Positions 1 through 64,000 of a stretch of DNA of 64,000 nt are shown piece by piece. Within the stretch, counting starts at the first letter, position 1. Each line of letters starts with the position of its first letter. The notes under the pieces were generated by a model, which was given only the letters and a program-made list of their open reading frames with translations, searched no databases and was not told the DNA's origin. A program made the position numbers and the translations under genes. This DNA is from an uncultured Clostridia bacterium (GTDB taxonomy: Bacteria; Bacillota; Clostridia; Oscillospirales; Acutalibacteraceae), in contig CANQGT010000001.1 in the NCBI GenBank assembly GCA_947623505.1, positions 124,001 through 188,000 of the forward strand. The letters run 5' to 3'.

Positions 1-436
<436 letters not shown>

Positions 437-442
437 TTACAT

Positions 443-471
443 ATTATATCATCACGATATACTAAATTCAA
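443..471 (-). promoter_or_regulatory. Promoter of the PFOR gene
   Basis: On the minus strand TTGAAT and TATAAT are separated by 17 bases, and a TG lies one base before the -10 box (extended -10). It sits about 75 bases upstream of the PFOR start codon. Confidence 0.7.
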
Positions 472-504
472 TAACAAATTTTAAGTATTTTTACCCTAAT
501 TTAA

Positions 505-1368
505 CTAAATAATTTCAACGGAATCGCCCGTATCCCTAAGATTTCTGAACTTCGGACGCTCGCTGCCCGTCTTATTCGGTGAATGGAAAGTGAGCATAAG
601 TCCGTCCCTGCCGCTGAAAATCATTCCGTGGCCGCCGTCGTCCGAAATAAGCGGAGGAAGATGAACGAAATTGCCGTTTATCTCGCCGTTATCCGAACGG
701 GCAAGGCATTGAGCGTATTTTCCGTTTATAAAGGTTGACCAAACCATAAGCAGCTCGCCCTGAGAGGTTCTGAACATAAACGGTCCGTCGGTTATATAAT
801 GCTCGCCGTGGGGCTTTTTATCAATATAATAGGGCGAAGAGCCCTTAAAAAGCTCAACAGGCTCGCCTTCGCTTTTTTTCAGATCGGCGCTCAGCTTTAT
901 ATAGCACACGGTTCCGTCGGTTATCTGAGTATGCTCGTGGCAAAACACAAGATACGGTTCGCCCTTTTTATCGACATAAAGCGTTCCGTCTATACATTCC
1001 CAATCGTCGGGAGTAACGGGGCCGTTGCTGTGAGGAACGAACGGTCCCTCGGGCCTGTCCGCCCTGAGGCAATAGGTGCCCCTAAGCGTTGTGAAAAGCC
1101 CCTTTTTTCTTGTGAAAGAGGCAAGCATATAATACCCGCCTCTGTATTTATGCACCTCAGGCGCCCAGTTTACCTGCCGGTTGAGCCCGTATTTTTCGGA
1201 ATTGAAACATTCCTTCGGCTCGCTCCAGTTCTCTAAATCATCGGAGACATAAACGTCAAAACCGCCGGTGTTTCTGCCGAAATCGGCGGCGCGGGTGCCG
1301 TACATATAATATTTACCGCTTTCGTAAAGAACGAAAGGATCCCTTATATTTATTTGAGATAAATTCAT
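505..1368 (-). CDS. Glycoside hydrolase family 43 protein
   Basis: A 287-residue cytoplasmic protein (no signal peptide) with the five-bladed beta-propeller signature of GH43. It has RDPFV at residues 9-13 carrying the likely general base Asp10, NWAPEVHKY in the second blade, and DGTLYVDKKGEPYLVF containing the pKa-modulating Asp. GH43 enzymes release arabinose or xylose from plant polysaccharide fragments. The segment where many family members have the EGP acid motif reads ITDGPFMF here, so the subfamily and the catalytic acid are uncertain. It is the last gene of an operon with a GPH-type sugar permease, which suggests intracellular cleavage of an imported oligosaccharide. Substrate not assignable from sequence alone. 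Confidence 0.85.
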   Translation of the reverse strand: MNLSQINIRDPFVLYESGKYYMYGTRAADFGRNTGGFDVYVSDDLENWSEPKECFNSEKYGLNRQVNWAPEVHKYRGGYYMLASFTRKKGLFTTLRGTYCLRADRPEGPFVPHSNGPVTPDDWECIDGTLYVDKKGEPYLVFCHEHTQITDGTVCYIKLSADLKKSEGEPVELFKGSSPYYIDKKPHGEHYITDGPFMFRTSQGELLMVWSTFINGKYAQCLARSDNGEINGNFVHLPPLISDDGGHGMIFSGRDGLMLTFHSPNKTGSERPKFRNLRDTGDSVEII

Positions 1369-1385
1369 AAATCAAATCCACCGTT

Positions 1386-1985
1386 TCATTCGGCATTTAT
1401 TTTTTTGCTTACCGCAAAATGCAGAGCCACCGTAACTATCTGCAGGGCGAGAACAACGAAAAATCCGTAAGCGAGTCCGCCGCCGGCGGAAATTACGGCT
1501 ATGTATATCCCGGAAAACGCGGCAATGCCCGCAGAGGATATCACAACGTTTCTCTTTAGTCCGTTTTTCGTGAAAGAAAACAGCGAAACAACAATAGAAA
1601 CGAGAGCGAAAGCAACAACGCAGACAAAATCGGCAAAGCAGAGCGTAAGCAATGTATCACCGAACACACCGCCGCCTGTAACTGATTTTATAATACCGAT
1701 GAGATTTACCGAATCGCCGTTAGCGGTGAAAACGGGCAGCAGCAGCGCCGCTATGGGAAGCAAAAAGCACACGAGCCGCAAAACGGCGGCAACCGAGCCT
1801 ATTGCGGAAGCCTTTATTCCATTGAGCAGCCTTTCCACCGCGTCAAACTCCCGTTCCGCCTGCTCAGCGTCGTTTTTAAGGCTGTTTTCAAAATCGTAGT
1901 ACATCAGATTCGCTCCGCAGTGGGGGCAAGTCTGTTTGAAATAAAACCGGCCTAATTTTTCGCCGCATTTCGGGCAGTTACTCAT
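1386..1985 (-). CDS. Zinc-ribbon membrane protein, function unknown
   Basis: About 199 residues. The N-terminus carries two CxxC pairs (CPKCGEKL and CPHCGANL) forming a zinc ribbon, followed by a charged stretch and about four hydrophobic segments typical of membrane helices. I chose the ATG at 1985 rather than the one at 2009 because AAGGAGG lies just ahead of it and the zinc ribbon then begins at once. The start overlaps the end of the upstream permease gene by 8 bases, which implies translational coupling. Many Clostridia encode such zinc-ribbon-plus-TM proteins without a known role. Its place between a permease and a glycosidase is suggestive only. Confidence 0.7.
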   Translation of the reverse strand: MSNCPKCGEKLGRFYFKQTCPHCGANLMYYDFENSLKNDAEQAEREFDAVERLLNGIKASAIGSVAAVLRLVCFLLPIAALLLPVFTANGDSVNLIGIIKSVTGGGVFGDTLLTLCFADFVCVVAFALVSIVVSLFSFTKNGLKRNVVISSAGIAAFSGIYIAVISAGGGLAYGFFVVLALQIVTVALHFAVSKKINAE

Positions 1986-3453
1986 TTTCTCCACCTCCTT
2001 GAGAAACATCCTTGGTTTTCTGTTTTCTTCTCTCTTTCAGTTCGGAGCGTATGCGCGCAAGCTTTTCGCCCTTAAGATCGTAGAAGAAGTAAGGAATTAT
2101 TGAAATAAAGCCGAGAATTTGAGGTATCAGTATAAACAAAGCCCATATCCACAAATCGGTATGCTCGCCCTTAACGGCAACGCTTGCTCCGCTTACCGGG
2201 TCCTCAACAAAGCTGAGCCCGATTATCGGAAGAAGAGTTGTGCCGATAGATGTTGAAACGGAACCCGTGAGCTTGCCGATAAACGTAAGAACGGAAAAGC
2301 TGACCGCCTCGTTTCTCTGCCCCGTTTTCCATTCCATATAATCAACGGTGTCGCCTATCATCTCGGTTGGGATTATCATATTTATAGTGTTGAAAAAGCT
2401 GAATATGAAATTCTGTATCATAAGCAGAATCGAAACGGCGAGCACGTTTGAATTGTAAAAGCTGAGACCGCATACAAACACGAGCGCCCCCGTAACGAGA
2501 CGGCAAACGAGGTTCAGCATAACTATCTGCCTGTTGTCAAATTTCTTTTTCAGCTTAGGAATAAGAAGATATGTAAGAAAGCCGAATATCGTGCCCGGCA
2601 GATTTATCCAAAGCACGGCGGAGTTGAGATTGAGCACCTCCGAATAGTAATAAGTCTGAAAAACGCCGGCAAGTCCGCCGAGAGAGCCGATAACGTTCGC
2701 GATTATTATAAGAAGCAGAGGCTTGTTTTTAAACAGAACCTTGAAGCCCTCAAACACGGAAGGCTCTTTTTCGGTCTGCACTACTCTCTCTTTTGTTTTA
2801 AATCCGGCAAGGGAAAACAGACCCATACCCAAAGTGCCGGCAATTACGGCAAGAATAAGGAAATCCTGCGACAGCGTTATTTTCCAGGCGCCGCTGTTGC
2901 TTAGATCCATCATAACGACGAGGAAAGTGGTAGCAAATCCGCCGAGAATACCCGAAATAAATCTTGCCGAGGAAATTACCCTCGTTCTGTCTATCGGGCT
3001 CGGTGAAATCGCCGTGCTGAGGCTCCAGAACGGCACGTCGCCCAAAGTGTAAAAGAATTCCCACACAATGTAAGAGATATACATATAAACAATCTTTACC
3101 GTTGTTGATTTTGCGTCCGCAAGTATCTCTGGGCCGGCAAAGAGCATTATCGTGCATATCGAAAGCGGTAGCGGAACGAGCATAAGATACGGGCGCAGTT
3201 TACCGTAGCGCGAGCGTGTTTTATCTATAACGCTGCCCATCAACGGATCGTTCACCGTATCCCATATTCCGAGAATCAGTATCATCGTTCCCACCGCGCC
3301 GGCGGGGATCCCGAAAACCTTGGTGAAAAACAGCGAAAGATAACCGCCGGCAACAAGATTGTAACCGAATACCTGGCCGGCATTGGCAAATCCGTAGGCA
3401 AGCGTTTCCTTAACGCCTACGTACCGCGTCTCTTTTATTTTTGTATCCGCCAT
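1978..3453 (-). CDS. GPH-family sugar:cation symporter (MFS)
   Basis: A 491-residue, 12-helix transporter of the glycoside-pentoside-hexuronide:cation symporter family (MelB/XynP/YicJ type). The signature GIWDTVNDPLMGSVIDKTRS after helix 2 and GDTVDYMEWKTGQRNEA later in the protein are diagnostic. It would import a glycoside or short oligosaccharide with H+ or Na+. It is first in an operon with the zinc-ribbon protein and the GH43 glycosidase, so the substrate is probably a xylose- or arabinose-containing sugar (inference). The ATG at 3453 is preceded by AGGAGGGG. A promoter lies at 3483-3511. Confidence 0.88.
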   Translation of the reverse strand: MADTKIKETRYVGVKETLAYGFANAGQVFGYNLVAGGYLSLFFTKVFGIPAGAVGTMILILGIWDTVNDPLMGSVIDKTRSRYGKLRPYLMLVPLPLSICTIMLFAGPEILADAKSTTVKIVYMYISYIVWEFFYTLGDVPFWSLSTAISPSPIDRTRVISSARFISGILGGFATTFLVVMMDLSNSGAWKITLSQDFLILAVIAGTLGMGLFSLAGFKTKERVVQTEKEPSVFEGFKVLFKNKPLLLIIIANVIGSLGGLAGVFQTYYYSEVLNLNSAVLWINLPGTIFGFLTYLLIPKLKKKFDNRQIVMLNLVCRLVTGALVFVCGLSFYNSNVLAVSILLMIQNFIFSFFNTINMIIPTEMIGDTVDYMEWKTGQRNEAVSFSVLTFIGKLTGSVSTSIGTTLLPIIGLSFVEDPVSGASVAVKGEHTDLWIWALFILIPQILGFISIIPYFFYDLKGEKLARIRSELKERRKQKTKDVSQGGGENE

Positions 3454-3482
3454 ATTACCCCTCCTAAATATAATTCAGTTAT

Positions 3483-3511
3483 ATTATATAAAATTCCGCG
3501 TTTCGGGACAA
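3483..3511 (-). promoter_or_regulatory. Promoter of the GPH/GH43 operon
   Basis: TTGTCC, 17 bases, TATAAT on the minus strand, about 30 bases upstream of the permease start codon. No obvious palindromic operator is visible next to it. Confidence 0.6.
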
Positions 3512-3601
3512 TGATAAAAAGGAATAAAAAAGAAGCTCTCCGTTTATGCACAATGCCCAAGAAAAGAAAAAACAGGGTTTGATCGAAAGCCGGGCTAAAA
3601 A

Positions 3602-4120
3602 TCAAAGCCCTTTGTTTGACAAAGCATAATCGGAAGCGAGTTTGCGATAATTACGCGCGTTTTCGATTATCTTTTCAACGGCACCGTTATCAAGGAGCCT
3701 TACGGCTCTTGCCGGAACGCCGATTATGAGCGAATTGTCGGGGAAAATCTTGTGTTCCGTTACAAGCGCGCCTGCTCCCACTATGCAGTTGTTTCCTATC
3801 ACCGCGCCGTCAAGTATAGTTGAGTTCATTCCGATAAGGCAGTTGTCGCCCACGGTGCAGCCGTGAACGACGGCGTTATGCCCCACCGTTACGTTTTTGC
3901 CGAGCGTCACGGGGAAGCCTTTGGTGCAGTGAACGGTGCAGTTATCCTGAATATTTGAATTTTCGCCCACGGTTATTTTATCAACGTCGGCGCGAATAAC
4001 CGCGTTAAACCACACGGAAGAGCCCTTCTCAAGAACGGTATCACCTATAACGACCACGTTTGAAGCGATAAACGCCGCGTTTTCGCAATCGGGCTCTTTA
4101 CCTGAAAATCCGATAATCAT
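3602..4120 (-). CDS. Gamma-carbonic anhydrase-like hexapeptide-repeat protein
   Basis: About 172 residues made almost entirely of left-handed beta-helix hexapeptide repeats (NIQDNCTVH, VTVGHNAVVHGCTVG, VGAGALVTE), ending in a C-terminal helix. The His residues of VHC and GHNAVVHGC match the zinc ligands of the gamma-class carbonic anhydrase/YrdA/PaaY group. Members are trimeric, and only some are active carbonic anhydrases. The ATG at 4120, with GGAGGTATAATT in front, is preferred over a longer start. It begins 2 bases after the stop of the HAD-DUF523 gene, so the two are co-transcribed. Confidence 0.85.
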   Translation of the reverse strand: MIIGFSGKEPDCENAAFIASNVVVIGDTVLEKGSSVWFNAVIRADVDKITVGENSNIQDNCTVHCTKGFPVTLGKNVTVGHNAVVHGCTVGDNCLIGMNSTILDGAVIGNNCIVGAGALVTEHKIFPDNSLIIGVPARAVRLLDNGAVEKIIENARNYRKLASDYALSNKGL

Positions 4121-4122
4121 AA

Positions 4123-5403
4123 TTATACCTCCCAATCGGTAAATTCTTCCGCAAGCTCCCGCACCTGCGTTTCGTTGAATATTTTTATTCCGTTATCATA
4201 AAGGAGCTGAGCCGTAAAGCCGTTTCCCTTTACAATTCGTTTTGAAAAGGTGCCGTCGTATATTTCACCGAATCCGCATGAGGGGCTGCGGGATTTCAGT
4301 ACCGCCGCGCGGCAGTTTGATTCGTTTGCTATATAAAGGCACTTTTCCGCGCCGTCGGAATAGGCCGATGTGTTATCGATCCCGCTTTTTGAAACGACAC
4401 CGCCGTCTTTTATCTCGTTAGGCTCTCTCGGCGTGGAAAGGCCGCCGAAACATTCGGGGCAGACGGGGATAAGCTCAAATTTTTCCCCGAGAGCGACAAC
4501 GCTTTCATTATAATTGTTACCGCCGTTATATTTGCAGTTTTCGCCCAAAAGGCAGGCGGAAACAAGCAGCTTCGGCCTTGCGGGCAGGAAAACGAATTTT
4601 TCAAGCGCCGCCGCGATTCCGTCCTCGTCGTTTGACAAAGTTACATACTTTGCCGCGTTTTTGCACACCTGCGAGGCGTTTGCCATAGCGATGCCGTACT
4701 TCGCGAATTCAAGCATTTCTATATCGTTATCGGCGTCTCCGAACGCCATCACCTCATCAGGCGAATAACCGAGAACGGCGCACATTTCCCTGAGGGCGAG
4801 CCCCTTGTTTACTCCCTTGCGCGTCATTTCAAGATCTCCGGAAATCGGCGAGGTAAAAGCAATTCCGCCGATACCTAAAAGCCTTTTTCTGATTTCCTCA
4901 TAGTATTCCCCGCCGAAGTAAAACAGATTTATCTTTTCAACGGCCGATTTTTTGGCGTAATCGCAAATGCTTTCGTGAAACTCAACGGATTTTATATATT
5001 CGTCAAGAAATTCCTGCGGCAGATCGGCGTTCACAAAATAGTCTGCCTTGCTTTGCTGTGAATGAATACCGCCGTTTGCGTATATTTCGTAATACACGGG
5101 ATATTCTTCAAGTATATCCGCGACCGCCGCCGCGGTTTCGCTAAAAAACGGCATTGTGTAAAGACTTTCGCCTTTACATCTGTCAAACACGGCGGCGCCG
5201 TTAGAATAGATAACGTAATCGATAAACGGAAGCTGAGCGGTGACGTTTTCCGTAACGTTCATAGTTCTTCCGGTGGCAATAGCGGTTTTTACACCCATAC
5301 CGTGGGCTTTTTTAAGCGCTTTTTTCGTTTTTTCCGTAACGGTGATGTGATCACCCGACATCAGTGTGCCGTCAAGATCCATCGCTATCAGTTTTACGGG
5401 CAA
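4123..5403 (-). CDS. HAD (Cof-type) phosphatase fused to DUF523/TudS-like domain
   Basis: 426 residues. Residues 1-270 form a class IIB HAD hydrolase: DLDGT at 9-13 with nucleophile Asp9 and acid Asp11, ATGRT at 43-47, Lys200 and GDADND at 222-227. Such enzymes dephosphorylate small sugar or cofactor phosphates. Residues 277-426 form a DUF523 domain with SACLLGENC (Cys284, Cys290), VCPEC (Cys315, Cys318) and SPSCG (Cys376). DUF523 includes the 4Fe-4S thiouracil desulfurase TudS. The two domains are normally separate proteins. The start is TTG at 5403, with AGGAG nine bases upstream. The gene follows atpC by 52 bases and overlaps nothing. Joint function unknown. Confidence 0.85.
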   Translation of the reverse strand: MPVKLIAMDLDGTLMSGDHITVTEKTKKALKKAHGMGVKTAIATGRTMNVTENVTAQLPFIDYVIYSNGAAVFDRCKGESLYTMPFFSETAAAVADILEEYPVYYEIYANGGIHSQQSKADYFVNADLPQEFLDEYIKSVEFHESICDYAKKSAVEKINLFYFGGEYYEEIRKRLLGIGGIAFTSPISGDLEMTRKGVNKGLALREMCAVLGYSPDEVMAFGDADNDIEMLEFAKYGIAMANASQVCKNAAKYVTLSNDEDGIAAALEKFVFLPARPKLLVSACLLGENCKYNGGNNYNESVVALGEKFELIPVCPECFGGLSTPREPNEIKDGGVVSKSGIDNTSAYSDGAEKCLYIANESNCRAAVLKSRSPSCGFGEIYDGTFSKRIVKGNGFTAQLLYDNGIKIFNETQVRELAEEFTDWEV

Positions 5404-5455
5404 ATTAAAAACTCCTTTCGGAAAAGATAAAAGGAAAGCCTATATAAAGCTCTCC

Positions 5456-5869
5456 TCAGATAGTGTGCCTGCTTTTAACTTTTATTCGCTCCATGGCTCT
5501 GGCAAGCCCGGCCTTGGATTCTATATATTCCATACGGCTCTGCTTTTGGCGCAGTTCCTCCTCGAACTGCTCCTTCGTGCGCTGCGCCCATTCAAGATCT
5601 ATATCTTCGGGACGAAGCGCCGAAGCGCAGACAAGAACCGCCTCGTTGTTTATAAATTCAAGAAAGCCGTCGCCGACAAAAGCGTCCGTCTCCTCGCCGT
5701 TCGCGGCAATTATCTTCATTTCGCCTGCCTCGATGGGCATAACGCAGTTTTCGTGATGGGCAAGAAAGCCCATACTGCCGCCGTCAACGTAAGGCACCGT
5801 AAGACTTTGGCATTCCCCGTCGAAAAAAACGCCCTTGGATTCAACGATTTTCAGTTTGAAGATTCCCAT
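5456..5869 (-). CDS. atpC: F1 ATP synthase epsilon subunit
   Basis: 137 residues: an N-terminal beta-sandwich (about 1-85, containing GSMGFLAHHENCVMPIEAGEMK) and a C-terminal helical hairpin (AQRTKEQFEEELRQKQ onward). The subunit belongs to the rotating central stalk and can inhibit ATP hydrolysis through its C-terminal helices. It is the last of the contiguous atp genes, 21 bases after atpD. Confidence 0.95.
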   Translation of the reverse strand: MGIFKLKIVESKGVFFDGECQSLTVPYVDGGSMGFLAHHENCVMPIEAGEMKIIAANGEETDAFVGDGFLEFINNEAVLVCASALRPEDIDLEWAQRTKEQFEEELRQKQSRMEYIESKAGLARAMERIKVKSRHTI

Positions 5870-5890
5870 AAAACGCCCTCCGAAAAAGAC

Positions 5891-7276
<1,386 letters not shown>

Positions 7277-7288
7277 TTAGGATTCCTC

Positions 7289-8182
7289 CTAACTTATTAT
7301 TTTACCGTGATTTTTCTGCGCCCGCGAACCTGCCGCCACTTCGGTTATCTCCTGAGTTATCGCGGATTGCCTTGCGCGGTTGAACTGTATGCCCAAATTC
7401 CTTATCATATCGGTGGCGGCGTCTGTTGCGGTCTGCATGGCAAGCATTCTTGAATTGTGCTCGCTGCAATACGATTCAACAAGCGCGCCGTAAATGAATC
7501 CGGCTATATAGCTCGGAAGAATATAATCAAAAACCGTTTTCGCGTCGGGCAGAAACGCAACGCTCTCGTCATAAGCCTTTCCGTCCGTTTTAATATGCTC
7601 CGGCTTCAGCGGCAGTATCTTCTGCAGCGTCGGTTCAACGGTCATCGAATTTACCATTCGGGTATAAACGACGTACAGTTCGTCTATTTTTTCGTCAAGG
7701 AAAAAATCAATAAGCTCTTCGGCTATATGCCTCGCCCTGCCCATGGTGGGATCCTGCGCGGTGAAATTAAAATGTATATCTATGGGTATATTCCGCTTTT
7801 CAAAAAAATGCCTTCCCACCTGGCCGACAACAAACAGCATATCGTTTGTTTCGCTAAGCTCACGCGTTGTCGCGGTTTTTATTATATTGTGATTATACGC
7901 GCCGGCAAGGCCTTTATCGGCGGTTATAACGAGATAGCCTATCCTTCTGTCCTTTCCCTGCCTTTGCGGGCGCTGATCGAAATAATCCGTGCCGACGTCC
8001 GGCGCCGTTTTAAGGATATTAGCGAGATTTTCCTGAATCATAAAGAAATACGGCTCTGTGCGCGCAAGATCCCTTCTTGCCTTTTGCAGCTTTGAGGAAG
8101 AGACCATATACATCGCGTTAGTTATTTTTTTCGTATCCTTTATTGATTTTATCCTGCTCTGTATCTCTCTTGTGTTAGCCAT
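7289..8182 (-). CDS. atpG: F1 ATP synthase gamma subunit
   Basis: 297 residues with the conserved N-terminal helix (REIQSRIKSIKDTKKIT) and C-terminal helix (RARQSAITQEITEVAAGS) that form the rotor coiled coil inside the alpha3beta3 ring. The C-terminus extends about ten residues beyond the usual end with RAQKNHGKIIS. The ATG overlaps the stop of the delta/alpha gene in an ATGGCTAA arrangement, indicating translational coupling. Confidence 0.97.
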   Translation of the reverse strand: MANTREIQSRIKSIKDTKKITNAMYMVSSSKLQKARRDLARTEPYFFMIQENLANILKTAPDVGTDYFDQRPQRQGKDRRIGYLVITADKGLAGAYNHNIIKTATTRELSETNDMLFVVGQVGRHFFEKRNIPIDIHFNFTAQDPTMGRARHIAEELIDFFLDEKIDELYVVYTRMVNSMTVEPTLQKILPLKPEHIKTDGKAYDESVAFLPDAKTVFDYILPSYIAGFIYGALVESYCSEHNSRMLAMQTATDAATDMIRNLGIQFNRARQSAITQEITEVAAGSRAQKNHGKIIS

Positions 8183-10007
8183 TGTTTACCCTTTCGTAAT
8201 CGTCAACAGCTTCAAGTATTCTGTTTTTCATCTCGTCGTCAAGATTTTTCGTTTTCTCGATTTCCTCAATAATATCGCGGTGAGAAGCCTCGAAATAATC
8301 AAGCATATCGCTTTGGTAATCCTTTATTTCATCAACGGGAACACCAACGAATTTTCTGCCGATGGCGGCGACAAGAGTTATTACCTGCTGCGCCATCGAA
8401 AGCGGCTTTCCAAGCGGCTGCCTCAAGAGGCGCATAAGGCCCGTGCCGTATAAAAGCTGAGACTTTGTTTCCTCGTCAAGATCGGAGGAAAATTGGGTGA
8501 ATACCTCCATCTCTCTGAACTGCGCGAGATCGACGCGCAGAGAACCCGCCGCTTTTTTCATAGCCTTGGTCTGAGCCGCGCCGCCGACACGGGAAACGGA
8601 CAGTCCGACATTTACCGCCGGACGCTGACCGCTGAAAAACAAATCGCTTTCAAGAAAAATTTGACCGTCCGTGATTGAAATAACGTTTGTCGGTATATAC
8701 GCCGAAACGTCGCCCGCCTGAGTTTCGATTATCGGCAGCGCCGTTACGGAACCTCCGCCAAGCTCGGGAGAAAGTCTCGAAGAACGCTCCAAAAGCCTTG
8801 AATGGAGATAGAAAACGTCACCGGGGTAAGCCTCGCGCCCGGGTGAACGTTCAAGCAGCAGCGAAAGCTCGCGGTAAGCCACTGCGTGCTTGCTCAAATC
8901 ATCGTAAACAATAAGGCAGTCCATTCCCTTATGCATAAAATACTCCGCCATTGCCGTTGCGGAATACGGCGAAATATATTGCAGCGAAGCGGGATCTGAA
9001 GCGGTGGAGCAAACCACAACGGTATAATCCATAGCGCCCTGCTTTTCAAAAGTGTTTACGAGCTTTGCAACCGTAGACGCCTTCTGCCCTATCGCATTGT
9101 AAATGCAAATGCAGTTTTTGCCCTTTTGATTTATTATAGTGTCCATAGCGATAGAGGTTTTACCCGTCTGCCTGTCGCCTATAATAAGCTCACGCTGCCC
9201 CCTGCCTATGGGGAACATCGAATCTATCGCGAGTATGCCTGTCTCAAGCGGCTGAGAAACGGATTTTCTGTCCACAATCGAGGGAGCATCGTTTTCGATC
9301 GGGCGGTATTCGTCCGACAGTATCTCGCCCTTGCCGTCTATCGGCTCGCCGAGGGCGTTTATTACTCTGCCAATAAAAGCCTCGCCCACGGGAACGCCGG
9401 CGTTTTTATGAGTCCGCTTAACCCGTGAACCCTCGTGTATCTCCGAATCGGAGCCGAAAAGAATACAGCCTATCCTGTTTTTCTTTATATCCTGCACCAT
9501 TCCCTTAACGCCGCTGTCGAAAATAACTATTTCGCCGTACATCGCGTGGTCTATTCCCGAAACGGACGCTATTCCGTCGCCGACGCTTATAACGCGGCCG
9601 ATTTCCTCGCTCTCAAGCTCAAAATCGTGCTCTTTTATCTCCGCTCTGAGAATGGATATTATATTGTTTTGAGAATTCTTGTCGAAATCCGATGAAACGG
9701 CCTTTTTCGCTTTTTCCGAAACGGCGCTTCTTACGCTTGAAAGCCTGCTTTTCAGGCTCCTGTCGTACTGCCTGCCGCCGATCTCGATAATAAAACCGCC
9801 GATAAGACTTTTGTCTTTAACGATTTTTATATCCGCGCGGTCGGCTCCCGTCTGCCTGCAAACAAAATCCTTCAGACCGTCAAGCTGTTTTTCGTCGGGC
9901 TCCGTTACGCAGTAAACAACGGCCTCTGCACATTTTTCGCCCGACGCGCTGTTTCCCGAAAGCGGCGCATTCAAAGGATCATTGGTTTTCAGAGCCATTG
10001 TCATCAC
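8175..10007 (-). CDS. atpA: F1 ATP synthase alpha subunit with fused delta C-terminal domain
   Basis: 610 residues, about 108 longer than a usual alpha subunit. Residues ~113-610 are a complete alpha chain, with Walker A GDRQTGKT at 277-284, the VGDGIASVSG beta-barrel start and SVSRVGG. Residues ~27-97 match the C-terminal domain of the delta/OSCP subunit: EKQLDGLKDFVCRQTGA, then DKSLIGGFIIEIGGRQYDRS and LKSRL. That is the beta-strand module that binds the b subunit. Residues 98-112 are a charged linker. The start lies inside atpF (GTG at 10007, or ATG at 10004 or 9998), with only a weak GAAAG ribosome site, so translation is probably coupled to atpF. No separate delta gene and no delta N-terminal helical bundle are present in the operon. 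The coding sequence shows no frameshift. Confidence 0.93.
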   Translation of the reverse strand: MMTMALKTNDPLNAPLSGNSASGEKCAEAVVYCVTEPDEKQLDGLKDFVCRQTGADRADIKIVKDKSLIGGFIIEIGGRQYDRSLKSRLSSVRSAVSEKAKKAVSSDFDKNSQNNIISILRAEIKEHDFELESEEIGRVISVGDGIASVSGIDHAMYGEIVIFDSGVKGMVQDIKKNRIGCILFGSDSEIHEGSRVKRTHKNAGVPVGEAFIGRVINALGEPIDGKGEILSDEYRPIENDAPSIVDRKSVSQPLETGILAIDSMFPIGRGQRELIIGDRQTGKTSIAMDTIINQKGKNCICIYNAIGQKASTVAKLVNTFEKQGAMDYTVVVCSTASDPASLQYISPYSATAMAEYFMHKGMDCLIVYDDLSKHAVAYRELSLLLERSPGREAYPGDVFYLHSRLLERSSRLSPELGGGSVTALPIIETQAGDVSAYIPTNVISITDGQIFLESDLFFSGQRPAVNVGLSVSRVGGAAQTKAMKKAAGSLRVDLAQFREMEVFTQFSSDLDEETKSQLLYGTGLMRLLRQPLGKPLSMAQQVITLVAAIGRKFVGVPVDEIKDYQSDMLDYFEASHRDIIEEIEKTKNLDDEMKNRILEAVDDYERVNNG

Positions 10008-10479
10008 TGCTTTCGTTTAAAAATTCATCGAAAATATCGCTGTTCGTCTTATCGCTGACACTTGCGCCGACAACCTTTTCGGCGGCGTCCATAGCAAGGT
10101 TGGCAATGCTCTCCCTTGCAAGGCGTATCTCGTTTTCACGCTCCGCCTGCGCCTGCTTTTTGGCGCTGTTCATCAGTTTTTCCGCGTCAGTCTCCGCTTT
10201 TTCGATTATTCTGGCGTATTCTTCCTTGGCGTTTTCCTTCGCGTCGCTTATTATTTTCTGCGACTCGTCGTTTGCGCCGTCCATCTTTTCCTCATACTGC
10301 TTTTTGAGCTCCATCGCCTTTGTTTCGGCGTCCTGCGCGTCCTGAAGCTGCTTGTTTATCAGCTCTTTGCGCTTATCGAGCACCCTTTTGATCGGCTTGA
10401 AAAGGAACACCCTCATAAGTATAAAGAAAACTACGACGTTTATTATCGCAACAAGAAAATTCCAGTCAAATTTCAGCAT
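9979..10479 (-). CDS. atpF: F0 ATP synthase b subunit
   Basis: 166 residues: one N-terminal membrane helix (about 9-27, FLVAIINVVVFFILMRVFLF) followed by a long charged, Ala-rich coiled coil (about 35-150) that forms the peripheral stalk. The C-terminal tail (FLNESSDDNGSENQ) is acidic and polar. Length is normal, so it is not a b-delta fusion of the mycobacterial kind. Its last 29 bases overlap the start of the delta/alpha gene. Its C-terminus should contact the delta domain, which here is carried by alpha. Confidence 0.95.
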   Translation of the reverse strand: MLKFDWNFLVAIINVVVFFILMRVFLFKPIKRVLDKRKELINKQLQDAQDAETKAMELKKQYEEKMDGANDESQKIISDAKENAKEEYARIIEKAETDAEKLMNSAKKQAQAERENEIRLARESIANLAMDAAEKVVGASVSDKTNSDIFDEFLNESSDDNGSENQ

Positions 10480-10524
10480 TTTACCGTGTTTCCTTTCATT
10501 GATAAATTAAACGGCAACACGAAC

Positions 10525-10773
<249 letters not shown>

Positions 10774-11493
10774 TTATTCAACAGCTTCCTCAATGTAAAT
10801 AGCTGTTAAGAACGTGAAAATATACGCCTGCAAAAATCCGTCGAACAAATCAAAATACAGGCTGAACACGGCGGGAACGCCGAATTTAAGAAAGATAACG
10901 CTTTTCAGAAGTTCCATAATTATAAACGCGCCCAAAACGTTTCCGAAAAGTCGCATACAAAGCGAAAGGGGCTTTATAACAATCTCAAGCGCGTTTATCG
11001 GAGCCACTATCCAAACGGGCTCGGCAAAGGATTTGAGATGCTTCCCCAATCCCTTTTTTCTTACTCCCGCAGCCTGAACAAGCACTATGCTTGTGACTGC
11101 CAGCGCGGCCGTTACCTGAAGGCTTTTTGTGGGCGGCTTAAAGCCGAAAATACCCACCATATTCATAGCGCCGACATAAATCGCAACGCTCATAAGCCAC
11201 GGCACGTATTCCTCGCCCTTTTCTCCGACAATATTCTGAAAAAAGGTGACGATTTTTTCGTAAGCGGCCTCAAGCAGGCGCTGGCGTTTGCTTATCTCGC
11301 CCTGCACTTTAAGATTTCTCGTCAATATAATGGCGATAACGGTAAGAACTGCCATAATTATCCAGGAAACAACCGTGGATTCGTCTATGCTCACGTTGAT
11401 GAACGGAATCTTGAAAACCTCTTCGATATCAAGCTGCTTCACAAGCTCCTCTTTTATATCCATACTTACGAAAGCGAAAGGAAAATTCGGCAT
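10774..11493 (-). CDS. atpB: F0 ATP synthase a subunit
   Basis: 239 residues with about five to six membrane helices. The conserved Arg of SLCMRLFGNVLGAF is the residue that faces the c-ring carboxylate during ion translocation. It is the first gene of the operon; no atpI is visible ahead of it. The ATG at 11493 follows GGGGGTGA. An internal ATG ten codons later is a less likely start. Confidence 0.95.
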   Translation of the reverse strand: MPNFPFAFVSMDIKEELVKQLDIEEVFKIPFINVSIDESTVVSWIIMAVLTVIAIILTRNLKVQGEISKRQRLLEAAYEKIVTFFQNIVGEKGEEYVPWLMSVAIYVGAMNMVGIFGFKPPTKSLQVTAALAVTSIVLVQAAGVRKKGLGKHLKSFAEPVWIVAPINALEIVIKPLSLCMRLFGNVLGAFIIMELLKSVIFLKFGVPAVFSLYFDLFDGFLQAYIFTFLTAIYIEEAVE

Positions 11494-11561
11494 GATCTCA
11501 CCCCCCTTATTTTATGGAATAATAATATAAAAAACGCGGTATCCCACGCTGTTTAAACGCA

Positions 11562-11590
11562 ATTATAGCACCATTCAAATTGCTTTTCAA
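11562..11590 (-). promoter_or_regulatory. Promoter of the atp operon
   Basis: TTGAAA, 17 bases, TATAAT on the minus strand, with TG one base ahead of the -10 box. It lies about 70 bases upstream of atpB and is close to consensus, as expected for a highly expressed operon. Confidence 0.75.
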
Positions 11591-11647
11591 GAATAAATTA
11601 TCATAAAAACGGCTTGAGAAATCGACAAAATTTATATAAAAATTATA

Positions 11648-11676
11648 TTTACATATCATCTTTCTTAGTTTATAAT
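11648..11676 (+). promoter_or_regulatory. Promoter of proS-galE
   Basis: TTTACA, 17 bases, TATAAT on the plus strand, 44 bases upstream of the proS start. It diverges from the atp promoter within the same intergenic region. Confidence 0.65.
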
Positions 11677-11719
11677 GTTTTAGGATTTATACGCATTGCC
11701 GCCAAGGAGGAAAAACGCT

Positions 11720-13162
11720 ATGGCCGACGCAAAAAAAAAGATGGTTGAAGACATTACATCAATGGACGAGGATTTCGCCAAATGGTACACCGATATATGC
11801 AAAAAAGCGGAGCTTATAGAATATACGGGCGTAAAGGGCTGTATGGTAATCCGTCCTTACGGCTACGCGATATGGGAAAACATACAGAAAATTCTTGACG
11901 GAATGTTTAAGGAAACGGGGCACGAAAACGTTTGTATGCCTATGTTTATACCCGAAAGCCTTTTGCAAAAGGAAAAGGACCACGTTGAAGGCTTTGCGCC
12001 CGAATGCGCGTGGGTAACGATGGGCGGCAGCGAAAAGCTGGAGGAGCGCCTTTGCATAAGGCCGACTTCGGAAACGCTTTTCTGCGAGCATTTCAAACAA
12101 ATCGTTCATTCTTACCGCGATCTTCCCAAGCTTTACAATCAGTGGGTTTCGGTAGTAAGATGGGAAAAAACAACGAGGCCGTTTCTCCGTTCGCGCGAAT
12201 TTCTTTGGCAGGAAGGCCATACGCTGCACGCGACGGCGCAGGAGGCCGTTGAGGAAACGGAAAGAATGCTCGGCATATACGCGGATTTCTGCGAAAAATA
12301 CCTTGCCATTCCCGTTGTTAAGGGAATGAAGACCGAAAGCGACAAATTCGCGGGAGCACAGCGCACTTATTGCATAGAGGCGCTTATGCACGACGGCAAG
12401 GCGCTTCAGGCGGGCACCTCCCACTATTTTGGGGACGGCTTTGCAAGGGCGTTTGAGATACAGTTTTCAGATAAAGAAAACAAGCTAAAATATCCGCATC
12501 AGACATCTTGGGGTATGACCACCCGCCTTATAGGAGCCATAATAATGACTCACGGCGACGATAACGGGCTTGTGCTTCCGCCTGCCGTTGCGCCTGTTCA
12601 GGCGATAGTTATCCCCGTTGCGCAGCACAAAGAGGGTGTTCTCGAAAAAGCGGCCGAAATATGCGAAAGGCTCAAAAAGGTTTGCCGCGCCAAAACGGAC
12701 GACTCCGAAAATTCGCCGGGCTGGAAATTTGCCGAATATGAGATGAAGGGCGTTCCCGTAAGAATCGAGATAGGGCCGAAGGATATAGAAAAAAATCAAT
12801 GCGTTTTGGTGACCCGTCACAACAGAGAAAAAACCTTTGTCTCTCTCGACGACGTTGAAACGGCGGTTTTGCAAAAGCTTGACGAGGTAAGAGACGGCAT
12901 TTACGCCGCCGCCCTCGCGAACAGAGAGCGCAGGAGCTACGCCTGCAAAACTCTTGACGAGATAACGGCCGCCCTTGATGAAAAGGGAGACGGATTCGTT
13001 AAGGCGATGTGGTGCGGCAGCGAGGAATGCGAAAATAAAGTTAAGGAAATTACGGGAGTAGGCTCACGCTGCATACCTTTTGAGCAGGAGCATATTTCCG
13101 ACGTTTGTGTTTGCTGCGGGAAGCCCGCGAAACATATGCTTTACTGGGGCAAAGCTTATTAA
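11720..13162 (+). CDS. proS: Prolyl-tRNA synthetase, archaeal/eukaryotic-like type
   Basis: About 480 residues. Class II motifs are present (motif 2 [20 protein letters not shown], motif 3 with [16 protein letters not shown]), followed by an anticodon-binding domain and the zinc-binding C-terminal domain (WCGSEEC, CVCCGKP). The C-terminus ends in the conserved Tyr. The editing insertion of the ordinary bacterial ProRS is absent, placing it in the short type shared with archaea and eukaryotes, which is common in Clostridia and Mycoplasma. The ATG at 11720 with AAGGAGG is chosen over an earlier in-frame ATG at 11696. galE follows after 26 bases. Confidence 0.95.
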
Positions 13163-13188
13163 AAATTATTTATGAAAGAGGTTTTTAT

Positions 13189-14205
13189 ATGGCGATTTTA
13201 GTTACCGGAGGGTTGGGCTACATAGGTTCCCACACCTGCGTTGAACTTATAAACGCGGGCGCCGAGGTAGTTGTGCTCGACAATCTTTGCAACTGCAAAA
13301 TGAGCTCTTACGACAGGATAAAGGCCCTTGTCGGCAAGGATTTCAAATTTTACAAATGCGACATACGCGACGCTCAGGGGCTTGACAAAATATTTAAAAG
13401 CGAAAAAATCGATTCCGTTATTCATTTCGCAGGGCTTAAGGCGGTCGGCGAAAGCGTGCATATGCCTCTTGAATATTTTGACAATAATGTAAACGGCACG
13501 ATTGTTTTGCTTGACGTTATGCGCAAAAACGGCTGCAAAAAAATCGTCTTTTCCTCATCCGCAACGGTTTACGGTATGAACAACGTATCGCCGCTCACCG
13601 AAGATATGCATGTGGGGGGCGTGACGAATCCCTACGGCAGAACGAAATATATGATAGAATGTATACTTCGGGATCTCTACGCCTCGGACAATGAATGGTC
13701 TGTATGCCTGCTGCGCTATTTCAACCCGATCGGCGCTCACAAAAGCGGCACTATGGGAGAGGATCCGAACGGCATTCCCAATAATCTTATGCCTTATATA
13801 ACACAGGTGGCTATCGGCAAAAGGGAGTGCCTCACCATTCACGGAAATGATTACGACACGCACGACGGAACAGGCGTAAGAGATTATATTCACGTTGTCG
13901 ATCTTGCTCTCGGTCACCTCAAGGCCGTGGAAAAGGTGGAAAAGGAAAACGGACTGTTTATCTATAACCTCGGCACGGGCAAGGGATATTCCGTGCTTGA
14001 CGTTGTAAAGGCGTTTGAAAAGGCGAGCGGCGTTAAGATACCTTTCGTTGTAGGCCCGCGCAGAGACGGCGATATAGCAACCTGCTATTCCGATCCTTCC
14101 AAGGCTTTTAAGGAACTCGGCTGGAAAGCGACGCGTGACATTGAGGAAATGTGCGAGGACAGCTGGCGCTGGCAAAGCCAAAATCCCAACGGATATGACG
14201 ACTGA
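13189..14205 (+). CDS. galE: UDP-glucose 4-epimerase
   Basis: About 338 residues, short-chain dehydrogenase fold. It has TGGLGYIGSH for NAD binding at the N-terminus, SSSATVYG and the YGRTK active-site Tyr/Lys, and VRDYIHVVDLA, typical of GalE. The enzyme interconverts UDP-glucose and UDP-galactose. The ATG at 13189 has AAAGAGG upstream; a longer frame reaches back into proS but lacks any ribosome site. It is probably co-transcribed with proS and ends at the terminator at 14235-14263. Confidence 0.95.
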   Translation: MAILVTGGLGYIGSHTCVELINAGAEVVVLDNLCNCKMSSYDRIKALVGKDFKFYKCDIRDAQGLDKIFKSEKIDSVIHFAGLKAVGESVHMPLEYFDNNVNGTIVLLDVMRKNGCKKIVFSSSATVYGMNNVSPLTEDMHVGGVTNPYGRTKYMIECILRDLYASDNEWSVCLLRYFNPIGAHKSGTMGEDPNGIPNNLMPYITQVAIGKRECLTIHGNDYDTHDGTGVRDYIHVVDLALGHLKAVEKVEKENGLFIYNLGTGKGYSVLDVVKAFEKASGVKIPFVVGPRRDGDIATCYSDPSKAFKELGWKATRDIEEMCEDSWRWQSQNPNGYDD

Positions 14206-14234
14206 TTCAATACAGAATGATATATATCAAAAGA

Positions 14235-14263
14235 CCCCGAAATTTCGGGGCCTTTGTGTTTTT
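14235..14263 (+). terminator. Intrinsic terminator after galE
   Basis: A perfect 16-base palindrome CCCCGAAATTTCGGGG (14235-14250) followed on the plus strand by CCTTTGTGTTTTTT. On the minus strand it is followed by TCTTTTG, so it may also stop the convergent DUF4173 transcript. Confidence 0.8.
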
Positions 14264-14342
14264 TGAGAGCGGAATTTCCTTTCCGCCGACGGGCATACAA
14301 ATTTATAACTGCTTGGCATTTCCTTTCAAGAAAGGCGATTCA

Positions 14343-16373
14343 TCAAACCTGCTGTTCGGCTTTTGTGTAATCACCGGATAAATCAAATTCGGGCGTAAGC
14401 TCAAATTTGTTTTCGGCGTATTCGTGAAGTGTGAACCTGTAGCTTTCGCCGAATTTTGCGTTCCATTCGCAAAGCGTTTCTATCGGCACCTCTTCGCCGT
14501 TTTTCGTAAAAACGGTCGCAGATATTCCGAAGATGCCGTTTTCGGGGATTTCGGGGTAAACAAAGCTGTCCATAGGAACTTGGCAGTAAACCGTTTCTCC
14601 GTATTTAAAAGACAGCGATTCATCGGCGGGCGAGCAGCCTCCGGAGCACACCGTTTTTCCGTCGATGCTGTAATCAAATTCCATTGACCGAACGTTGCCG
14701 CTGTCTATAAGTATTTCGATTCCTATTTCGCGACCATACTTCGCGTCGCTCTCATTTTCTGCAATATAGTTATAAATTTTGCTCTTCGTATCCTGTGAAA
14801 GAGAATTATAATAATCGCAAATCGATTTTTCAGCCGAATAAACGGTAAAATTAAACTGCCTGAAATCCCGTTTTCTTTTGCTCACAAGCGTAACGCCGTC
14901 AAAATCAAGGGAAATATCGGGATCGTTGCGCATTTTATAAATAATGAAATTCAAAGCGTCATCCGCGATCTCGCCGTCGTCTTGGGCGAGCTTTGCCACA
15001 TATGGAACGGCGGATTCGGAAAGCCCGTTTGCGAAGTAAGCAAAATCGATCTGCTCCAGACGGCCGTTTTTATAAGCGTCTATATTATAGCGGACTACTA
15101 TACTGTCCGCGTCGGCAAGGGCAAGCGCTATGAAAAGGACGCTGCAAATCAATATCACGGGCTGCATATAGCTTATTTTCGGCGCGAAAATATGCAATAT
15201 AAAAAACGCGAGTATCACAAAAAGCATAACCATAAACAGCGCCACGAGAAGCCTGTAAAGCGACAGACCGTAGGTTTCGATATTGAGCTTCATTTTTGAT
15301 ACTGCGGTTATAAGTATCAAAACGGTGAAAAGAAGAATAAAGCATTCAACACCTTTTAAAAACGCGGGAAGCCCTCTGCCCTTTTCCGTTTTACAGAAAA
15401 CGTTTACAGCGGATATTATTAGCACGTTGATAACGCATATCGCGAACATTTCAAAAAAGCCCTCTCTCGCGTAGACGCTGGCGGAATGCTCATAACCCTC
15501 CGGCAAAAGGCCGGAAAACGCGCTGAAAAAATAGGCGAGTTGTGAAAAGAGATAAAACAGATAAGTCACCGATATAACGCACAAAAACGATATTGCGGCC
15601 GCCGCGGGAAAAAATCTGCGGTTTTTCAAAACAGCCGCATTGCTTTTGCCCGCATCAAGGTTCTTTTTCCTTACAACCGCATAAGCGACGGCAAATGGAG
15701 CGAATACCAAAGACAGTATCAAAACCAAAATATATTCGCCGAGATTTTTGCCTATCATCTGCACAAGGCCGCGAAAAGCCGCGTCGCCGCTGACAAGAAG
15801 AGGAATTATAACAAACAGCGCTGGCACAGACAGCGCTATGCCGAAAATTATATAAAGCGCGTTTTTGCTTTTAAACGCCGCCGCGTTTATTCCGCGAGCT
15901 GTTGAGGGGAGGTTTTCAAACGGTGAAACGAACACGCCGTAAAGAATATCCCCGATCATTCTCGCGCCGCCCTCGCCGTGTCTGAAAGTGCCGCTTATAC
16001 CGAAAATATATATTGTAAACAGCGCCGTAACAAGAAACAGCATAATGCAGTTCATAAAAATATTGCGTGAAAAAGTGAACGTGGCCGAGCCCGCAAGCGA
16101 AAGCAGACCGCAAAGGCAGGAAAAAACCGACGGCCTTACGTCTCTTTTTGCAAGATACGCCGTAAAAACGGCAAAAACGGCGCAAAAGGCGACGGTAAAC
16201 CCGAGATTAAAACCGTACATAACGGCAAAATCGATAAAAACGAAAACGCACCCGAAAATCAACAGGGCAAAAATACCGTCTTTTTTATCCAAACTCAGCG
16301 TCTTTTTCGTTTTTTTGCCGCCGTCAATCACCGGCGGCTTAAAATATTCGCCGCCATTCAAAGAATTATCCAT
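14343..16373 (-). CDS. DUF4173 family multi-pass membrane protein
   Basis: 676 residues. The first ~430 contain about ten to twelve hydrophobic segments. The segment VTYLFYLFSQLAYFFSAFSG followed by LPEGYEHSASVYAREGFFEM is the hallmark of DUF4173. The C-terminal ~230 residues are soluble and probably extracytoplasmic. Function is unknown in the family. It lies 11 bases after a small XRE regulator and downstream of a DUF2975 protein, a grouping typical of envelope/stress membrane loci in Firmicutes. Confidence 0.8.
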   Translation of the reverse strand: MDNSLNGGEYFKPPVIDGGKKTKKTLSLDKKDGIFALLIFGCVFVFIDFAVMYGFNLGFTVAFCAVFAVFTAYLAKRDVRPSVFSCLCGLLSLAGSATFTFSRNIFMNCIMLFLVTALFTIYIFGISGTFRHGEGGARMIGDILYGVFVSPFENLPSTARGINAAAFKSKNALYIIFGIALSVPALFVIIPLLVSGDAAFRGLVQMIGKNLGEYILVLILSLVFAPFAVAYAVVRKKNLDAGKSNAAVLKNRRFFPAAAAISFLCVISVTYLFYLFSQLAYFFSAFSGLLPEGYEHSASVYAREGFFEMFAICVINVLIISAVNVFCKTEKGRGLPAFLKGVECFILLFTVLILITAVSKMKLNIETYGLSLYRLLVALFMVMLFVILAFFILHIFAPKISYMQPVILICSVLFIALALADADSIVVRYNIDAYKNGRLEQIDFAYFANGLSESAVPYVAKLAQDDGEIADDALNFIIYKMRNDPDISLDFDGVTLVSKRKRDFRQFNFTVYSAEKSICDYYNSLSQDTKSKIYNYIAENESDAKYGREIGIEILIDSGNVRSMEFDYSIDGKTVCSGGCSPADESLSFKYGETVYCQVPMDSFVYPEIPENGIFGISATVFTKNGEEVPIETLCEWNAKFGESYRFTLHEYAENKFELTPEFDLSGDYTKAEQQV

Positions 16374-16384
16374 ATCGATCCCTC

Positions 16385-16591
16385 CTAATCGTCAACAAAT
16401 TCAAGAATATCGCCGGGCTGGCAATTTAGCTCTCTGCAAATGGCCTCAAGCGTAGAAAACCTTACGGCTTTGGCCTTGCCAGTTTTAAGAATTGAAAGAT
16501 TTGCGGGCGTTATGCCGATTTTCGCGGCAAGCTCGCCTGACGACATTTTCCTCTTTGCAAGCATAACGTCAAGATTTACAACAATGCGCAT
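16385..16591 (-). CDS. Small XRE-family regulator (YozG-like)
   Basis: 68 residues that are nearly all helix-turn-helix: KRKMSSGELAAKIGITPANL, then a conserved segment that positions the recognition helix, then LEAICRELNCQPGDILEF. These single-domain regulators are very often encoded next to DUF2975 proteins, as here. A palindrome within the DUF2975 promoter (17202-17215) is a plausible target (inference). It sits between the DUF2975 and DUF4173 genes. Confidence 0.88.
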   Translation of the reverse strand: MRIVVNLDVMLAKRKMSSGELAAKIGITPANLSILKTGKAKAVRFSTLEAICRELNCQPGDILEFVDD

Positions 16592-16607
16592 AATTATCTC
16601 CTATACT

Positions 16608-16680
16608 ATTGACAAGGGGTTTGAAGCGGTATTTGCGTAAATAAGCCCGCAAAAACCTTATTGTGTTCGACTCCCCTCAG
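16608..16680. repeat. Dispersed ~72-bp repeat, copy 1
   Basis: Runs from TTGACAAGGGG through GTATTTGCGTAAATAAGCCC to TTCGACTCCCCTCAG. It matches two further copies at 41314-41382 and 41588-41660, with one or two differences from copy 3. It ends exactly at the stop codon of the DUF2975 gene and fills the gap before the XRE gene. Confidence 0.85.
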
Positions 16681-17148
16681 TTATACCGTAAGGTCGTTTT
16701 CGTCCTTGATTTCTATTGCCGCCTCGAAAATATTTTTCACTACCCGAACGACGAGCCCCATAAAAAATTCGCCTGCCGAAAGCACGAGCATTGTTTCAAA
16801 CATAAAATTCCGCGTTAAAATAACGATAAAAGAAATCAATCCCACAAAACCCGCATAAATGCAGGCGTAACTTATCAGGCGGAGCAATTTTACGTTTTTC
16901 GCCTCAAAAACCCGCTCTTTTCTGATATTCGCAAGCAGCCTGTCAAGGCAAAAAAGAGCGAGAAACCCCGCAGGCACAACGGCGTAAAAAGGCCACAAAA
17001 CATAATCCTTTATTTCGGTGAGAATATCAAATTTAAAAAATCCTTTATCAAGCAGTATCGGAAGCGTAACCGACAGCGCAAGAAGCACGGCGTAGCAAGC
17101 CCTTACAATAAAATGCGTAAGCCTTACGGATTTATCACTGTTCCACAT
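16681..17148 (-). CDS. DUF2975 domain membrane protein
   Basis: 155 residues with four membrane helices (about 13-30, 49-68, 88-112, 120-140). The last part, FFMGLVVRVVKNIFEAAIEI, is typical of DUF2975. Function is unknown; family members are usually paired with a small XRE regulator, as at 16385-16591. AGGAGG precedes the ATG at 17148. Its promoter has a palindrome between the -35 and -10 boxes. Confidence 0.85.
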   Translation of the reverse strand: MWNSDKSVRLTHFIVRACYAVLLALSVTLPILLDKGFFKFDILTEIKDYVLWPFYAVVPAGFLALFCLDRLLANIRKERVFEAKNVKLLRLISYACIYAGFVGLISFIVILTRNFMFETMLVLSAGEFFMGLVVRVVKNIFEAAIEIKDENDLTV

Positions 17149-17193
17149 AGAAATTCCTCCTTTGTTTTGCTCGTTTTAAATTCCTATGAGTAT

Positions 17194-17222
17194 GATATAG
17201 CACGATTTTTATCGTTTGTCAA
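17194..17222 (-). promoter_or_regulatory. Promoter/operator of the DUF2975-XRE unit
   Basis: TTGACA, 17 bases, TATATC on the minus strand. The spacer contains the inverted repeat ACGAT-TTTT-ATCGT (17202-17215), placed where a bound repressor would block RNA polymerase. The XRE protein encoded in this unit is the obvious candidate ligand (inference). Confidence 0.65.
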
Positions 17223-17273
17223 TAATTTTTTATTATTTTTCAAAATATTTTTATCATTTTTCGAAATTTTCCT

Positions 17274-17299
17274 AAAAAAGAGAGCGGCATACGCCGCTC
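17274..17299 (-). terminator. Terminator of the ECF transporter operon
   Basis: Stem GAGCGGC / GCCGCTC (17282-17299) with a 4-base loop, followed on the minus strand by TCTTTTTT. It lies about 60 bases after the last gene of the ECF operon. Confidence 0.75.
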
Positions 17300-17361
17300 A
17301 GTAAATTAAAATATATTTTGAACCTATTATTAAGATAACGCACGTCAAATTCTCCGCCAAT

Positions 17362-17628
17362 TTAAACCCAACCGAATTTCGCGTTCAGCACAAGGAACAA
17401 AATCAAATCTATAAGAAACATAAAAAGCGCCGCCGTTCCCGCAAAAAGAGTTTTTTTATTCAACGATTTTGTTTCTTCGCTTATTTGGGCTTTTTTGCTG
17501 TTCATAGCCAGCGGCACGGCGATACCTATCGCGCCGAAAGCGGGGCAGATGCCGACGGTGCACACGCCTATAATGGCAGACACAAACGCGAATTTCGCCA
17601 ACTTTTCAAGAATATTGTTACCGTTCAT
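17362..17628 (-). CDS. Small membrane protein, unknown
   Basis: 88 residues with two hydrophobic segments (about 12-42 and 62-84) separated by a short charged loop (NSKKAQISEETKSLNKK). GGAGG precedes the ATG, and the gene overlaps the end of the ECF S-component gene by 11 bases, so it is real and translated with that operon. I do not recognise the family. Its location suggests an accessory role in the transporter, but nothing in the sequence shows it. Confidence 0.65.
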   Translation of the reverse strand: MNGNNILEKLAKFAFVSAIIGVCTVGICPAFGAIGIAVPLAMNSKKAQISEETKSLNKKTLFAGTAALFMFLIDLILFLVLNAKFGWV

Positions 17629-18355
17629 TTTTTACCTCCGAATTTTGCGAATTTGGCACGGCTTTGGTTATTCCGTATTTTATGATTATTCTGTTGAGTT
17701 TTTTAATAAAGCCCTCGCCGAAAATAAAGAGGAACAGCGCCGTCGCCCCGCCGAAAACGGCCGAAAAGGGCACTCCGGCGGCATAGACGGCAAGCACTGT
17801 TTTTATATTGTTATCGGTTGCCATAATAAGCGCGGAGCCCGCGTCCGCGATAAGCCCGTAAAGAGCAAAGGCGAGAACGAAACCGACGGCGGAAAGAGTC
17901 CACCTATTCGGCTTGATAATTTTAAATACGACCGCGGCGGCAAACCCAACGGAGCCGAGCGCCACCATCTGAAAAGGAGTCCATATCCCCTGCCCGAAAA
18001 TGAAATTTGAAACGAACGCGGAAAACGCGCCGATTATATATCCTTTTTCAGCGCCGAGACAAACGGCGCAAACAATCACCACGGCAGCAACGGGCTTAAA
18101 CTGCGGCAGCATATAAAAAACGGCCCTTGAAGCAACGGCAAGCGCGATTAGCACCGCCATAAGCGCAAGCTCGCGCGCGGACGGAGCGGAATTTTCATAA
18201 GAAAGAAAAAACACAAGCGCGCAAGCAAGAAGAATTACGGCGCAGATAAGATAAACCGAAGTTGTTTTTGAAAATAATATCTGCCATAAAACGGTTGCCG
18301 CTCCGATGAAAACAAAGAGGACAAGCGAAACCGTTTTTATCCTGTTTTCTTTCAT
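17618..18355 (-). CDS. ECF transporter S (substrate-binding) component
   Basis: 245 residues, with about seven to eight hydrophobic segments. The central part (MAVLIALAVASRAVFYMLPQ, then FKPVAAVVIVCAVCLGAEKG and GAFSAFVSNFIFGQGIWTPF) is typical of S components that bind a vitamin or its precursor in the membrane. The ATG overlaps the stop of the ATPase gene (ATGA), so it is coupled to it. The dedicated T and ATPase genes next door make this a self-contained ECF transporter. Substrate unknown; no riboswitch is visible upstream of the operon to reveal it. Confidence 0.82.
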   Translation of the reverse strand: MKENRIKTVSLVLFVFIGAATVLWQILFSKTTSVYLICAVILLACALVFFLSYENSAPSARELALMAVLIALAVASRAVFYMLPQFKPVAAVVIVCAVCLGAEKGYIIGAFSAFVSNFIFGQGIWTPFQMVALGSVGFAAAVVFKIIKPNRWTLSAVGFVLAFALYGLIADAGSALIMATDNNIKTVLAVYAAGVPFSAVFGGATALFLFIFGEGFIKKLNRIIIKYGITKAVPNSQNSEVKNER

Positions 18356-19830
18356 CGCTTCACCTCAATATCGTCTATGCATACCGCCTTGCCTTCGGTA
18401 AGCTTTGAAATCGAGGTCGTATATATCCTCAGCGTTGAAAAGAACTCGCGGCACGGCGCGCTCGCCGCTATTCTTCCGTTAAAAAGAAAAGCGCAGTTAT
18501 CGGCGTATCTCGCGGCAAATTCAAGGTCGTGTGTGGCGATTATCACCGTTTTGCCGCCGTCTGCAAGCCCTCTAAGTATTTCTGCAAGCTCCGCGCAAAA
18601 CGGAGCGTCAACGCTTTTTGTGGGCTCGTCCAAAAGCAGTATATCCGCATCGGCCGAAATGAGCTTCGCAAGCGCAAGGCGCTGTGCCTCACCGCCGCTC
18701 AAATCGAAAGGATTTCGGTCAGCAAGTTGTTCCAAGCGCAGGCTTTCGGGCAAATCCGCCCCTCCGATTTCCTCGGCGACCGTTTCCTCGAGAAAAAGAG
18801 TCTGCACGTTTTGGGGCATATAGGCGGTTTTGCCGTCTGATTTTATTTTTCCGCCGTAGCATTTTAAGATCGAAGCAATACATTTTAGCAGCGTCGTTTT
18901 GCCGCTGCCGTTCGCGCCGACTATGGCGTTTATTTTTCCGTACTCCGCCGTGTAATCAAGGCCGAAAAACACATCGGGAGCGCCTTTTTTATATGTAAAG
19001 CAAATTCCCTTTACGCAAACCGATTCTCCGTTGTTCTTCCGCGTAATGAAATCTTTATACATAAGCCTGCCGACCTGCTTTTCGGCCTGCGCAAAGCTCA
19101 GAGGATTTCCCTCAAAAACCTGCGTATATTGCGGCAAAGCGCATTTCATACGATGATCCGTTTTCACCAAAAACTCCGCCGTTTCACGGGGCGAGCCGCA
19201 AAATATGATTTTCCCCCGCTCCATCAGCGCCGCCTTGTCGGCAATGGGCAAAAGGCCCTCGATTCTGTGGCCGCTTATCAGCACCGTTGCGCCCTGCTCC
19301 CTGTTCAGCTTTAAAACAAGATTTATAAATTCTTCGGAAGCCGCGGGATCAAGCTGCGAAACGGGTTCATCAAGCAGCAGCAACTCCGCGCCTGTGGTGA
19401 AAGCCGCCGCGAGGGCAACCGTCTGCTTTTCTCCGCCGGAAAGCTCTGCCGTGGATTTATTGACAATGCCGCCCAAATCAAAATAACTTGCCGTTTCCGC
19501 AACGGCGAGATGTGTGCGCATTCTGCCAAATCCCATATTCTGAGGGGAAAACGCCAATTCGGAGCCGACCGAATTTGTGATTATATTGCTTTCGATATTT
19601 TGGCCGACAAATCCGACCGTCTTTAAACCGACGTTAATTTCGCCGCTCATTTTGCCGAAAGGCGCGATTTCCTTTTTTAAAAGGCGAAGCAACGTCGATT
19701 TACCGCTGCCCGATTCGCCGATAATAAGACATATTTCACCGCGCTCAACCGTAAGGTTCACTCCGTTGAGCGCTTCGGAATCCGACAGCGGATATGAAAA
19801 TTTCAGATTTTTGATCTCAACAGCAGCCAT
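18352..19830 (-). CDS. ECF transporter ATPase, two fused ABC domains
   Basis: 492 residues containing two complete ABC ATPase domains. Domain 1 has Walker A GESGSGKST, signature LSGGEKQ and Walker B LLLLDEP. Domain 2 has Walker A GANGSGKTT, signature LSGGEAQ and Walker B ILLLDEP. This is the fused EcfA-EcfA' (CbiO/YkoD-like) form that powers S-component transport. It overlaps the T-component gene by 28 bases at its start, and GGAGG precedes the ATG. All key residues are present. Confidence 0.93.
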   Translation of the reverse strand: MAAVEIKNLKFSYPLSDSEALNGVNLTVERGEICLIIGESGSGKSTLLRLLKKEIAPFGKMSGEINVGLKTVGFVGQNIESNIITNSVGSELAFSPQNMGFGRMRTHLAVAETASYFDLGGIVNKSTAELSGGEKQTVALAAAFTTGAELLLLDEPVSQLDPAASEEFINLVLKLNREQGATVLISGHRIEGLLPIADKAALMERGKIIFCGSPRETAEFLVKTDHRMKCALPQYTQVFEGNPLSFAQAEKQVGRLMYKDFITRKNNGESVCVKGICFTYKKGAPDVFFGLDYTAEYGKINAIVGANGSGKTTLLKCIASILKCYGGKIKSDGKTAYMPQNVQTLFLEETVAEEIGGADLPESLRLEQLADRNPFDLSGGEAQRLALAKLISADADILLLDEPTKSVDAPFCAELAEILRGLADGGKTVIIATHDLEFAARYADNCAFLFNGRIAASAPCREFFSTLRIYTTSISKLTEGKAVCIDDIEVKR

Positions 19831-20660
19831 TTAATATCCTCCGCAAAATCGACGGCAAGCGGGAAAAGCGCGTATAATATAAAAATCGCTACCAAGAGCG
19901 GATTTTTGTTTTCAATCCTTATTACGGGCTCAAGAGAAAAGACGAATATTCCTCTCGTGCAGGCAAACAGAGAAACACCGAGCAAAACAAGCGTTATAAC
20001 AAGCGCGGCGGCGTCGGCTCCCTTAAAAATGTAAGGCGAATAAAAGCGCCGCTTTCCGGAGCCGAATCCCCTTGCTTTCATCGTATCGGCCGTTTCAATG
20101 CTTTTTTCAAGAGTTATGCTTATCAGAGCCGAAAACCGCTTTATGCCGTTTTTTACTCCCCGAATTTCCCTGCCGAGCCCCTTTTGCGCCTGCGTTATCT
20201 CGTTTGAAAGCGACAACAGCAGGGGCAAAAAGCGAAGTATCATTGAAAAAAGAAGCGTAAAATTCGGAGCGACGCCGCCAAAAAGCGCCATAAATTTATC
20301 GTCGGTTACAATCTCGTTAAAGCAAAAGAACCAAAAGCCGACGGCGCTTATCATAATTCCGGTGAACAGCCCCGCAGTGAGGCTTTCAAGTGTAAAGTTA
20401 ATTGACTTTACACAAAACAAAACGGTTGCTCCGTAGCGGCTGAACAGCATATTGAAAAAGGCGGCGATAAAAACGATAAAAACCGAATATTTCAATAATT
20501 TTAAAGCATCTGCGCGGCCTTTCAGCCTGCAATAAAACGCGAAAGCGCATATCAGCGAGAAAAAAAGGCATATGGAATTTGAAAACATCAGCGTAACGAT
20601 TATTATGCCCGCAAAAAAAGAGAAGCCGACTATGGGGTGAAATTTTGAAAATCTGTCCAT
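19803..20660 (-). CDS. ECF transporter transmembrane (T) component
   Basis: 285 residues with about five to six membrane helices. The coupling-helix region carries ADTMKARGFGSGKRR, with the ARG motif that docks onto the ATPases in EcfT proteins. It is the first gene of the ECF operon, 15 bases downstream of the mreB-like gene, so transcription may continue from there. Confidence 0.88.
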   Translation of the reverse strand: MDRFSKFHPIVGFSFFAGIIIVTLMFSNSICLFFSLICAFAFYCRLKGRADALKLLKYSVFIVFIAAFFNMLFSRYGATVLFCVKSINFTLESLTAGLFTGIMISAVGFWFFCFNEIVTDDKFMALFGGVAPNFTLLFSMILRFLPLLLSLSNEITQAQKGLGREIRGVKNGIKRFSALISITLEKSIETADTMKARGFGSGKRRFYSPYIFKGADAAALVITLVLLGVSLFACTRGIFVFSLEPVIRIENKNPLLVAIFILYALFPLAVDFAEDIKWLLLRSKI

Positions 20661-20675
20661 AACCGGTCCTCCGTA

Positions 20676-21704
20676 TCATCCTATCCGCACGTCCTGCTTA
20701 GTTTTGAATCCGTAGCCGTACTGATCGAGCAGGTGCATTTTATTGAGAGCGGCAACAGTTCCCTTTGAAACGCACAATTCCGCGTCATTGGGAATCGTAA
20801 CGTCAAGACCGAGCTCATATGAGAAAAACGAATCTATTCCGTAAAACGCGGAGCTTCCGCCCGTCAATATAACGGCGCCCGCCGTAATATCGGCCATAAG
20901 CTGAGGGGTGGATCTCTCAAAAAACGCTTTCGCCGCATCCGTTATTTCTTTAAACAACGGCTTCAGGCAGGCATACACCTCATTTCCCGTTATCTCCGCC
21001 ATTGCCGGCATACCTGTAAGCGCGTCTCTTCCTCTCACCTGAAGGGCAACGTCCTCTTCCCTCTCAACAGCGCAGCCTATGCTAATTTTTACATCCTCCG
21101 CCGTTCGCTTGCCTATGAGTATTCCGTATTTATCGCGCATATATCGCATAATTTCAGAGTCAAAGCTGTTTCCGGCGATTCTTATCGCCTCAAGCTGATT
21201 GAGGCTTCCTTGGCTTATTATAGCCATATCTGTTGTTCCTCCGCCGATGTCTATAACAAAAACGCCGTTCGGATACAGCGGATCGACGTCCGCGCCGAGC
21301 GCGGCGCAAAGAGGCTCCTCAACAAGGCATACGGAACGCGCGCCTGCCGTGATAAGAACGGAAATGAGCGTTCTTTTTTCAAGATCCGTGCTTATCGCGG
21401 AGACGGAGGCCACAACGCGCGGTTTAAACAGACTTTTTCCTATAACCTTATCCATAAAGAAACGCACCATCTGCAAGGCGATTGAATAATTCGCAACGGC
21501 TCCGTTTACAATGGGCTGAATTACCGATATACCGTCAGGCTCCCTGCCCTCAAGATAGTAGGCGCGCCTGCCGGCATAAAGTATTTTTTCCGTTTGCACA
21601 TCGTATGCCACATACGAAGGCTCGTCAACGACAACGCCCTTTCCCGGCACCGATATAACGATGGAGCTTGAACCTAAATCTATCCCCAAATCATAACCAA
21701 ACAT
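20676..21704 (-). CDS. mreB: MreB/Mbl-family actin-like rod-shape protein
   Basis: 342 residues. The actin-fold nucleotide-binding motifs are present: DLGIDLGSSSIVISVPGKG (phosphate 1), FVIDIGGGTTDMAIIS (phosphate 2) and AGAVILTGGSSAFYGI (adenosine). MreB proteins polymerise under the membrane and steer peptidoglycan synthesis. No mreCD genes are adjacent, so it could be an Mbl/MreBH paralogue. The gene is preceded by a 72-base hairpin leader (21725-21796) and a weak AAAGGG ribosome site. Confidence 0.9.
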   Translation of the reverse strand: MFGYDLGIDLGSSSIVISVPGKGVVVDEPSYVAYDVQTEKILYAGRRAYYLEGREPDGISVIQPIVNGAVANYSIALQMVRFFMDKVIGKSLFKPRVVASVSAISTDLEKRTLISVLITAGARSVCLVEEPLCAALGADVDPLYPNGVFVIDIGGGTTDMAIISQGSLNQLEAIRIAGNSFDSEIMRYMRDKYGILIGKRTAEDVKISIGCAVEREEDVALQVRGRDALTGMPAMAEITGNEVYACLKPLFKEITDAAKAFFERSTPQLMADITAGAVILTGGSSAFYGIDSFFSYELGLDVTIPNDAELCVSKGTVAALNKMHLLDQYGYGFKTKQDVRIG

Positions 21705-21724
21705 TTTTTCTGCCCTTTGCTGAA

Positions 21725-21796
21725 TTTAGGCTTACACCCGATAGAAACAAATCGGTTTCGGAAGGATGATTTGCCCCTATCGGATGCAGGTCTAAA
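21725..21796 (-). ncRNA. Structured leader RNA upstream of the mreB-like gene
   Basis: On the minus strand three nested helices form: TTTAG/CTAAA outside, GCATCCGATAG/CTATCGGGTGT (11 pairs including G-U) in the middle, and CAAATC/GATTTG inside, closing a loop with TCCTTCCGAAACC. It lies between the recD2 stop and the mreB start without a following U-tract. It is therefore more like a 5' leader or processing element than a terminator. I do not recognise a known RNA family. Confidence 0.5.
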
Positions 21797-21803
21797 TATT
21801 ATG

Positions 21804-24026
21804 TTACTGTAAAAAAGCGCCGTTGTCAACCGTTAAAAAATAGCCCAAAGCGCTGTAACGCCTGCTTTTTTTATCGTTGTTTACCATTGCCTTAACGCAT
21901 TCCTCGGTCCCGGTCAGGACTATAAGATTTTTTGCGCGCGTAAGCGCGGTGTAAAAAAGATTTCTGTAAGCGAGTTTTTGCGGAGTGGCGATAACGGGCA
22001 TAACAACGCAGTTAAATTCGCTGCCTTGGCTTTTATGCACCGTCATCGCGTAAGCAAGCTCCAGCTCCTTTGCGCTTTCAACGGAATACATAGCCTCGCG
22101 GTCGTCAAATTTAACGTTCAGAATATCGTTCGCCCTGTCTATTTTCGTAAGGACTCCGATGTCTCCGTTAAAAACGCCCATTCCGTTGTCGTTCGCCCTG
22201 AACCACGGCACGTCGTAATTATTTTTGACCTGCATCACCTTATCGCCGACGCGAAGAACATATCCGTTGTGCTTTATCTCGGCCTTGCCCTTTTCGGCGG
22301 GATTCAGCTTTTGCTGCAAAAGGAAGTTTAGATTTTCCGTCCCCACGTCGCCTTTTCTCCCTGGGCAGAGCACCTGTATATCCGTAAACGGATTATAACC
22401 GTAAGATTCGGGCAACCGCCTTGTTACAAGATCAACGATTTTCTTTGAGGCGTTGTAAGGCGAATTTTCCCTTAGCATAAAGAAATCGGACTCCGCGCCG
22501 TTTTGCGAAAGATCCGGCATTTCCCCTTTCACAACCCTGTGTGCGTTTGTTACGATAAGGCTTTTCATCGCCTGACGGAATATTCTGTTGAGCTCGATCA
22601 CCGGTATCATATCGCACTCTATAAGGTCTTTAAGCACGTTTCCGGCACCGACCGGAGGGAGCTGATCCTTATCGCCGACCATTATGAGCCTTGCGTGCAG
22701 CGGAACGGCGTCCAAAAGGCTGTCAAACAGTTTTATATCCACCATCGAAAGCTCGTCAACTATAACCGCGTCAATATCAAGTTTGTTTTTTCTGTTGTAA
22801 ACAAAAGAAGGCTCGTCCGCTCCGTCCTTATACTCCACCTCAAGCAGGCGGTGTATCGTCTTTGCCTCGCAGCCCGTAAGCTCCGTCATACGCTTTGCGG
22901 CTCTGCCGGTAGGCGCGGCAAGAGCCACTTTCATTCCCTTGTTTTTCATAAGGGCGATTATTCCCCTTACCGTTGTGGTTTTTCCGGTACCCGGTCCTCC
23001 GGTGAGGATAAGCATACCTCTGTTTACGGCGGCTTCTATCGCCGCTCTCTGCTTTTCGTCAAACTCTATCCCCTGAGCGGCCTCAAAGGCATATATCTCT
23101 TCCGAAAATATCTCCGTCTGCTTCGGCGGATAATTCACCATTAACCTTATCCTCTCCGCCACCGCGGATTCCGCCTGATATATATCAGGCAAAAACAGAA
23201 ACTCCCTTCCGTTCACAACGTCCGAAAAAAGCTGATTTGCCTGTATAGCGCTGTCAGCCGCGATCTCCGCCTCGTCCTCGGAGCATTCAAGAAAATCCAC
23301 CGCCGCCTTTATAACGGCGGTTCGCGGCAGGCAGGTGTGACCGTTCGCGAGATTATGGCGCACTATGTAAACAACCGCCGCCTGCGCTCGGTAATCAAAA
23401 AGGTCTTTTGAATCAAGATTAAGCGATATTTCCTCCGCCCTGTCAAAGCTATAGCCGTAATCGCCGACAAACGCATACGGATTTTCGCTTATTATATCAT
23501 AAGCATTCGTATTATACAGTTTATAAGCGTTGAACGCCTCGCTCGGCGTAAGCCCGATATTTATAAGTCCGCTTATGACTTCTCTTGACGCAAACTGCTT
23601 CTTAAATTCCTGTTGGAGCTTTCTCGCCTTGGGCTTACTTATGCCCTTTATTGAAGAAAGGCGGTCAACGTCGTTTTCAATAACGTTAAAAGAATCGCTT
23701 CCGAAGGCTTCAACTATTTTAACGGCCGTGCTTTCGCCGATGCCTTTTATTATTCCGCTCGCGAGATAGCGCAGTATTCCCGCGGCATCCGCCGGCAAAG
23801 TACGTTCAACAAGGCTTGCTTTGAACTGAGCTCCGAACGTGGGATGATTTACCCATTCCCCCTCAACCGTTATCTTCTCGCCCTGCACGAGCTTCGGGAA
23901 ATTTCCCACAACGGTGAGAATCTCGTTATTTACGGATATATCCATAACGGTATAGCCGTTATCCTCGTTGAAAAAGGTAACGCCCTCGATAACGCCGGTT
24001 AAATTTTCCGAATTGGACTGCGCCAT
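21804..24026 (-). CDS. recD2: RecD2-type helicase (SF1B)
   Basis: About 740 residues. An N-terminal OB-like region and tandem helix-hairpin-helix motifs (LASGIIKGIGESTAVKIV, LSSIKGISKPKARKL) precede the helicase core. Walker A is GGPGTGKTTTVRG, followed by DELSMVD, and the C-terminal motif is YAMTVHKSQGSEF. RecD2 is a 5'-3' DNA helicase of bacteria lacking RecBC and has roles in repair. The ATG at 24026 is chosen over GTG at 24035, since CGGGTG is better spaced for it. Confidence 0.93.
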   Translation of the reverse strand: MAQSNSENLTGVIEGVTFFNEDNGYTVMDISVNNEILTVVGNFPKLVQGEKITVEGEWVNHPTFGAQFKASLVERTLPADAAGILRYLASGIIKGIGESTAVKIVEAFGSDSFNVIENDVDRLSSIKGISKPKARKLQQEFKKQFASREVISGLINIGLTPSEAFNAYKLYNTNAYDIISENPYAFVGDYGYSFDRAEEISLNLDSKDLFDYRAQAAVVYIVRHNLANGHTCLPRTAVIKAAVDFLECSEDEAEIAADSAIQANQLFSDVVNGREFLFLPDIYQAESAVAERIRLMVNYPPKQTEIFSEEIYAFEAAQGIEFDEKQRAAIEAAVNRGMLILTGGPGTGKTTTVRGIIALMKNKGMKVALAAPTGRAAKRMTELTGCEAKTIHRLLEVEYKDGADEPSFVYNRKNKLDIDAVIVDELSMVDIKLFDSLLDAVPLHARLIMVGDKDQLPPVGAGNVLKDLIECDMIPVIELNRIFRQAMKSLIVTNAHRVVKGEMPDLSQNGAESDFFMLRENSPYNASKKIVDLVTRRLPESYGYNPFTDIQVLCPGRKGDVGTENLNFLLQQKLNPAEKGKAEIKHNGYVLRVGDKVMQVKNNYDVPWFRANDNGMGVFNGDIGVLTKIDRANDILNVKFDDREAMYSVESAKELELAYAMTVHKSQGSEFNCVVMPVIATPQKLAYRNLFYTALTRAKNLIVLTGTEECVKAMVNNDKKSRRYSALGYFLTVDNGAFLQ

Positions 24027-24125
24027 TTTTTTCACCCGGTATATTGTAACATAACCGTGTGTGAAAATAAAGCATACCCGACGGATTTTTTAAGGAAGAC
24101 CGAAAGCTGTAAAAATAATAAAAAA

Positions 24126-24155
24126 ATCCGGCTCCCTATATAAGGGAAACCGGAT
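24126..24155 (-). terminator. Terminator downstream of the LRR protein and repeat block
   Basis: Minus-strand stem ATCCGG.TTCCCT / AGGGAGCCGGAT followed by TTTTTTATTATTTTT. The repeat block at 24197-24599 therefore lies inside the 3' untranslated part of the LRR protein transcript. Confidence 0.7.
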
Positions 24156-24196
24156 GCCGCAAAACAAATTTATTTGATACAATCTTTAACCTCTTT

Positions 24197-24599
24197 GGCT
24201 CCCCTGTGCAAGGGGAGCTGTCTGCCGTTAGGCAGACTGAGGGGTTGGTCGATATAATCTCCAACCGCTTTGGCTCTCCTGTGCAAGGGGAGCCGGCTGC
24301 CGCAAGGCAGACTGAGGGGTTGATTATACATCTTCAACTTCTTCGGCTCCCCTGTGCAAGGGGAGCTGTCTGCCGTCAGGCAGACTGAGGGGTTGGTCAG
24401 TTACAATAACGCTGTTGTAGCAGAACACTACAACCCCTCCGCCTCACATTCGTTCGGCACCTCCCCTTACACAGGTGAGGCAATAAAGGAAATCATATGC
24501 AACCCTTCCGTTTCGCTCTCGCTCAACACCTTCCCTTACACAGGGAAGGCGTGAGAGAGGTAGGATTGTTCGCTTGCCATAACCTTGCACAGGGAAGGC
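24197..24599. repeat. Left block of 51-bp double-hairpin repeats
   Basis: Three direct 51-bp units start at 24197, 24272 and 24345. Each is GGCTCCCC-loop-GGGGAGC followed by GTCTGCC-loop-GGCAGAC and TGAGGGGTTG. Two inverted, more diverged units follow (24431-24481, 24500-24550), then a partial one (24574-24599). The block is nearly the same as that at 27843-28240. The stretch 24388-24506 matches 28035-28153 almost base for base. It fills the gene-free gap between recD2 and the LRR gene. Confidence 0.9.
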
Positions 24600-24630
24600 A
24601 GAAAGGAGGGAAAATAAAGGAAGGCGGTTT

Positions 24631-27486
24631 TTATTTTTGTTTGATTTCATCAAAGTTGTCGATTATCTCTGCGATTTTTTGCATTATGAACAACACATCT
24701 AACGGGTCTACTTTTCCGTCGCCGCTTACATCGGCACGCGCAAACGCATCGCCCTCAAGCTTAGCGTCGTCGAATTCTGCGATATATCTCTTGACAATAA
24801 GCACCTCTAACGGGTCTATATTTCCATCGCCGTTTACGTCGCCGAGAGTGCCGGAAGCCGTTGTCAATTTATATTCGCTGAAATGTTCCGTTGTGAATAC
24901 CATATAGCCGTCTTTATATGCGGCGTTCATATCCGTCATCGTTCCGTCGGCTTCCCTGCGGTAAACCTTTACGCTTTCGCCGTCCATTGTTTCGGGTACG
25001 GGTATTTTAACCGTTACGCTTCCCGTCGGCTGAACCTCAACACCGCCGGACTGAAGTGAAATATCATATGTAACGCTGTCTTCCGTTTCTTCCTTTACGG
25101 TAACAACAAGTTCTGTATCTGTCGGCAATTCGCTCTTGTCGGCGTCTACAGTTATTCCGCTTTCTTCGTTTTCATAAGTGTAAAGAGGAACAAATTCATA
25201 TCCGTTTTCTTCCGCATAAGTTTGAGCATATGAATTTTCATAACCGTAAATCGTTTCAAGAGCAGAACCTTTAAATGCTTCATCGCCGATTCTTGTTACA
25301 CTATTCGGTATTGTTATGCTTGTTAAGCTGTCGCAACCATCAAATGCCCCTTCGCCTATGCTTGTAACACTGTCCGGTATCGTTATGCTTGTTAAGCTGT
25401 CGCAATATTCAAATGCATAATCGCCTATGCTTGTTATACTGTCCGGTATCGTTATGCTTGTTAAGCTGGTGCACCGATAAAATGCTAAATCGCCTATGTT
25501 TGTTACGCTATCCGGTATCGTTATGCTCGTTAAGCCGTAGCAAGAACTAAATGCACCTTTGCCTATGCTTGTTACACTTTCGGGTATCGTTATACTTGTT
25601 AAGCTGTCGCAAGCCCAAAATGCATAATTGCCTATGCCTTTTACACTGTCCGGTATTGTTACGCTTGTTAAGCTGTCGCAACCCCAAAATGCATAATCGC
25701 CTATGCTTGTTATACTGTCCGGTATTGTTATGCTTGTTAAGCTGTCACACCAAGCAAATGCATGACCGTCTATGCTTGTTACACTATCCGGTATGCTGTA
25801 AGATGTTCTTTCGTTTCCAGCGGGATATTGAATAAGTTCGGTCTTTTCTTTGTTGAACAAAACTCCGTCCTGCGATGAATAATTCTTATTATTTTCATCA
25901 ACGGTTATGCTTGTTAAATTTTCACAAAGTGAAAATCCGCCCATGCTTTTTACGCTTTCGGGTATCGTTATGCTTGTTAAGCTACCATTCTCAGCAAATG
26001 CCCCATAGGTTATAGTTACCGTCCCTTCTTTTATTGAATATTCAGCAGGAACTTCGTAATTTGCATCAATAAGATGATTTCCTATATAAAGCACTCCGTC
26101 TTCCCAATTTGTTTCATCATTATAATATCCGGTTCCCGAAAATGCATCAGAACCTATACTCATTACGCTGTCCGGTATTGTTATACTTATTAAACTTTCG
26201 CAATCTTCAAATGCCCCATAGCCTATGCTTGTTACACCGTCCGGTATCGTTACATTTGTCAAGCTGTAGCAGTCTGCAAATGCATAATCGCCTATGCTCG
26301 TTACACCGTTCGGTATGTTGTAAGACGTTCTTTCGTTTCCGATGGGATATTGAATAAGCTCCGTCTTTTCTTTGTTAAACAAAACTCCGTCCTGCGATGA
26401 ATAATTCTTATTATTCTCATCAACTGTTATTCTTGTTAAGCTGTCACACCATCTAAATGCAGCATAGCCTATGCTTGTAACACTATCCGGTATCGTTACA
26501 CTTGTTAAACCGTCGCAACCAGGAAATGCATAATCGCCTATGCTTGTTACGCTGTCGGGTATAGTTACGCTTGTTAAGCTTTCGCAGTATTCAAATGCCT
26601 CTTCGCCTATGCTTGTTACGGTATAGCCGTCAAGCGTTGAGGGGATTTCAAGCGTTTCCGCTTCTCCGTTATAGTCCGTGATCACCGCCGTACCGTCTTC
26701 AAGTATTTCATACTCGAAATCGCCGGTGATGGGCTCTTCTCCGGTTGCGGGGATAGCTTGCATTTCTACAGCGCCGCATACGGTGCAGACTCTCTGCTCT
26801 TCGCCGTCTTCAGTGGCGGTTGCTTTCTTGGTTACTTCCCATTCGCCATAGCTGTGGCCTGCGGGGATAACCTGCGTTTCTACAGTGCCGCATACGGAGC
26901 AAGTTACTTCCTTAAAACCTGCTTCTTCACAAGTAGCTTCAGTTATAACTTTCTCTGTGGTTATCGAATGATCGCAAGTAAACGTCGGAACAGCAACTTC
27001 ATTAACGGAAACTGAATCTTCGGTAACATTGTCTAAATCGGTAAGATATACGCAATTAGCATCAATGGGAGTAGCCTTAACTTTGAATTCCGCCGTAAAA
27101 ATTACTGTGTCATGAGGATATGCATATGCTTGTCCGAACACACAAATCATTGTATTGGGATTGAAAACATCTCTTTCAGATGAGGTAACACCTTCTACAA
27201 ATTCAAGTTTTTCGCTGTCATAATTCAATCCGAATTTACCGACAGCAATTCTGGATGCGGCAAGAGCCGTTACAGTTACGGTTACGGTTTCACCGGCAAC
27301 AGCAATATCCACCTTAAGAGCGGGACCATCATAATTGCTTTCCGTCGCTCCGCATATTTCATACTTGAAATCGCCGCTTGTTGCCGCGAGGGCGGATAAG
27401 CCCGCAAACGGCAGCGAGGTTACAATCATCATCACCGCAAGAAGCAGTGATATTACCCTTGTTTGTTTTACAGTTCTTTTTTTCAT
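24631..27486 (-). CDS. Secreted cohesin-like / leucine-rich repeat / dockerin protein
   Basis: 951 residues. A signal peptide (about 1-35) is followed by a cohesin-like beta domain (about 40-170: [31 protein letters not shown]). Then come two Cys-rich GHSYGEW-type modules (about 172-250) and about 16 BspA-type LRR_5 repeats of 23 residues (SIGDYAFxxCDSLTSxTIPDSVT), interrupted twice by a [19 protein letters not shown] insert. After an Ig-like segment, a type I dockerin closes the protein (about 885-951), with two calcium loops [13 protein letters not shown] and [13 protein letters not shown]. It is an exported surface or cellulosome-like component. GGAGG precedes the ATG. The gene is flanked by repeat blocks on both sides and preceded by a structured leader. 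Confidence 0.9.
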
Positions 27487-27505
27487 AGTTTTTCCTCCAT
27501 AAAAT

Positions 27506-27533
27506 AAAAAAGTGCGCAGCCGAAGCTACGCAC
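27506..27533 (-). terminator. Terminator hairpin inside the LRR-protein leader (possible attenuator)
   Basis: Minus-strand stem GTGCGTAGC-TTCG-GCTGCGCAC followed by TTTTTTATTTT, ending about 20 bases before the LRR protein start codon. As it lies between promoter and gene, it must be read through or prevented for expression. Confidence 0.75.
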
Positions 27534-27665
27534 ATAAAACACATAGCTCCAACGTCGCCAAACAAAAATCACATGCCATATAACAGTATGCAATAACAGA
27601 GTATGTGTTTTTATCAAAGATAAAAAACATACTGCGAATATGGCATTATTTGCTTTTTGTTTGGC
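27534..27665 (-). ncRNA. Structured leader RNA of the LRR/dockerin gene
   Basis: Starting where transcription should begin, the minus strand folds into nested helices. GCCAAACAAAAA pairs with TTTTTGTTTGGC (12 pairs, 27654-27665 with 27557-27568) and ATGCCATAT with ATATGGCAT (27638-27646 with 27573-27581). Inside these are two competing choices: GTATGTTTTTTATC with GATAAAAACACATAC, or CAGTATG with CATACTG. A linker and the terminator hairpin follow. The layout resembles a riboswitch or other attenuation leader, or a short stable RNA. No known family is recognised. Confidence 0.6.
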
Positions 27666-27671
27666 ATTTAT

Positions 27672-27699
27672 ATTATACCACATTTTTTCGTCCTTTCAA
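27672..27699 (-). promoter_or_regulatory. Promoter of the LRR-protein leader
   Basis: TTGAAA, 16 bases, TATAAT on the minus strand, with an extended -10 TG. The expected start of transcription, 6-8 bases on, coincides with the first base of the long leader helix. Confidence 0.75.
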
Positions 27700-27842
27700 T
27701 GATTTTGCTTATTTTTATTTTTGGAAAATCAGAAAAAACAAAAAATTGTAATATTATGTAAATTCGCAACACAAAAGTAATAATTCTTACTAAGTGCGGA
27801 GCAGTAAAGCGGCTGTTGCTAAAAATATTCTTTCACCGCTTT

Positions 27843-28240
27843 GGCTCACCTGTGTAAGGGGAGCTGTCTGCCGTCAGGCAGACTGAGGGGTTGTCGCTAT
27901 AATCTCCAACTTCTTTGGCTCTCCTGTGCAAGGGGAGCCGGCTGCCGCAAGGCAGACTGAGGGGTTGGTCGATATAATCTTCAACTTTTTTGGCTCTCCT
28001 GTGCAAGGGGAGCTGGCTGCCGTTAGGCAGACTGAGGGGTTGGTCAGTTACAATAACGCTGTTGTAACAGAACACTACAACCCCTCCGCCTCACATTCGT
28101 TCGGCACCTCCCCTTACACAGGTGAGGCAATAAAGGAAATCATATGCAACCCTTTCGTTTCGCTTACGCTCAACACCTCCCCTTACACAGGTGAGGCGGA
28201 GAGAGGAGGGATTGTTCGCTTTTCTTAGCCTTGCACAGGG
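27843..28240. repeat. Right block of 51-bp double-hairpin repeats
   Basis: Three direct 51-bp units (27843, 27917, 27992), two inverted units (28078-28128, 28147-28197) and a partial one near 28230. They occur in the same order and orientation as in the left block at 24197-24599. The gene-free stretch 27487-28429 thus holds the leader RNA, promoter, this block and an AT-rich tract before the XRE gene. Confidence 0.9.
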
Positions 28241-28316
28241 AAGGCTTGAGTTGTTAGAAAGATGTTTGGCTTTATGATCTTAGCTTTCTGAATAATATTA
28301 GTATTAAATTTAATTT

Positions 28317-28332
28317 TACTAATATATTAGTA
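28317..28332. promoter_or_regulatory. Palindrome in AT-rich tract, possible operator
   Basis: TACTAATATATTAGTA is a perfect 16-base palindrome, about 100 bases upstream of the XRE gene at 28430. Related half-sites (ATTAGTAT, ATATACTA) occur around it. In such AT-rich DNA this could arise by chance. Confidence 0.35.
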
Positions 28333-28429
28333 TATCATAATTATATCAGTAATAATTCAGTGCGTCAAGCATAATATACTAAAATTATAGTAAGATTTTT
28401 CTGTAATTTTTATTATGGAGATGGATATT

Positions 28430-28726
28430 ATGAACCGAATAAGGGAACTGCGCGAGGACGGAGATCTGAGGCAAATAGACGTTGCCAAAGCCACCGGAAT
28501 TGACCAAAAAACCCTATCAAATTATGAAACGGAAAAAACCTTTCCCGACAGCTATTCAATCATTCGCCTTGCAGAGTTTTTTAACGTTACAACCGATTAC
28601 CTTTTGGGGGTAAGCAATTTTAATTTTTCAAACCGTGAAAATATCATAGACGAAATATCGGAAATCGAATCAAAGCTTAGCGGCATAAAAAAATTTATTG
28701 AAAAAAGCAAAAACGGCAGGGTTTAA
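28430..28726 (+). CDS. XRE-family transcriptional regulator
   Basis: 98 residues: an N-terminal helix-turn-helix (RELREDGDLRQIDVAKATGI, then DQKTLSNYETEKTFPDSYS), then the FFNVTTDYLLG motif common in clostridial XRE proteins, and a short charged C-terminal helix. The ATG at 28430 has GGAG nine bases upstream; an in-frame ATG at 28415 has none. It stands alone between the repeat block and the tuf terminator. It might regulate itself or the neighbouring LRR gene; no direct evidence. Confidence 0.85.
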   Translation: MNRIRELREDGDLRQIDVAKATGIDQKTLSNYETEKTFPDSYSIIRLAEFFNVTTDYLLGVSNFNFSNRENIIDEISEIESKLSGIKKFIEKSKNGRV

Positions 28727-28788
28727 ACACCCTGCCGAAACGGTTTTGATAAACAAAAACGGGCAGCCTTTCGGCGCCCGATTTTTTT
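28714..28788 (+). terminator. Two terminator hairpins between the XRE gene and tuf
   Basis: CGGCAGGGT/ACCCTGCCG (28714-28737) overlaps the XRE stop codon. CGGGC-A-GCC/GGC-GCCCG (28760-28780) is followed by ATTTTTTT on the plus strand and by TTTTTG on the minus strand. The second hairpin can therefore serve both the XRE gene and the convergent tuf transcript. Confidence 0.75.
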
Positions 28789-28793
28789 ATAAA

Positions 28794-29990
28794 TTACTCG
28801 TTGATTGCGGTTACAACGCCCGAACCTACGGTTCTTCCGCCTTCGCGGATAGCGAAACGAAGTCCCTCTTCGATAGCGATAGGAGTGATAAGCTCTACAT
28901 TCATAAGAACGTTATCGCCGGGCATACACATCTCGGTGCCTTCGGGAAGAGTGATAACGCCGGTAACGTCGGTGGTTCTGAAATAGAACTGAGGACGATA
29001 GTTGTTGAAGAACGGAGTATGACGGCCGCCTTCATCCTTGCTCAGTACGTAAACCTGACCGGAGAACTTGGTGTGGGGATGAATTGAACCGGGCTTCGCG
29101 AGAACCTGGCCGCGCTCGATTTCCGATCTCTGAACGCCGCGAAGAAGGCAACCGATGTTATCGCCGGCCTCAGCATAATCAAGAATCTTGCGGAACATTT
29201 CAATACCGGTGCAAACTGTCTTGTCAATCTCGTCCTTAAGACCTACAATCTCAACCTCTTCGCCCATCTTAAGCTGACCGCGCTCTACACGACCGGTGGC
29301 AACGGTGCCGCGGCCGGTGATTGTGAACACGTCCTCAACAGGCATAAGGAAAGGAAGATCCGCCTTACGGTCGGGAGTGGGGATATAGCTGTCAACCGCG
29401 TCAAGAAGCTCCTGAATGCAGGCGCAAGCGGGATCGTCGTTGGATTCAGCCTCAAGAGCCTTGAGAGCGGAGCCCTTGATAATCGGGATTTCGTCGCCCG
29501 GGAATTCATACTCGTCAAGAGTTTCGCGAATTTCCATTTCAACAAGCTCAAGGAGCTCGTCATCGTCAACCTGATCAACCTTGTTCATAAATACGATGAT
29601 GTAGGGAACGCCAACCTGACGGGCAAGAAGCAGATGCTCCTTGGTCTGAGCCATGGGGCCGTCCGTTGAAGCGATAACGAGGATCGCACCGTCCATCTGA
29701 GCGGCGCCGGTAATCATATTCTTGATATAGTCTGCGTGGCCGGGGCAGTCAACGTGGGCATAGTGACGCTTCTCTGTTTCATACTCAACGTGAGCGGTGT
29801 TGATTGTGATACCACGCTCTCTCTCTTCGGGAGCCTTATCTATATCCGCATAAGCCTCAAACTTCGCGAAGCCTTTATGGGAAAGATATTTTGTGATAGC
29901 AGCCGTAAGAGTGGTTTTACCGTGGTCAACGTGACCGATCGTGCCGATATTTACATGCGGTTTTGAACGGTTAAATTTTTCTTTTGCCAT
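28794..29990 (-). CDS. tuf: Elongation factor Tu
   Basis: 398 residues, three-domain GTPase that carries aminoacyl-tRNA to the ribosome. G1 [10 protein letters not shown]2 [13 protein letters not shown]3 DCPGHADY and G4 NKVD are all intact. AAGGAGG precedes the ATG. It is last in the str operon and also has its own promoter (30036-30064), as expected from its high demand. Confidence 0.99.
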
Positions 29991-30035
29991 TTGGAATTTC
30001 CTCCTTAAATTTACATTAGTAAAATTGTCAATGAT

Positions 30036-30064
30036 ATTTTATCAAAGCGAACATAAAATATCAA
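30036..30064 (-). promoter_or_regulatory. Internal promoter for tuf
   Basis: TTGATA, 17 bases, TAAAAT with an extended -10 TG, in the 99-base gap between fusA and tuf. Confidence 0.55.
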
Positions 30065-30089
30065 GTGTTTTTCATAAATTTGTCCTTAA

Positions 30090-32183
30090 TTAGTCTTTTT
30101 TGGCTCTCTGAGAGATAATTCCCTCCGAAATTGACTTGGGAACCTGCTCGTATCCGTCCGGTTCCATCGTGTAAACGCCGCGCCCCTGAGTTTTGGAGCG
30201 GAGGTCGTTTACGTATCCGAACATTTCGGAAAGCGGAACTCTCGCGTTTATCTGCTTGGCGCCTGATCTGTCCTCCATACCTTGGATCTGACCGCGGCGA
30301 GAGTTGAGATCGCCGATAACGTCGCCCATATAATTTTCGGGAACGATAACGCTTACCTTCATCATAGGCTCAAGAATAACGGGATTTGCCTTTTTGGCGG
30401 CGTCCTTAAACGCCATTGAGCCCGCAATCTTAAACGCCATTTCCGATGAATCGACCTCGTGATAGGATCCGTCGTAAACTTCAACCTTAACGTCCACCAT
30501 AGGATAACCGGCGAGAACGCCGCTCTTCATAGCGCCCTGAATACCGGCGTCAACGGCAGGGATATATTCCTTGGGAATGGCGCCGCCGACAACGGAGTTG
30601 ATGAATTCATAGCCCTTGCCGATGCCATTTTCGTCAACATTGGGAGACATTTTAATCTTAACGTGGCCGTACTGACCGGAGCCGCCCGACTGACGCTTAT
30701 ACTTGGTATCGGACATAGAATCGGAAGTTATGGTTTCCTTGTACGCAACCTGAGGCGCGCCGACGTTTGCCTCCACCTTAAACTCACGCAGCATACGGTC
30801 TACGATTATTTCAAGATGGAGCTCGCCCATACCGGCTATAATAGTCTGCCCCGTTTCCTCATCGGTATAAGCTTTGAAGGTGGGATCCTCCTCGGCCAGC
30901 TTTGAAAGGGCAATGCCCATTTTTTCCTGACCTGCTTTTGTTTTAGGCTCAATGGCCACTCTGATAACGGGCTCGGGGAAATTCATTGATTCAAGAATTA
31001 TCGGGTGAGACTCGTCGCAGAGAGTGTCGCCCGTTGTGGTGTTTTTAAGGCCGACTGCCGCCGCAATATCGCCGGCGTAAACGGATTCGATATCCTCTCT
31101 GTGATTTGAGTGCATCTGGAGTATACGCCCCATTCTCTCTCTGTGGCCCTTAACGGAATTGTAAACCTGAGTGCCCGCGTTGAGAGTGCCCGAATAAACA
31201 CGGAAGAAGCAAATTTTTCCTACAAACGGATCCGTCGCTATCTTGAAAGCAAGCGCGGAGAACGGCTCGCTGTCAGACGAATGGCGAAATTCCTCCTCGT
31301 CCGTTTCGGGATTTATTCCCTTGATAGATTCAACATCGGTGGGGGCAGGCATATAATCCACGATCGCGTCAAGCAGCGGCTGAACGCCCTTGTTTCTGTA
31401 AGAAGTGCCGCAGGTGATAGGAACCATATTGCCATCGCAGGTTGCTTTTCTTATTGTTTTTTTGATTTCCTCAACGGTGATTTCCTGACCGTCGAAGTAC
31501 TTTTCCATAAGCTTCTCATCCTGCTCGGCTACCGCCTCGATGAGAGCCTCGTGGTATTCATTCGCGAGATCCGTCATATCTTCGGGAATGGGCTCATGGC
31601 GAACGTCGTTGCCCATATCGTCATAATAGATCTCCGCATCCATAGCGATAAGATCGATTATGCCCTTGAATGTTTCCTCGGCGCCTATAGGGAGCTGGAT
31701 AGGAACGGCGTTGCATTTGAATCTTTCCCTTACCATATTGAGAACATTGTAGAAATCCGCGCCCATAATATCCATTTTGTTGACATATATCATACGCGGA
31801 ACATGATATTCATCGGCCTGGCGCCATACGGTTTCGGACTGCGGCTCAACACCGCCCTTTGCGCAGAGAACGGTAACGGAGCCGTCCAAAACGCGAAGTG
31901 AACGCTGAACCTCAACTGTGAAATCAACATGGCCGGGAGTATCGATAATGTTTATTCTGTGCTTTTTCCAAAAGCAGGTGGTGGCGGCGGAAGTGATGGT
32001 TATACCGCGCTCCTGTTCCTGCTCCATCCAGTCCATAGTGGCGTTGCCGTCGTGGGTCTCGCCTATTTTATGATTGATACCGGTGTAATAAAGAATACGC
32101 TCGGTAGTCGTGGTTTTACCGGCATCAATATGCGCCATGATACCAATATTTCTTGTCATTTCAAGAGATACTTTTCTTGGCAT
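30090..32183 (-). CDS. fusA: Elongation factor G
   Basis: 697 residues, the translocation GTPase. G1 [20 protein letters not shown]3 [12 protein letters not shown] and NKMD are present, and the C-terminal domains end in [20 protein letters not shown]. It lies in the usual order rpsL-rpsG-fusA-tuf. AGGAGG precedes the ATG. Confidence 0.99.
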
Positions 32184-32218
32184 AATATCCTCCTAAAATC
32201 TTAACCGAAATAAATCGA

Positions 32219-32689
32219 TCAATATCTGAAATGAGCAAACGCTTTGTTAGCCTCTGCCATTTTGTGTGTATCATCACACTTCTTGACCGCTCCGCCCGTC
32301 TTATTGACGGCGTCCATAATCTCAGCGGCAAGACGTTCCTTCATGGTTCTTTCCGAACGCAGACGGGCATACTGCGTTATCCAACGCAAGCCCAAAGTCT
32401 GGCGCCTTTCGGGGCGAACCTCAAGCGGAACCTGATAAGTCGCGCCGCCTACACGGCGTGCCTTAACCTCAAGAACGGGCATAACGTTTTCCATTGCGGC
32501 TTCAAAAGCCTCAAGGGGATCTTTACCCGTTTTTTCATTTATAATGCTGAATGCGTCGTAAACAATTTTCTGAGCAACACCCTTCTTACCGTCATACATA
32601 ACATTGTTGATAAGACGAGTCACAAGCTTTGAATTGTAAAGCGGATCCGGCAATACGTCACGCTTAGCGATTTGGCCTCTTCTTGGCAT
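32219..32689 (-). CDS. rpsG: 30S ribosomal protein S7
   Basis: 156 residues, typical length. The N-terminus [20 protein letters not shown] and the region [20 protein letters not shown] are diagnostic. It nucleates assembly of the 3' domain of 16S rRNA. AAGGAGGG precedes the ATG; 35 bases separate it from fusA. Confidence 0.99.
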
Positions 32690-32825
32690 CTTCGCTTCCC
32701 TCCTTCATAATTTTTATGAGTTCATAGGTACTCGAGTTTTTCCCGTGGAGTCAACAAGTAGGTCATACCGCGTATATAATAAGGTATAAACTATTGTCTT
32801 TCCATAAGAAGTTTTGAATTTAGGC

Positions 32826-33248
32826 TTACTTCTTGGCAGCCTTAGGTCTCTTTGCGCCATACTTGGAGCGGGCCTGCATTCTTCCGTTCACGCCCTGAGT
32901 ATCAAGAGTGCCGCGAATGATGTGATAACGCACACCGGGGAGGTCTTTAACACGACCGCCGCGCACCATTACTACAGAGTGCTCCTGAAGATTGTGACCG
33001 ACGCCGGGAATATAGGCGGACACTTCCATACCGTTCGTTAAACGAACACGGGCGATCTTGCGAAGAGCCGAATTGGGCTTTTTCGGAGTCGCCGTTTTAA
33101 CGGCAGTGCATACGCCGCGCTTTTGCGGAGAATTGTTATCGTTCATAACGTTTTTCTTCGTGTTAAGGCTCTTTAAAAGAGCAGGCGCTTTTGCCTTTTT
33201 CTCAAGCGATTTGCGTCCCGTTCTGACCAACTGATTAAAGGTAGGCAA
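32826..33248 (-). CDS. rpsL: 30S ribosomal protein S12
   Basis: 140 residues. [28 protein letters not shown] and [12 protein letters not shown] are intact, and the Lys residues linked to streptomycin resistance are wild type. The segment before PQKRGVCT holds the ~15-residue insertion typical of Firmicutes S12. The start codon is TTG at 33248, supported by AAAGGAGAT at the right distance. The gene has its own promoter and a ~150-base leader after rpoC. Confidence 0.99.
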
Positions 33249-33405
33249 CAGTTTATCTCCTTTCTTTTAAATTTTCTGCGCCGTGTAAATGCGCATAAAC
33301 AGCGGTTTGAGCGTTCAAGCCGTTGTTTAAACGCACTTTCGGGCCCGCAGAGCGGTTTTAACCGCCCTGCGCATATGCCCAAATATTATGTGCATTTTAA
33401 CAAAT

Positions 33406-33435
33406 ATAATAACTTAATTTTAGTTAAAATGACAA
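33406..33435 (-). promoter_or_regulatory. Promoter and leader of rpsL-rpsG-fusA
   Basis: TTGTCA, 18 bases, TATTAT on the minus strand, just after rpoC. The ~150-base leader contains a hairpin GCAGGGCGGTT-AA-AACCGCTCTGC and further GC-rich helices. These may serve ribosomal-protein feedback (inference). Confidence 0.55.
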
Positions 33436-33464
33436 GTGCTTTCGGCCGTCGAGTAAATAGTATA

Positions 33465-36400
33465 TCACTCCGCGGTATTGCTTGTCAACAATTTTTGTAA
33501 TTGTTCAAGCGTAAGAATTTCCTCGGAACCCTCCGAAGAGAAATAGCTCGGCACGATATCAACGTCGTTGAAAACGTCCATACCCGTTCCTGCGGGAACA
33601 AGCTTACCTATGATAACGTTTTCCTTAAGGCCGATAAGCGGATCCGTCTTGCCGCGTATGGCCGCGTCCGTAAGAACTCTTGTAGTCTCCTGGAACGAAG
33701 CCGCCGAAAGGAACGAATCGGTTGCAAGGGAAGCCTTTGTGATACCCATAAGGAGCGGAATGTAGGTGGCGTGCTTCAGATTTTCCTCGCCCGCCGCGAT
33801 CCGCCTGTCTATCTTGGCGTTTGCCTCGTCAACGGCGGAAACGTCCACCATTGTACCGGCAACCAAATCGGTGTCGCCCGCGTCATCGACATTGCATTTT
33901 TTAAGCATCTGACGGACTATAACCTCAATGTGCTTATCATTAATATCAACGCCCTGCGTGCGGTAAGCAAACTGAACTTCCTGAATGAGGTAGTTGTAGA
34001 CGGCCTCTTCGCCGAGTATTGCGAGAACGTCGTGCGGATTCTTCGCTCCGTAAGTCAGCTCCTGCCCCTTTTCAACGTGGCCGCCCTCGACTATATTCTC
34101 GTGGAGCTTAAAGCCGTAGGGAATCATATATTTTCTCTCATCAAGCGTTTCGGGATCGGTAACGACGACAACGTTTGACTTTTTGACCTCTTCAAACCTT
34201 ACATTTCCGGATATTTCGGAAAGTATCGCGTACTGTTTCGGCTTTCTCGCCTCGAAAAGCTCCTCAACACGGGGAAGACCCTGAGTTATATCCTCACCGC
34301 CTGCAATACCGCCGGTGTGGAACGTTCTCATAGTAAGCTGCGTGCCGGGCTCGCCTATCGACTGAGCGGCGATTATACCTACCGCCTCGCCCACCTGAAC
34401 GGGCTCGTTGAACGCGAGGTTTGAGCCGTAGCATTTACGGCATACGCCGTGGCGAGATTTGCAGGTTATGAGCGAGCGTATTTTTACCTCGGTTATCCCT
34501 GCCGCGACAATTTTATCGGCAATATCGCCCGTCATCATTTCGTCGGTCGAAGCTATTACCTCGCCTGTTTCGGGATGAACTACCGGATCAAGCGGATAAC
34601 GCCCTACAAGGCGGTCACGCAGGGATTCAAGCTCACGGTTGCCGTCCATTATCGCCTTAACGACAATACCGTCGTGGCATCCGCAGTCATTGTCTCTTAT
34701 AATAACGTCCTGAGCAACGTCAACAAGACGGCGGGTAAGATAACCCGAGTCGGCGGTACGCAGAGCGGTATCTGCAAGTCCCTTACGGGCGCCTCGCGAG
34801 GAGATGAAATATTCAAGAATATTAAGGCCTTCGCGGTAATTCGCGCGAATCGGTATCTCTATCGTTTTACCGGCCGTGTTCGCGATAAGTCCGCGCATAC
34901 CGGCAAGCTGACGGAGCTGAGCGGTACTTCCGCGCGCGCCGGAATCGACCATCATATGAATCGGATTATGAGTTCCGTCAAAGTTTGAGGTAAGCTCGTT
35001 TGTTACCTTATTCGTGCAGTCCTCCCACGCTTTGATTACGGCGGAGGAGCGCTCTTCATTCGTTATAAGGCCGTAATTGTAGTTGAGAGTTATCTCGTCC
35101 ACCTTTCTTTCGGCCTCTTCAAGATATTGCTTTTTCTCGGCGGGTATAAGCGCGTCGCAAACGGCAACGGTAGTTCCCGAAACCGTGGAATACTTATAGC
35201 CCTGCGCCTTTATCGCGTCAAGCGCGACGGAAGCGACGGAAACACCGTGCACGGTTATAAGCCTATCGACGATGCTGCCGAGCTGGCTCTTTTTGACAAC
35301 GAAATCTATTTCAGGCTTAAATTCGTTTTCGGGCTTTGAACGGTCAACAAATCCGAGATCCTGCGGGATCGGATCGTTGAAGATGATTCTGCCCGCTGTG
35401 GTAACTATAACGGCGGATCTTACTTCACCGTCTATCTCCTTTGAAACGCGGATCTTCGCGGGCGAATGCATACCGAGAGAACCCTCCTGATACGCCATCA
35501 TCGCCTCGTCCTTATCTCTATAGAGATTAAACGAGCGGTAAATTCCGAATTTCTCAACAAGTTCTTCATCGGAACAATCGCAAAGAAGCTGCGCGCTGCT
35601 GATAAGGCCCCCTGTCAACTCCTTGGCCTTTTCAAAGGTTATCTCTTTCGTTCTTTCCTCATCGGTGAAAAACCTCGGCTGACCGGGTTCGCCTTCCTTG
35701 AGCATAGTAAGATAGTAAGAGCCGATAACCATATCCTGAGTGGGAACGGTAACGGGCTTGCCGTCCGAAGGTTTGAGCAGATTGTTGGCGGCGAGCATAA
35801 GCATACGCGCCTCTGCCTGAGCCTCCGCCGAAAGCGGAACGTGAACGGCCATCTGGTCGCCGTCGAAATCGGCGTTAAACGCGGTGCAGACAAGCGGGTG
35901 GAGCTTTATTGCTCTGCCCTCTACCAAAACGGGCTCAAACGCCTGAATACCGAGTCGGTGAAGCGTGGGAGCGCGGTTGAGCATTACCGGATGATCGGTT
36001 ATAACCACCTCAAGGGCATCCCAAACAGCGGGATTGGTGGCACGCTCCACCATTTTTCTCGCGGATTTGATATTCGATGCCGCTCCCGTGGCGACAAGGC
36101 GTTTCATAACGAAGGGCTTGAAGAGCTCTATCGCCATTTCCTTCGGCAGACCGCACTGATGCATCTTGAGCTCCGGTCCAACAACGATAACGGAACGGCC
36201 GGAATAATCGACGCGTTTTCCGAGAAGATTCTGACGGAAGCGGCCCTGTTTGCCCTTCAGCATATCCGAAAGGGATTTGAGCGGGCGGTTGTTTGGTCCG
36301 GTGACCGGTCTGCCGCGGCGGCCGTTATCGATAAGCGCGTCAACGGCCTCCTGAAGCATTCTTTTTTCGTTTCTTACTATTATATCCGGCGCGCCGAGCT

Positions 36401-37217
36401 CAATGAGCTTTTTCAGACGGTTGTTTCTGTTTATTACGCGCCTGTAAAGATCGTTTAAGTCGGAGGTGGCGAACCTGCCGCCGTCAAGCTGAACCATAGG
36501 GCGGATATCCGGAGGGATAACCGGGATAACGTCAAGTATCATCCATTCAAGCTTGTTTCCGCTCTTGCAGAAAGAATCAACAACGTCGAGTCTTTTGAGA
36601 ATGCGGGCTCTTTTTTGTCCGGTCGCGTCCTCAAGCTCTTCCGTAAGCTCGTCGCGAAGCTTGTAAACGTCTATATCCTGAAGCAGTTTTTTTATGGCCT
36701 CGGCGCCCATTCCCGCTTCAAAATCGTCCTCATATCTCTCCCTCATCTCGTCATACTCTTTTTCATTGAGTATCTGCATCTTTTCAAGGGGAGTATCTCC
36801 GGGATCGGTAACGATATACAACGCGAAGTAAAGCACCTTTTCAAGATAGCGGGGGCTTATGTCAAGCACAAGGCCGAGACGGCTCGGTATGCCTTTGAAA
36901 TACCAGATATGGGAAACGGGAGCGGCAAGCTCTATATGCCCCATACGTTCACGGCGCACCTTTGCCTTTGTTATCTCAACGCCGCAGCGCTCGCACACCT
37001 TGCCCTTATAGCGCACTCTTTTATACTTTCCGCAGTGGCATTCCCAGTCCTTTGTGGGGCCGAAAATCCTTTCGCAGAAAAGGCCGTCTCTTTCCGGCTT
37101 GAGCGTTCTGTAATTTATAGTTTCCGGCTTGGTTACCTCTCCGTAGGACCAGCTTCTGATCTGCTCCGGTGAGGCAAGGCCGATTTTTATTGAACTGAAC
37201 TGATTTTCATTTTCCAT
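33465..37217 (-). CDS. rpoC: RNA polymerase beta' subunit
   Basis: 1250 residues. The N-terminal zinc finger ([20 protein letters not shown]), the catalytic NADFDGDQM loop that chelates Mg2+, and the second zinc-binding cluster ([19 protein letters not shown]) are present. Length is typical of Clostridia, without the large insertions of proteobacteria. It follows rpoB by 58 bases. Confidence 0.99.
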
Positions 37218-37275
37218 TTGGAAGCGCTCCTTTATATTATAAATGTAATGGGATAGTTGAAAGACTTATCGGTAA

Positions 37276-40200
37276 TCAGTCGTCAGAATAATCGTCGCTG
37301 TAATCATTGAACATTTCATCGTAACCGAATTCCTGCTCTTCGTCTGCTTCCTCGGCTTCGCCCTCGGAATTTTCAAAAGTAAAGCCGTCCTGCGTGCCGT
37401 CAAAATCATTTACCTGAGTAAACGCGCTGTCGTCTATCGGCTGGATACCGGTGCCGTCGTCAAGATCCTGCTTGAGCTCGACCTCCTGGCCGTTTTTGTC
37501 ATAAAGGCGGGTGTCAAGACCAAGCGCCTGAAGCTCTTTGAAAAGCACCTTGAAAGATTCTGGAGTGCCGGCGGTGGGAATATTCTCGCCCTTAACTATA
37601 GACTCATAAGTCTTTACCCTGCCCACAACGTCATCCGATTTAACGGTGATTATTTCCTGAAGAGTGTAAGCCGCGCCGTAAGCCTCAAGAGCCCAAACCT
37701 CCATTTCGCCGAAACGCTGGCCGCCGAACTGCGCTTTACCGCCAAGGGGCTGCTGCGTTACAAGGCTGTAGGGGCCTGTTGAACGGGCGTGGATCTTATC
37801 GTCTACAAGATGGTGGAGCTTGAGATAATACATATAGCCCACCGTAATGGGATTATCGAATTTCTCACCCGTTCTGCCGTCGGTAAGCACGGTTTTTCCG
37901 TCCTCGGAAAGACCGGCGAGCTTAAGACATTCGCGTATATCCTCCTCGTGAGCGCCGTCAAAAACGGGAGTGCACATTTTCCAACCCAGCGCTTTTGCCG
38001 CGTAACCGAGATGAACTTCAAGCACCTGCCCGATATTCATACGAGAGGGAACGCCCAGCGGATTAAGAACTATATCGAGCGGCCGTCCGTCCGGCAGGAA
38101 CGGCATATCCTCCTGAGGCAGTATGCGGGAAACAACGCCCTTGTTTCCGTGTCGGCCGGCCATCTTGTCGCCGACCTGGATTTTTCTCTTTTGGGCGATA
38201 TATACTCTTACCACCTTGTTTACGCCGGGGCTAAGCTCGTCGCTGTTCGCGCGTGTAAACACCTTGACGTCCACTACTATGCCGTACTCCCCGTGGGGAA
38301 CGCGCATTGAGGTGTCTCTCACCTCTCTCGCCTTTTCGCCGAATATCGCGCGCAGAAGTCTTTCCTCGGCGGTGAGCTCGGTTTCGCCCTTCGGCGTTAC
38401 CTTGCCTACAAGGATTGAATTGCTGTGTACCTCCGCGCCTATTCTGATTATGCCGTCCTCGTCAAGATCTTTTAGAGCGTCCTCACCGACATTGGGAATA
38501 TCGCGGGTGATTTCCTCGGGGCCGAGCTTCGTATCGCGCGCCTCGACCTCGTGCTCTTCTATATGAATTGAGGTGTAAACATCGTCGCGCACCATTTTTT
38601 CATTTATGAGAACGGCGTCCTCGTAGTTATATCCCTCCCAGGTCATAAAACCGATAAGGGCGTTTTTACCGAGAGAAATCTCGCCGTTGCAGATTGCGGG
38701 GCCGTCCGCGATAACCTGATTTTCCTCAACTCTCTGGCGAAGCGAAACTATCGGGCGCTGGTTTATGCAGGTGCCCTGGTTTGAGCCGTTGAACTTGATA
38801 AGCTCATATTTATCCGTCTCGCCCGAATCCGTCTTTATAACTATCGTGTCGGCGTCTACCGAAGTTACGACGCCTCCGCGCTTAGCTATAACAACAACGC
38901 CCGAGTCGTAAGCGGCCTTAAATTCCATTCCCGTGCCGACGATGGGAGCCTCCGTTTTAATGAGCGGAACGGCCTGACGCTGCATATTCGCGCCCATAAG
39001 AGCACGGTTCGCGTCGTCGTTTTCAAGGAACGGTATCATCGCGGTGGCAACGGAAACGACCATTTTCGGAGAAACATCCATATAGTCGACCTTTTCGGGC
39101 TCGCAGGATATAAATTCGTCTCTGTGACGGCAGGTGACACGCTTGTTGGCGAATCTGCCCTTATCATCCAAAGGCTCATTTGCCTGAGCCACAACGTAAT
39201 TGTCCTCAACGTCGGCAGTCATATAAACCACCTCGTCCGTGACTACGCCCGTTTCCTTATCCACCTTGCGGTAGGGAGCCTCGATAAAGCCGTATTCATT
39301 CAGGCGGCTGTAGCACGCCAGATAGGATATAAGACCAATATTCGGGCCTTCGGGAGTTTCTATCGGGCACATACGCCCGTAGTGGGTATAATGAACGTCG
39401 CGCACCTCGAATCCGGCGCGGTCACGCGAAAGACCGCCCGGGCCGAGAGCCGAAAGACGCCTTTTGTGTGTGAGTTCTGCAAGGGGATTGTGCTGGTCCA
39501 TAAACTGCGAAAGCGGAGACGAACCGAAAAATTCCCTAATTGCGGCCACCACCGGTCTGATATTTATAAGCGCCTGCGGCGTTATGGCTTCCTCGTCGTC
39601 CTGCGCCTGAAGAGTCATTCTCTCGCGGATAACGCGCTCCATACGCGTAAAGCCTATGCGGAACTGATTTTGAAGAAGTTCGCCGACAGCGCGGATACGG
39701 CGGTTTCCTAAATGGTCTATATCGTCCGTTGTGCCTACTCCCGAGGCAAGATTTATAAGATAAGAAACGGTTGCGAAAATATCGTCCACCGTGATGTGCT
39801 TCGGAACAAGATCGTCCTGGCGGAGCTTTATTTCCTCTTTAAGAGCTTCCTCGTCGCCGCCGCACTTTTCAAGCAGCTCGGAAAGCACTCTGTATGAAAC
39901 GTTTTCGCTGATTCCAAGCGGCTTGCAGTCGAAATCAACGTATTTTTTAATATCCACCATACCGTTGGATACGATTTTTATCTCTTTGCCGTCCGCGTCA
40001 ACATAAGCGTTCATAACGCCGGCATTTTCCATTTCAAGCGCCTTTTCGGCACTGATAACCTCGCCGGCTTCAGCAAGCAGTTCGCCGTCCGGAGAGATAA
40101 CCGGCTGCGTGAGTTTCCTGCCCGTAAGCCTGTCGCTCAAAGAAAGCTTTTTATTATACTTATAGCGGCCTACTCTTGAAAGATCATAGCGGTGAGCGTC

Positions 40201-40983
40201 AAAAAACAATCCGTCCAAATGCGCCTGAGCCGTTTCGAGAGTGGGCGGCTCGCCCGGGCGCAGCTTCTTGTAAATCTCAAGAAGCGCCTCCTCCTGATTT
40301 TTCGTAACGTCCTTTTCGATCGTGGCTTCAATTCTTTCGTCGTCGCCGAAGAAATCGCGTATAGCCGAATCGCTGCCGAGCCCGAGAGCACGCAGGAAAG
40401 TTGTGATGTAAATTTTGCGGTTCTTGTCTATTCTTACATAAAAGAGATCGTTCGGATCCGTTTCATATTCAAGCCACGCGCCGCGATTCGGGATAACGGT
40501 GTTGGTAAACAGCTCCTTACCCGTTTTATCGTGCTCCATATGATAGTAAACGCCGGGAGAACGAACGAGCTGAGAAACTATGCATCTCTCCGCGCCGTTG
40601 ATAACGAAGGTGCCGGCGTTGGTCATAAGCGGAAAATCGCCCATAAAAATTATGTTTTCCTTAACCTCGCCCGTTTCCTTGTTTTGCAGGCGGGCTCTCA
40701 CCTTCAGCGGCTTTGCGTAAGTGGCGTCGCGCGCCTTGCACTGGGCGATAGTGTACTTGGGCTCCTCGTCCATTGTGTAATCGATAAAATCAAGAATAAG
40801 GTTGCCGGAATAATCGGTTATCGAGCCGATGTCTCTGAAAACCTCCTCGAGCCCTTCGTCCAAAAACCACTGATATGATTTTTTCTGCACCTCGATAAGG
40901 TTAGGCATTGCCATTACCTCGTTGATTTTGGCAAAGCTTTTTCGTGTAGTTGTACCTAATTGCACATCCTTCACATTTACCAT
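37276..40983 (-). CDS. rpoB: RNA polymerase beta subunit
   Basis: About 1235 residues. The rifampicin region ([20 protein letters not shown], then [20 protein letters not shown]) is wild type. The C-terminus ends in an unusually acidic tail (residues ~1195-1235 rich in Glu and Asp, ending YSDDYSDD). The ATG at 40983 with CGGAG upstream is preferred over a GTG four codons earlier. It starts the rpoBC-str gene group. The rplKAJL genes that usually precede rpoB are not upstream. Confidence 0.98.
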
Positions 40984-41130
40984 ACAGGTAATCACTCCGT
41001 TTCTTGGGAATTATTTTAATAAAACCGGATAAAACCGCGCTTTGACCGACCGGAAAGCCCGATGCTTTCTGTTTCGGAAAAACCGCAAAATTGCGTAAAG
41101 CGCAACTTTATCCATTTTAATGTGCATTTA

Positions 41131-41159
41131 ATAATAATATCTAATTTTTTATATGTCAA
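41131..41159 (-). promoter_or_regulatory. Promoter of rpoBC
   Basis: TTGACA, 17 bases, TATTAT on the minus strand, giving a ~145-base untranslated leader before rpoB. Between here and the lipoprotein gene at 41683 there is no gene, only the repeat element described separately. Confidence 0.75.
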
Positions 41160-41313
41160 TAAAAATTTTCCGATTTTAAAAAAATCAGGCAAAAGTTTTT
41201 GGGACACGCGCCCGGGAGTTTCTTGTTTTGCCGTTTTTCGCCGATTTTTTTCTCCGAAAAGCATTTATTTTCTTTTATCCCTTTTCAAATTATTTTTAAT
41301 TTGATATAATACC

Positions 41314-41382
41314 GAAAAGGGGTTTGAAACTGTATTTGCGTAAATAAGCCCGCAAAAACCTTATTTTGTTCAACTCTCCTCA
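41314..41382. repeat. Dispersed ~72-bp repeat, copy 2
   Basis: AAAGGGGTTTGAAACTGTATTTGCGTAAATAAGCCC... through AACTCTCCTCAG, more diverged than copies 1 (16608-16680) and 3 (41588-41660). Its right end forms a 38-base palindrome (41368-41405, centre AGCTATAGCT) with an inverted repeat end. Confidence 0.8.
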
Positions 41383-41587
41383 GCTATAGCTGAGGGGAGT
41401 CGAACCCGATATGTCCCACGGCGGTTCTTTTTGGTTATTTTTCCCCTTTTCTTCTTGGCGGGCGCAAGCCCGCCTGCGTCGAAAAAAGCAAAAATTCCTC
41501 ACAAACTCCTCGCCGTGGGATGCTAAGCAGTTTTTGCGGTGAGGATTTTTGCAAAGACAATGAAAACGCCGAAGTCAATACTCGCGT
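41383..41587. repeat. Hairpin-rich spacer between two repeat copies (possible MITE-like element)
   Basis: This segment contains TCCCACGGCG (41410s) paired with CGCCGTGGGA (41511-41520), an inner hairpin GGCGGGC-GCAA-GCCCGCC, and GTCAATAC-TCGC-GTATTGAC leading into repeat copy 3. It has no plausible gene. With the repeats on either side it looks like a small non-autonomous element. Confidence 0.5.
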
Positions 41588-41660
41588 ATTGACAAGGGGT
41601 TTGAAGCGGTATTTGCGTAAATAAACCCGCAAAAACCTTATTGTGTTCGACTCCCCTCAG
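41588..41660. repeat. Dispersed ~72-bp repeat, copy 3
   Basis: Nearly identical to copy 1 (TTGACAAGGGGTTTGAAGCG ... TTCGACTCCCCTCAG). It ends 22 bases before the start of a lipoprotein gene and contains a TTGACA hexamer, so it may contribute promoter elements to that gene. Confidence 0.85.
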
Positions 41661-41682
41661 CTTTACAATCCGGTGGCGAAAT

Positions 41683-43314
41683 ATGAAAAAAATCATCTCT
41701 GTTTTACTGTGCCTTGCGCTTGCCTGCGCTCTGTTCGCAGGCTGCTCTTCAAAAAAAGATAATATCGATCTCATATATCCTTTCGACGGAAAAATAAACA
41801 GCTATGATCCGCAGACAGCGTCTACGGAAGACGAGTTCCTTGTGGCTGAAAACTGCTTTGAGGGGCTTGTTCGCTGTGACGACGACGGAAACGTATCCCC
41901 CGGCTGCGCGGCTTCATGGGATATATCGGCTGATAAAAAGACTTATGTTTTTCATTTAAACAAAGGACTGCGCTGGTATGTATTCAATTCGGTGAAAAAG
42001 CGTATGGGCGAGAAATACGATCCCGAAATAACCGCAAACGATTTTGTTTTCGCTTTGCAGAGGGCCGTTATGCCCTCCACCTCCGCACCGCTTTACTCCA
42101 CAATATCAAACATTGTGAATGCCGACAAAGTAAACGCAGGGCGGCTTTCGCCGGATAAGCTCGGTGTGCGGGCGGCGGACGACTACACGCTGGAAATCAG
42201 GCTCTCGTCGCCTGTTTCAAACTTTTTGCAGGTGCTTTCCACCGCCGTGGCGATGCCCTGCAACAGGGAATTTTTTGAAAAAACGAACGGCCGCTACGGG
42301 CTCGGCCTGCAATACACTATGTTTAACGGCCAATTTATCGTTACAAACGAACTTGAAAGCTCCTACATATTAAAGAAAAGCAGCGCTTATTCGGGTCCGT
42401 CGCCCGCAACAGCCACGGATCTCACTCTGAGGATAACGGAAGAGGACGAAGATATAATCGACAAGCTGAAAAGCGGCTACTACGACGCCGCGTACATAAG
42501 AGGCTACGAAAGCGCCGAGATAAGCGGCGGCAGCGGCATTAAGCTCGTTCCTTACAGCAACATCACCTGGGCGCTTGTTATAAATTCCGAAAAAAGCATT
42601 TTCGCCGATGAAAAGGCGCGCCGCGCCGTCGGTCTTTCACTGTCGGAGGCTCGGCTTGACAAGCATCCTTATCTGAAAAAAGCGAAGGGATTTATTCCTC
42701 CCTCCTGCCAAACGGCAAACGGACCTTATACCGACAGCGGCTACGCCGTGGCGGAAAAAAGCAATCCGTCGCAGGCGGTAAAGCTATGGAAAGAGGCCGT
42801 AAAAGACGCTTCCGCCTATACGATAGAGTTGACGCTTCTTGCGCCGGATTATATGGAGGACACGGCAAAGGAGCTTCTTCAGGGCGTGCAAAGCAGTATC
42901 GGCTCAATATCTAATGCCGAAAACGACAAAAAAATATCTTTTACCCTTAAACTTGAAACAAAAACGGAAACCGAGCTTAAGCGCGCGGTCGAATCCGGCA
43001 ATTATGATTTCGCTCTCTATCCGTTTGCCGCCTCCGCTTCGAGCCCAGTTTCATTTTTACAGGCGTTTCTTACGAACGCCGTTTCCCGTTTTGAAAGCGA
43101 AGGCTTTTCCAAAGCGCTTGCGAAGGCTTCCGCGGCGAACGCTTCAAATTTGGCGGTTGAATGCTTTAACTGCGAAAAAGAGCTTATGAAAACACATTGC
43201 TTTATTCCGCTGTTTTATGAAGAAAGCTATTACGCGCAGGCAAAGGGCATAAGCGGAGTCCGCTTTCACCCCGGCACGGGAAGAGTATGCTTCGTTTTCG
43301 CGAACAGAGAATGA
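41683..43314 (+). CDS. Peptide/solute ABC transporter substrate-binding lipoprotein (family 5)
   Basis: About 543 residues. A lipoprotein signal peptide ends at LFAGC with the modified Cys21. The mature part is an SBP family 5 (OppA/DppA-like) protein: SYDPQTASTEDEFLVAENCF, then FEGLVRCDDDGNVSPGCAASWDIS and ANDFVFALQRAV. It would capture oligopeptides or similar solutes outside the membrane. No permease or ATPase genes are adjacent, so it must work with components elsewhere or act as an orphan receptor. The ATG at 41683 has GGTGG upstream; a longer frame reaches into the repeat. Confidence 0.9.
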   Translation: MKKIISVLLCLALACALFAGCSSKKDNIDLIYPFDGKINSYDPQTASTEDEFLVAENCFEGLVRCDDDGNVSPGCAASWDISADKKTYVFHLNKGLRWYVFNSVKKRMGEKYDPEITANDFVFALQRAVMPSTSAPLYSTISNIVNADKVNAGRLSPDKLGVRAADDYTLEIRLSSPVSNFLQVLSTAVAMPCNREFFEKTNGRYGLGLQYTMFNGQFIVTNELESSYILKKSSAYSGPSPATATDLTLRITEEDEDIIDKLKSGYYDAAYIRGYESAEISGGSGIKLVPYSNITWALVINSEKSIFADEKARRAVGLSLSEARLDKHPYLKKAKGFIPPSCQTANGPYTDSGYAVAEKSNPSQAVKLWKEAVKDASAYTIELTLLAPDYMEDTAKELLQGVQSSIGSISNAENDKKISFTLKLETKTETELKRAVESGNYDFALYPFAASASSPVSFLQAFLTNAVSRFESEGFSKALAKASAANASNLAVECFNCEKELMKTHCFIPLFYEESYYAQAKGISGVRFHPGTGRVCFVFANRE

Positions 43315-43345
43315 TTTTTACCGGCCGCTTTGCGGCAAATTCGGA

Positions 43346-43373
43346 TTGACAGCGGAAAAATTTGGTTTATAAT
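43346..43373 (+). promoter_or_regulatory. Promoter of nagB-metG-tatD
   Basis: TTGACA, 16 bases, TATAAT on the plus strand, about 55 bases upstream of nagB. Confidence 0.7.
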
Positions 43374-43427
43374 AAGTTTACGATTGATTTAATGAAATAA
43401 AGATAAAAAGCAAGGAGATAATATGTT

Positions 43428-44153
43428 ATGAATATTCATATATATGACGACGACAGGCAGATCGGTCTTGCCGCGGGCTGCTGCATATGCAGCCAGGTTA
43501 TACAAAAGCCGAACTCCGTTTTGGGATTCGCGACCGGCTCTACCCCGCTGAAGCCATACGGCGTGATGATCGATTTATTTAAAAAGGGCGCCGTCGATTT
43601 TTCAAAGGTTATCACTTTCAACCTTGACGAATACGTTAATCTTGACGTTGCCGATAAAAATTCATACCACACCTTTATGCGCGAAAATCTTTTCAATCAT
43701 ATAAACATACCGCCCGAAAATATAAATTTTCTTGACGGCAACGCGGACGACCTTGAAGCGGAATGCAAAAAATACGAGGATAAAATAAAAGCCGCGGGCG
43801 GAATTGACATTCAGCTTCTCGGCATAGGCTCAAACGGCCATATCGCTTTCAACGAGCCCGCCGATATTTTCCCGCGCGCGAGCCACGTTGTGAAGCTCAA
43901 GGAAAGCACCGTAAACGACAACAGCAGATTTTTCAATTCAATAGACGAAGTGCCTACGAAAGCGGTCACAATGGGAATAGGCTCCATTATGCAGGCAAAA
44001 AAAATAATAATAATCGCGCTTGGCGAAAAAAAAGCAAAGGCGATAAAGCAGCTGATAAGCGGAGAGGTCACTCCCGAGTGCCCCGCTTCGATGCTTCAGT
44101 TCCACCCCGACGTTACCCTTATGCTTGACAGGGGCGCGGCTTCACTGCTTTAA
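43428..44153 (+). CDS. nagB: Glucosamine-6-phosphate deaminase
   Basis: 241 residues. GFATGSTPLKPY, VITFNLDEYVNL with the active-site Asp, and IGSNGHIAFNEPA are the NagB signature. The enzyme converts glucosamine-6-phosphate to fructose-6-phosphate and ammonia in amino-sugar catabolism. AAGGAG precedes the ATG at 43428; an ATG five bases earlier is out of frame and runs at once into a stop. No nagA or nag transporter is adjacent. Confidence 0.95.
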   Translation: MNIHIYDDDRQIGLAAGCCICSQVIQKPNSVLGFATGSTPLKPYGVMIDLFKKGAVDFSKVITFNLDEYVNLDVADKNSYHTFMRENLFNHINIPPENINFLDGNADDLEAECKKYEDKIKAAGGIDIQLLGIGSNGHIAFNEPADIFPRASHVVKLKESTVNDNSRFFNSIDEVPTKAVTMGIGSIMQAKKIIIIALGEKKAKAIKQLISGEVTPECPASMLQFHPDVTLMLDRGAASLL

Positions 44154-44213
44154 AAGGCGGATCGCAGATCATTATTTTACGGAACTTAACACAACAATCA
44201 AGGAGAAGATAAT

Positions 44214-46160
44214 ATGGAAGAAAAAGAAAAATTCTATATAACAACGCCAATATATTATCCGTCGGGCAATCCGCATATAGGGCACTGTTACACCACCGTT
44301 GCCTGCGATTCAATCGCGAGATACCGCCGCCTTCAGGGAAAGGACGTTATCTTCCTTACCGGCACCGACGAGCACGGTCTGAAAATAGAGCAAAAGGCCG
44401 CCGAAAAGGGAGTTACCCCAAAAGAATACGTTGACGAAATAGTTGAGATTTTCAAAAAGCTTTGGAAATATATGAACGTGGATTACGACAGATATATCCG
44501 CACAACCGACGATTATCATATCGAATCCGTGCAGAAAATATTCAAAGAGCTTTATGACAGGGGCTATATTTACAAAGGAACATACAAGGGCAAATACTGC
44601 ACCCCCTGCGAGAGCTTTTGGACTGAAAGCCAGCTTGTTGACGGAAAATGCCCCGAATGCGGCAGAGATGTTGTTGAGGCGGAGGAGGAAGCTTATTTCT
44701 TTAAAATGTCCCCCTTTGCCGAAAGAATAGAAAAGCTGCTCACCGAAACCGATTTTCTTCAGCCGAAGTCAAGAGCCGTTGAGCTTGTTAATAATTTTAT
44801 CAGACCGGGTCTTGAGGATCTCTGCGTTTCAAGAACCTCTTTCTCGTGGGGCATTCCCGTGACGTTTGACCCAAAACACGTTGTGTATGTTTGGGTGGAC
44901 GCTCTCTCAAACTATATTACCGCCCTCGGTTATCTGAACGACGCTTACGACGACTTCAACAGGTTTTGGCCTGCCGATATTCATATGGTGGCAAAGGATA
45001 TTATGAGGTTTCACGCCATAATTTGGCCCGCGATTCTTATGGCTCTTGATCTGCCGCTGCCGAAGCATCTTGCCGTTCACGGCTGGATAACCTTCAACGG
45101 TCAGAAAATGTCGAAATCTCTCGGCAACGTAGTCGATCCGTTCGTTTTGGGCGAAAGATACGGATGCGACGCCATAAGATACCATATCCTCAGAGAAATG
45201 GCGCTCGGCGCCGACAGTTCATTCTCAAACGAGATAATGATAAACAGGATAAATTCCGACCTCGCGAACGACTTGGGCAATCTCGTTTCCCGCACCGTTG
45301 CGATGGTTGAAAAATATTTCGGCGGCACTCTGCCCTCCGAAAGAGAAGCGCGGGATGTTGACGGTGAGCTCATAGAAATGATGACCTCGCTGCGTAACAA
45401 GACAGACGGCTTTATTGACGAAACACAGCTTAACAATGCCCTCGCGGAGATATTCAAGGTCATTTCAAGGGCAAATAAATATATCGACGAGACAACGCCG
45501 TGGATACTCGGCAAGGACGAAAGCAAAAAAGCCCGCCTCGCGAGCGTGCTTTACAATCTGCTTGAGGCTATCCGTATAACGACAACCCTGCTCTCCTGCT
45601 TTATGCCGGAAACTATGCCGAAGGTATGGGAGCAGATAGGAGCCGACAAGTCGCTCATAACTTACGAAAACGCCGGCAAATACGGCGTTCTTCCCGAAAA
45701 CATAACCGTTAAAAAAGGCCCAGCCCTTTTCCCGAGAATAGACGTTGACAAGGAGATTGAGGAGCTGAACGCCCTTATCAGACAGCAGGCCGACGCGGCG
45801 CAGGCGGCGGAAAAGAAAGAGCCCCAACAGCTGCCCGAAATAACTATCGACGATTTTTCAAAGGTTGAGCTGAGAGTGGCGAAAATAACCGAATGCGAGC
45901 CCGTAAAAAGAGCAAAAAAACTGCTGAAAATACAGTTGAACGACGGCACTTCCGAACCGAGGCAGATAGTTTCCGGTATAGCCCCGTGGTATAAGCCCGA
46001 AGAGCTTGTGGGAAAATCCGTTGTTATAGTTGCCAATCTCAAGCCTGCTAAGCTCTGCGGTGAGATAAGCAACGGAATGCTGCTTGCCGGAGACACGAGC
46101 GACGGCGGAGTAAAGGTGCTGTTTGCTGACGGCATTGAACCGGGAACGAAATTAAGATAA
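44214..46160 (+). CDS. metG: Methionyl-tRNA synthetase with C-terminal tRNA-binding domain
   Basis: 648 residues. It has HIGH in GNPHIGHCYTT (residues ~19-23), a zinc knuckle (CTPCESFW and CPECGRD), and KMSKS in GQKMSKSLGN near residue 300. An EMAP/Trbp111-like tRNA-binding domain at the C-terminus (about 545-648, FSKVELRVAKI, PAKLCGEISNGML) aids dimerisation and tRNA affinity. All catalytic motifs are intact. tatD follows after 9 bases. Confidence 0.98.
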   Translation: MEEKEKFYITTPIYYPSGNPHIGHCYTTVACDSIARYRRLQGKDVIFLTGTDEHGLKIEQKAAEKGVTPKEYVDEIVEIFKKLWKYMNVDYDRYIRTTDDYHIESVQKIFKELYDRGYIYKGTYKGKYCTPCESFWTESQLVDGKCPECGRDVVEAEEEAYFFKMSPFAERIEKLLTETDFLQPKSRAVELVNNFIRPGLEDLCVSRTSFSWGIPVTFDPKHVVYVWVDALSNYITALGYLNDAYDDFNRFWPADIHMVAKDIMRFHAIIWPAILMALDLPLPKHLAVHGWITFNGQKMSKSLGNVVDPFVLGERYGCDAIRYHILREMALGADSSFSNEIMINRINSDLANDLGNLVSRTVAMVEKYFGGTLPSEREARDVDGELIEMMTSLRNKTDGFIDETQLNNALAEIFKVISRANKYIDETTPWILGKDESKKARLASVLYNLLEAIRITTTLLSCFMPETMPKVWEQIGADKSLITYENAGKYGVLPENITVKKGPALFPRIDVDKEIEELNALIRQQADAAQAAEKKEPQQLPEITIDDFSKVELRVAKITECEPVKRAKKLLKIQLNDGTSEPRQIVSGIAPWYKPEELVGKSVVIVANLKPAKLCGEISNGMLLAGDTSDGGVKVLFADGIEPGTKLR

Positions 46161-46169
46161 TAAGATAAT

Positions 46170-46943
46170 ATGTATAATAATATATTTGATACCCACGCCC
46201 ACTACGACGACGAGGCGTTTGAGCCCGACCGCGAAGAATTGCTTGAAAGCCTGCCGAAGCTGGGGATAACAAGGGTCATAACCTGCGGCTGCGATACTGA
46301 AAGCAGCCTTGCCGGAAAAAAGCTTTCGGATAAATACGGCTATATTTATTTCGCCGCGGGGATACACCCCGAAAATCTTGAGGGCGCAAGCCTTTCGGAT
46401 ATAGAAGAAATAAAGGACGTTGCGCTTTCGTCAAAGAAGTGCGCCGCAATCGGCGAGATCGGGCTTGACTATCACTGGATGGCGGCGGACAGACAGACGC
46501 AGATCGATTTTTTCAGGGCGCAGATAAAGCTTGCGAAATCGCTTGACCTGCCGATTATCGTGCACGACCGCGAGGCGCACGGCGACACGCTCGACGTTCT
46601 GAGGGAAGAAAAACCGACAGGCGTTTTGCATTGCTTTTCAGGCTCAAAGGAAATGGCGAAAGAAATAATAAAGCTGGGAATGTATATAGGCATCAACGGG
46701 ATCGCGACCTTTAAAAACGCCCGAAAAAGCCTTGAGACGGTCAGGGAAATTCCCGTTGAACGGCTTTTGCTTGAAACAGACTGCCCCTATTGTGCGCCCG
46801 AACCGAAAAGAGGCGTGAGAAACGATTCTTCGCTGATCCCATATATTGCGGAAAGGCTCGCCGCCGAGCTCAATATCGGCGCTCAGGAATTGCTTGACAT
46901 TACAGCCGAAAACGCAAAAAGATTATTTAAAACCGTATCGTAA
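46170..46943 (+). CDS. tatD: TatD-family metal-dependent DNase
   Basis: 257 residues. Metal ligands are seen in FDTHAHYDD, AIGEIGLDYHW, PIIVHDREA, LHCFSGS and LLLETDCPY. TatD proteins are Mg-dependent exonucleases linked to DNA repair or degradation. The metG-tatD pairing is standard in Firmicutes. No clear ribosome site, which suggests coupling to metG. Confidence 0.95.
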   Translation: MYNNIFDTHAHYDDEAFEPDREELLESLPKLGITRVITCGCDTESSLAGKKLSDKYGYIYFAAGIHPENLEGASLSDIEEIKDVALSSKKCAAIGEIGLDYHWMAADRQTQIDFFRAQIKLAKSLDLPIIVHDREAHGDTLDVLREEKPTGVLHCFSGSKEMAKEIIKLGMYIGINGIATFKNARKSLETVREIPVERLLLETDCPYCAPEPKRGVRNDSSLIPYIAERLAAELNIGAQELLDITAENAKRLFKTVS

Positions 46944-46968
46944 ACGGGCAGCCATAGGCTGCCCGTTT
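46942..46968. terminator. Bidirectional terminator between tatD and the XRE gene
   Basis: AAACGGGCAGCC-ATA-GGCTGCCCGTTT, a 12-base-pair stem flanked by A and T runs. It overlaps the tatD stop codon and can serve the convergent XRE gene. Confidence 0.75.
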
Positions 46969-46982
46969 ACGGATTTATCGGA

Positions 46983-47387
46983 TTATACGTCTTTTTTTGA
47001 GCTTAAATATTTCGCCACATCGCGGCGGTCGCTGTCGCTTATTGAGCGCAGCTTTTTCAGCGCCATTATCTCAAACTCCGAAAGCTCGCCGATATCGCTG
47101 TCAACAACCTTGTAAGCGCTTTCGGGGCTTTCGACCTGTACTCTTTCGCCGCGCGGGTATTCGGAACCGCTCAGCAGATAATCAACGGTCACGCCGAAAT
47201 ACACCGCAAGCTTCAACAGCGTTTCGGACGGAGGAATTACCGTCGTTTCATACCTTCTGTAAGTGCTGGCGTTTATTCCGACCGATTCGGCAACCACAAT
47301 CCCATTCACGCCTTTTTCTTTTCTCAGCGCTTTAAGTCTCACGGCAGTTTCGGTTTTCGGTTTAGGCTTTTTTTTGACATTTTTCAT
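46983..47387 (-). CDS. XRE-family regulator
   Basis: About 134 residues. A basic N-terminal tail (KNVKKKPKPK) precedes a helix-turn-helix (RLKALRKEKGVNGIVVAESV, then GINASTYRRYETTVIPPS) with VYFGVTVDYLLSGSEY. The acidic C-terminal half, ending in DSDRRDVAKYLSSKKDV, may mediate dimerisation. The ATG at 47387 with AGAGAGG upstream is preferred over a start at 47420 that lies within the promoter. The promoter contains an inverted repeat, so autorepression is likely. Confidence 0.88.
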   Translation of the reverse strand: MKNVKKKPKPKTETAVRLKALRKEKGVNGIVVAESVGINASTYRRYETTVIPPSETLLKLAVYFGVTVDYLLSGSEYPRGERVQVESPESAYKVVDSDIGELSEFEIMALKKLRSISDSDRRDVAKYLSSKKDV

Positions 47388-47395
47388 CACAAAAA

Positions 47396-47440
47396 CCTCT
47401 CTTGTGTGAATATTATACACATTAAGAGAGGTTTCGTCAA
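47396..47440 (-). promoter_or_regulatory. Promoter with operator of the XRE gene
   Basis: TTGACG (47435-47440), 17 bases, TATAAT (47412-47417) on the minus strand. The -10 box sits in the middle of the inverted repeat CCTCTCTT (47396-47403) / AAGAGAGG (47424-47431), with an inner GTG..CAC dyad. One arm also forms the ribosome binding site. Confidence 0.75.
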
Positions 47441-47454
47441 TATTTTCTTAAAAA

Positions 47455-48855
47455 TTAATCCCATTTTGGCGGAGCGGGCGGAGGAATATCGTCAAAAGGA
47501 TTGCCCTTATAGCCGTCAAAGTCGTTTCTGTCTCTGTAATGTTCGTCCCTCTTTTTCTTTTTTTCTTTGCTTTTTTTAATGTTATTCAGAACAAGTATCG
47601 CGTAAATTACAGCGAAAATTATTATAACAAACAGCGCTATGCGCACGACCGTGAGTGAAAAGAAGCTTTTTAATCCGTTCAGTATTTTCAGAAAAGTTGA
47701 AAGACCGACGTCCTCTGCCGCAACGAGATCCACCGTCGCTATCACCTCGTCGCCGTAAATAACGTCCGCCTTGCATATGAGGTCGCCTTTTTTCACGGGA
47801 GCGGACACGGATTCGGGTTTATCCTTATAATCGAGTATAACGGTGGATTTATCGAAGCTCGATTTTACTATTGCCGTAACCTTTGTGTTAGCCACAAGCT
47901 GAACGGTATCAACGTCCTTACCGTTTTCAATCGGCACTTCGGTGACCATTTCGCCTTCCTCAAAAACCGTGCTGAATTTCAAGGTGTTGAACGCCCATTT
48001 GAAAAGAGAGGCGGCGTCGATAAACGAGCATTTTTCTTTATAGCCGTCGTTATTGTAATCTATTACGGGGGAACCCATAACAATGGCAAGATAATTATAG
48101 CCGTCCTTACTCGCTTTCGTAATAACGCAATAGCCGGCCTCACTTGTTGAGCCCGTTTTGATGCCTTCGGCGTATTTATAATAATAGGATACAAAAGCCG
48201 GATTGAGCATCTGATTCGTGTGATGAAGCGTCATTTTCTTAAAAACGTACTCCTTCGTTGTCGCTATCTTCATAAAGGAGTCGTTTTTCAGAGCGGCAAA
48301 AGTTATTTTCATCATATCGGCAACGGTTGTGTATTCGTCGTCATCGTGAAGTCCGTCAGGATTTGTAAAATGAGTATTTTTGCAGCCGAGGGCGGAAGCG
48401 TAATTGTTCATCATATTGATAAAATTCTCTCTGCTGCCACCGACGTATTCCGCGAGCACCTCCGCGGCGTCGCACGCGGAATGAACCATCGTAAGATACA
48501 AAAGCTGCTCAACGGTCACTTCTTCCCCAACCTTGAGATCCGCCACCTGCGCTCCGGTGCCGAGTAAAATATTGTGAGCTTTTTGCGAAACCGTTGTTTT
48601 TTCGGAAAACTTATTGATATGCTCCAGCGCGACCATCGTTGTTACTATCTTGGTAAGCGAAGCCGGATACATTTTTTTGTTAACGTTTTTCTGAGCGACC
48701 ACGGGAAAACTCGGATCATCAAGATTTACAAGCGCGTATGCCTTTGCGTATATCTCCACATCGGGGGTGTAAACAGCGGCAAAAGCGGGAAACGAAAAGA
48801 GCGAGATTATAATAAATGCGGCAACGGAAATAAGCGCCGCGGCAGTTTTTTTCAT
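47455..48855 (-). CDS. D-alanyl-D-alanine carboxypeptidase (PBP5/DacF type)
   Basis: 466 residues. Signal peptide (1-26), then an S11 peptidase domain. It has SLTK at 66-69 with nucleophile Ser66, SAC at 126-128 in place of the usual S-x-N, and KTG at 233-235. A PBP5 C-terminal beta domain (about 290-390) is followed by a membrane helix (about 405-435) and a basic cytoplasmic tail with a proline-rich end. The enzyme would trim the terminal D-Ala of peptidoglycan stem peptides. The SxN Asn is replaced by Cys128, which is unusual but may be lineage-typical. Confidence 0.9.
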   Translation of the reverse strand: MKKTAAALISVAAFIIISLFSFPAFAAVYTPDVEIYAKAYALVNLDDPSFPVVAQKNVNKKMYPASLTKIVTTMVALEHINKFSEKTTVSQKAHNILLGTGAQVADLKVGEEVTVEQLLYLTMVHSACDAAEVLAEYVGGSRENFINMMNNYASALGCKNTHFTNPDGLHDDDEYTTVADMMKITFAALKNDSFMKIATTKEYVFKKMTLHHTNQMLNPAFVSYYYKYAEGIKTGSTSEAGYCVITKASKDGYNYLAIVMGSPVIDYNNDGYKEKCSFIDAASLFKWAFNTLKFSTVFEEGEMVTEVPIENGKDVDTVQLVANTKVTAIVKSSFDKSTVILDYKDKPESVSAPVKKGDLICKADVIYGDEVIATVDLVAAEDVGLSTFLKILNGLKSFFSLTVVRIALFVIIIFAVIYAILVLNNIKKSKEKKKKRDEHYRDRNDFDGYKGNPFDDIPPPAPPKWD

Positions 48856-48980
48856 AGACTTGACACCTTTATAAATTGATTATATTATTATAAGTAAGGC
48901 AAGATGTAACTTGATATTATCAGTTTATCACTTTTACAGAATATTTAAAAGAGCTAATTTGTAAAAATAAGGTGAATTTT

Positions 48981-49658
48981 ATGATTTATGTTACGGGAGA
49001 TACGCACGGCGATATATCTTTTTTTAAAAACTCAGCGTTAAAGAAGCTGGGAGAAAAGGATTATCTTATTGTGTGCGGCGATTTCGGTTTTATCTGGAAT
49101 CCGGACGATCCCGAAGAAAAGAAAAATATGGAGATACTGAAAAGCAAAAAGTTCACCATATGTTTTGTTGACGGGGCGCACGAAAATTTCGACGTGCTTA
49201 ATTCCTACACGCCTTACAGATGGAAAGGCGGCAACACTCACAAAATAGCCGATAATATTTTTCACCTTATGAGGGGCGAAATATTCACGATTGAGGACAA
49301 ATCGTTTTTCGTTATGGGCGGAGGAGAAAGCGAGGACCGCAATATGCGCGAGGACGGCGTTTCGTGGTGGAAAGAGGAAATGCCCAACGCCGAGGAAATC
49401 AAAAACGCGGGGGACAATCTGAGCGCATCATACTATAACGTAAACTATATTCTCACTTACGAGGCTCCCGCCATAGCCAAAGACTTTTTAAAGCTGCACA
49501 CAAACAGCGTTGTGCAAATGACTCCGCTTAACACATATCTGCAAAATCTGATGAAGGACGTTGACTACTATCACTGGTATTTCGGCTCGCTTCACACCGA
49601 TATGCCGATAAGCAAAAAAATGACCGCCGTTTTCAATAATATAATAGAAATAAAATAA
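48981..49658 (+). CDS. Metallophosphoesterase (calcineurin-like)
   Basis: About 225 residues. Metal-binding motifs are in order: VTGDTHGD (GDxH), IVCGDFGF (GDxx), and FVDGAHENFD in place of GNHE. The end of the domain reads YYHWYFGSLHTD. Similar proteins are common in Firmicutes next to phage or toxin genes and as stand-alone phosphatases; the substrate is unknown. The ATG at 48981 preceded by AAGGTG is chosen over GTG at 48972. It forms an operon with the following EEP lipoprotein, 17 bases apart. Confidence 0.85.
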   Translation: MIYVTGDTHGDISFFKNSALKKLGEKDYLIVCGDFGFIWNPDDPEEKKNMEILKSKKFTICFVDGAHENFDVLNSYTPYRWKGGNTHKIADNIFHLMRGEIFTIEDKSFFVMGGGESEDRNMREDGVSWWKEEMPNAEEIKNAGDNLSASYYNVNYILTYEAPAIAKDFLKLHTNSVVQMTPLNTYLQNLMKDVDYYHWYFGSLHTDMPISKKMTAVFNNIIEIK

Positions 49659-49675
49659 AAAGGGGTAATACAGAT

Positions 49676-50557
49676 ATGAAAAAATTTTTCGCAATCGTTA
49701 TGAGCGTTTTAACCGTGGGATTACTGTTTTCCGCGTGCGCAAAGTCCGAATATACGGCGCTTTCACCCGCCGCGAACGGATATATCAGAGCGGTTTCCTA
49801 CAACTGCGCCGCGCCTTGGGGCAACGTTCTCAAGGGCACGGGCTCGGGCACAAGAGTAAAGAAATTCGCCTCTTATATTAAAGCCGTGACGCCCGATTCC
49901 ATAGGAACGCAGGAGATGAACCAAAAATGGCTTGACAAGCTTGCCTCGATAATGGGCGAGTACGATTCCTACGGCGTTAAGCGGGGCGGCGACGACAATG
50001 AGAACAAATCGGAAATGAACGCCGTTTTCTGGCTTAAAGAAAAGTACAACGCCGTTGACAAGGGCACATTTTGGCTTTCAAAAACGCCCGATACGGAAAG
50101 CAGATACGAGGGCGCGGGCTGCCACAGAATATGCACTTGGGTTGTACTTGAAAACAAAACGAGCGGTGAAAAATACATACATATGAACACCCACCTTGAC
50201 AATGCCAGCGAGGAAGCGGCTAACTACGGCGCAACAGTTATAGCCGAAAGGGCGCGTGCGCTTAAAGAAAAATACGAATGCCCCATAATCCTCACGGGCG
50301 ATTTCAATGAAACGGCCGGAATGGACGGCTACAATACAATAGCCGAATTTATGCAGGACGCACAGCAGACCGCAGCGCAGACGGAGACTAAAACGACATA
50401 TCAGGCTTGGGGAGAAGAGGATTCGGGCGTGCCGATAGACTTTATTTTCACCGATAATGGGCTGACCGTGGCTCAATACAAGGTGCTTAACGATATGTCA
50501 AACGGCTACATAAGCGACCACTACGGCATAATGGCGGACATAGACATTTCGGATTAA
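49676..50557 (+). CDS. Endonuclease/exonuclease/phosphatase-family lipoprotein
   Basis: 293 residues. A lipoprotein signal peptide ends at LLFSAC with the modified Cys21. The rest is an EEP domain: IGTQEMNQ (metal-binding Glu), HMNTHLDN, LTGDFNET and SDHYGIMADI, covering the catalytic Asp/His set. Being exported, it could act on extracellular nucleic acids or phosphate esters. Substrate not assignable. GGGG precedes the ATG. It is followed by a terminator-like hairpin at 50577-50604. Confidence 0.85.
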   Translation: MKKFFAIVMSVLTVGLLFSACAKSEYTALSPAANGYIRAVSYNCAAPWGNVLKGTGSGTRVKKFASYIKAVTPDSIGTQEMNQKWLDKLASIMGEYDSYGVKRGGDDNENKSEMNAVFWLKEKYNAVDKGTFWLSKTPDTESRYEGAGCHRICTWVVLENKTSGEKYIHMNTHLDNASEEAANYGATVIAERARALKEKYECPIILTGDFNETAGMDGYNTIAEFMQDAQQTAAQTETKTTYQAWGEEDSGVPIDFIFTDNGLTVAQYKVLNDMSNGYISDHYGIMADIDISD

Positions 50558-50576
50558 ATATTTCAAATCATATAGA

Positions 50577-50944
50577 AAAGGAGCTGTAAAAAAACAGCTC
50601 CTTTCGGCGTGTAGAAAAAGTCAAGAAAACAGATTTCTACACGCCGGCAGACCTCGAGAAACGGAACTGAATTCGCCTTTCGGCAATTCGTCGGCGTACA
50701 TAGGTACGGTAGAGTTGCCGAAAGGTGAAAGCGCCGAAAGCCGCTTGAATTCGATATTCAAGCGGCTTTCTCATTGCAGTAGCTATTAAAAATTATATAG
50801 ACTGAATTTTTGTAGATGATACCGATAACGCAAGCATATTTATTTTATCGGCGCGGTTCAGACCGCTTTATTGACAGTCTGAAAGGAGCTGTAAAAAAAC
50901 AGCTCCTTTTTTGCGAGGTTTGTAAAGTAAGCTACTTTACAGAC
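50577..50944. other. Hairpin-rich non-coding tract
   Basis: Six hairpins follow one another: 50577-50604 (AAAGGAGCTGT/ACAGCTCCTTT), 50605-50646 (13 pairs), 50674-50727 (13 pairs with CGCCTTTCGGCAA), 50736-50770 (15 perfect pairs), 50881-50909 (same AAAGGAGCTGT stem again, now with a T-tract) and 50918-50944. No gene is visible. The first and fifth are identical over about 27 bases. Confidence 0.75.
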
Positions 50945-50967
50945 TTTTGTTTTTCCTAATCTCCGCT

Positions 50968-52125
50968 TTATTTGCTTATTTCATCCGCCAGCGCTTCCAT
51001 AGCGGGCATATCGCTTTCCTTGAGCCTTGTTCTTATCGTTACGCTGTTTTGAGCAAAGGTGATATTTTTCATCTTTTCAAATTCAGCCCTCATCGTCTTC
51101 ATGGCGGACGGCGCCCAAGAGCCGTTTTCAACGAAAGCGACACGCCTGTTCTGAAACGCCTTGCTTTGAAGATGATGAATAAAATCATTCATAGGCGCGA
51201 ATACTCCCGCGTCAAAGCTTGACGACATACACAAAAGTGTGCTGTATCTGAAAGCGTCCTCAACACATTCGGCTATATCCGCCCTTGAAAGGTCGGCCGA
51301 GGCTACTTTGGGGCAACCCTTTTTCTCCAAAAGCTCTTTCATCTTCGCGGCGGCTTTCGCGGTGTTGCCGTGGATAGAGGCCCACGCGATGAAAACTCCC
51401 TCGTCTTCGGGCTGATATGATGACCAAGTGTTGTAAAGTGAAAGTACTTTACCGATGGTATCCGTAAGAATCGGGCCGTGAAGCGGGCATATCGTCTTTA
51501 TTTCAAGCCCCGCCGCTTTTTTAAGCAAAGCCTGCACCTGCGCGCCGTATTTTCCCACTATATTGAAATAGTATCTTCTCGCTTCGCAAGTCCAGTCCTC
51601 ATCTGTATCAAGCGTTCCGAATTTTCCGAAAGCGTCCGCCGAAAACAGGATTTTTTCGCTGCTTTCATACGATACCAAAACCTCCGGCCAGTGAACCATC
51701 GGCGCGGGAATGAACGAAAGCGTGTGGCTTCCGAGTTCAAGAGTATCGCCCTCGCCTTTTACGATAACGCGGTTTTCGTCAACGCTTATAAAATTAGGCA
51801 GCATCGTTTTTGCCTTCGCGCTGCAAATGAGCTTCATTTCGGGATACATATCGCATACGCTTTGCAGCACACCCGAATGATCGGGCTCAAGATGGTGGAT
51901 AACCAAATAATCGGGATTTCTGCCGGCGAGGGCTTCCTTCAGATTATTAAGCCATTCATCGGTAACTCTTTCGTCAACGGTATCCGTTATCGCAACCTTA
52001 TCGTCAAGAATAAGATAGGAATTATAGGATATTCCGTTCGGAACAACATACTGATTTTCAAATAAATCGATTTTTTTGTCGTCAACGCCGATATATTTTA
52101 CGGCATCGGAAATTTCTGTTTTCAT
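50968..52125 (-). CDS. fprA: Flavodiiron protein (A-type flavoprotein, FprA)
   Basis: About 385 residues. The N-terminal metallo-beta-lactamase-like domain carries diiron ligands HHLEPDHSG and later His/Asp (SADAFG, CPLHGPIL). The C-terminal flavodoxin domain binds FMN (SIHGNTAKAA). Such proteins reduce O2 to water or NO to N2O, protecting anaerobes. There is no fused rubredoxin. The ATG at 52125 with CGGAGGG is preferred over a start 7 codons upstream. It is next to reverse rubrerythrin and perR but separated by a terminator. Confidence 0.95.
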   Translation of the reverse strand: MKTEISDAVKYIGVDDKKIDLFENQYVVPNGISYNSYLILDDKVAITDTVDERVTDEWLNNLKEALAGRNPDYLVIHHLEPDHSGVLQSVCDMYPEMKLICSAKAKTMLPNFISVDENRVIVKGEGDTLELGSHTLSFIPAPMVHWPEVLVSYESSEKILFSADAFGKFGTLDTDEDWTCEARRYYFNIVGKYGAQVQALLKKAAGLEIKTICPLHGPILTDTIGKVLSLYNTWSSYQPEDEGVFIAWASIHGNTAKAAAKMKELLEKKGCPKVASADLSRADIAECVEDAFRYSTLLCMSSSFDAGVFAPMNDFIHHLQSKAFQNRRVAFVENGSWAPSAMKTMRAEFEKMKNITFAQNSVTIRTRLKESDMPAMEALADEISK

Positions 52126-52241
52126 ATTTATACCCTCCGAATCCATATAATATCACAAACACGCGCCTTTCGCAAACAAATAATAAAACGATTGCGCTTT
52201 TCTGTATTTTTTCCGCTTTAAGCAAAAAAATTCAAAATAAA

Positions 52242-52261
52242 GGGCGGATACGCATCCGCCC
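52242..52261 (-). terminator. Terminator after the rubrerythrin gene
   Basis: Minus-strand GGGCGGAT-GCGT-ATCCGCCC followed by TTTATTTT. It separates the perR-rubrerythrin transcript from fprA. Confidence 0.8.
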
Positions 52262-52277
52262 AAAAAAATATGTAATA

Positions 52278-52817
52278 TCAGCCGAAATATCTTTCAAGCA
52301 AGCCTTTGAAAGCCTTGCCGTGGCGGGCCTCGTCTCTTGCCATTTCGTGAACCGTGTCGTGAATGGCGTCCAATCCGGCTTCCTTGGCAAGCTTCGCAAG
52401 CTGCGTTTTGCCGAGGGTAGCCCCGTTTTCGGCGGCAACGCGCATTTCAAGATTTTTCTTCGTTGAGGGAGTGACTACCTCACCGAGCATCTCCGCAAAC
52501 TTCGCGGCGTGCTCCGCTTCCTCATAAGCCGCTTTTTCCCAGTAAAGGCCGATTTCGGGATAGCCTTCTCTGAACGCTACTCTTGCCATCGCGAGATACA
52601 TACCTACCTCGCTGCATTCGCCGTTAAAATTGTCTCTGAGTCCGCTGACGATTTCTTCGGAAACGCCTTCGGTAATGCCGACAGCGTGCTCCGCCGCCCA
52701 GGACATTTCGTTTGCGCCGTCCTCGCGCACCGCCATTTTCGCTTTGCAGACGGGGCATATTTCGATAGGTTCGTCGCTCTCATATCCGCATACGGGACAA
52801 TAATACTTCTTTGCCAT
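52278..52817 (-). CDS. rbr: Reverse rubrerythrin
   Basis: 179 residues. The rubredoxin domain is at the N-terminus (CPVCGYES and CPVCKAKM), followed by a four-helix diiron domain with [24 protein letters not shown] and DEARHGKAF. This reversed domain order is that of the clostridial reverse rubrerythrins, which act as NADH-linked peroxide reductases under PerR control. AAGGAGA precedes the ATG. It is 22 bases downstream of perR. Confidence 0.95.
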
Positions 52818-52839
52818 AATAAAATCTCCTTATTTTCTG

Positions 52840-53253
52840 TTATTTATTTTTACAACAGGGACAGAGTCCGCTGTAATAAACGTTTTTATGAGTTATCGAA
52901 AAGCCGCTGAGTTCCTCGGATCGCGGCATTTCGGCGCTAAAATCATAAATCCTTTTGCATTTTTCACAATAGAAATGGCCGTGCGGCTTTACGTCGGCGT
53001 CATAATGGACGCATTCTCCGTCTATAGTTACGGGAACTATCAGCCCCTTTTCGGCAAGAGCGCTTACAGCATTGTAAACCGTTGTTTTTGAAAACGCAGG
53101 ATTTTGCTTTTTTACGCTTTCATATATGCTCAAAACATTAGGGTGGGTTTTGTTTTCGCAAAGATAACCGTAAACGGCGACGCGCTGAGGGGTGGCACGG
53201 AAATTTTCTTTTCTGAATAAAGAAATTATATCCTCCGTTTTCAATTCGGTCAC
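52840..53253 (-). CDS. perR: Fur-family peroxide regulator PerR
   Basis: 137 residues. The winged-helix part includes FRATPQRVAVYGYL and FSKTTVYNAVSALAEKGLI. Zinc ligands are YCEKCKR and GLCPCC, and regulatory-site ligands include HYDADVKPHGH. In PerR, peroxide oxidises a His ligand and releases DNA. The start may be GTG at 53253 or TTG at 53244; AGGTGA favours the latter. It is co-transcribed with rbr, and a PerR box overlaps the start of transcription. Confidence 0.92.
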   Translation of the reverse strand: MTELKTEDIISLFRKENFRATPQRVAVYGYLCENKTHPNVLSIYESVKKQNPAFSKTTVYNAVSALAEKGLIVPVTIDGECVHYDADVKPHGHFYCEKCKRIYDFSAEMPRSEELSGFSITHKNVYYSGLCPCCKNK

Positions 53254-53275
53254 CTGCTTTGTAATTATTGCTATC

Positions 53276-53290
53276 TTGTAATGATTACAA
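53276..53290. promoter_or_regulatory. PerR box
   Basis: TTGTAATGATTACAA, a perfect 7-1-7 inverted repeat that differs from the Bacillus PerR consensus TTATAATnATTATAA at one base per arm. It lies just after the -10 box of the perR promoter, so PerR is expected to repress its own operon. Confidence 0.85.
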
Positions 53291-53294
53291 TTTA

Positions 53295-53322
53295 ATTATA
53301 TCGCATTTTCCGTATTTGTCAA
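53295..53322 (-). promoter_or_regulatory. Promoter of perR-rbr
   Basis: TTGACA, 16 bases, TATAAT on the minus strand. Transcription would start within or next to the PerR box. Confidence 0.8.
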
Positions 53323-53409
53323 CCGTTTTTTAACAAAAATTATCGAAAGTAAAAATCATTTTAAATGCGGGCGACGACCGAAAAACGCGTTTTCCGATAT
53401 AATCGCATA

Positions 53410-54957
53410 TCAAAATTTATAATCGGAAATTTTATATTTCAAAACAGCCGCGTTTGACGAAGAATTATCCGTTGTTGTTCCGAAAGCCACCGTAAAAACG
53501 CCGTTTGAGGGGTCTATAACAAAATCGTAAATGCTGTCCCTTCTCGGATTTTTGAAAACAAGCCTGTCACCCGAACCGTTCAGCGCTCCGCCGTCGCCGA
53601 GCTTATATATACCGTCTGCTTTCATATAATAAACGGCGCCGTTATATTCCTGAAGCGTTGAAGAGAATAAAGGATAAAACGAATTGCCGAACGCCCAGCA
53701 CGTTTTTATGCTGCGGCAGGTGTTGATTTTATAATTTTCGCTGTTGGTAAAGGCTATTTTTTCAATTAAAAATCCCACATTTTCAATTTTTGAGGCTTTT
53801 TCGCTTTCGCCGCTATGATACCAAAAGCCGTTTGAATATCTCATAAGACAGTCAAAATCGTGCCAAAAGAAATTATCATAGAATTTTGAAACCGCCGCGC
53901 CTTTGGCTTTTTGGGCGTTTACAACCCAATCGTCCGAGGCGTGGTCGTGACTGTACGCCTTTGAATCGGAAACAAGGAAATTAAGATAGCGGCCGAAACC
54001 CGAAACGGGATTGTTTATGAGATTTTTGTTCACTATCTCCGGATCGTCCCACGCGCAGTCTATATGATAATACCTGCCGTTGAGCATAACGAGATTCCAA
54101 GCGTGATTTATTTTTTGGCTTGTTATAATATAGCTTTTGAATCCCAACTTTTCCGCTACGGCGCTGAACGCCTCGGCATAACCTGTGCAAAGGGTGTTTT
54201 TAAGAATGAGCGCGCCGTAAATATTATTTTGCTCCATGGGCGTTGACGTATTATAAACTGTGTTGTCTATAATATAATCGTGGATATAAAGCAGTTTTTC
54301 CGTATCCGTTTTCATTTTGGAAGCCGCGGCGGCTATCTTATCGATTTGGGCGCTTATCTGCCTGCCGTATTCTTCGGCCCGAGAAGCGTTCATAATGTAT
54401 TTAGGAGAAAAATCGACAACGCGGGTTTCCGATTCCTTTTGCGAATACTCGTAATTCGCGCCGACATAGAAATAATCGTATTCCAATCCTATGCATGCGA
54501 TAATTTTTTTCAGCTCGTCATAACTTATGTTATAATCGTAAAGCCTGATTTTTGAGCTGTGGGAATCATATCCCTTTCTTATCGCCTCAAATACTTTAGG
54601 ATATTTCTTTTCCGTTTCGTCAAAATCAAACGTTCGGCTAACCGGATCCACGTTTTTTTGAGTAAACGAAACGGGGCTTTTCGTTACGCTCTCCGACGAA
54701 GCCGAAGTGGTGTTTTCTTTTGAAACGGCGATATTCTTTTTCGTTGTAGCGGGCTTTTTTACGGTTTCCGAAGATTTTTCCGTTTGAGCCTGCCCCGAAG
54801 AGCTTTCCCGATCAACGTAGGCGCTTGATTCCTCAAAGGCGGTCGTTCCCTTGGCAATGCTTTCGGCTCCGCCGTTGCTGAACACGATTCCTGCTACGAC
54901 CGCGGCCGTTATCCCCACCGCAGCGGCAACAGTCAAAATTACTGCGCTTTTTTTCAT
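53410..54957 (-). CDS. Membrane-anchored transglutaminase-like protein
   Basis: About 515 residues. An N-terminal signal anchor (about 5-25) is followed by a Ser/Thr/Lys-rich linker (about 30-110). A transglutaminase-like (papain-fold) domain comes next (about 200-330), with catalytic Cys in LCTGYAEAFSAVAEKLG, His in NHAWNLV and Asp in YHIDCAWDDP. The C-terminal ~180 residues have beta-strand repeats (YSNGFWYHSGE, GAVYYMKADGIYKLGDG) resembling a propeller. It probably acts outside the membrane, as peptidase or cross-linker. The ATG at 54957 with AGGAGA is chosen over an upstream extension. Confidence 0.85.
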   Translation of the reverse strand: MKKSAVILTVAAAVGITAAVVAGIVFSNGGAESIAKGTTAFEESSAYVDRESSSGQAQTEKSSETVKKPATTKKNIAVSKENTTSASSESVTKSPVSFTQKNVDPVSRTFDFDETEKKYPKVFEAIRKGYDSHSSKIRLYDYNISYDELKKIIACIGLEYDYFYVGANYEYSQKESETRVVDFSPKYIMNASRAEEYGRQISAQIDKIAAAASKMKTDTEKLLYIHDYIIDNTVYNTSTPMEQNNIYGALILKNTLCTGYAEAFSAVAEKLGFKSYIITSQKINHAWNLVMLNGRYYHIDCAWDDPEIVNKNLINNPVSGFGRYLNFLVSDSKAYSHDHASDDWVVNAQKAKGAAVSKFYDNFFWHDFDCLMRYSNGFWYHSGESEKASKIENVGFLIEKIAFTNSENYKINTCRSIKTCWAFGNSFYPLFSSTLQEYNGAVYYMKADGIYKLGDGGALNGSGDRLVFKNPRRDSIYDFVIDPSNGVFTVAFGTTTDNSSSNAAVLKYKISDYKF

Positions 54958-55077
54958 ATGATTCTCCTGTGTTTTTAAATACAAAACAGTTACATCTTGA
55001 ATTACAGTATGATTATAATATATAACACAAAGCATTTACAATAATTTTCTTATGTTAAATAAGAACAAATTGTAAAT

Positions 55078-56511
55078 TTAATTTAGCAATATGGAATTTG
55101 CCTGAGCCGGCCCGTCTATAAGCTCCCCTTTAAAGCTGTATCTTGAACCGTGGCAGGGACATTCCCACGCTTTTTCGCAGGGATTCCATTTAAGCATACA
55201 TTTCAGATGCGGGCATTTTAGCGAAACAATATGGATTTTTCCGTTTTCGTCTCTGTAAGCGCCCGCTTTTTCCCCTTTGTATTTTATAATTCCGGCCGTT
55301 CCTCTTCTTATGCTCGCGGCGGTGAGATCGGCGCCTTTAAGGTAAGCGGCGAAGCCCTTTACCGTTTCTCCGGTGTTTTTGCAGAAGTTTTTCGCCTGCG
55401 CCGTCGGAGAAAAACGGCGCGGTGAGAAAACCTCGTATTGAGAGGTATCTTTTCCTGCTATCATATCGCTTATTGCGTTTGCCGAAGCCATCGAAGAGGT
55501 CATTCCCCATTTATTAAAACCCGTAGCTATATAATAATCGGGGGAGGAGGAAAATCTGCCGATGTACGGAATACCGTCAAGAGTTATGCAGTCCTGAGCC
55601 GACCAGCGGGCGGTTTCTCTGAATTCGGGCACATAGAGCCTGCCCTTTTTCACAAGCATTTTATACGGATCGACCTCGGGCGGTTTGCCCGTTCTGTGCG
55701 CGCCGCCGCCGATTATTATCTGATCGCCGTAAGTGCGAAAAGAAAGTCCGTTTCCCGCGTCGATATACATTGAATCAAGGGAACCGTTCCATTTTGAAGA
55801 AACAACGTAGCTGCGCTCCCGACTCATTTTAAGAAAATAAAGACCGGGGAAATTCACGAAAGGATAGTTGCCGGCAAAAACAATTTTATCGGTTTTTATC
55901 CTGTATTTATCGGTAAAAACAATGCCGTCTTTGATTTTAATCACGGGCGTGTGCTCGTATATATCAAGTCCCCGCGAAACGGGTTTGAGAAATTTGAGCG
56001 GATTAAACTGAGCCTGATCTTTAAAAACAAGCGCGGCCTTTACGGAAAAAGGCAGATCTGTTTTATCGGTAATAAAGCAGTCGATACCCGCTCTTTTGGC
56101 CGCCGAAGCTTCCTTTTCTATTTCGCTTTTGTCGTGAAGCGTATATAAAACTGCGTTTTTCCTTTCAAAATCGCAGTCTATCCCCTTTTCTTTTATTATG
56201 CTTTCATAATCCCCTATCGCCTTTTGATTCGCGGCGGCATACTGCCTCGCGGCCTTCTCTCCGTAACCGCTTATTATCCTGCCGTAAACGGCGCCGTGCT
56301 GGCTCGTTATTTTCGCGGTGGTGTTTTTCGTCTGCCCGCCGCATATTACATTTGCCTCAATAACGGCGGCGGATATGCCCTTTTCTTTCAGCCTGTAAGC
56401 CGTAAGCAAACCCGCGATACCCGCGCCTATTACGACCGTGTCGGCTGTAATATCGGAGCCGAGCGATTTTCTCGGCTCAAACGAGACGCTTTTACTCCAT
56501 AATGATTCCAT
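55078..56511 (-). CDS. FAD-dependent oxidoreductase with C-terminal Rieske domain
   Basis: About 477 residues. The N-terminal DAO-type domain binds FAD through VVIGAGIAGLLTAYRLKEKG (about 20-40). The C-terminal ~90 residues are a Rieske [2Fe-2S] domain with CPHLKC and CPCHGS supplying two Cys and two His. This architecture is common in bacteria (GlpA/DadA-like plus Rieske); substrates are unknown. The ATG at 56511 with AAGGAAGA is preferred over a TTG six codons upstream. It is divergent from a GPH permease. Confidence 0.92.
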   Translation of the reverse strand: MESLWSKSVSFEPRKSLGSDITADTVVIGAGIAGLLTAYRLKEKGISAAVIEANVICGGQTKNTTAKITSQHGAVYGRIISGYGEKAARQYAAANQKAIGDYESIIKEKGIDCDFERKNAVLYTLHDKSEIEKEASAAKRAGIDCFITDKTDLPFSVKAALVFKDQAQFNPLKFLKPVSRGLDIYEHTPVIKIKDGIVFTDKYRIKTDKIVFAGNYPFVNFPGLYFLKMSRERSYVVSSKWNGSLDSMYIDAGNGLSFRTYGDQIIIGGGAHRTGKPPEVDPYKMLVKKGRLYVPEFRETARWSAQDCITLDGIPYIGRFSSSPDYYIATGFNKWGMTSSMASANAISDMIAGKDTSQYEVFSPRRFSPTAQAKNFCKNTGETVKGFAAYLKGADLTAASIRRGTAGIIKYKGEKAGAYRDENGKIHIVSLKCPHLKCMLKWNPCEKAWECPCHGSRYSFKGELIDGPAQANSILLN

Positions 56512-56601
56512 ATTTTTCTTCCTTTTCAATTAATTTTCCGTAACCGACTATCTTTTAGATTTTGCAGAAAAGAAGAATTTAAACAAGTTAATATTATGCA
56601 G

Positions 56602-56630
56602 TTGAATTTTGCCGAGAAAAAGATTATACT
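56602..56630 (+). promoter_or_regulatory. Promoter of the second GPH permease
   Basis: TTGAAT, 17 bases, TATACT on the plus strand, about 43 bases upstream of the start codon. Confidence 0.6.
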
Positions 56631-56672
56631 TAATTTAAAGAATATTTTAATTCTTAGAAGGGGTAAAAAAAT

Positions 56673-58202
56673 ATGTCAACTAAAAAAACTTCGGCAAAAG
56701 ACGCCGGAATTAAAAAATCCGGCTCTTTGCCCGTGGGGAAATACGTCTCCGCAAAAGAATGGATGGCCTATTCAATAGGCGCCCTCGGTCAGGGTATGGT
56801 TTACGCCATTATGAGCTCTTACATATCCGACTTTTATCTGACCGTGCTGAAACTCGCGCCGATTTTCGTTTTGGTGCTTATGCTTTTGGCGAGGATTTGG
56901 GACGCAGTCAACGATCCGATGATGGGTTATATTGCCGACAGTTGCAATTTTAAGGGCGGTAAAATGAAGCCGTATCTTATCTACACGCCCATTCCCATTG
57001 CGATTTTGACAATTCTGTTATTCTACGCGCCGAATCTTTCGGGCGGCAATCTTATGATTTACGCCGCCGTAACATATGTTGCGTGGGGTATGATCTACAC
57101 GGCTTCCGACGTTCCGTTTTGGAGCCTTCCGAATCTTATGACTCCGAATCCCGACGAGCGCGGCGATATTATAAGCAAAGCCAAAACCGCTAACGGAGTC
57201 GGCTCCGCCGTGCCTATGGCAATATTTATGGCGCTCGGGTTCATTCTTCCGAAATTCAATCTTTCCGGCGTTGAGCTTGAAAAAACAAAATATATGACGA
57301 TAGCCTTAATAAGCGCGATAATCGGCAACATACTTTTCGTTCGTGTTTATTTCAAAACGAAAGAGCGCGTCAACGTTCCTACGATGCCGAAGCGTGAAAA
57401 AGGCCAGCCCGGCGCTCTCAAGCTGTTGTTCACCTGCAAGCCGCTGTTGCTGACCGCTCTTGCCGGAGTTCTTGCCGCGGCAAGATATATGTATCAGGCG
57501 GGCGCCATCCACGTTGCGAGATACAGCTTTTATATCGGAAAAGACCTCACGGGGCTCACCGCGGCCGAAAAAGAGGCGGCGCTTCAGTCCAATATCAGCA
57601 CCGTATCGACCGTATTCTCAGTGGCAACCGCCATAGGAATGTTCGGCACAATGCTGATAATGCCTCTGCTTTTCAAAAAGTTTAACTACAAACAGATAAT
57701 AATCGCAAGCTCCGTGCTCGGTTTCTGCGCATCTCTTGCCATTTGGTTTATCGGATACGATCATTTTTGGGCGTGCGTGCCGTTTCTCGCCCTGTCCTGC
57801 GTTCCGTGCGGCGCAATCAACATCTGCATAGGCACTATGGTCGGCGACTGCCTTGACTATATGGAATGGAAAACGGGAGCAAGACTTACGGGAATGGGAA
57901 GCGCCGTTCAGAGCTTTGTAAACAAGCTCGGAAACGCAATTTCCACTTCATTTATAGTCCTTATGTATATCATTGTAAATCTTGACGTTGCCAGCATAGA
58001 TTCCGCGGTTACGGCAAATCCTCTTGAAATGAGCGAAACTATAAGAACGGGAATGTTCTGCCTTGTATCGCTTATCCCCGGAATATCGCTTTTAATAAGC
58101 ACGATACCCGTTTTCTTCTACGACCTTGTCGGAGAGAAAAAGGAAAGAATAACAAGAGAGCTTGAAGAGCAGCGTAAGGAAAGAGGAATAGTAATAGAGT
58201 AA
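56673..58202 (+). CDS. GPH-family sugar:cation symporter (MFS)
   Basis: 509 residues, 12 membrane helices. ARIWDAVNDPMMGYIADSC and VGDCLDYMEWKTGARLTGM are the GPH signatures, as in the permease at 1978-3453, from which it clearly differs in sequence. It would import a glycoside with a cation. No glycosidase gene is adjacent, so the substrate cannot be guessed. GAAGGGG precedes the ATG. A terminator follows at 58325-58358. Confidence 0.9.
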   Translation: MSTKKTSAKDAGIKKSGSLPVGKYVSAKEWMAYSIGALGQGMVYAIMSSYISDFYLTVLKLAPIFVLVLMLLARIWDAVNDPMMGYIADSCNFKGGKMKPYLIYTPIPIAILTILLFYAPNLSGGNLMIYAAVTYVAWGMIYTASDVPFWSLPNLMTPNPDERGDIISKAKTANGVGSAVPMAIFMALGFILPKFNLSGVELEKTKYMTIALISAIIGNILFVRVYFKTKERVNVPTMPKREKGQPGALKLLFTCKPLLLTALAGVLAAARYMYQAGAIHVARYSFYIGKDLTGLTAAEKEAALQSNISTVSTVFSVATAIGMFGTMLIMPLLFKKFNYKQIIIASSVLGFCASLAIWFIGYDHFWACVPFLALSCVPCGAINICIGTMVGDCLDYMEWKTGARLTGMGSAVQSFVNKLGNAISTSFIVLMYIIVNLDVASIDSAVTANPLEMSETIRTGMFCLVSLIPGISLLISTIPVFFYDLVGEKKERITRELEEQRKERGIVIE

Positions 58203-58324
58203 CCGGCGGAAAAACGGCTTGATAAGATACGAAAGCCGCAGCATTTATAAAATCGAACGGCCTCCGAAATTGTAATTCCCGTTTCGTTTGCAGGCTCGGC
58301 AAAAAAAACACATTTTAAAATAAA

Positions 58325-58358
58325 TACGGCACAGCGCCAAAAGGCGTTGTGCCGTATT
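58325..58358. terminator. Bidirectional terminator between GPH permease and VanY genes
   Basis: TACGGCACAGCGCC-AAAA-GGCGTTGTGCCGTA with one mismatch, flanked by AAA and TTT, placed between two convergent genes. Confidence 0.75.
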
Positions 58359-58403
58359 TAATTATATATAATTCCGCCAAACGATTTTGAAATCGCAATA
58401 CTT

Positions 58404-59216
58404 TTATTCGGGATTTTTTCGGTTCAGATACTGCTCAACATATTCCTCAAGGCAAAGCCCCTTTTCTTTGATTATCTGTGCGGCCTCGTGCCCGACATAT
58501 CGGTAATGCCACGGCTCGAAACCTATCTTTGTTATATCGGTTTTATCCTCCGGATAGCGAAGAATATATCCGTAATCATAGCAATTCTTCATAAGCCACT
58601 GCTGGCATTCGCTTTTTAGCTGGCTGTTGTCAAGCGACTGATTATCAACGGTAACTATATCCAAGGCAAATCCGAGCTGATGCTCGCTTGTGCCCGGAAC
58701 GGCCACCCATTTGCCTGCCTCTTTTTCGGCCTGCTCCTGCGAATATCCCTGGTTTTTGTACTCGTTCACCTTATTGTTGTAAAGCCGTGTCTGATAATCC
58801 TGCGTTCTGTATGAAGAGCATATAAACGGCTCATAGCCCTTAGCCCTCGCGTCGTCCATCATTTTCTGAAGATCCTCATAAGCGCGCCTGTCAACCTGCT
58901 GGCCGTTTCTGAGATTAACAAGATTTACCGACCAGTTATCGGGAACCTTATTTTCAAAATTCACAAGTATTTCAATATCCTTCGCGTCCCGTTTTTTGAT
59001 TATTTCGGAAACGGGCTCTGAAGTGGGTTCGGAAGGGTTTGAGGGAGAATTGCTTTGCGAAGGCTTTTCGGCGTTTTCCTGCGATACGGAAACCCCGTTT
59101 TTATATTTTTCGGCAATTCTGTTATTATAATTTTTATTAAGCACAAGCACTATAGCGGCGGCCGCAATCACCGCCAAAACCACCGTTACGATTATTTTAA
59201 AATTGCTTTTTTCCAT
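58404..59216 (-). CDS. VanY-type D,D-carboxypeptidase (peptidase M15B)
   Basis: 270 residues. Membrane anchor at about 8-28, a Ser/Pro/Glu-rich linker, then the M15B domain (about 85-255). Zinc ligands are in SEHQLGFALDI (His and Asp) and EPWHYRYVG (His). The FICSSYRT motif is typical. It removes the terminal D-Ala from peptidoglycan precursors or stems outside the membrane. There is no vanRS or other resistance gene nearby, so a housekeeping cell-wall role is likely. Confidence 0.92.
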   Translation of the reverse strand: MEKSNFKIIVTVVLAVIAAAAIVLVLNKNYNNRIAEKYKNGVSVSQENAEKPSQSNSPSNPSEPTSEPVSEIIKKRDAKDIEILVNFENKVPDNWSVNLVNLRNGQQVDRRAYEDLQKMMDDARAKGYEPFICSSYRTQDYQTRLYNNKVNEYKNQGYSQEQAEKEAGKWVAVPGTSEHQLGFALDIVTVDNQSLDNSQLKSECQQWLMKNCYDYGYILRYPEDKTDITKIGFEPWHYRYVGHEAAQIIKEKGLCLEEYVEQYLNRKNPE

Positions 59217-59340
59217 AGTGTCCTCCTATGTTGCTTTTATTAAAATATATTATAACCTATCCTCTAATTTTTTTCTACATTAAAATGCAAAAAACACATT
59301 AAAAAATATAAACTCGACCTGAAATCTTATTTATAAATTA

Positions 59341-59369
59341 TTGAAAAAATTTTAGCGTGAATGTATAAT
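59341..59369 (+). promoter_or_regulatory. Promoter of the ECF S / DUF1893 operon
   Basis: TTGAAA, 17 bases, TATAAT on the plus strand, about 50 bases upstream of the S-component start. Confidence 0.7.
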
Positions 59370-59420
59370 TAAAATGTAAAAGGCTTTTCTGTGCCTGATT
59401 TTGTTATGAGGGTGGATATT

Positions 59421-59993
59421 ATGACTTACGAAAGAACCGTAAAAAACACAAAAAAAGCGAGCGCACCGCTTAAAATTCAAGTCTTTGGCGCGGTGGCGGC
59501 AATTATCGGAGCCGTTGCCGTTCCTCAGATCTTCCATATTTTAGGCGCCGCCTCCGGACTCGGGACATCGCTCGGCGAAGTATTTTTGCCGATGCACCTG
59601 CCGATTATTCTCGCGGGTCTGCTTGCCGGACCGATTGCCGGAGCCGTTTCCGGCCTTCTCGGACCAATCGTAAGCTTTGCTCTCTCCGGTATGCCCGCCG
59701 CGGCAATGCTGCCGTTTATGGCTATTGAGCTTTGCGTATACGGACTTTTTGCCGGCCTTTTGAGAAACACCGAAATACCGTGCCTGTTAAAGGTTTTTGC
59801 CGTTCAGGTTTCAGGCAGAGCCGTTCGCGCCGCCGCGATACTTCTTGCGTTTTATGCGTTCGGAAGCAAAAGCGTTCCCGTTTCCGTTATTTGGAGCAGC
59901 ATAGCGGCAGGACTTCCCGGGCTTGCTTTGCAATGGTGCCTTATTCCGCTCGCGGTCTATCGCGTAAACGGTTTAAAAAAATATGAGCGATAG
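59421..59993 (+). CDS. ECF transporter S component, unassigned substrate
   Basis: About 190 residues, five to six membrane helices. The segment MHLPIILAGLLAGPIAGAVS followed by GLLGPIVSFALSGMP is typical of vitamin-type S components. MHLP lies in the loop before the third helix. No T or ATPase gene is adjacent, so it probably shares a genome-wide energising module (group II). The ATG at 59421 with GAGGGTGG is preferred over GTG at 59391. It overlaps the DUF1893 gene by 11 bases. Confidence 0.8.
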   Translation: MTYERTVKNTKKASAPLKIQVFGAVAAIIGAVAVPQIFHILGAASGLGTSLGEVFLPMHLPIILAGLLAGPIAGAVSGLLGPIVSFALSGMPAAAMLPFMAIELCVYGLFAGLLRNTEIPCLLKVFAVQVSGRAVRAAAILLAFYAFGSKSVPVSVIWSSIAAGLPGLALQWCLIPLAVYRVNGLKKYER

Positions 59994-60417
59994 TATAAAC
60001 AGAGACATTGACGAGGCAAGGGCTCTCCTTTCCTCCGGAGGATTTACCTGCGTTTTGAAAAAAGGCAAAACCGCGTTTTCAAGCCGTGAAAAAGGCGTTA
60101 AGCCTTTACTTGATTTTATAGACGGCGGCGATAATTTTTCGGGTTTTTCGGCGGCAGACAAGATTGTCGGCAAGGCCGCGGCGCTGCTTTACGCTAAAAT
60201 GGGCGTAAAAGCCGTTTACGGTGAGGTTATGGGCAGAGCCGCCGTTTCGGTATTTGAAAAATCCGCCGTTTATTACGAGTACGGCGAACTTACCGACGCC
60301 GTAATCAACAGAGCGGGAACGGGGCTTTGCCCTATGGAAGAAGCGGTTGCCGAAATCGACGAACCCGAAGCCGCCGTTGCGACAATCAAAAGCAGGCTTG
60401 CTTTGATGGGCAAATAA
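59983..60417 (+). CDS. DUF1893 domain protein
   Basis: 144 residues. ADKIVGKAAALLYAKMGVKA and the C-terminal INRAGTGLCPMEEAV are the conserved parts of DUF1893, a small family related in fold to deaminases and found mostly in anaerobes. A Cys lies in GTGLCPME and another in GFTCVLKKG. Function is unknown. The ATG lies inside the end of the S-component gene, so the two proteins are translationally coupled and may share a substrate pathway (inference). Confidence 0.85.
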   Translation: MSDSINRDIDEARALLSSGGFTCVLKKGKTAFSSREKGVKPLLDFIDGGDNFSGFSAADKIVGKAAALLYAKMGVKAVYGEVMGRAAVSVFEKSAVYYEYGELTDAVINRAGTGLCPMEEAVAEIDEPEAAVATIKSRLALMGK

Positions 60418-60423
60418 AAAATA

Positions 60424-60465
60424 TCCGCGGATCTCGGCTTTTCGGCAGGTCTGCGGACTTTTTAT
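60424..60465 (+). terminator. Terminator after the DUF1893 gene
   Basis: Stem TCCGCGGATCT / AGGTCTGCGGA (11 pairs including two G-U) followed by CTTTTTATT. Confidence 0.7.
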
Positions 60466-60554
60466 TACAAAATTTAATTATTTTCGGGAAAATAGTGCAT
60501 TTTACGGCAAAATAGTTTATAATTGTTTTCACTGTGAATATGGGAGTGAAAACA

Positions 60555-61157
60555 ATGCTTAACGAACTTAAAAAATCAATCGCCGCCGGAGCAATGATAG
60601 GAATAGGCTCCACCGTATATCTTGTAAGCGAAAACAAGGTTGTGGGCGCGTTGCTTTTCTCAATAGGACTGTTTTTGATATGCTCGTTCGGAATGTATCT
60701 TTTTACAGGAAAAATCGGTTATGTAATAAGTAATAAAAACAAGCCGAACTGCGCCGTTATATGGCTCGGCAATTTTATAGGCAGCATAATCGTATCGGCC
60801 GCTGTGAGAATAGCAAAACCTAATCTTCACGAGGTTGCCGCGGAAATGGTGGCAAAAAAGGTTGATCAAAACATTATTGCAATAATTTTTCTTTCGTTTT
60901 TGTGCGGAGTACTTATGTACCTTGCGGTGGATAACTTCGCGAAGCGTCCGCACACGGTAAGCGGCATAGCGGGCATAATTTTCTGCGTTTCCGTTTTCAT
61001 TCTCTGCGGATTTGAGCATAGCATCGCCGATATGAACTACTGCGTTTTTGCCGTAAGCAGCCTTAAAGAGGCCGGTCAGTACCTGCTGTTTCTTATTATC
61101 GTTTCAATTTCAAACGGTTTAGGCGCGATAACAATAAGGCAGTTTGTAAAGGAATAA
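60555..61157 (+). CDS. Short formate/nitrite-transporter (FNT) family channel
   Basis: About 200 residues, six membrane helices. CGFEHSIADMNY matches the FNT central motif with its conserved His (GxEHxxANM). Gly-rich helix pairs, and FTGKIGYVISNKNKP after helix 2, agree. FNT proteins are pentameric channels for formate, nitrite or hydrosulfide. At 200 residues it is about 60 shorter than FocA or NirC, mainly at both ends. The ATG at 60555 with GGGAGTG is preferred over GTG at 60534. Confidence 0.82.
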   Translation: MLNELKKSIAAGAMIGIGSTVYLVSENKVVGALLFSIGLFLICSFGMYLFTGKIGYVISNKNKPNCAVIWLGNFIGSIIVSAAVRIAKPNLHEVAAEMVAKKVDQNIIAIIFLSFLCGVLMYLAVDNFAKRPHTVSGIAGIIFCVSVFILCGFEHSIADMNYCVFAVSSLKEAGQYLLFLIIVSISNGLGAITIRQFVKE

Positions 61158-61174
61158 TACTTTACAGAATATTT

Positions 61175-61204
61175 AAGCCGTCTGCTTGCAGACGGCTTAT
61201 TTTC
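61175..61204 (+). terminator. Terminator after the FNT gene
   Basis: AAGCCGTCTGC-TT-GCAGACGGCTT, a perfect 11-base-pair stem followed by ATTTTC. Confidence 0.75.
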
Positions 61205-61242
61205 ATATATTGCTCTGATGGCGTTTTCATAATTAAATCATT

Positions 61243-61300
61243 TCAAATCGCCTTGACTGTTCAGCGTTTCGCGCCGGCGCTCGACAAACGGAATGTTATC
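61243..61300. repeat. Cassette-type repeat overlapping the Nudix stop codon
   Basis: TCAAATCGCCTTGAC ... GCGCCGGCGCTCGACAAACGG ... GTTATC. It aligns over its whole length (about three quarters identical) with 61890-61946, which overlaps the GNAT stop in the same way. Confidence 0.6.
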
Positions 61301-61817
61301 TTTCAAGCAAGCCCTCTGCTATCAGTAATTCAAGAACACGTGCCTCTCGCTCAAACATCATCTGATTATACGGGCATTGTACTACATTGCGGTTCTTCCT
61401 AATTACTAAATCCGGTTCAACATATTCTAAGGTATAGGCTTCTTTCGCTTCATAATCGTCAAGTTCTTGGAGACCAATCTCATCGGCCGTCTCGCAAAGA
61501 TAGTAATAGTTATCCTGAATAAAACACTCCGTTTCGTCCTTGTCGCTTTTTTGTATTCGATGAACATATCCGTATTCTTTGACTGTATCGGGTTTGACAA
61601 TTAAGCCCGATTCCTCACGAGTTTCCCGAATCATCGCATCCACGGGACTTTCTCCATTTTCAATCCCTCCGCCCGGAAACTTGTAATAATCATATTTCAT
61701 ACTGTGGATCATGGCTACTCTTTTGTTTTTGATAATAATACTCCTCGCCGAGTTACGGACAAATGAATGTGTGCATTTATCGTAGTCTTTTTCATCCATT
61801 TGAAACAGCAACCTCAT
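61296..61817 (-). CDS. Nudix hydrolase
   Basis: About 173 residues. The Nudix box GGGIENGESPVDAMIRETRE followed by ESGL is intact, with the metal-binding REtrEE glutamates. These enzymes cleave nucleoside diphosphates linked to another group; the actual substrate is unknown. The ATG at 61817 with GAGGAGG is preferred over a start six codons upstream. It has a short repeat at its 3' end shared with the GNAT gene, and codon use looks less GC-rich than in the housekeeping genes around it. Confidence 0.9.
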   Translation of the reverse strand: MRLLFQMDEKDYDKCTHSFVRNSARSIIIKNKRVAMIHSMKYDYYKFPGGGIENGESPVDAMIRETREESGLIVKPDTVKEYGYVHRIQKSDKDETECFIQDNYYYLCETADEIGLQELDDYEAKEAYTLEYVEPDLVIRKNRNVVQCPYNQMMFEREARVLELLIAEGLLER

Positions 61818-61889
61818 GATAACCTCCTCAATCATAATACCTATTTATAGAACGCTTATTGCTTATTTTATCACATTGTGGAACGAGCC

Positions 61890-61946
61890 TCAAGCCGCCT
61901 TGACGGTTTTGCGCCTGCGCTGTCACTTGACAAACGGGAAGTTATC
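61890..61946. repeat. Cassette-type repeat overlapping the GNAT stop codon
   Basis: TCAAGCCGCCTTGAC ... GCGCCTGCGC ... TTGACAAACGGGAAGTTATC, the partner of 61243-61300. Its left end, TCAAG-CCGC-CTTGA, is itself an inverted repeat. Confidence 0.6.
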
Positions 61947-62541
61947 ACTCATCTGACGCGAATTGTAATTTCATATATTGTTCACGGGAAAGGAGAGCTT
62001 TCAGCGTCGGCATTGCCTCGTTGTATTGATTTGTATAAACAGAAAATGTATCTGTTTTTTGCAATCTGAATCCAAGTGAAATATAAAGCAAGATCGCTTT
62101 CCAACTCCAGGGCTGCGTATGGATATAAATCGGTTTTTGATTGCGAAGATAAAACCGGTTCATTGTCTCTGTGCAAAGCGCTCGTCCAAATCCTTTCCCT
62201 TGAAATGCTTCATCCACAACCAACCAATGAAGCGAATTTACTTTCCTCCCATATCGTTTATCCATCCAACTGATGCAGGAACCGATGGCTTGACTTGTGT
62301 TGTCAAGCAGAAACAAAATCTTCTCCGAATTATTTCCTTTTGCGTAATTATCCGTAAAATAGCGTACAGCTTCTTTGTAGGACGCAAAATCTCCAATTGC
62401 ACATTCAAGCCTTGCCCAATCTGTTTCAAGCCCTTTTTCATACGGTACGATTGTATAACCGGCAGTCAGTTGAATTTGTCTAAGCGGATATTTATCACAA
62501 CGAAGAATCAGATTGTAAAACGGAATCGACCTGTCAAGCAT
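61945..62541 (-). CDS. GNAT-family N-acetyltransferase
   Basis: 198 residues. The acetyl-CoA-binding motif A is VVDEAFQGKGFGRALC (about residues 112-127), and motif B includes LYISLGFRLQKTD. The acceptor is unknown. The ATG at 62541 has AAAGAGGGA upstream. It lies between the Nudix gene and tRNA-Ala on the same strand and shares a 3' repeat with the Nudix gene. Confidence 0.88.
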   Translation of the reverse strand: MLDRSIPFYNLILRCDKYPLRQIQLTAGYTIVPYEKGLETDWARLECAIGDFASYKEAVRYFTDNYAKGNNSEKILFLLDNTSQAIGSCISWMDKRYGRKVNSLHWLVVDEAFQGKGFGRALCTETMNRFYLRNQKPIYIHTQPWSWKAILLYISLGFRLQKTDTFSVYTNQYNEAMPTLKALLSREQYMKLQFASDE

Positions 62542-62649
62542 AGAATCCCTCTTTCAAATTGCGATTTTTCAAGTATTTTTTATTATATCAGACAATGAAA
62601 CGAAATTGAAGGCGAGCGTCGGCTCCAAAGAGAGATATGCGCGGCGGCG

Positions 62650-62691
62650 AAGAAAGAAAAGCCGCCGCGAACGTTCAAAGCCCGCGGCGGC
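62650..62691 (-). terminator. Terminator of tRNA-Ala
   Basis: Minus-strand GCCGCCGCG ... CGCGGCGGC (9-pair GC-rich stem) followed by TTTTCTTTCTT, just after the tRNA gene. Confidence 0.7.
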
Positions 62692-62692
62692 G

Positions 62693-62768
62693 TGGTGGAC
62701 ACGAAGGGAGTCGAACCCTCGACCTCTGCAATGCGAATGCAGCACTCTCCCAACTGAGCTACGCGCCC
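62693..62768 (-). tRNA. tRNA-Ala (anticodon CGC), with encoded CCA
   Basis: A full cloverleaf is visible on the minus strand. The acceptor stem GGGCGCG pairs with CGTGTCC and contains the G3-U70 pair that identifies tRNA-Ala. The D arm includes GCTCAGTTGGGAGAGTGC, the anticodon stem CTGCA/TGCAG has loop TTCGCAT, and the T arm is GAGGGTTCGACTCCCTT. Discriminator A and the CCA end are encoded. Confidence 0.97.
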
Positions 62769-62884
62769 TTATTAAATGCAGATATATTGTAGCACTAACA
62801 GGGCGGTATAATCAAGTATAAATTTCATTTTTTCGCAATTTTTTTATTTCCACTAAAATCAGAGCGGATTTTACGTATATTACA

Positions 62885-63583
62885 CTAATCGCTCCACTTT
62901 ACGAGGATATCCTTTTCCGCCTTTGAGGCGTCAAACCGAAAATGGAACGAAACTTTTCCCCAATCGAGATAATTTTCCTCGCGGTTCGGCTGTCCGCCGT
63001 TATGTATAATATAAGTGCGCCCGATGCTGTCCCTTCTGTCCGAAACGATGCCGATATGCTTATCGCCGTTAAATATAACTATATCGCCGCCCTGCCATTG
63101 TTCAATATCGTCAATATCGGTAGTAAGGGAGACGGCGTGCTTTTCAAAAAAGGTCAAAAGATTTCTCACCCGCCGAAAATCAATATTTTTGTCCCTTGTG
63201 CTCACCGAAGAATAAGCAAGCGGCCTTTGCCGTATATCACGGTCCACCATTTCACGCAGGTCGTAGCCCGCATTTTTGAAAGCGCGCCACACCACGTCCG
63301 TGCATACGCCGATATTATCGGGAGGAAACCCGCCGTCAAAATACCGCCCGTCGTATTTCGGGTGATTTTTCGCGTCCTTTCTTGCTCCGAGAACGAAATC
63401 GGAATAATCGTCCGCTCCGTTTTCATTGAAATCAACGGAGCTTTTCAGCCGTTCAAATCCGAAATCCTCGGCCGTGTAAAACTTTTCGGAAGTGTTTTTA
63501 AAACATACCGCCGCGATAAGCACCGCCGCTACTAAAACCGCCAAGGCGGCAAAAACCGCGCCCCGCGCCTTACCTTTTTTCAT
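62885..63583 (-). CDS. DUF1287 family protein (membrane-anchored, cysteine-peptidase-like)
   Basis: About 232 residues. N-terminal membrane anchor (about 8-27), then a DUF1287 domain with GVCTDVVWRAFKNAGYDL, holding the probable catalytic Cys, and WQGGDIVIF and HIGIVSDRR with the His. DUF1287 proteins resemble the NlpC/P60 fold and may cleave cell-wall or other amide bonds; this is not shown here. The ATG at 63583 with GGGGAGATGG is preferred over a much longer frame that starts inside a terminator. Confidence 0.85.
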   Translation of the reverse strand: MKKGKARGAVFAALAVLVAAVLIAAVCFKNTSEKFYTAEDFGFERLKSSVDFNENGADDYSDFVLGARKDAKNHPKYDGRYFDGGFPPDNIGVCTDVVWRAFKNAGYDLREMVDRDIRQRPLAYSSVSTRDKNIDFRRVRNLLTFFEKHAVSLTTDIDDIEQWQGGDIVIFNGDKHIGIVSDRRDSIGRTYIIHNGGQPNREENYLDWGKVSFHFRFDASKAEKDILVKWSD

Positions 63584-63669
63584 AAATCCATCTCCCCTTT
63601 TCTTTATTATGCGGTTCTGCGCGATAAAATACAATGAACCGATGATTGATTTTATCCGCCGAACGTGGA

Positions 63670-63702
63670 TAAAAAAGAAACAAAGAGCGCGTCTTTGTTT
63701 CT
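63670..63702 (-). terminator. Terminator of the gltA-like gene
   Basis: Minus-strand AGAAACAAAGA-CGCGC-TCTTTGTTTCT followed by TTTTTATCC, about 60 bases after the stop codon at 63760. Confidence 0.75.
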
Positions 63703-63759
63703 TCGTATTTTCTTTCCGCATTTTCGGCAAAAAACCAAAAGGTCAGAACCGTTTTGTTT

Positions 63760-64000
<241 letters not shown>

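Follow-up and report, generated by a model that had tools for sequence, protein, structure and literature searches.

Delta–alpha fusions in the F-type ATP synthases of an uncultured Clostridia bacterium and its relatives, and their possible bearing on peripheral stalk number

The window, a stretch of 64,000 nucleotides of DNA from an uncultured Clostridia bacterium, contains a full F1Fo ATP synthase gene set, in which a, c, b, gamma, beta and epsilon were all found beside alpha and the order, from 11493 down to 5456, is a-c-b-[deltaCTD-alpha]-gamma-beta-epsilon. The gene in the atpA position is a single stop-free frame in the open reading frame (ORF) list and encodes 610 aa, joining the C-terminal domain (CTD) of delta to alpha. 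The features of the locus are as follows:

5456..5869, minus strand: atpC, subunit epsilon, 137 aa, both Pfam domains present (ORF and Pfam)
5891..7276, minus strand: atpD, subunit beta, 461 aa (ORF and Pfam)
7289..8182, minus strand: atpG, subunit gamma, 297 aa (ORF and Pfam)
8175..10007, minus strand: deltaCTD-alpha fusion gene in the atpA position (ORF, Pfam and NCBIfam)
8190..9671, minus strand: complete alpha subunit, residues 113-606 of the fusion (TIGR00962, 758 bits)
9672..9719, minus strand: linker, about residues 97-112, without in-frame ATG, GTG or TTG
9723..9938, minus strand: delta/OSCP C-terminal (b-binding) domain, residues 24-95 (Pfam PF00213 and AlphaFold2)
9957..10007, minus strand: residues 1-17, like the start of the full-length fusion L129 (alignment, no statistics)
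9979..10479, minus strand: atpF, subunit b, a separate gene, 166 aa (ORF and Pfam)
10525..10743, minus strand: atpE, subunit c, 72 aa (ORF and Pfam)
10774..11493, minus strand: atpB, subunit a, 239 aa (ORF and Pfam)

Profile searches placed Pfam OSCP on residues 24-95 of the fusion (E=1.4e-11, 45.3 bits against a cut-off of 22.3) and the NCBIfam atpA model TIGR00962 on residues 113-606 (758 bits, cut-off 484), bearing out the preliminary description, which had proposed a delta CTD covalently joined to a complete alpha. The match covers positions 100-171 of the 172 in the OSCP profile, so the delta N-terminal domain (NTD) is absent. No separate delta was found either: the fusion gene gave the only OSCP match in a profile search of the whole genome, which is 96.67% complete. 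The atpA model matched only alpha and beta, and therefore no further rotary ATPase of that superfamily was found in the genome; weaker extra matches to this model occurred in three of six NTD-less relatives tested (G642, G626 and G624). Against TIGR03324, the model for the alternate F1F0 alpha, the window fusion scored 610.2 bits, under the cut-off of 750.5.

The candidate starts of the fusion gene (GTG 10007, ATG 10004 and ATG 9998) all fall within the 3' part of atpF, which overlaps the start of the fusion and retains the C-terminal tail of b known from relatives. The window start, MMTMALKTNDPLNAPLS, aligned with the L129 start, MKAMSLRIDDYVNMLLS, after which the window passes directly into the CTD. 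We read these approximately 17 N-terminal residues, whose likeness to full fusions was judged by eye, as a putative remnant of the delta NTD's first helix, and the NTD itself as probably lost through an in-frame internal deletion. Judging from its frame, it is near certain that the gene encodes one deltaΔN-alpha polypeptide. The window c subunit (10525-10743) lacks the glutamine that we take to be part of the sodium-binding pattern of c, and its sequence suggests proton rather than sodium coupling.

An AlphaFold2 model of the window fusion, built on 35 aligned sequences, had a mean pLDDT of 73, with values below 50 at residues 1-23, 106-111 and 127-130 and in parts of the nucleotide-binding domain, and residues 26-105 were predicted in the order strand-helix-strand-hairpin-helix. 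Foldseek ranked PDB chains 9jc1_I, K and J first to third for this model (576-578 columns, rmsd 6-8), and phmmer gave a single alignment of window residues 27-600 with the delta-alpha chimera 9jc1_I. Ueno et al. 2025 removed residues 2-104 of Bacillus PS3 delta and joined the remainder to alpha (PMC12229609). The engineered deltaΔN-alpha FoF1 had up to three peripheral stalks by cryo-EM, each with an a-subunit, with about two stalks on average and 1.26 stalks per molecule on the cryo-EM grids, while a gel gave a and b at about twice the usual amount, H+/ATP was 5.8 compared with 3.0, and the threshold proton-motive force was about half (PMC12229609). The authors attribute the limit of one stalk to the delta NTD, which lies on the threefold axis, and they name natural deltaΔN-alpha cases, Acidaminococcus fermentans and UniProt G4Q3K6 and A0A1I2C5T3, as awaiting verification (PMC12229609). 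The layout of the window is thus already in print, although the preliminary description knew of no such example; that description also stopped short of the consequence that three alphas per F1 would provide three stalk anchors.

Like the engineered PS3 chain (9jc1), the window fusion has a delta CTD, a short linker and an alpha N-terminus, with no NTD and no separate delta. The engineered enzyme was designed and its stalk number measured, whereas the window fusion is natural, and the epsilon C-terminal domain was removed in the former but is kept in the latter. Acidaminococcus fermentans, G4Q3K6 and A0A1I2C5T3 are described in that paper as likewise joining an NTD-less delta to alpha, though the A. 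fermentans fusion belongs to another organism than the window. Delta is also built into another stator subunit in the b-delta fusion of the mycobacterial type (PDB chain 9vkp_d), which joins it to b, whereas the window joins it to alpha and encodes b separately (166 aa, 9979-10479). N-ATPases share with the window the lack of a separate delta gene, and they are described as having no delta and a longer b (PMC5706428). The window, in contrast, has a delta domain and an alpha below the alternate-alpha cut-off.

An ATP synthase normally contains three alpha subunits. Because no other alpha gene was found in the genome and the fusion has no usual internal start, all three alphas per F1 should carry the delta CTD, so that every alpha of the window F1 would present a b-binding domain. 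The NTD, which by the argument of Ueno et al. lies on the threefold axis and limits the enzyme to one stalk, is absent from the window, and each alpha could then, as in the engineered enzyme, dock a b2 dimer and an a-subunit. The enzyme would thereby have as many as three peripheral stalks, with a higher H+/ATP and ATP made at low proton-motive force. We consider it somewhat more likely than not that each alpha bears a stalk anchor in this way and that up to three stalks permit ATP synthesis at low proton-motive force. Since the window layout is that of the engineered enzyme, the same working is most likely, and the end-to-end match of the window to the 9jc1 chain, whose enzyme gains stalks, would argue for it; the retained epsilon C-terminal domain of the window, missing from the engineered enzyme, argues against it.

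The main alternative is a single-stalk enzyme, in which three deltaCTD-alphas recruit only one b2/a unit, limited by a and b supply or membrane space. On this view the fusion helps assembly and secures the anchor, and the NTD was lost because the covalent link makes it dispensable. We give this explanation a lesser but still substantial chance. Even the engineered enzyme, with its average of about two stalks and fewer on grids, is in its favor, but that counterpart does acquire extra stalks (PMC12229609).

The distribution of layouts in the window's genus bears on both readings. A scan of 80 genomes gave an OSCP match in 73 and none in 7; the 73 comprised 59 stop-free frames of 636-684 aa with delta from profile position 20-26 plus alpha, 7 NTD-less frames of 584-613 aa (window included), 2 genomes in which delta is separate (176 aa), and 5 truncated or interrupted frames (190, 228, 262, 526 and 562 aa) whose class is not readable from length alone. 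The extension is therefore fused in an open frame in close relatives, and the commonest form in the genus is a delta-alpha fusion with most of the NTD. The proposal that the alpha-delta contact had been replaced by a covalent link hence describes the end state, but not the history, since most genus fusions keep most of the NTD. Because this commonest form retains most of the NTD and three NTDs cannot share one axis, fusion would not have originated for three stalks alone. In a scan of named genomes, annotation of the best 80 of 342 loci found full delta-alpha fusions to be widespread, with the NTD present in the fused genes of Eubacterium coprostanoligenes ATCC 51222 (L179, 672 aa), Lachnospiraceae bacterium A4 (L188, 673 aa) and Lachnospiraceae bacterium GAM79, whose genome is complete (L184, 674 aa). 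The dominance of full fusions in the genus (59/73 with OSCP), their spread in the named set and the nesting of NTD-less forms among them all favor a single stalk. Among the rows compared, the nearest alpha to that of the window was in the NTD-less fusion of Eubacterium sp. HAN013 (L136, 603 aa, 86% identity over alpha), of which L215 is an identical copy.

We took a census of layouts in 195 rows, one per distinct alpha, in which alpha genes were distinguished from beta genes by comparing each directly with the alpha and beta of the window; the loci were chosen to include fusions, so the counts are not frequencies. The most numerous were NTD-CTD-alpha fusions (66), followed by separate full deltas (49) and called CTD-alpha fusions (36), though three of the last (L038, L155 and L223, 674-678 aa) are probably full fusions with a weak NTD. 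There were 16 b'-CTD-alpha fusions, 15 separate deltas with only a CTD called (71-102 aa, with L081 at 159 aa), 6 alphas extended at the N-terminus by a long segment in which no CTD was called, and 2 alphas alone. Single occurrences were a doubled NTD in a fusion (NTD-NTD-CTD-alpha, L037, 6536-8884), a tandem deltaCTD fused to alpha (CTD-CTD-alpha, L079, 6041-8068), a separate delta with a second CTD (NTD-CTD-CTD, L075, 5899-6654), a b-CTD protein beside a free alpha (L080, 6212-6901) and a fusion in which the NTD was the sole delta domain called (L196). That NTD-less delta also occurs unfused, in 15/195 rows, counts against the multi-stalk reading. The free-standing CTD-only deltas of 71-102 aa lie between b and a normal alpha (L061-L069, L092, L093, L098, L100 and L101).

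An even phylum sample of 299 genomes held a stop-free deltaCTD-alpha frame in at least 16, the window's included, with at least one more cut by a contig end. When the other 16 loci from this sample were annotated, the 15 uncut ones were single frames without an NTD call and L269 was cut; the CTD call of L256 was under threshold. We also observed that 18 of the 20 c proteins shown carried an N-terminal signal-peptide-like extension and spacer (L047-L055, L058, L079, L082, L084, L088, L090, L091, L254 and L256), which the window c lacks; of the remaining two, L070 was cut by a contig end and L268 was different-looking.

The b'-deltaCTD-alpha triple fusions (735-759 aa, n=16; L039, L041-L046, L077, L078, L083, L085-L087, L094, L096 and L097) have a separate short b of 138-141 aa encoded alongside. 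They form one clade in trees and so represent one event, not sixteen. In all 16 the fused b' starts with a hydrophobic stretch, with a maximal 19-residue mean of 2.1-2.7, and an AlphaFold2 model built on 15 sequences predicted b' helices, the CTD and alpha at low confidence (mean pLDDT 66). As there are three alphas per F1 and b' is anchored, three b' chains per F1 would be expected unless they are cleaved, and this apparently membrane-type N-terminus argues for several stalks; a single stalk in these enzymes would require cleavage or idle b' chains. The epsilon profile match ended before the C-terminal domain in 16/16 triple-fusion operons, compared with 2/132 other epsilons, so that in this respect, too, the window differs from them. 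The c proteins of triple fusions shown have a Gln nearby, unlike the window c.

In a genus tree of alpha without the fused part (50 rows), the seven NTD-less rows fell into three groups, {window, L215} (support 97/67), {L214, L216} (96/90) and {L217-L219} (100/99), each adjoining full fusions. A single grouping of all seven was rejected (AU p=3.6e-6) in a test whose NTD-less set excluded L117, since this is a full fusion truncated at the end of its contig. In an 81-row alpha tree across the order we counted 18 layout changes, and a 94-row tree required 13 between NTD-less fusion and the rest, or a minimum of 12 with branches under 80% collapsed and resolved most favorably; similarly softened counts were 14 for the presence of the NTD and 8 for the fusion of delta to alpha. 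These counts carry no direction, and operon transfer between lineages could inflate them. Repeated appearance of NTD-less fusion, in three genus groups and by at least 12 changes in the 94-row tree, is expected if the state is useful, consistent with the multi-stalk reading. The nesting of NTD-less forms among NTD-bearing fusions makes it most likely that the covalent delta-alpha link is older than NTD loss.

The fused NTD may already have changed before it was lost. A first-helix pattern of delta was present in 51/55 separate deltas outside the genus and two of four rows of separate genus delta, but in none of 40 fused deltas of the genus set, so the fused NTD there was already altered from the common form; the pattern occurred in 17/48 other fused deltas, some of which belong to genus members entered as named records. 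The ratio of NTD to CTD divergence was 1.15-1.42 in fused versus 1.02-1.15 in separate deltas, while that of NTD to alpha was lower in fused deltas at small distances and slightly higher at large ones, from pairs that are not independent in either comparison. Relaxed evolution of the fused NTD is thus only partly supported. In the window's genus, L229 and L230 have a separate full delta nested among fused species, and by eye this delta is closer to that of L102 than to that of the fused neighbor L036; it may have been reacquired by recombination.

A processed chain, by proteolysis or rare-codon internal initiation, would let free alpha and one deltaCTD-alpha coexist, which we find improbable. 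An in-frame internal start with a strong ribosome-binding stretch was present in 26/138 fused genes, compared with 15.4 expected from start-like codons inside alpha, a modest excess suggesting that some relatives may make free alpha, and this lowered our confidence in the multi-stalk reading slightly. The linkers also appear flexible, with low pLDDT at 106-111. Against processing, no in-frame ATG, GTG or TTG lies between the CTD end and the alpha N-terminus in the window, nor in 47/138 fused genes, whereas 68/69 separate alpha genes possess a start with such a strong stretch. Free alpha by internal initiation in the window is ruled out for the usual start codons, as none is in frame. Linker length, taken as the distance between the end of the CTD and one set position in alpha, with duplicates included, was 13 in 16/16 triple fusions, 11-16 in 86 NTD-CTD-alpha fusions and a median of 13 (range 1-23) in 43 called CTD-alpha fusions; near constancy in most forms argues for the multi-stalk reading, and the 1-23 spread of the last form against it. 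Ribosome-site strength, used as a stand-in for surplus a and b and compared with separate full delta operons in several tests on related sequences, gave a mixed picture: it was higher for a in triple fusions (p 0.015) with no such difference in NTD-less fusions (p 0.69), and for b was higher in NTD-less fusions (p 0.017) and lower in full fusions (p 0.0015).

An assembly or frameshift artefact is rejected as vanishingly improbable: although the window assembly has 24 contigs at 96.67% completeness and many relatives are metagenome-assembled, the NTD-less fusion occurs in seven genus genomes and on a 2.88 Mb contig (L260), and both E. coprostanoligenes ATCC 51222 (L179) and GAM79 (L184), the latter with a complete genome, carry fused genes.

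A low-gear enzyme of the multi-stalk kind would suit cells with weak gradients. The window genome and 14/14 genus genomes tested encode RnfC, a component of the Rnf ion pump, which would fit a small ion gradient. In four genomes of the window's genus (G614, G660, G231 and G293) rnfC and the alpha match share a contig and are separated by about 4.4-4.8 kb, so the Rnf and ATP synthase genes may be neighbors there; the window genome has them on separate contigs.

In searches of open-licence PubMed Central we found neither full delta-alpha fusions nor b'-delta-alpha triple fusions described, nor any account of the NTD being lost repeatedly. What is new is that full delta-alpha fusions occur in most species of the window's genus and NTD-less fusions in three separate groups. 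We put at close to even the wider proposal that F-type ATP synthases with several stalks are a common natural feature of Bacillota, with fusion and NTD loss each arising several times and one clade adding b', covalently enforcing three b' per F1; Ueno et al. leave open whether natural multi-stalk ATP synthases exist (PMC12229609). The genomes supply natural stages for comparison, namely separate delta, full fusion, NTD-less fusion, free NTD-less delta, tandem deltaCTD and triple fusion. Among the natural cases are full fusions in Eubacterium coprostanoligenes ATCC 51222, which is a deposited strain, and in Lachnospiraceae bacterium GAM79, whose genome is complete. V-type ATPases are the comparison for several stators, and the proposal, if true, would represent a multi-stator route convergent with them, a low gear for weak proton gradients. 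If the multi-stalk reading is true, the H+/ATP of the F-type ATP synthase would be an evolvable setting under the control of one small domain.
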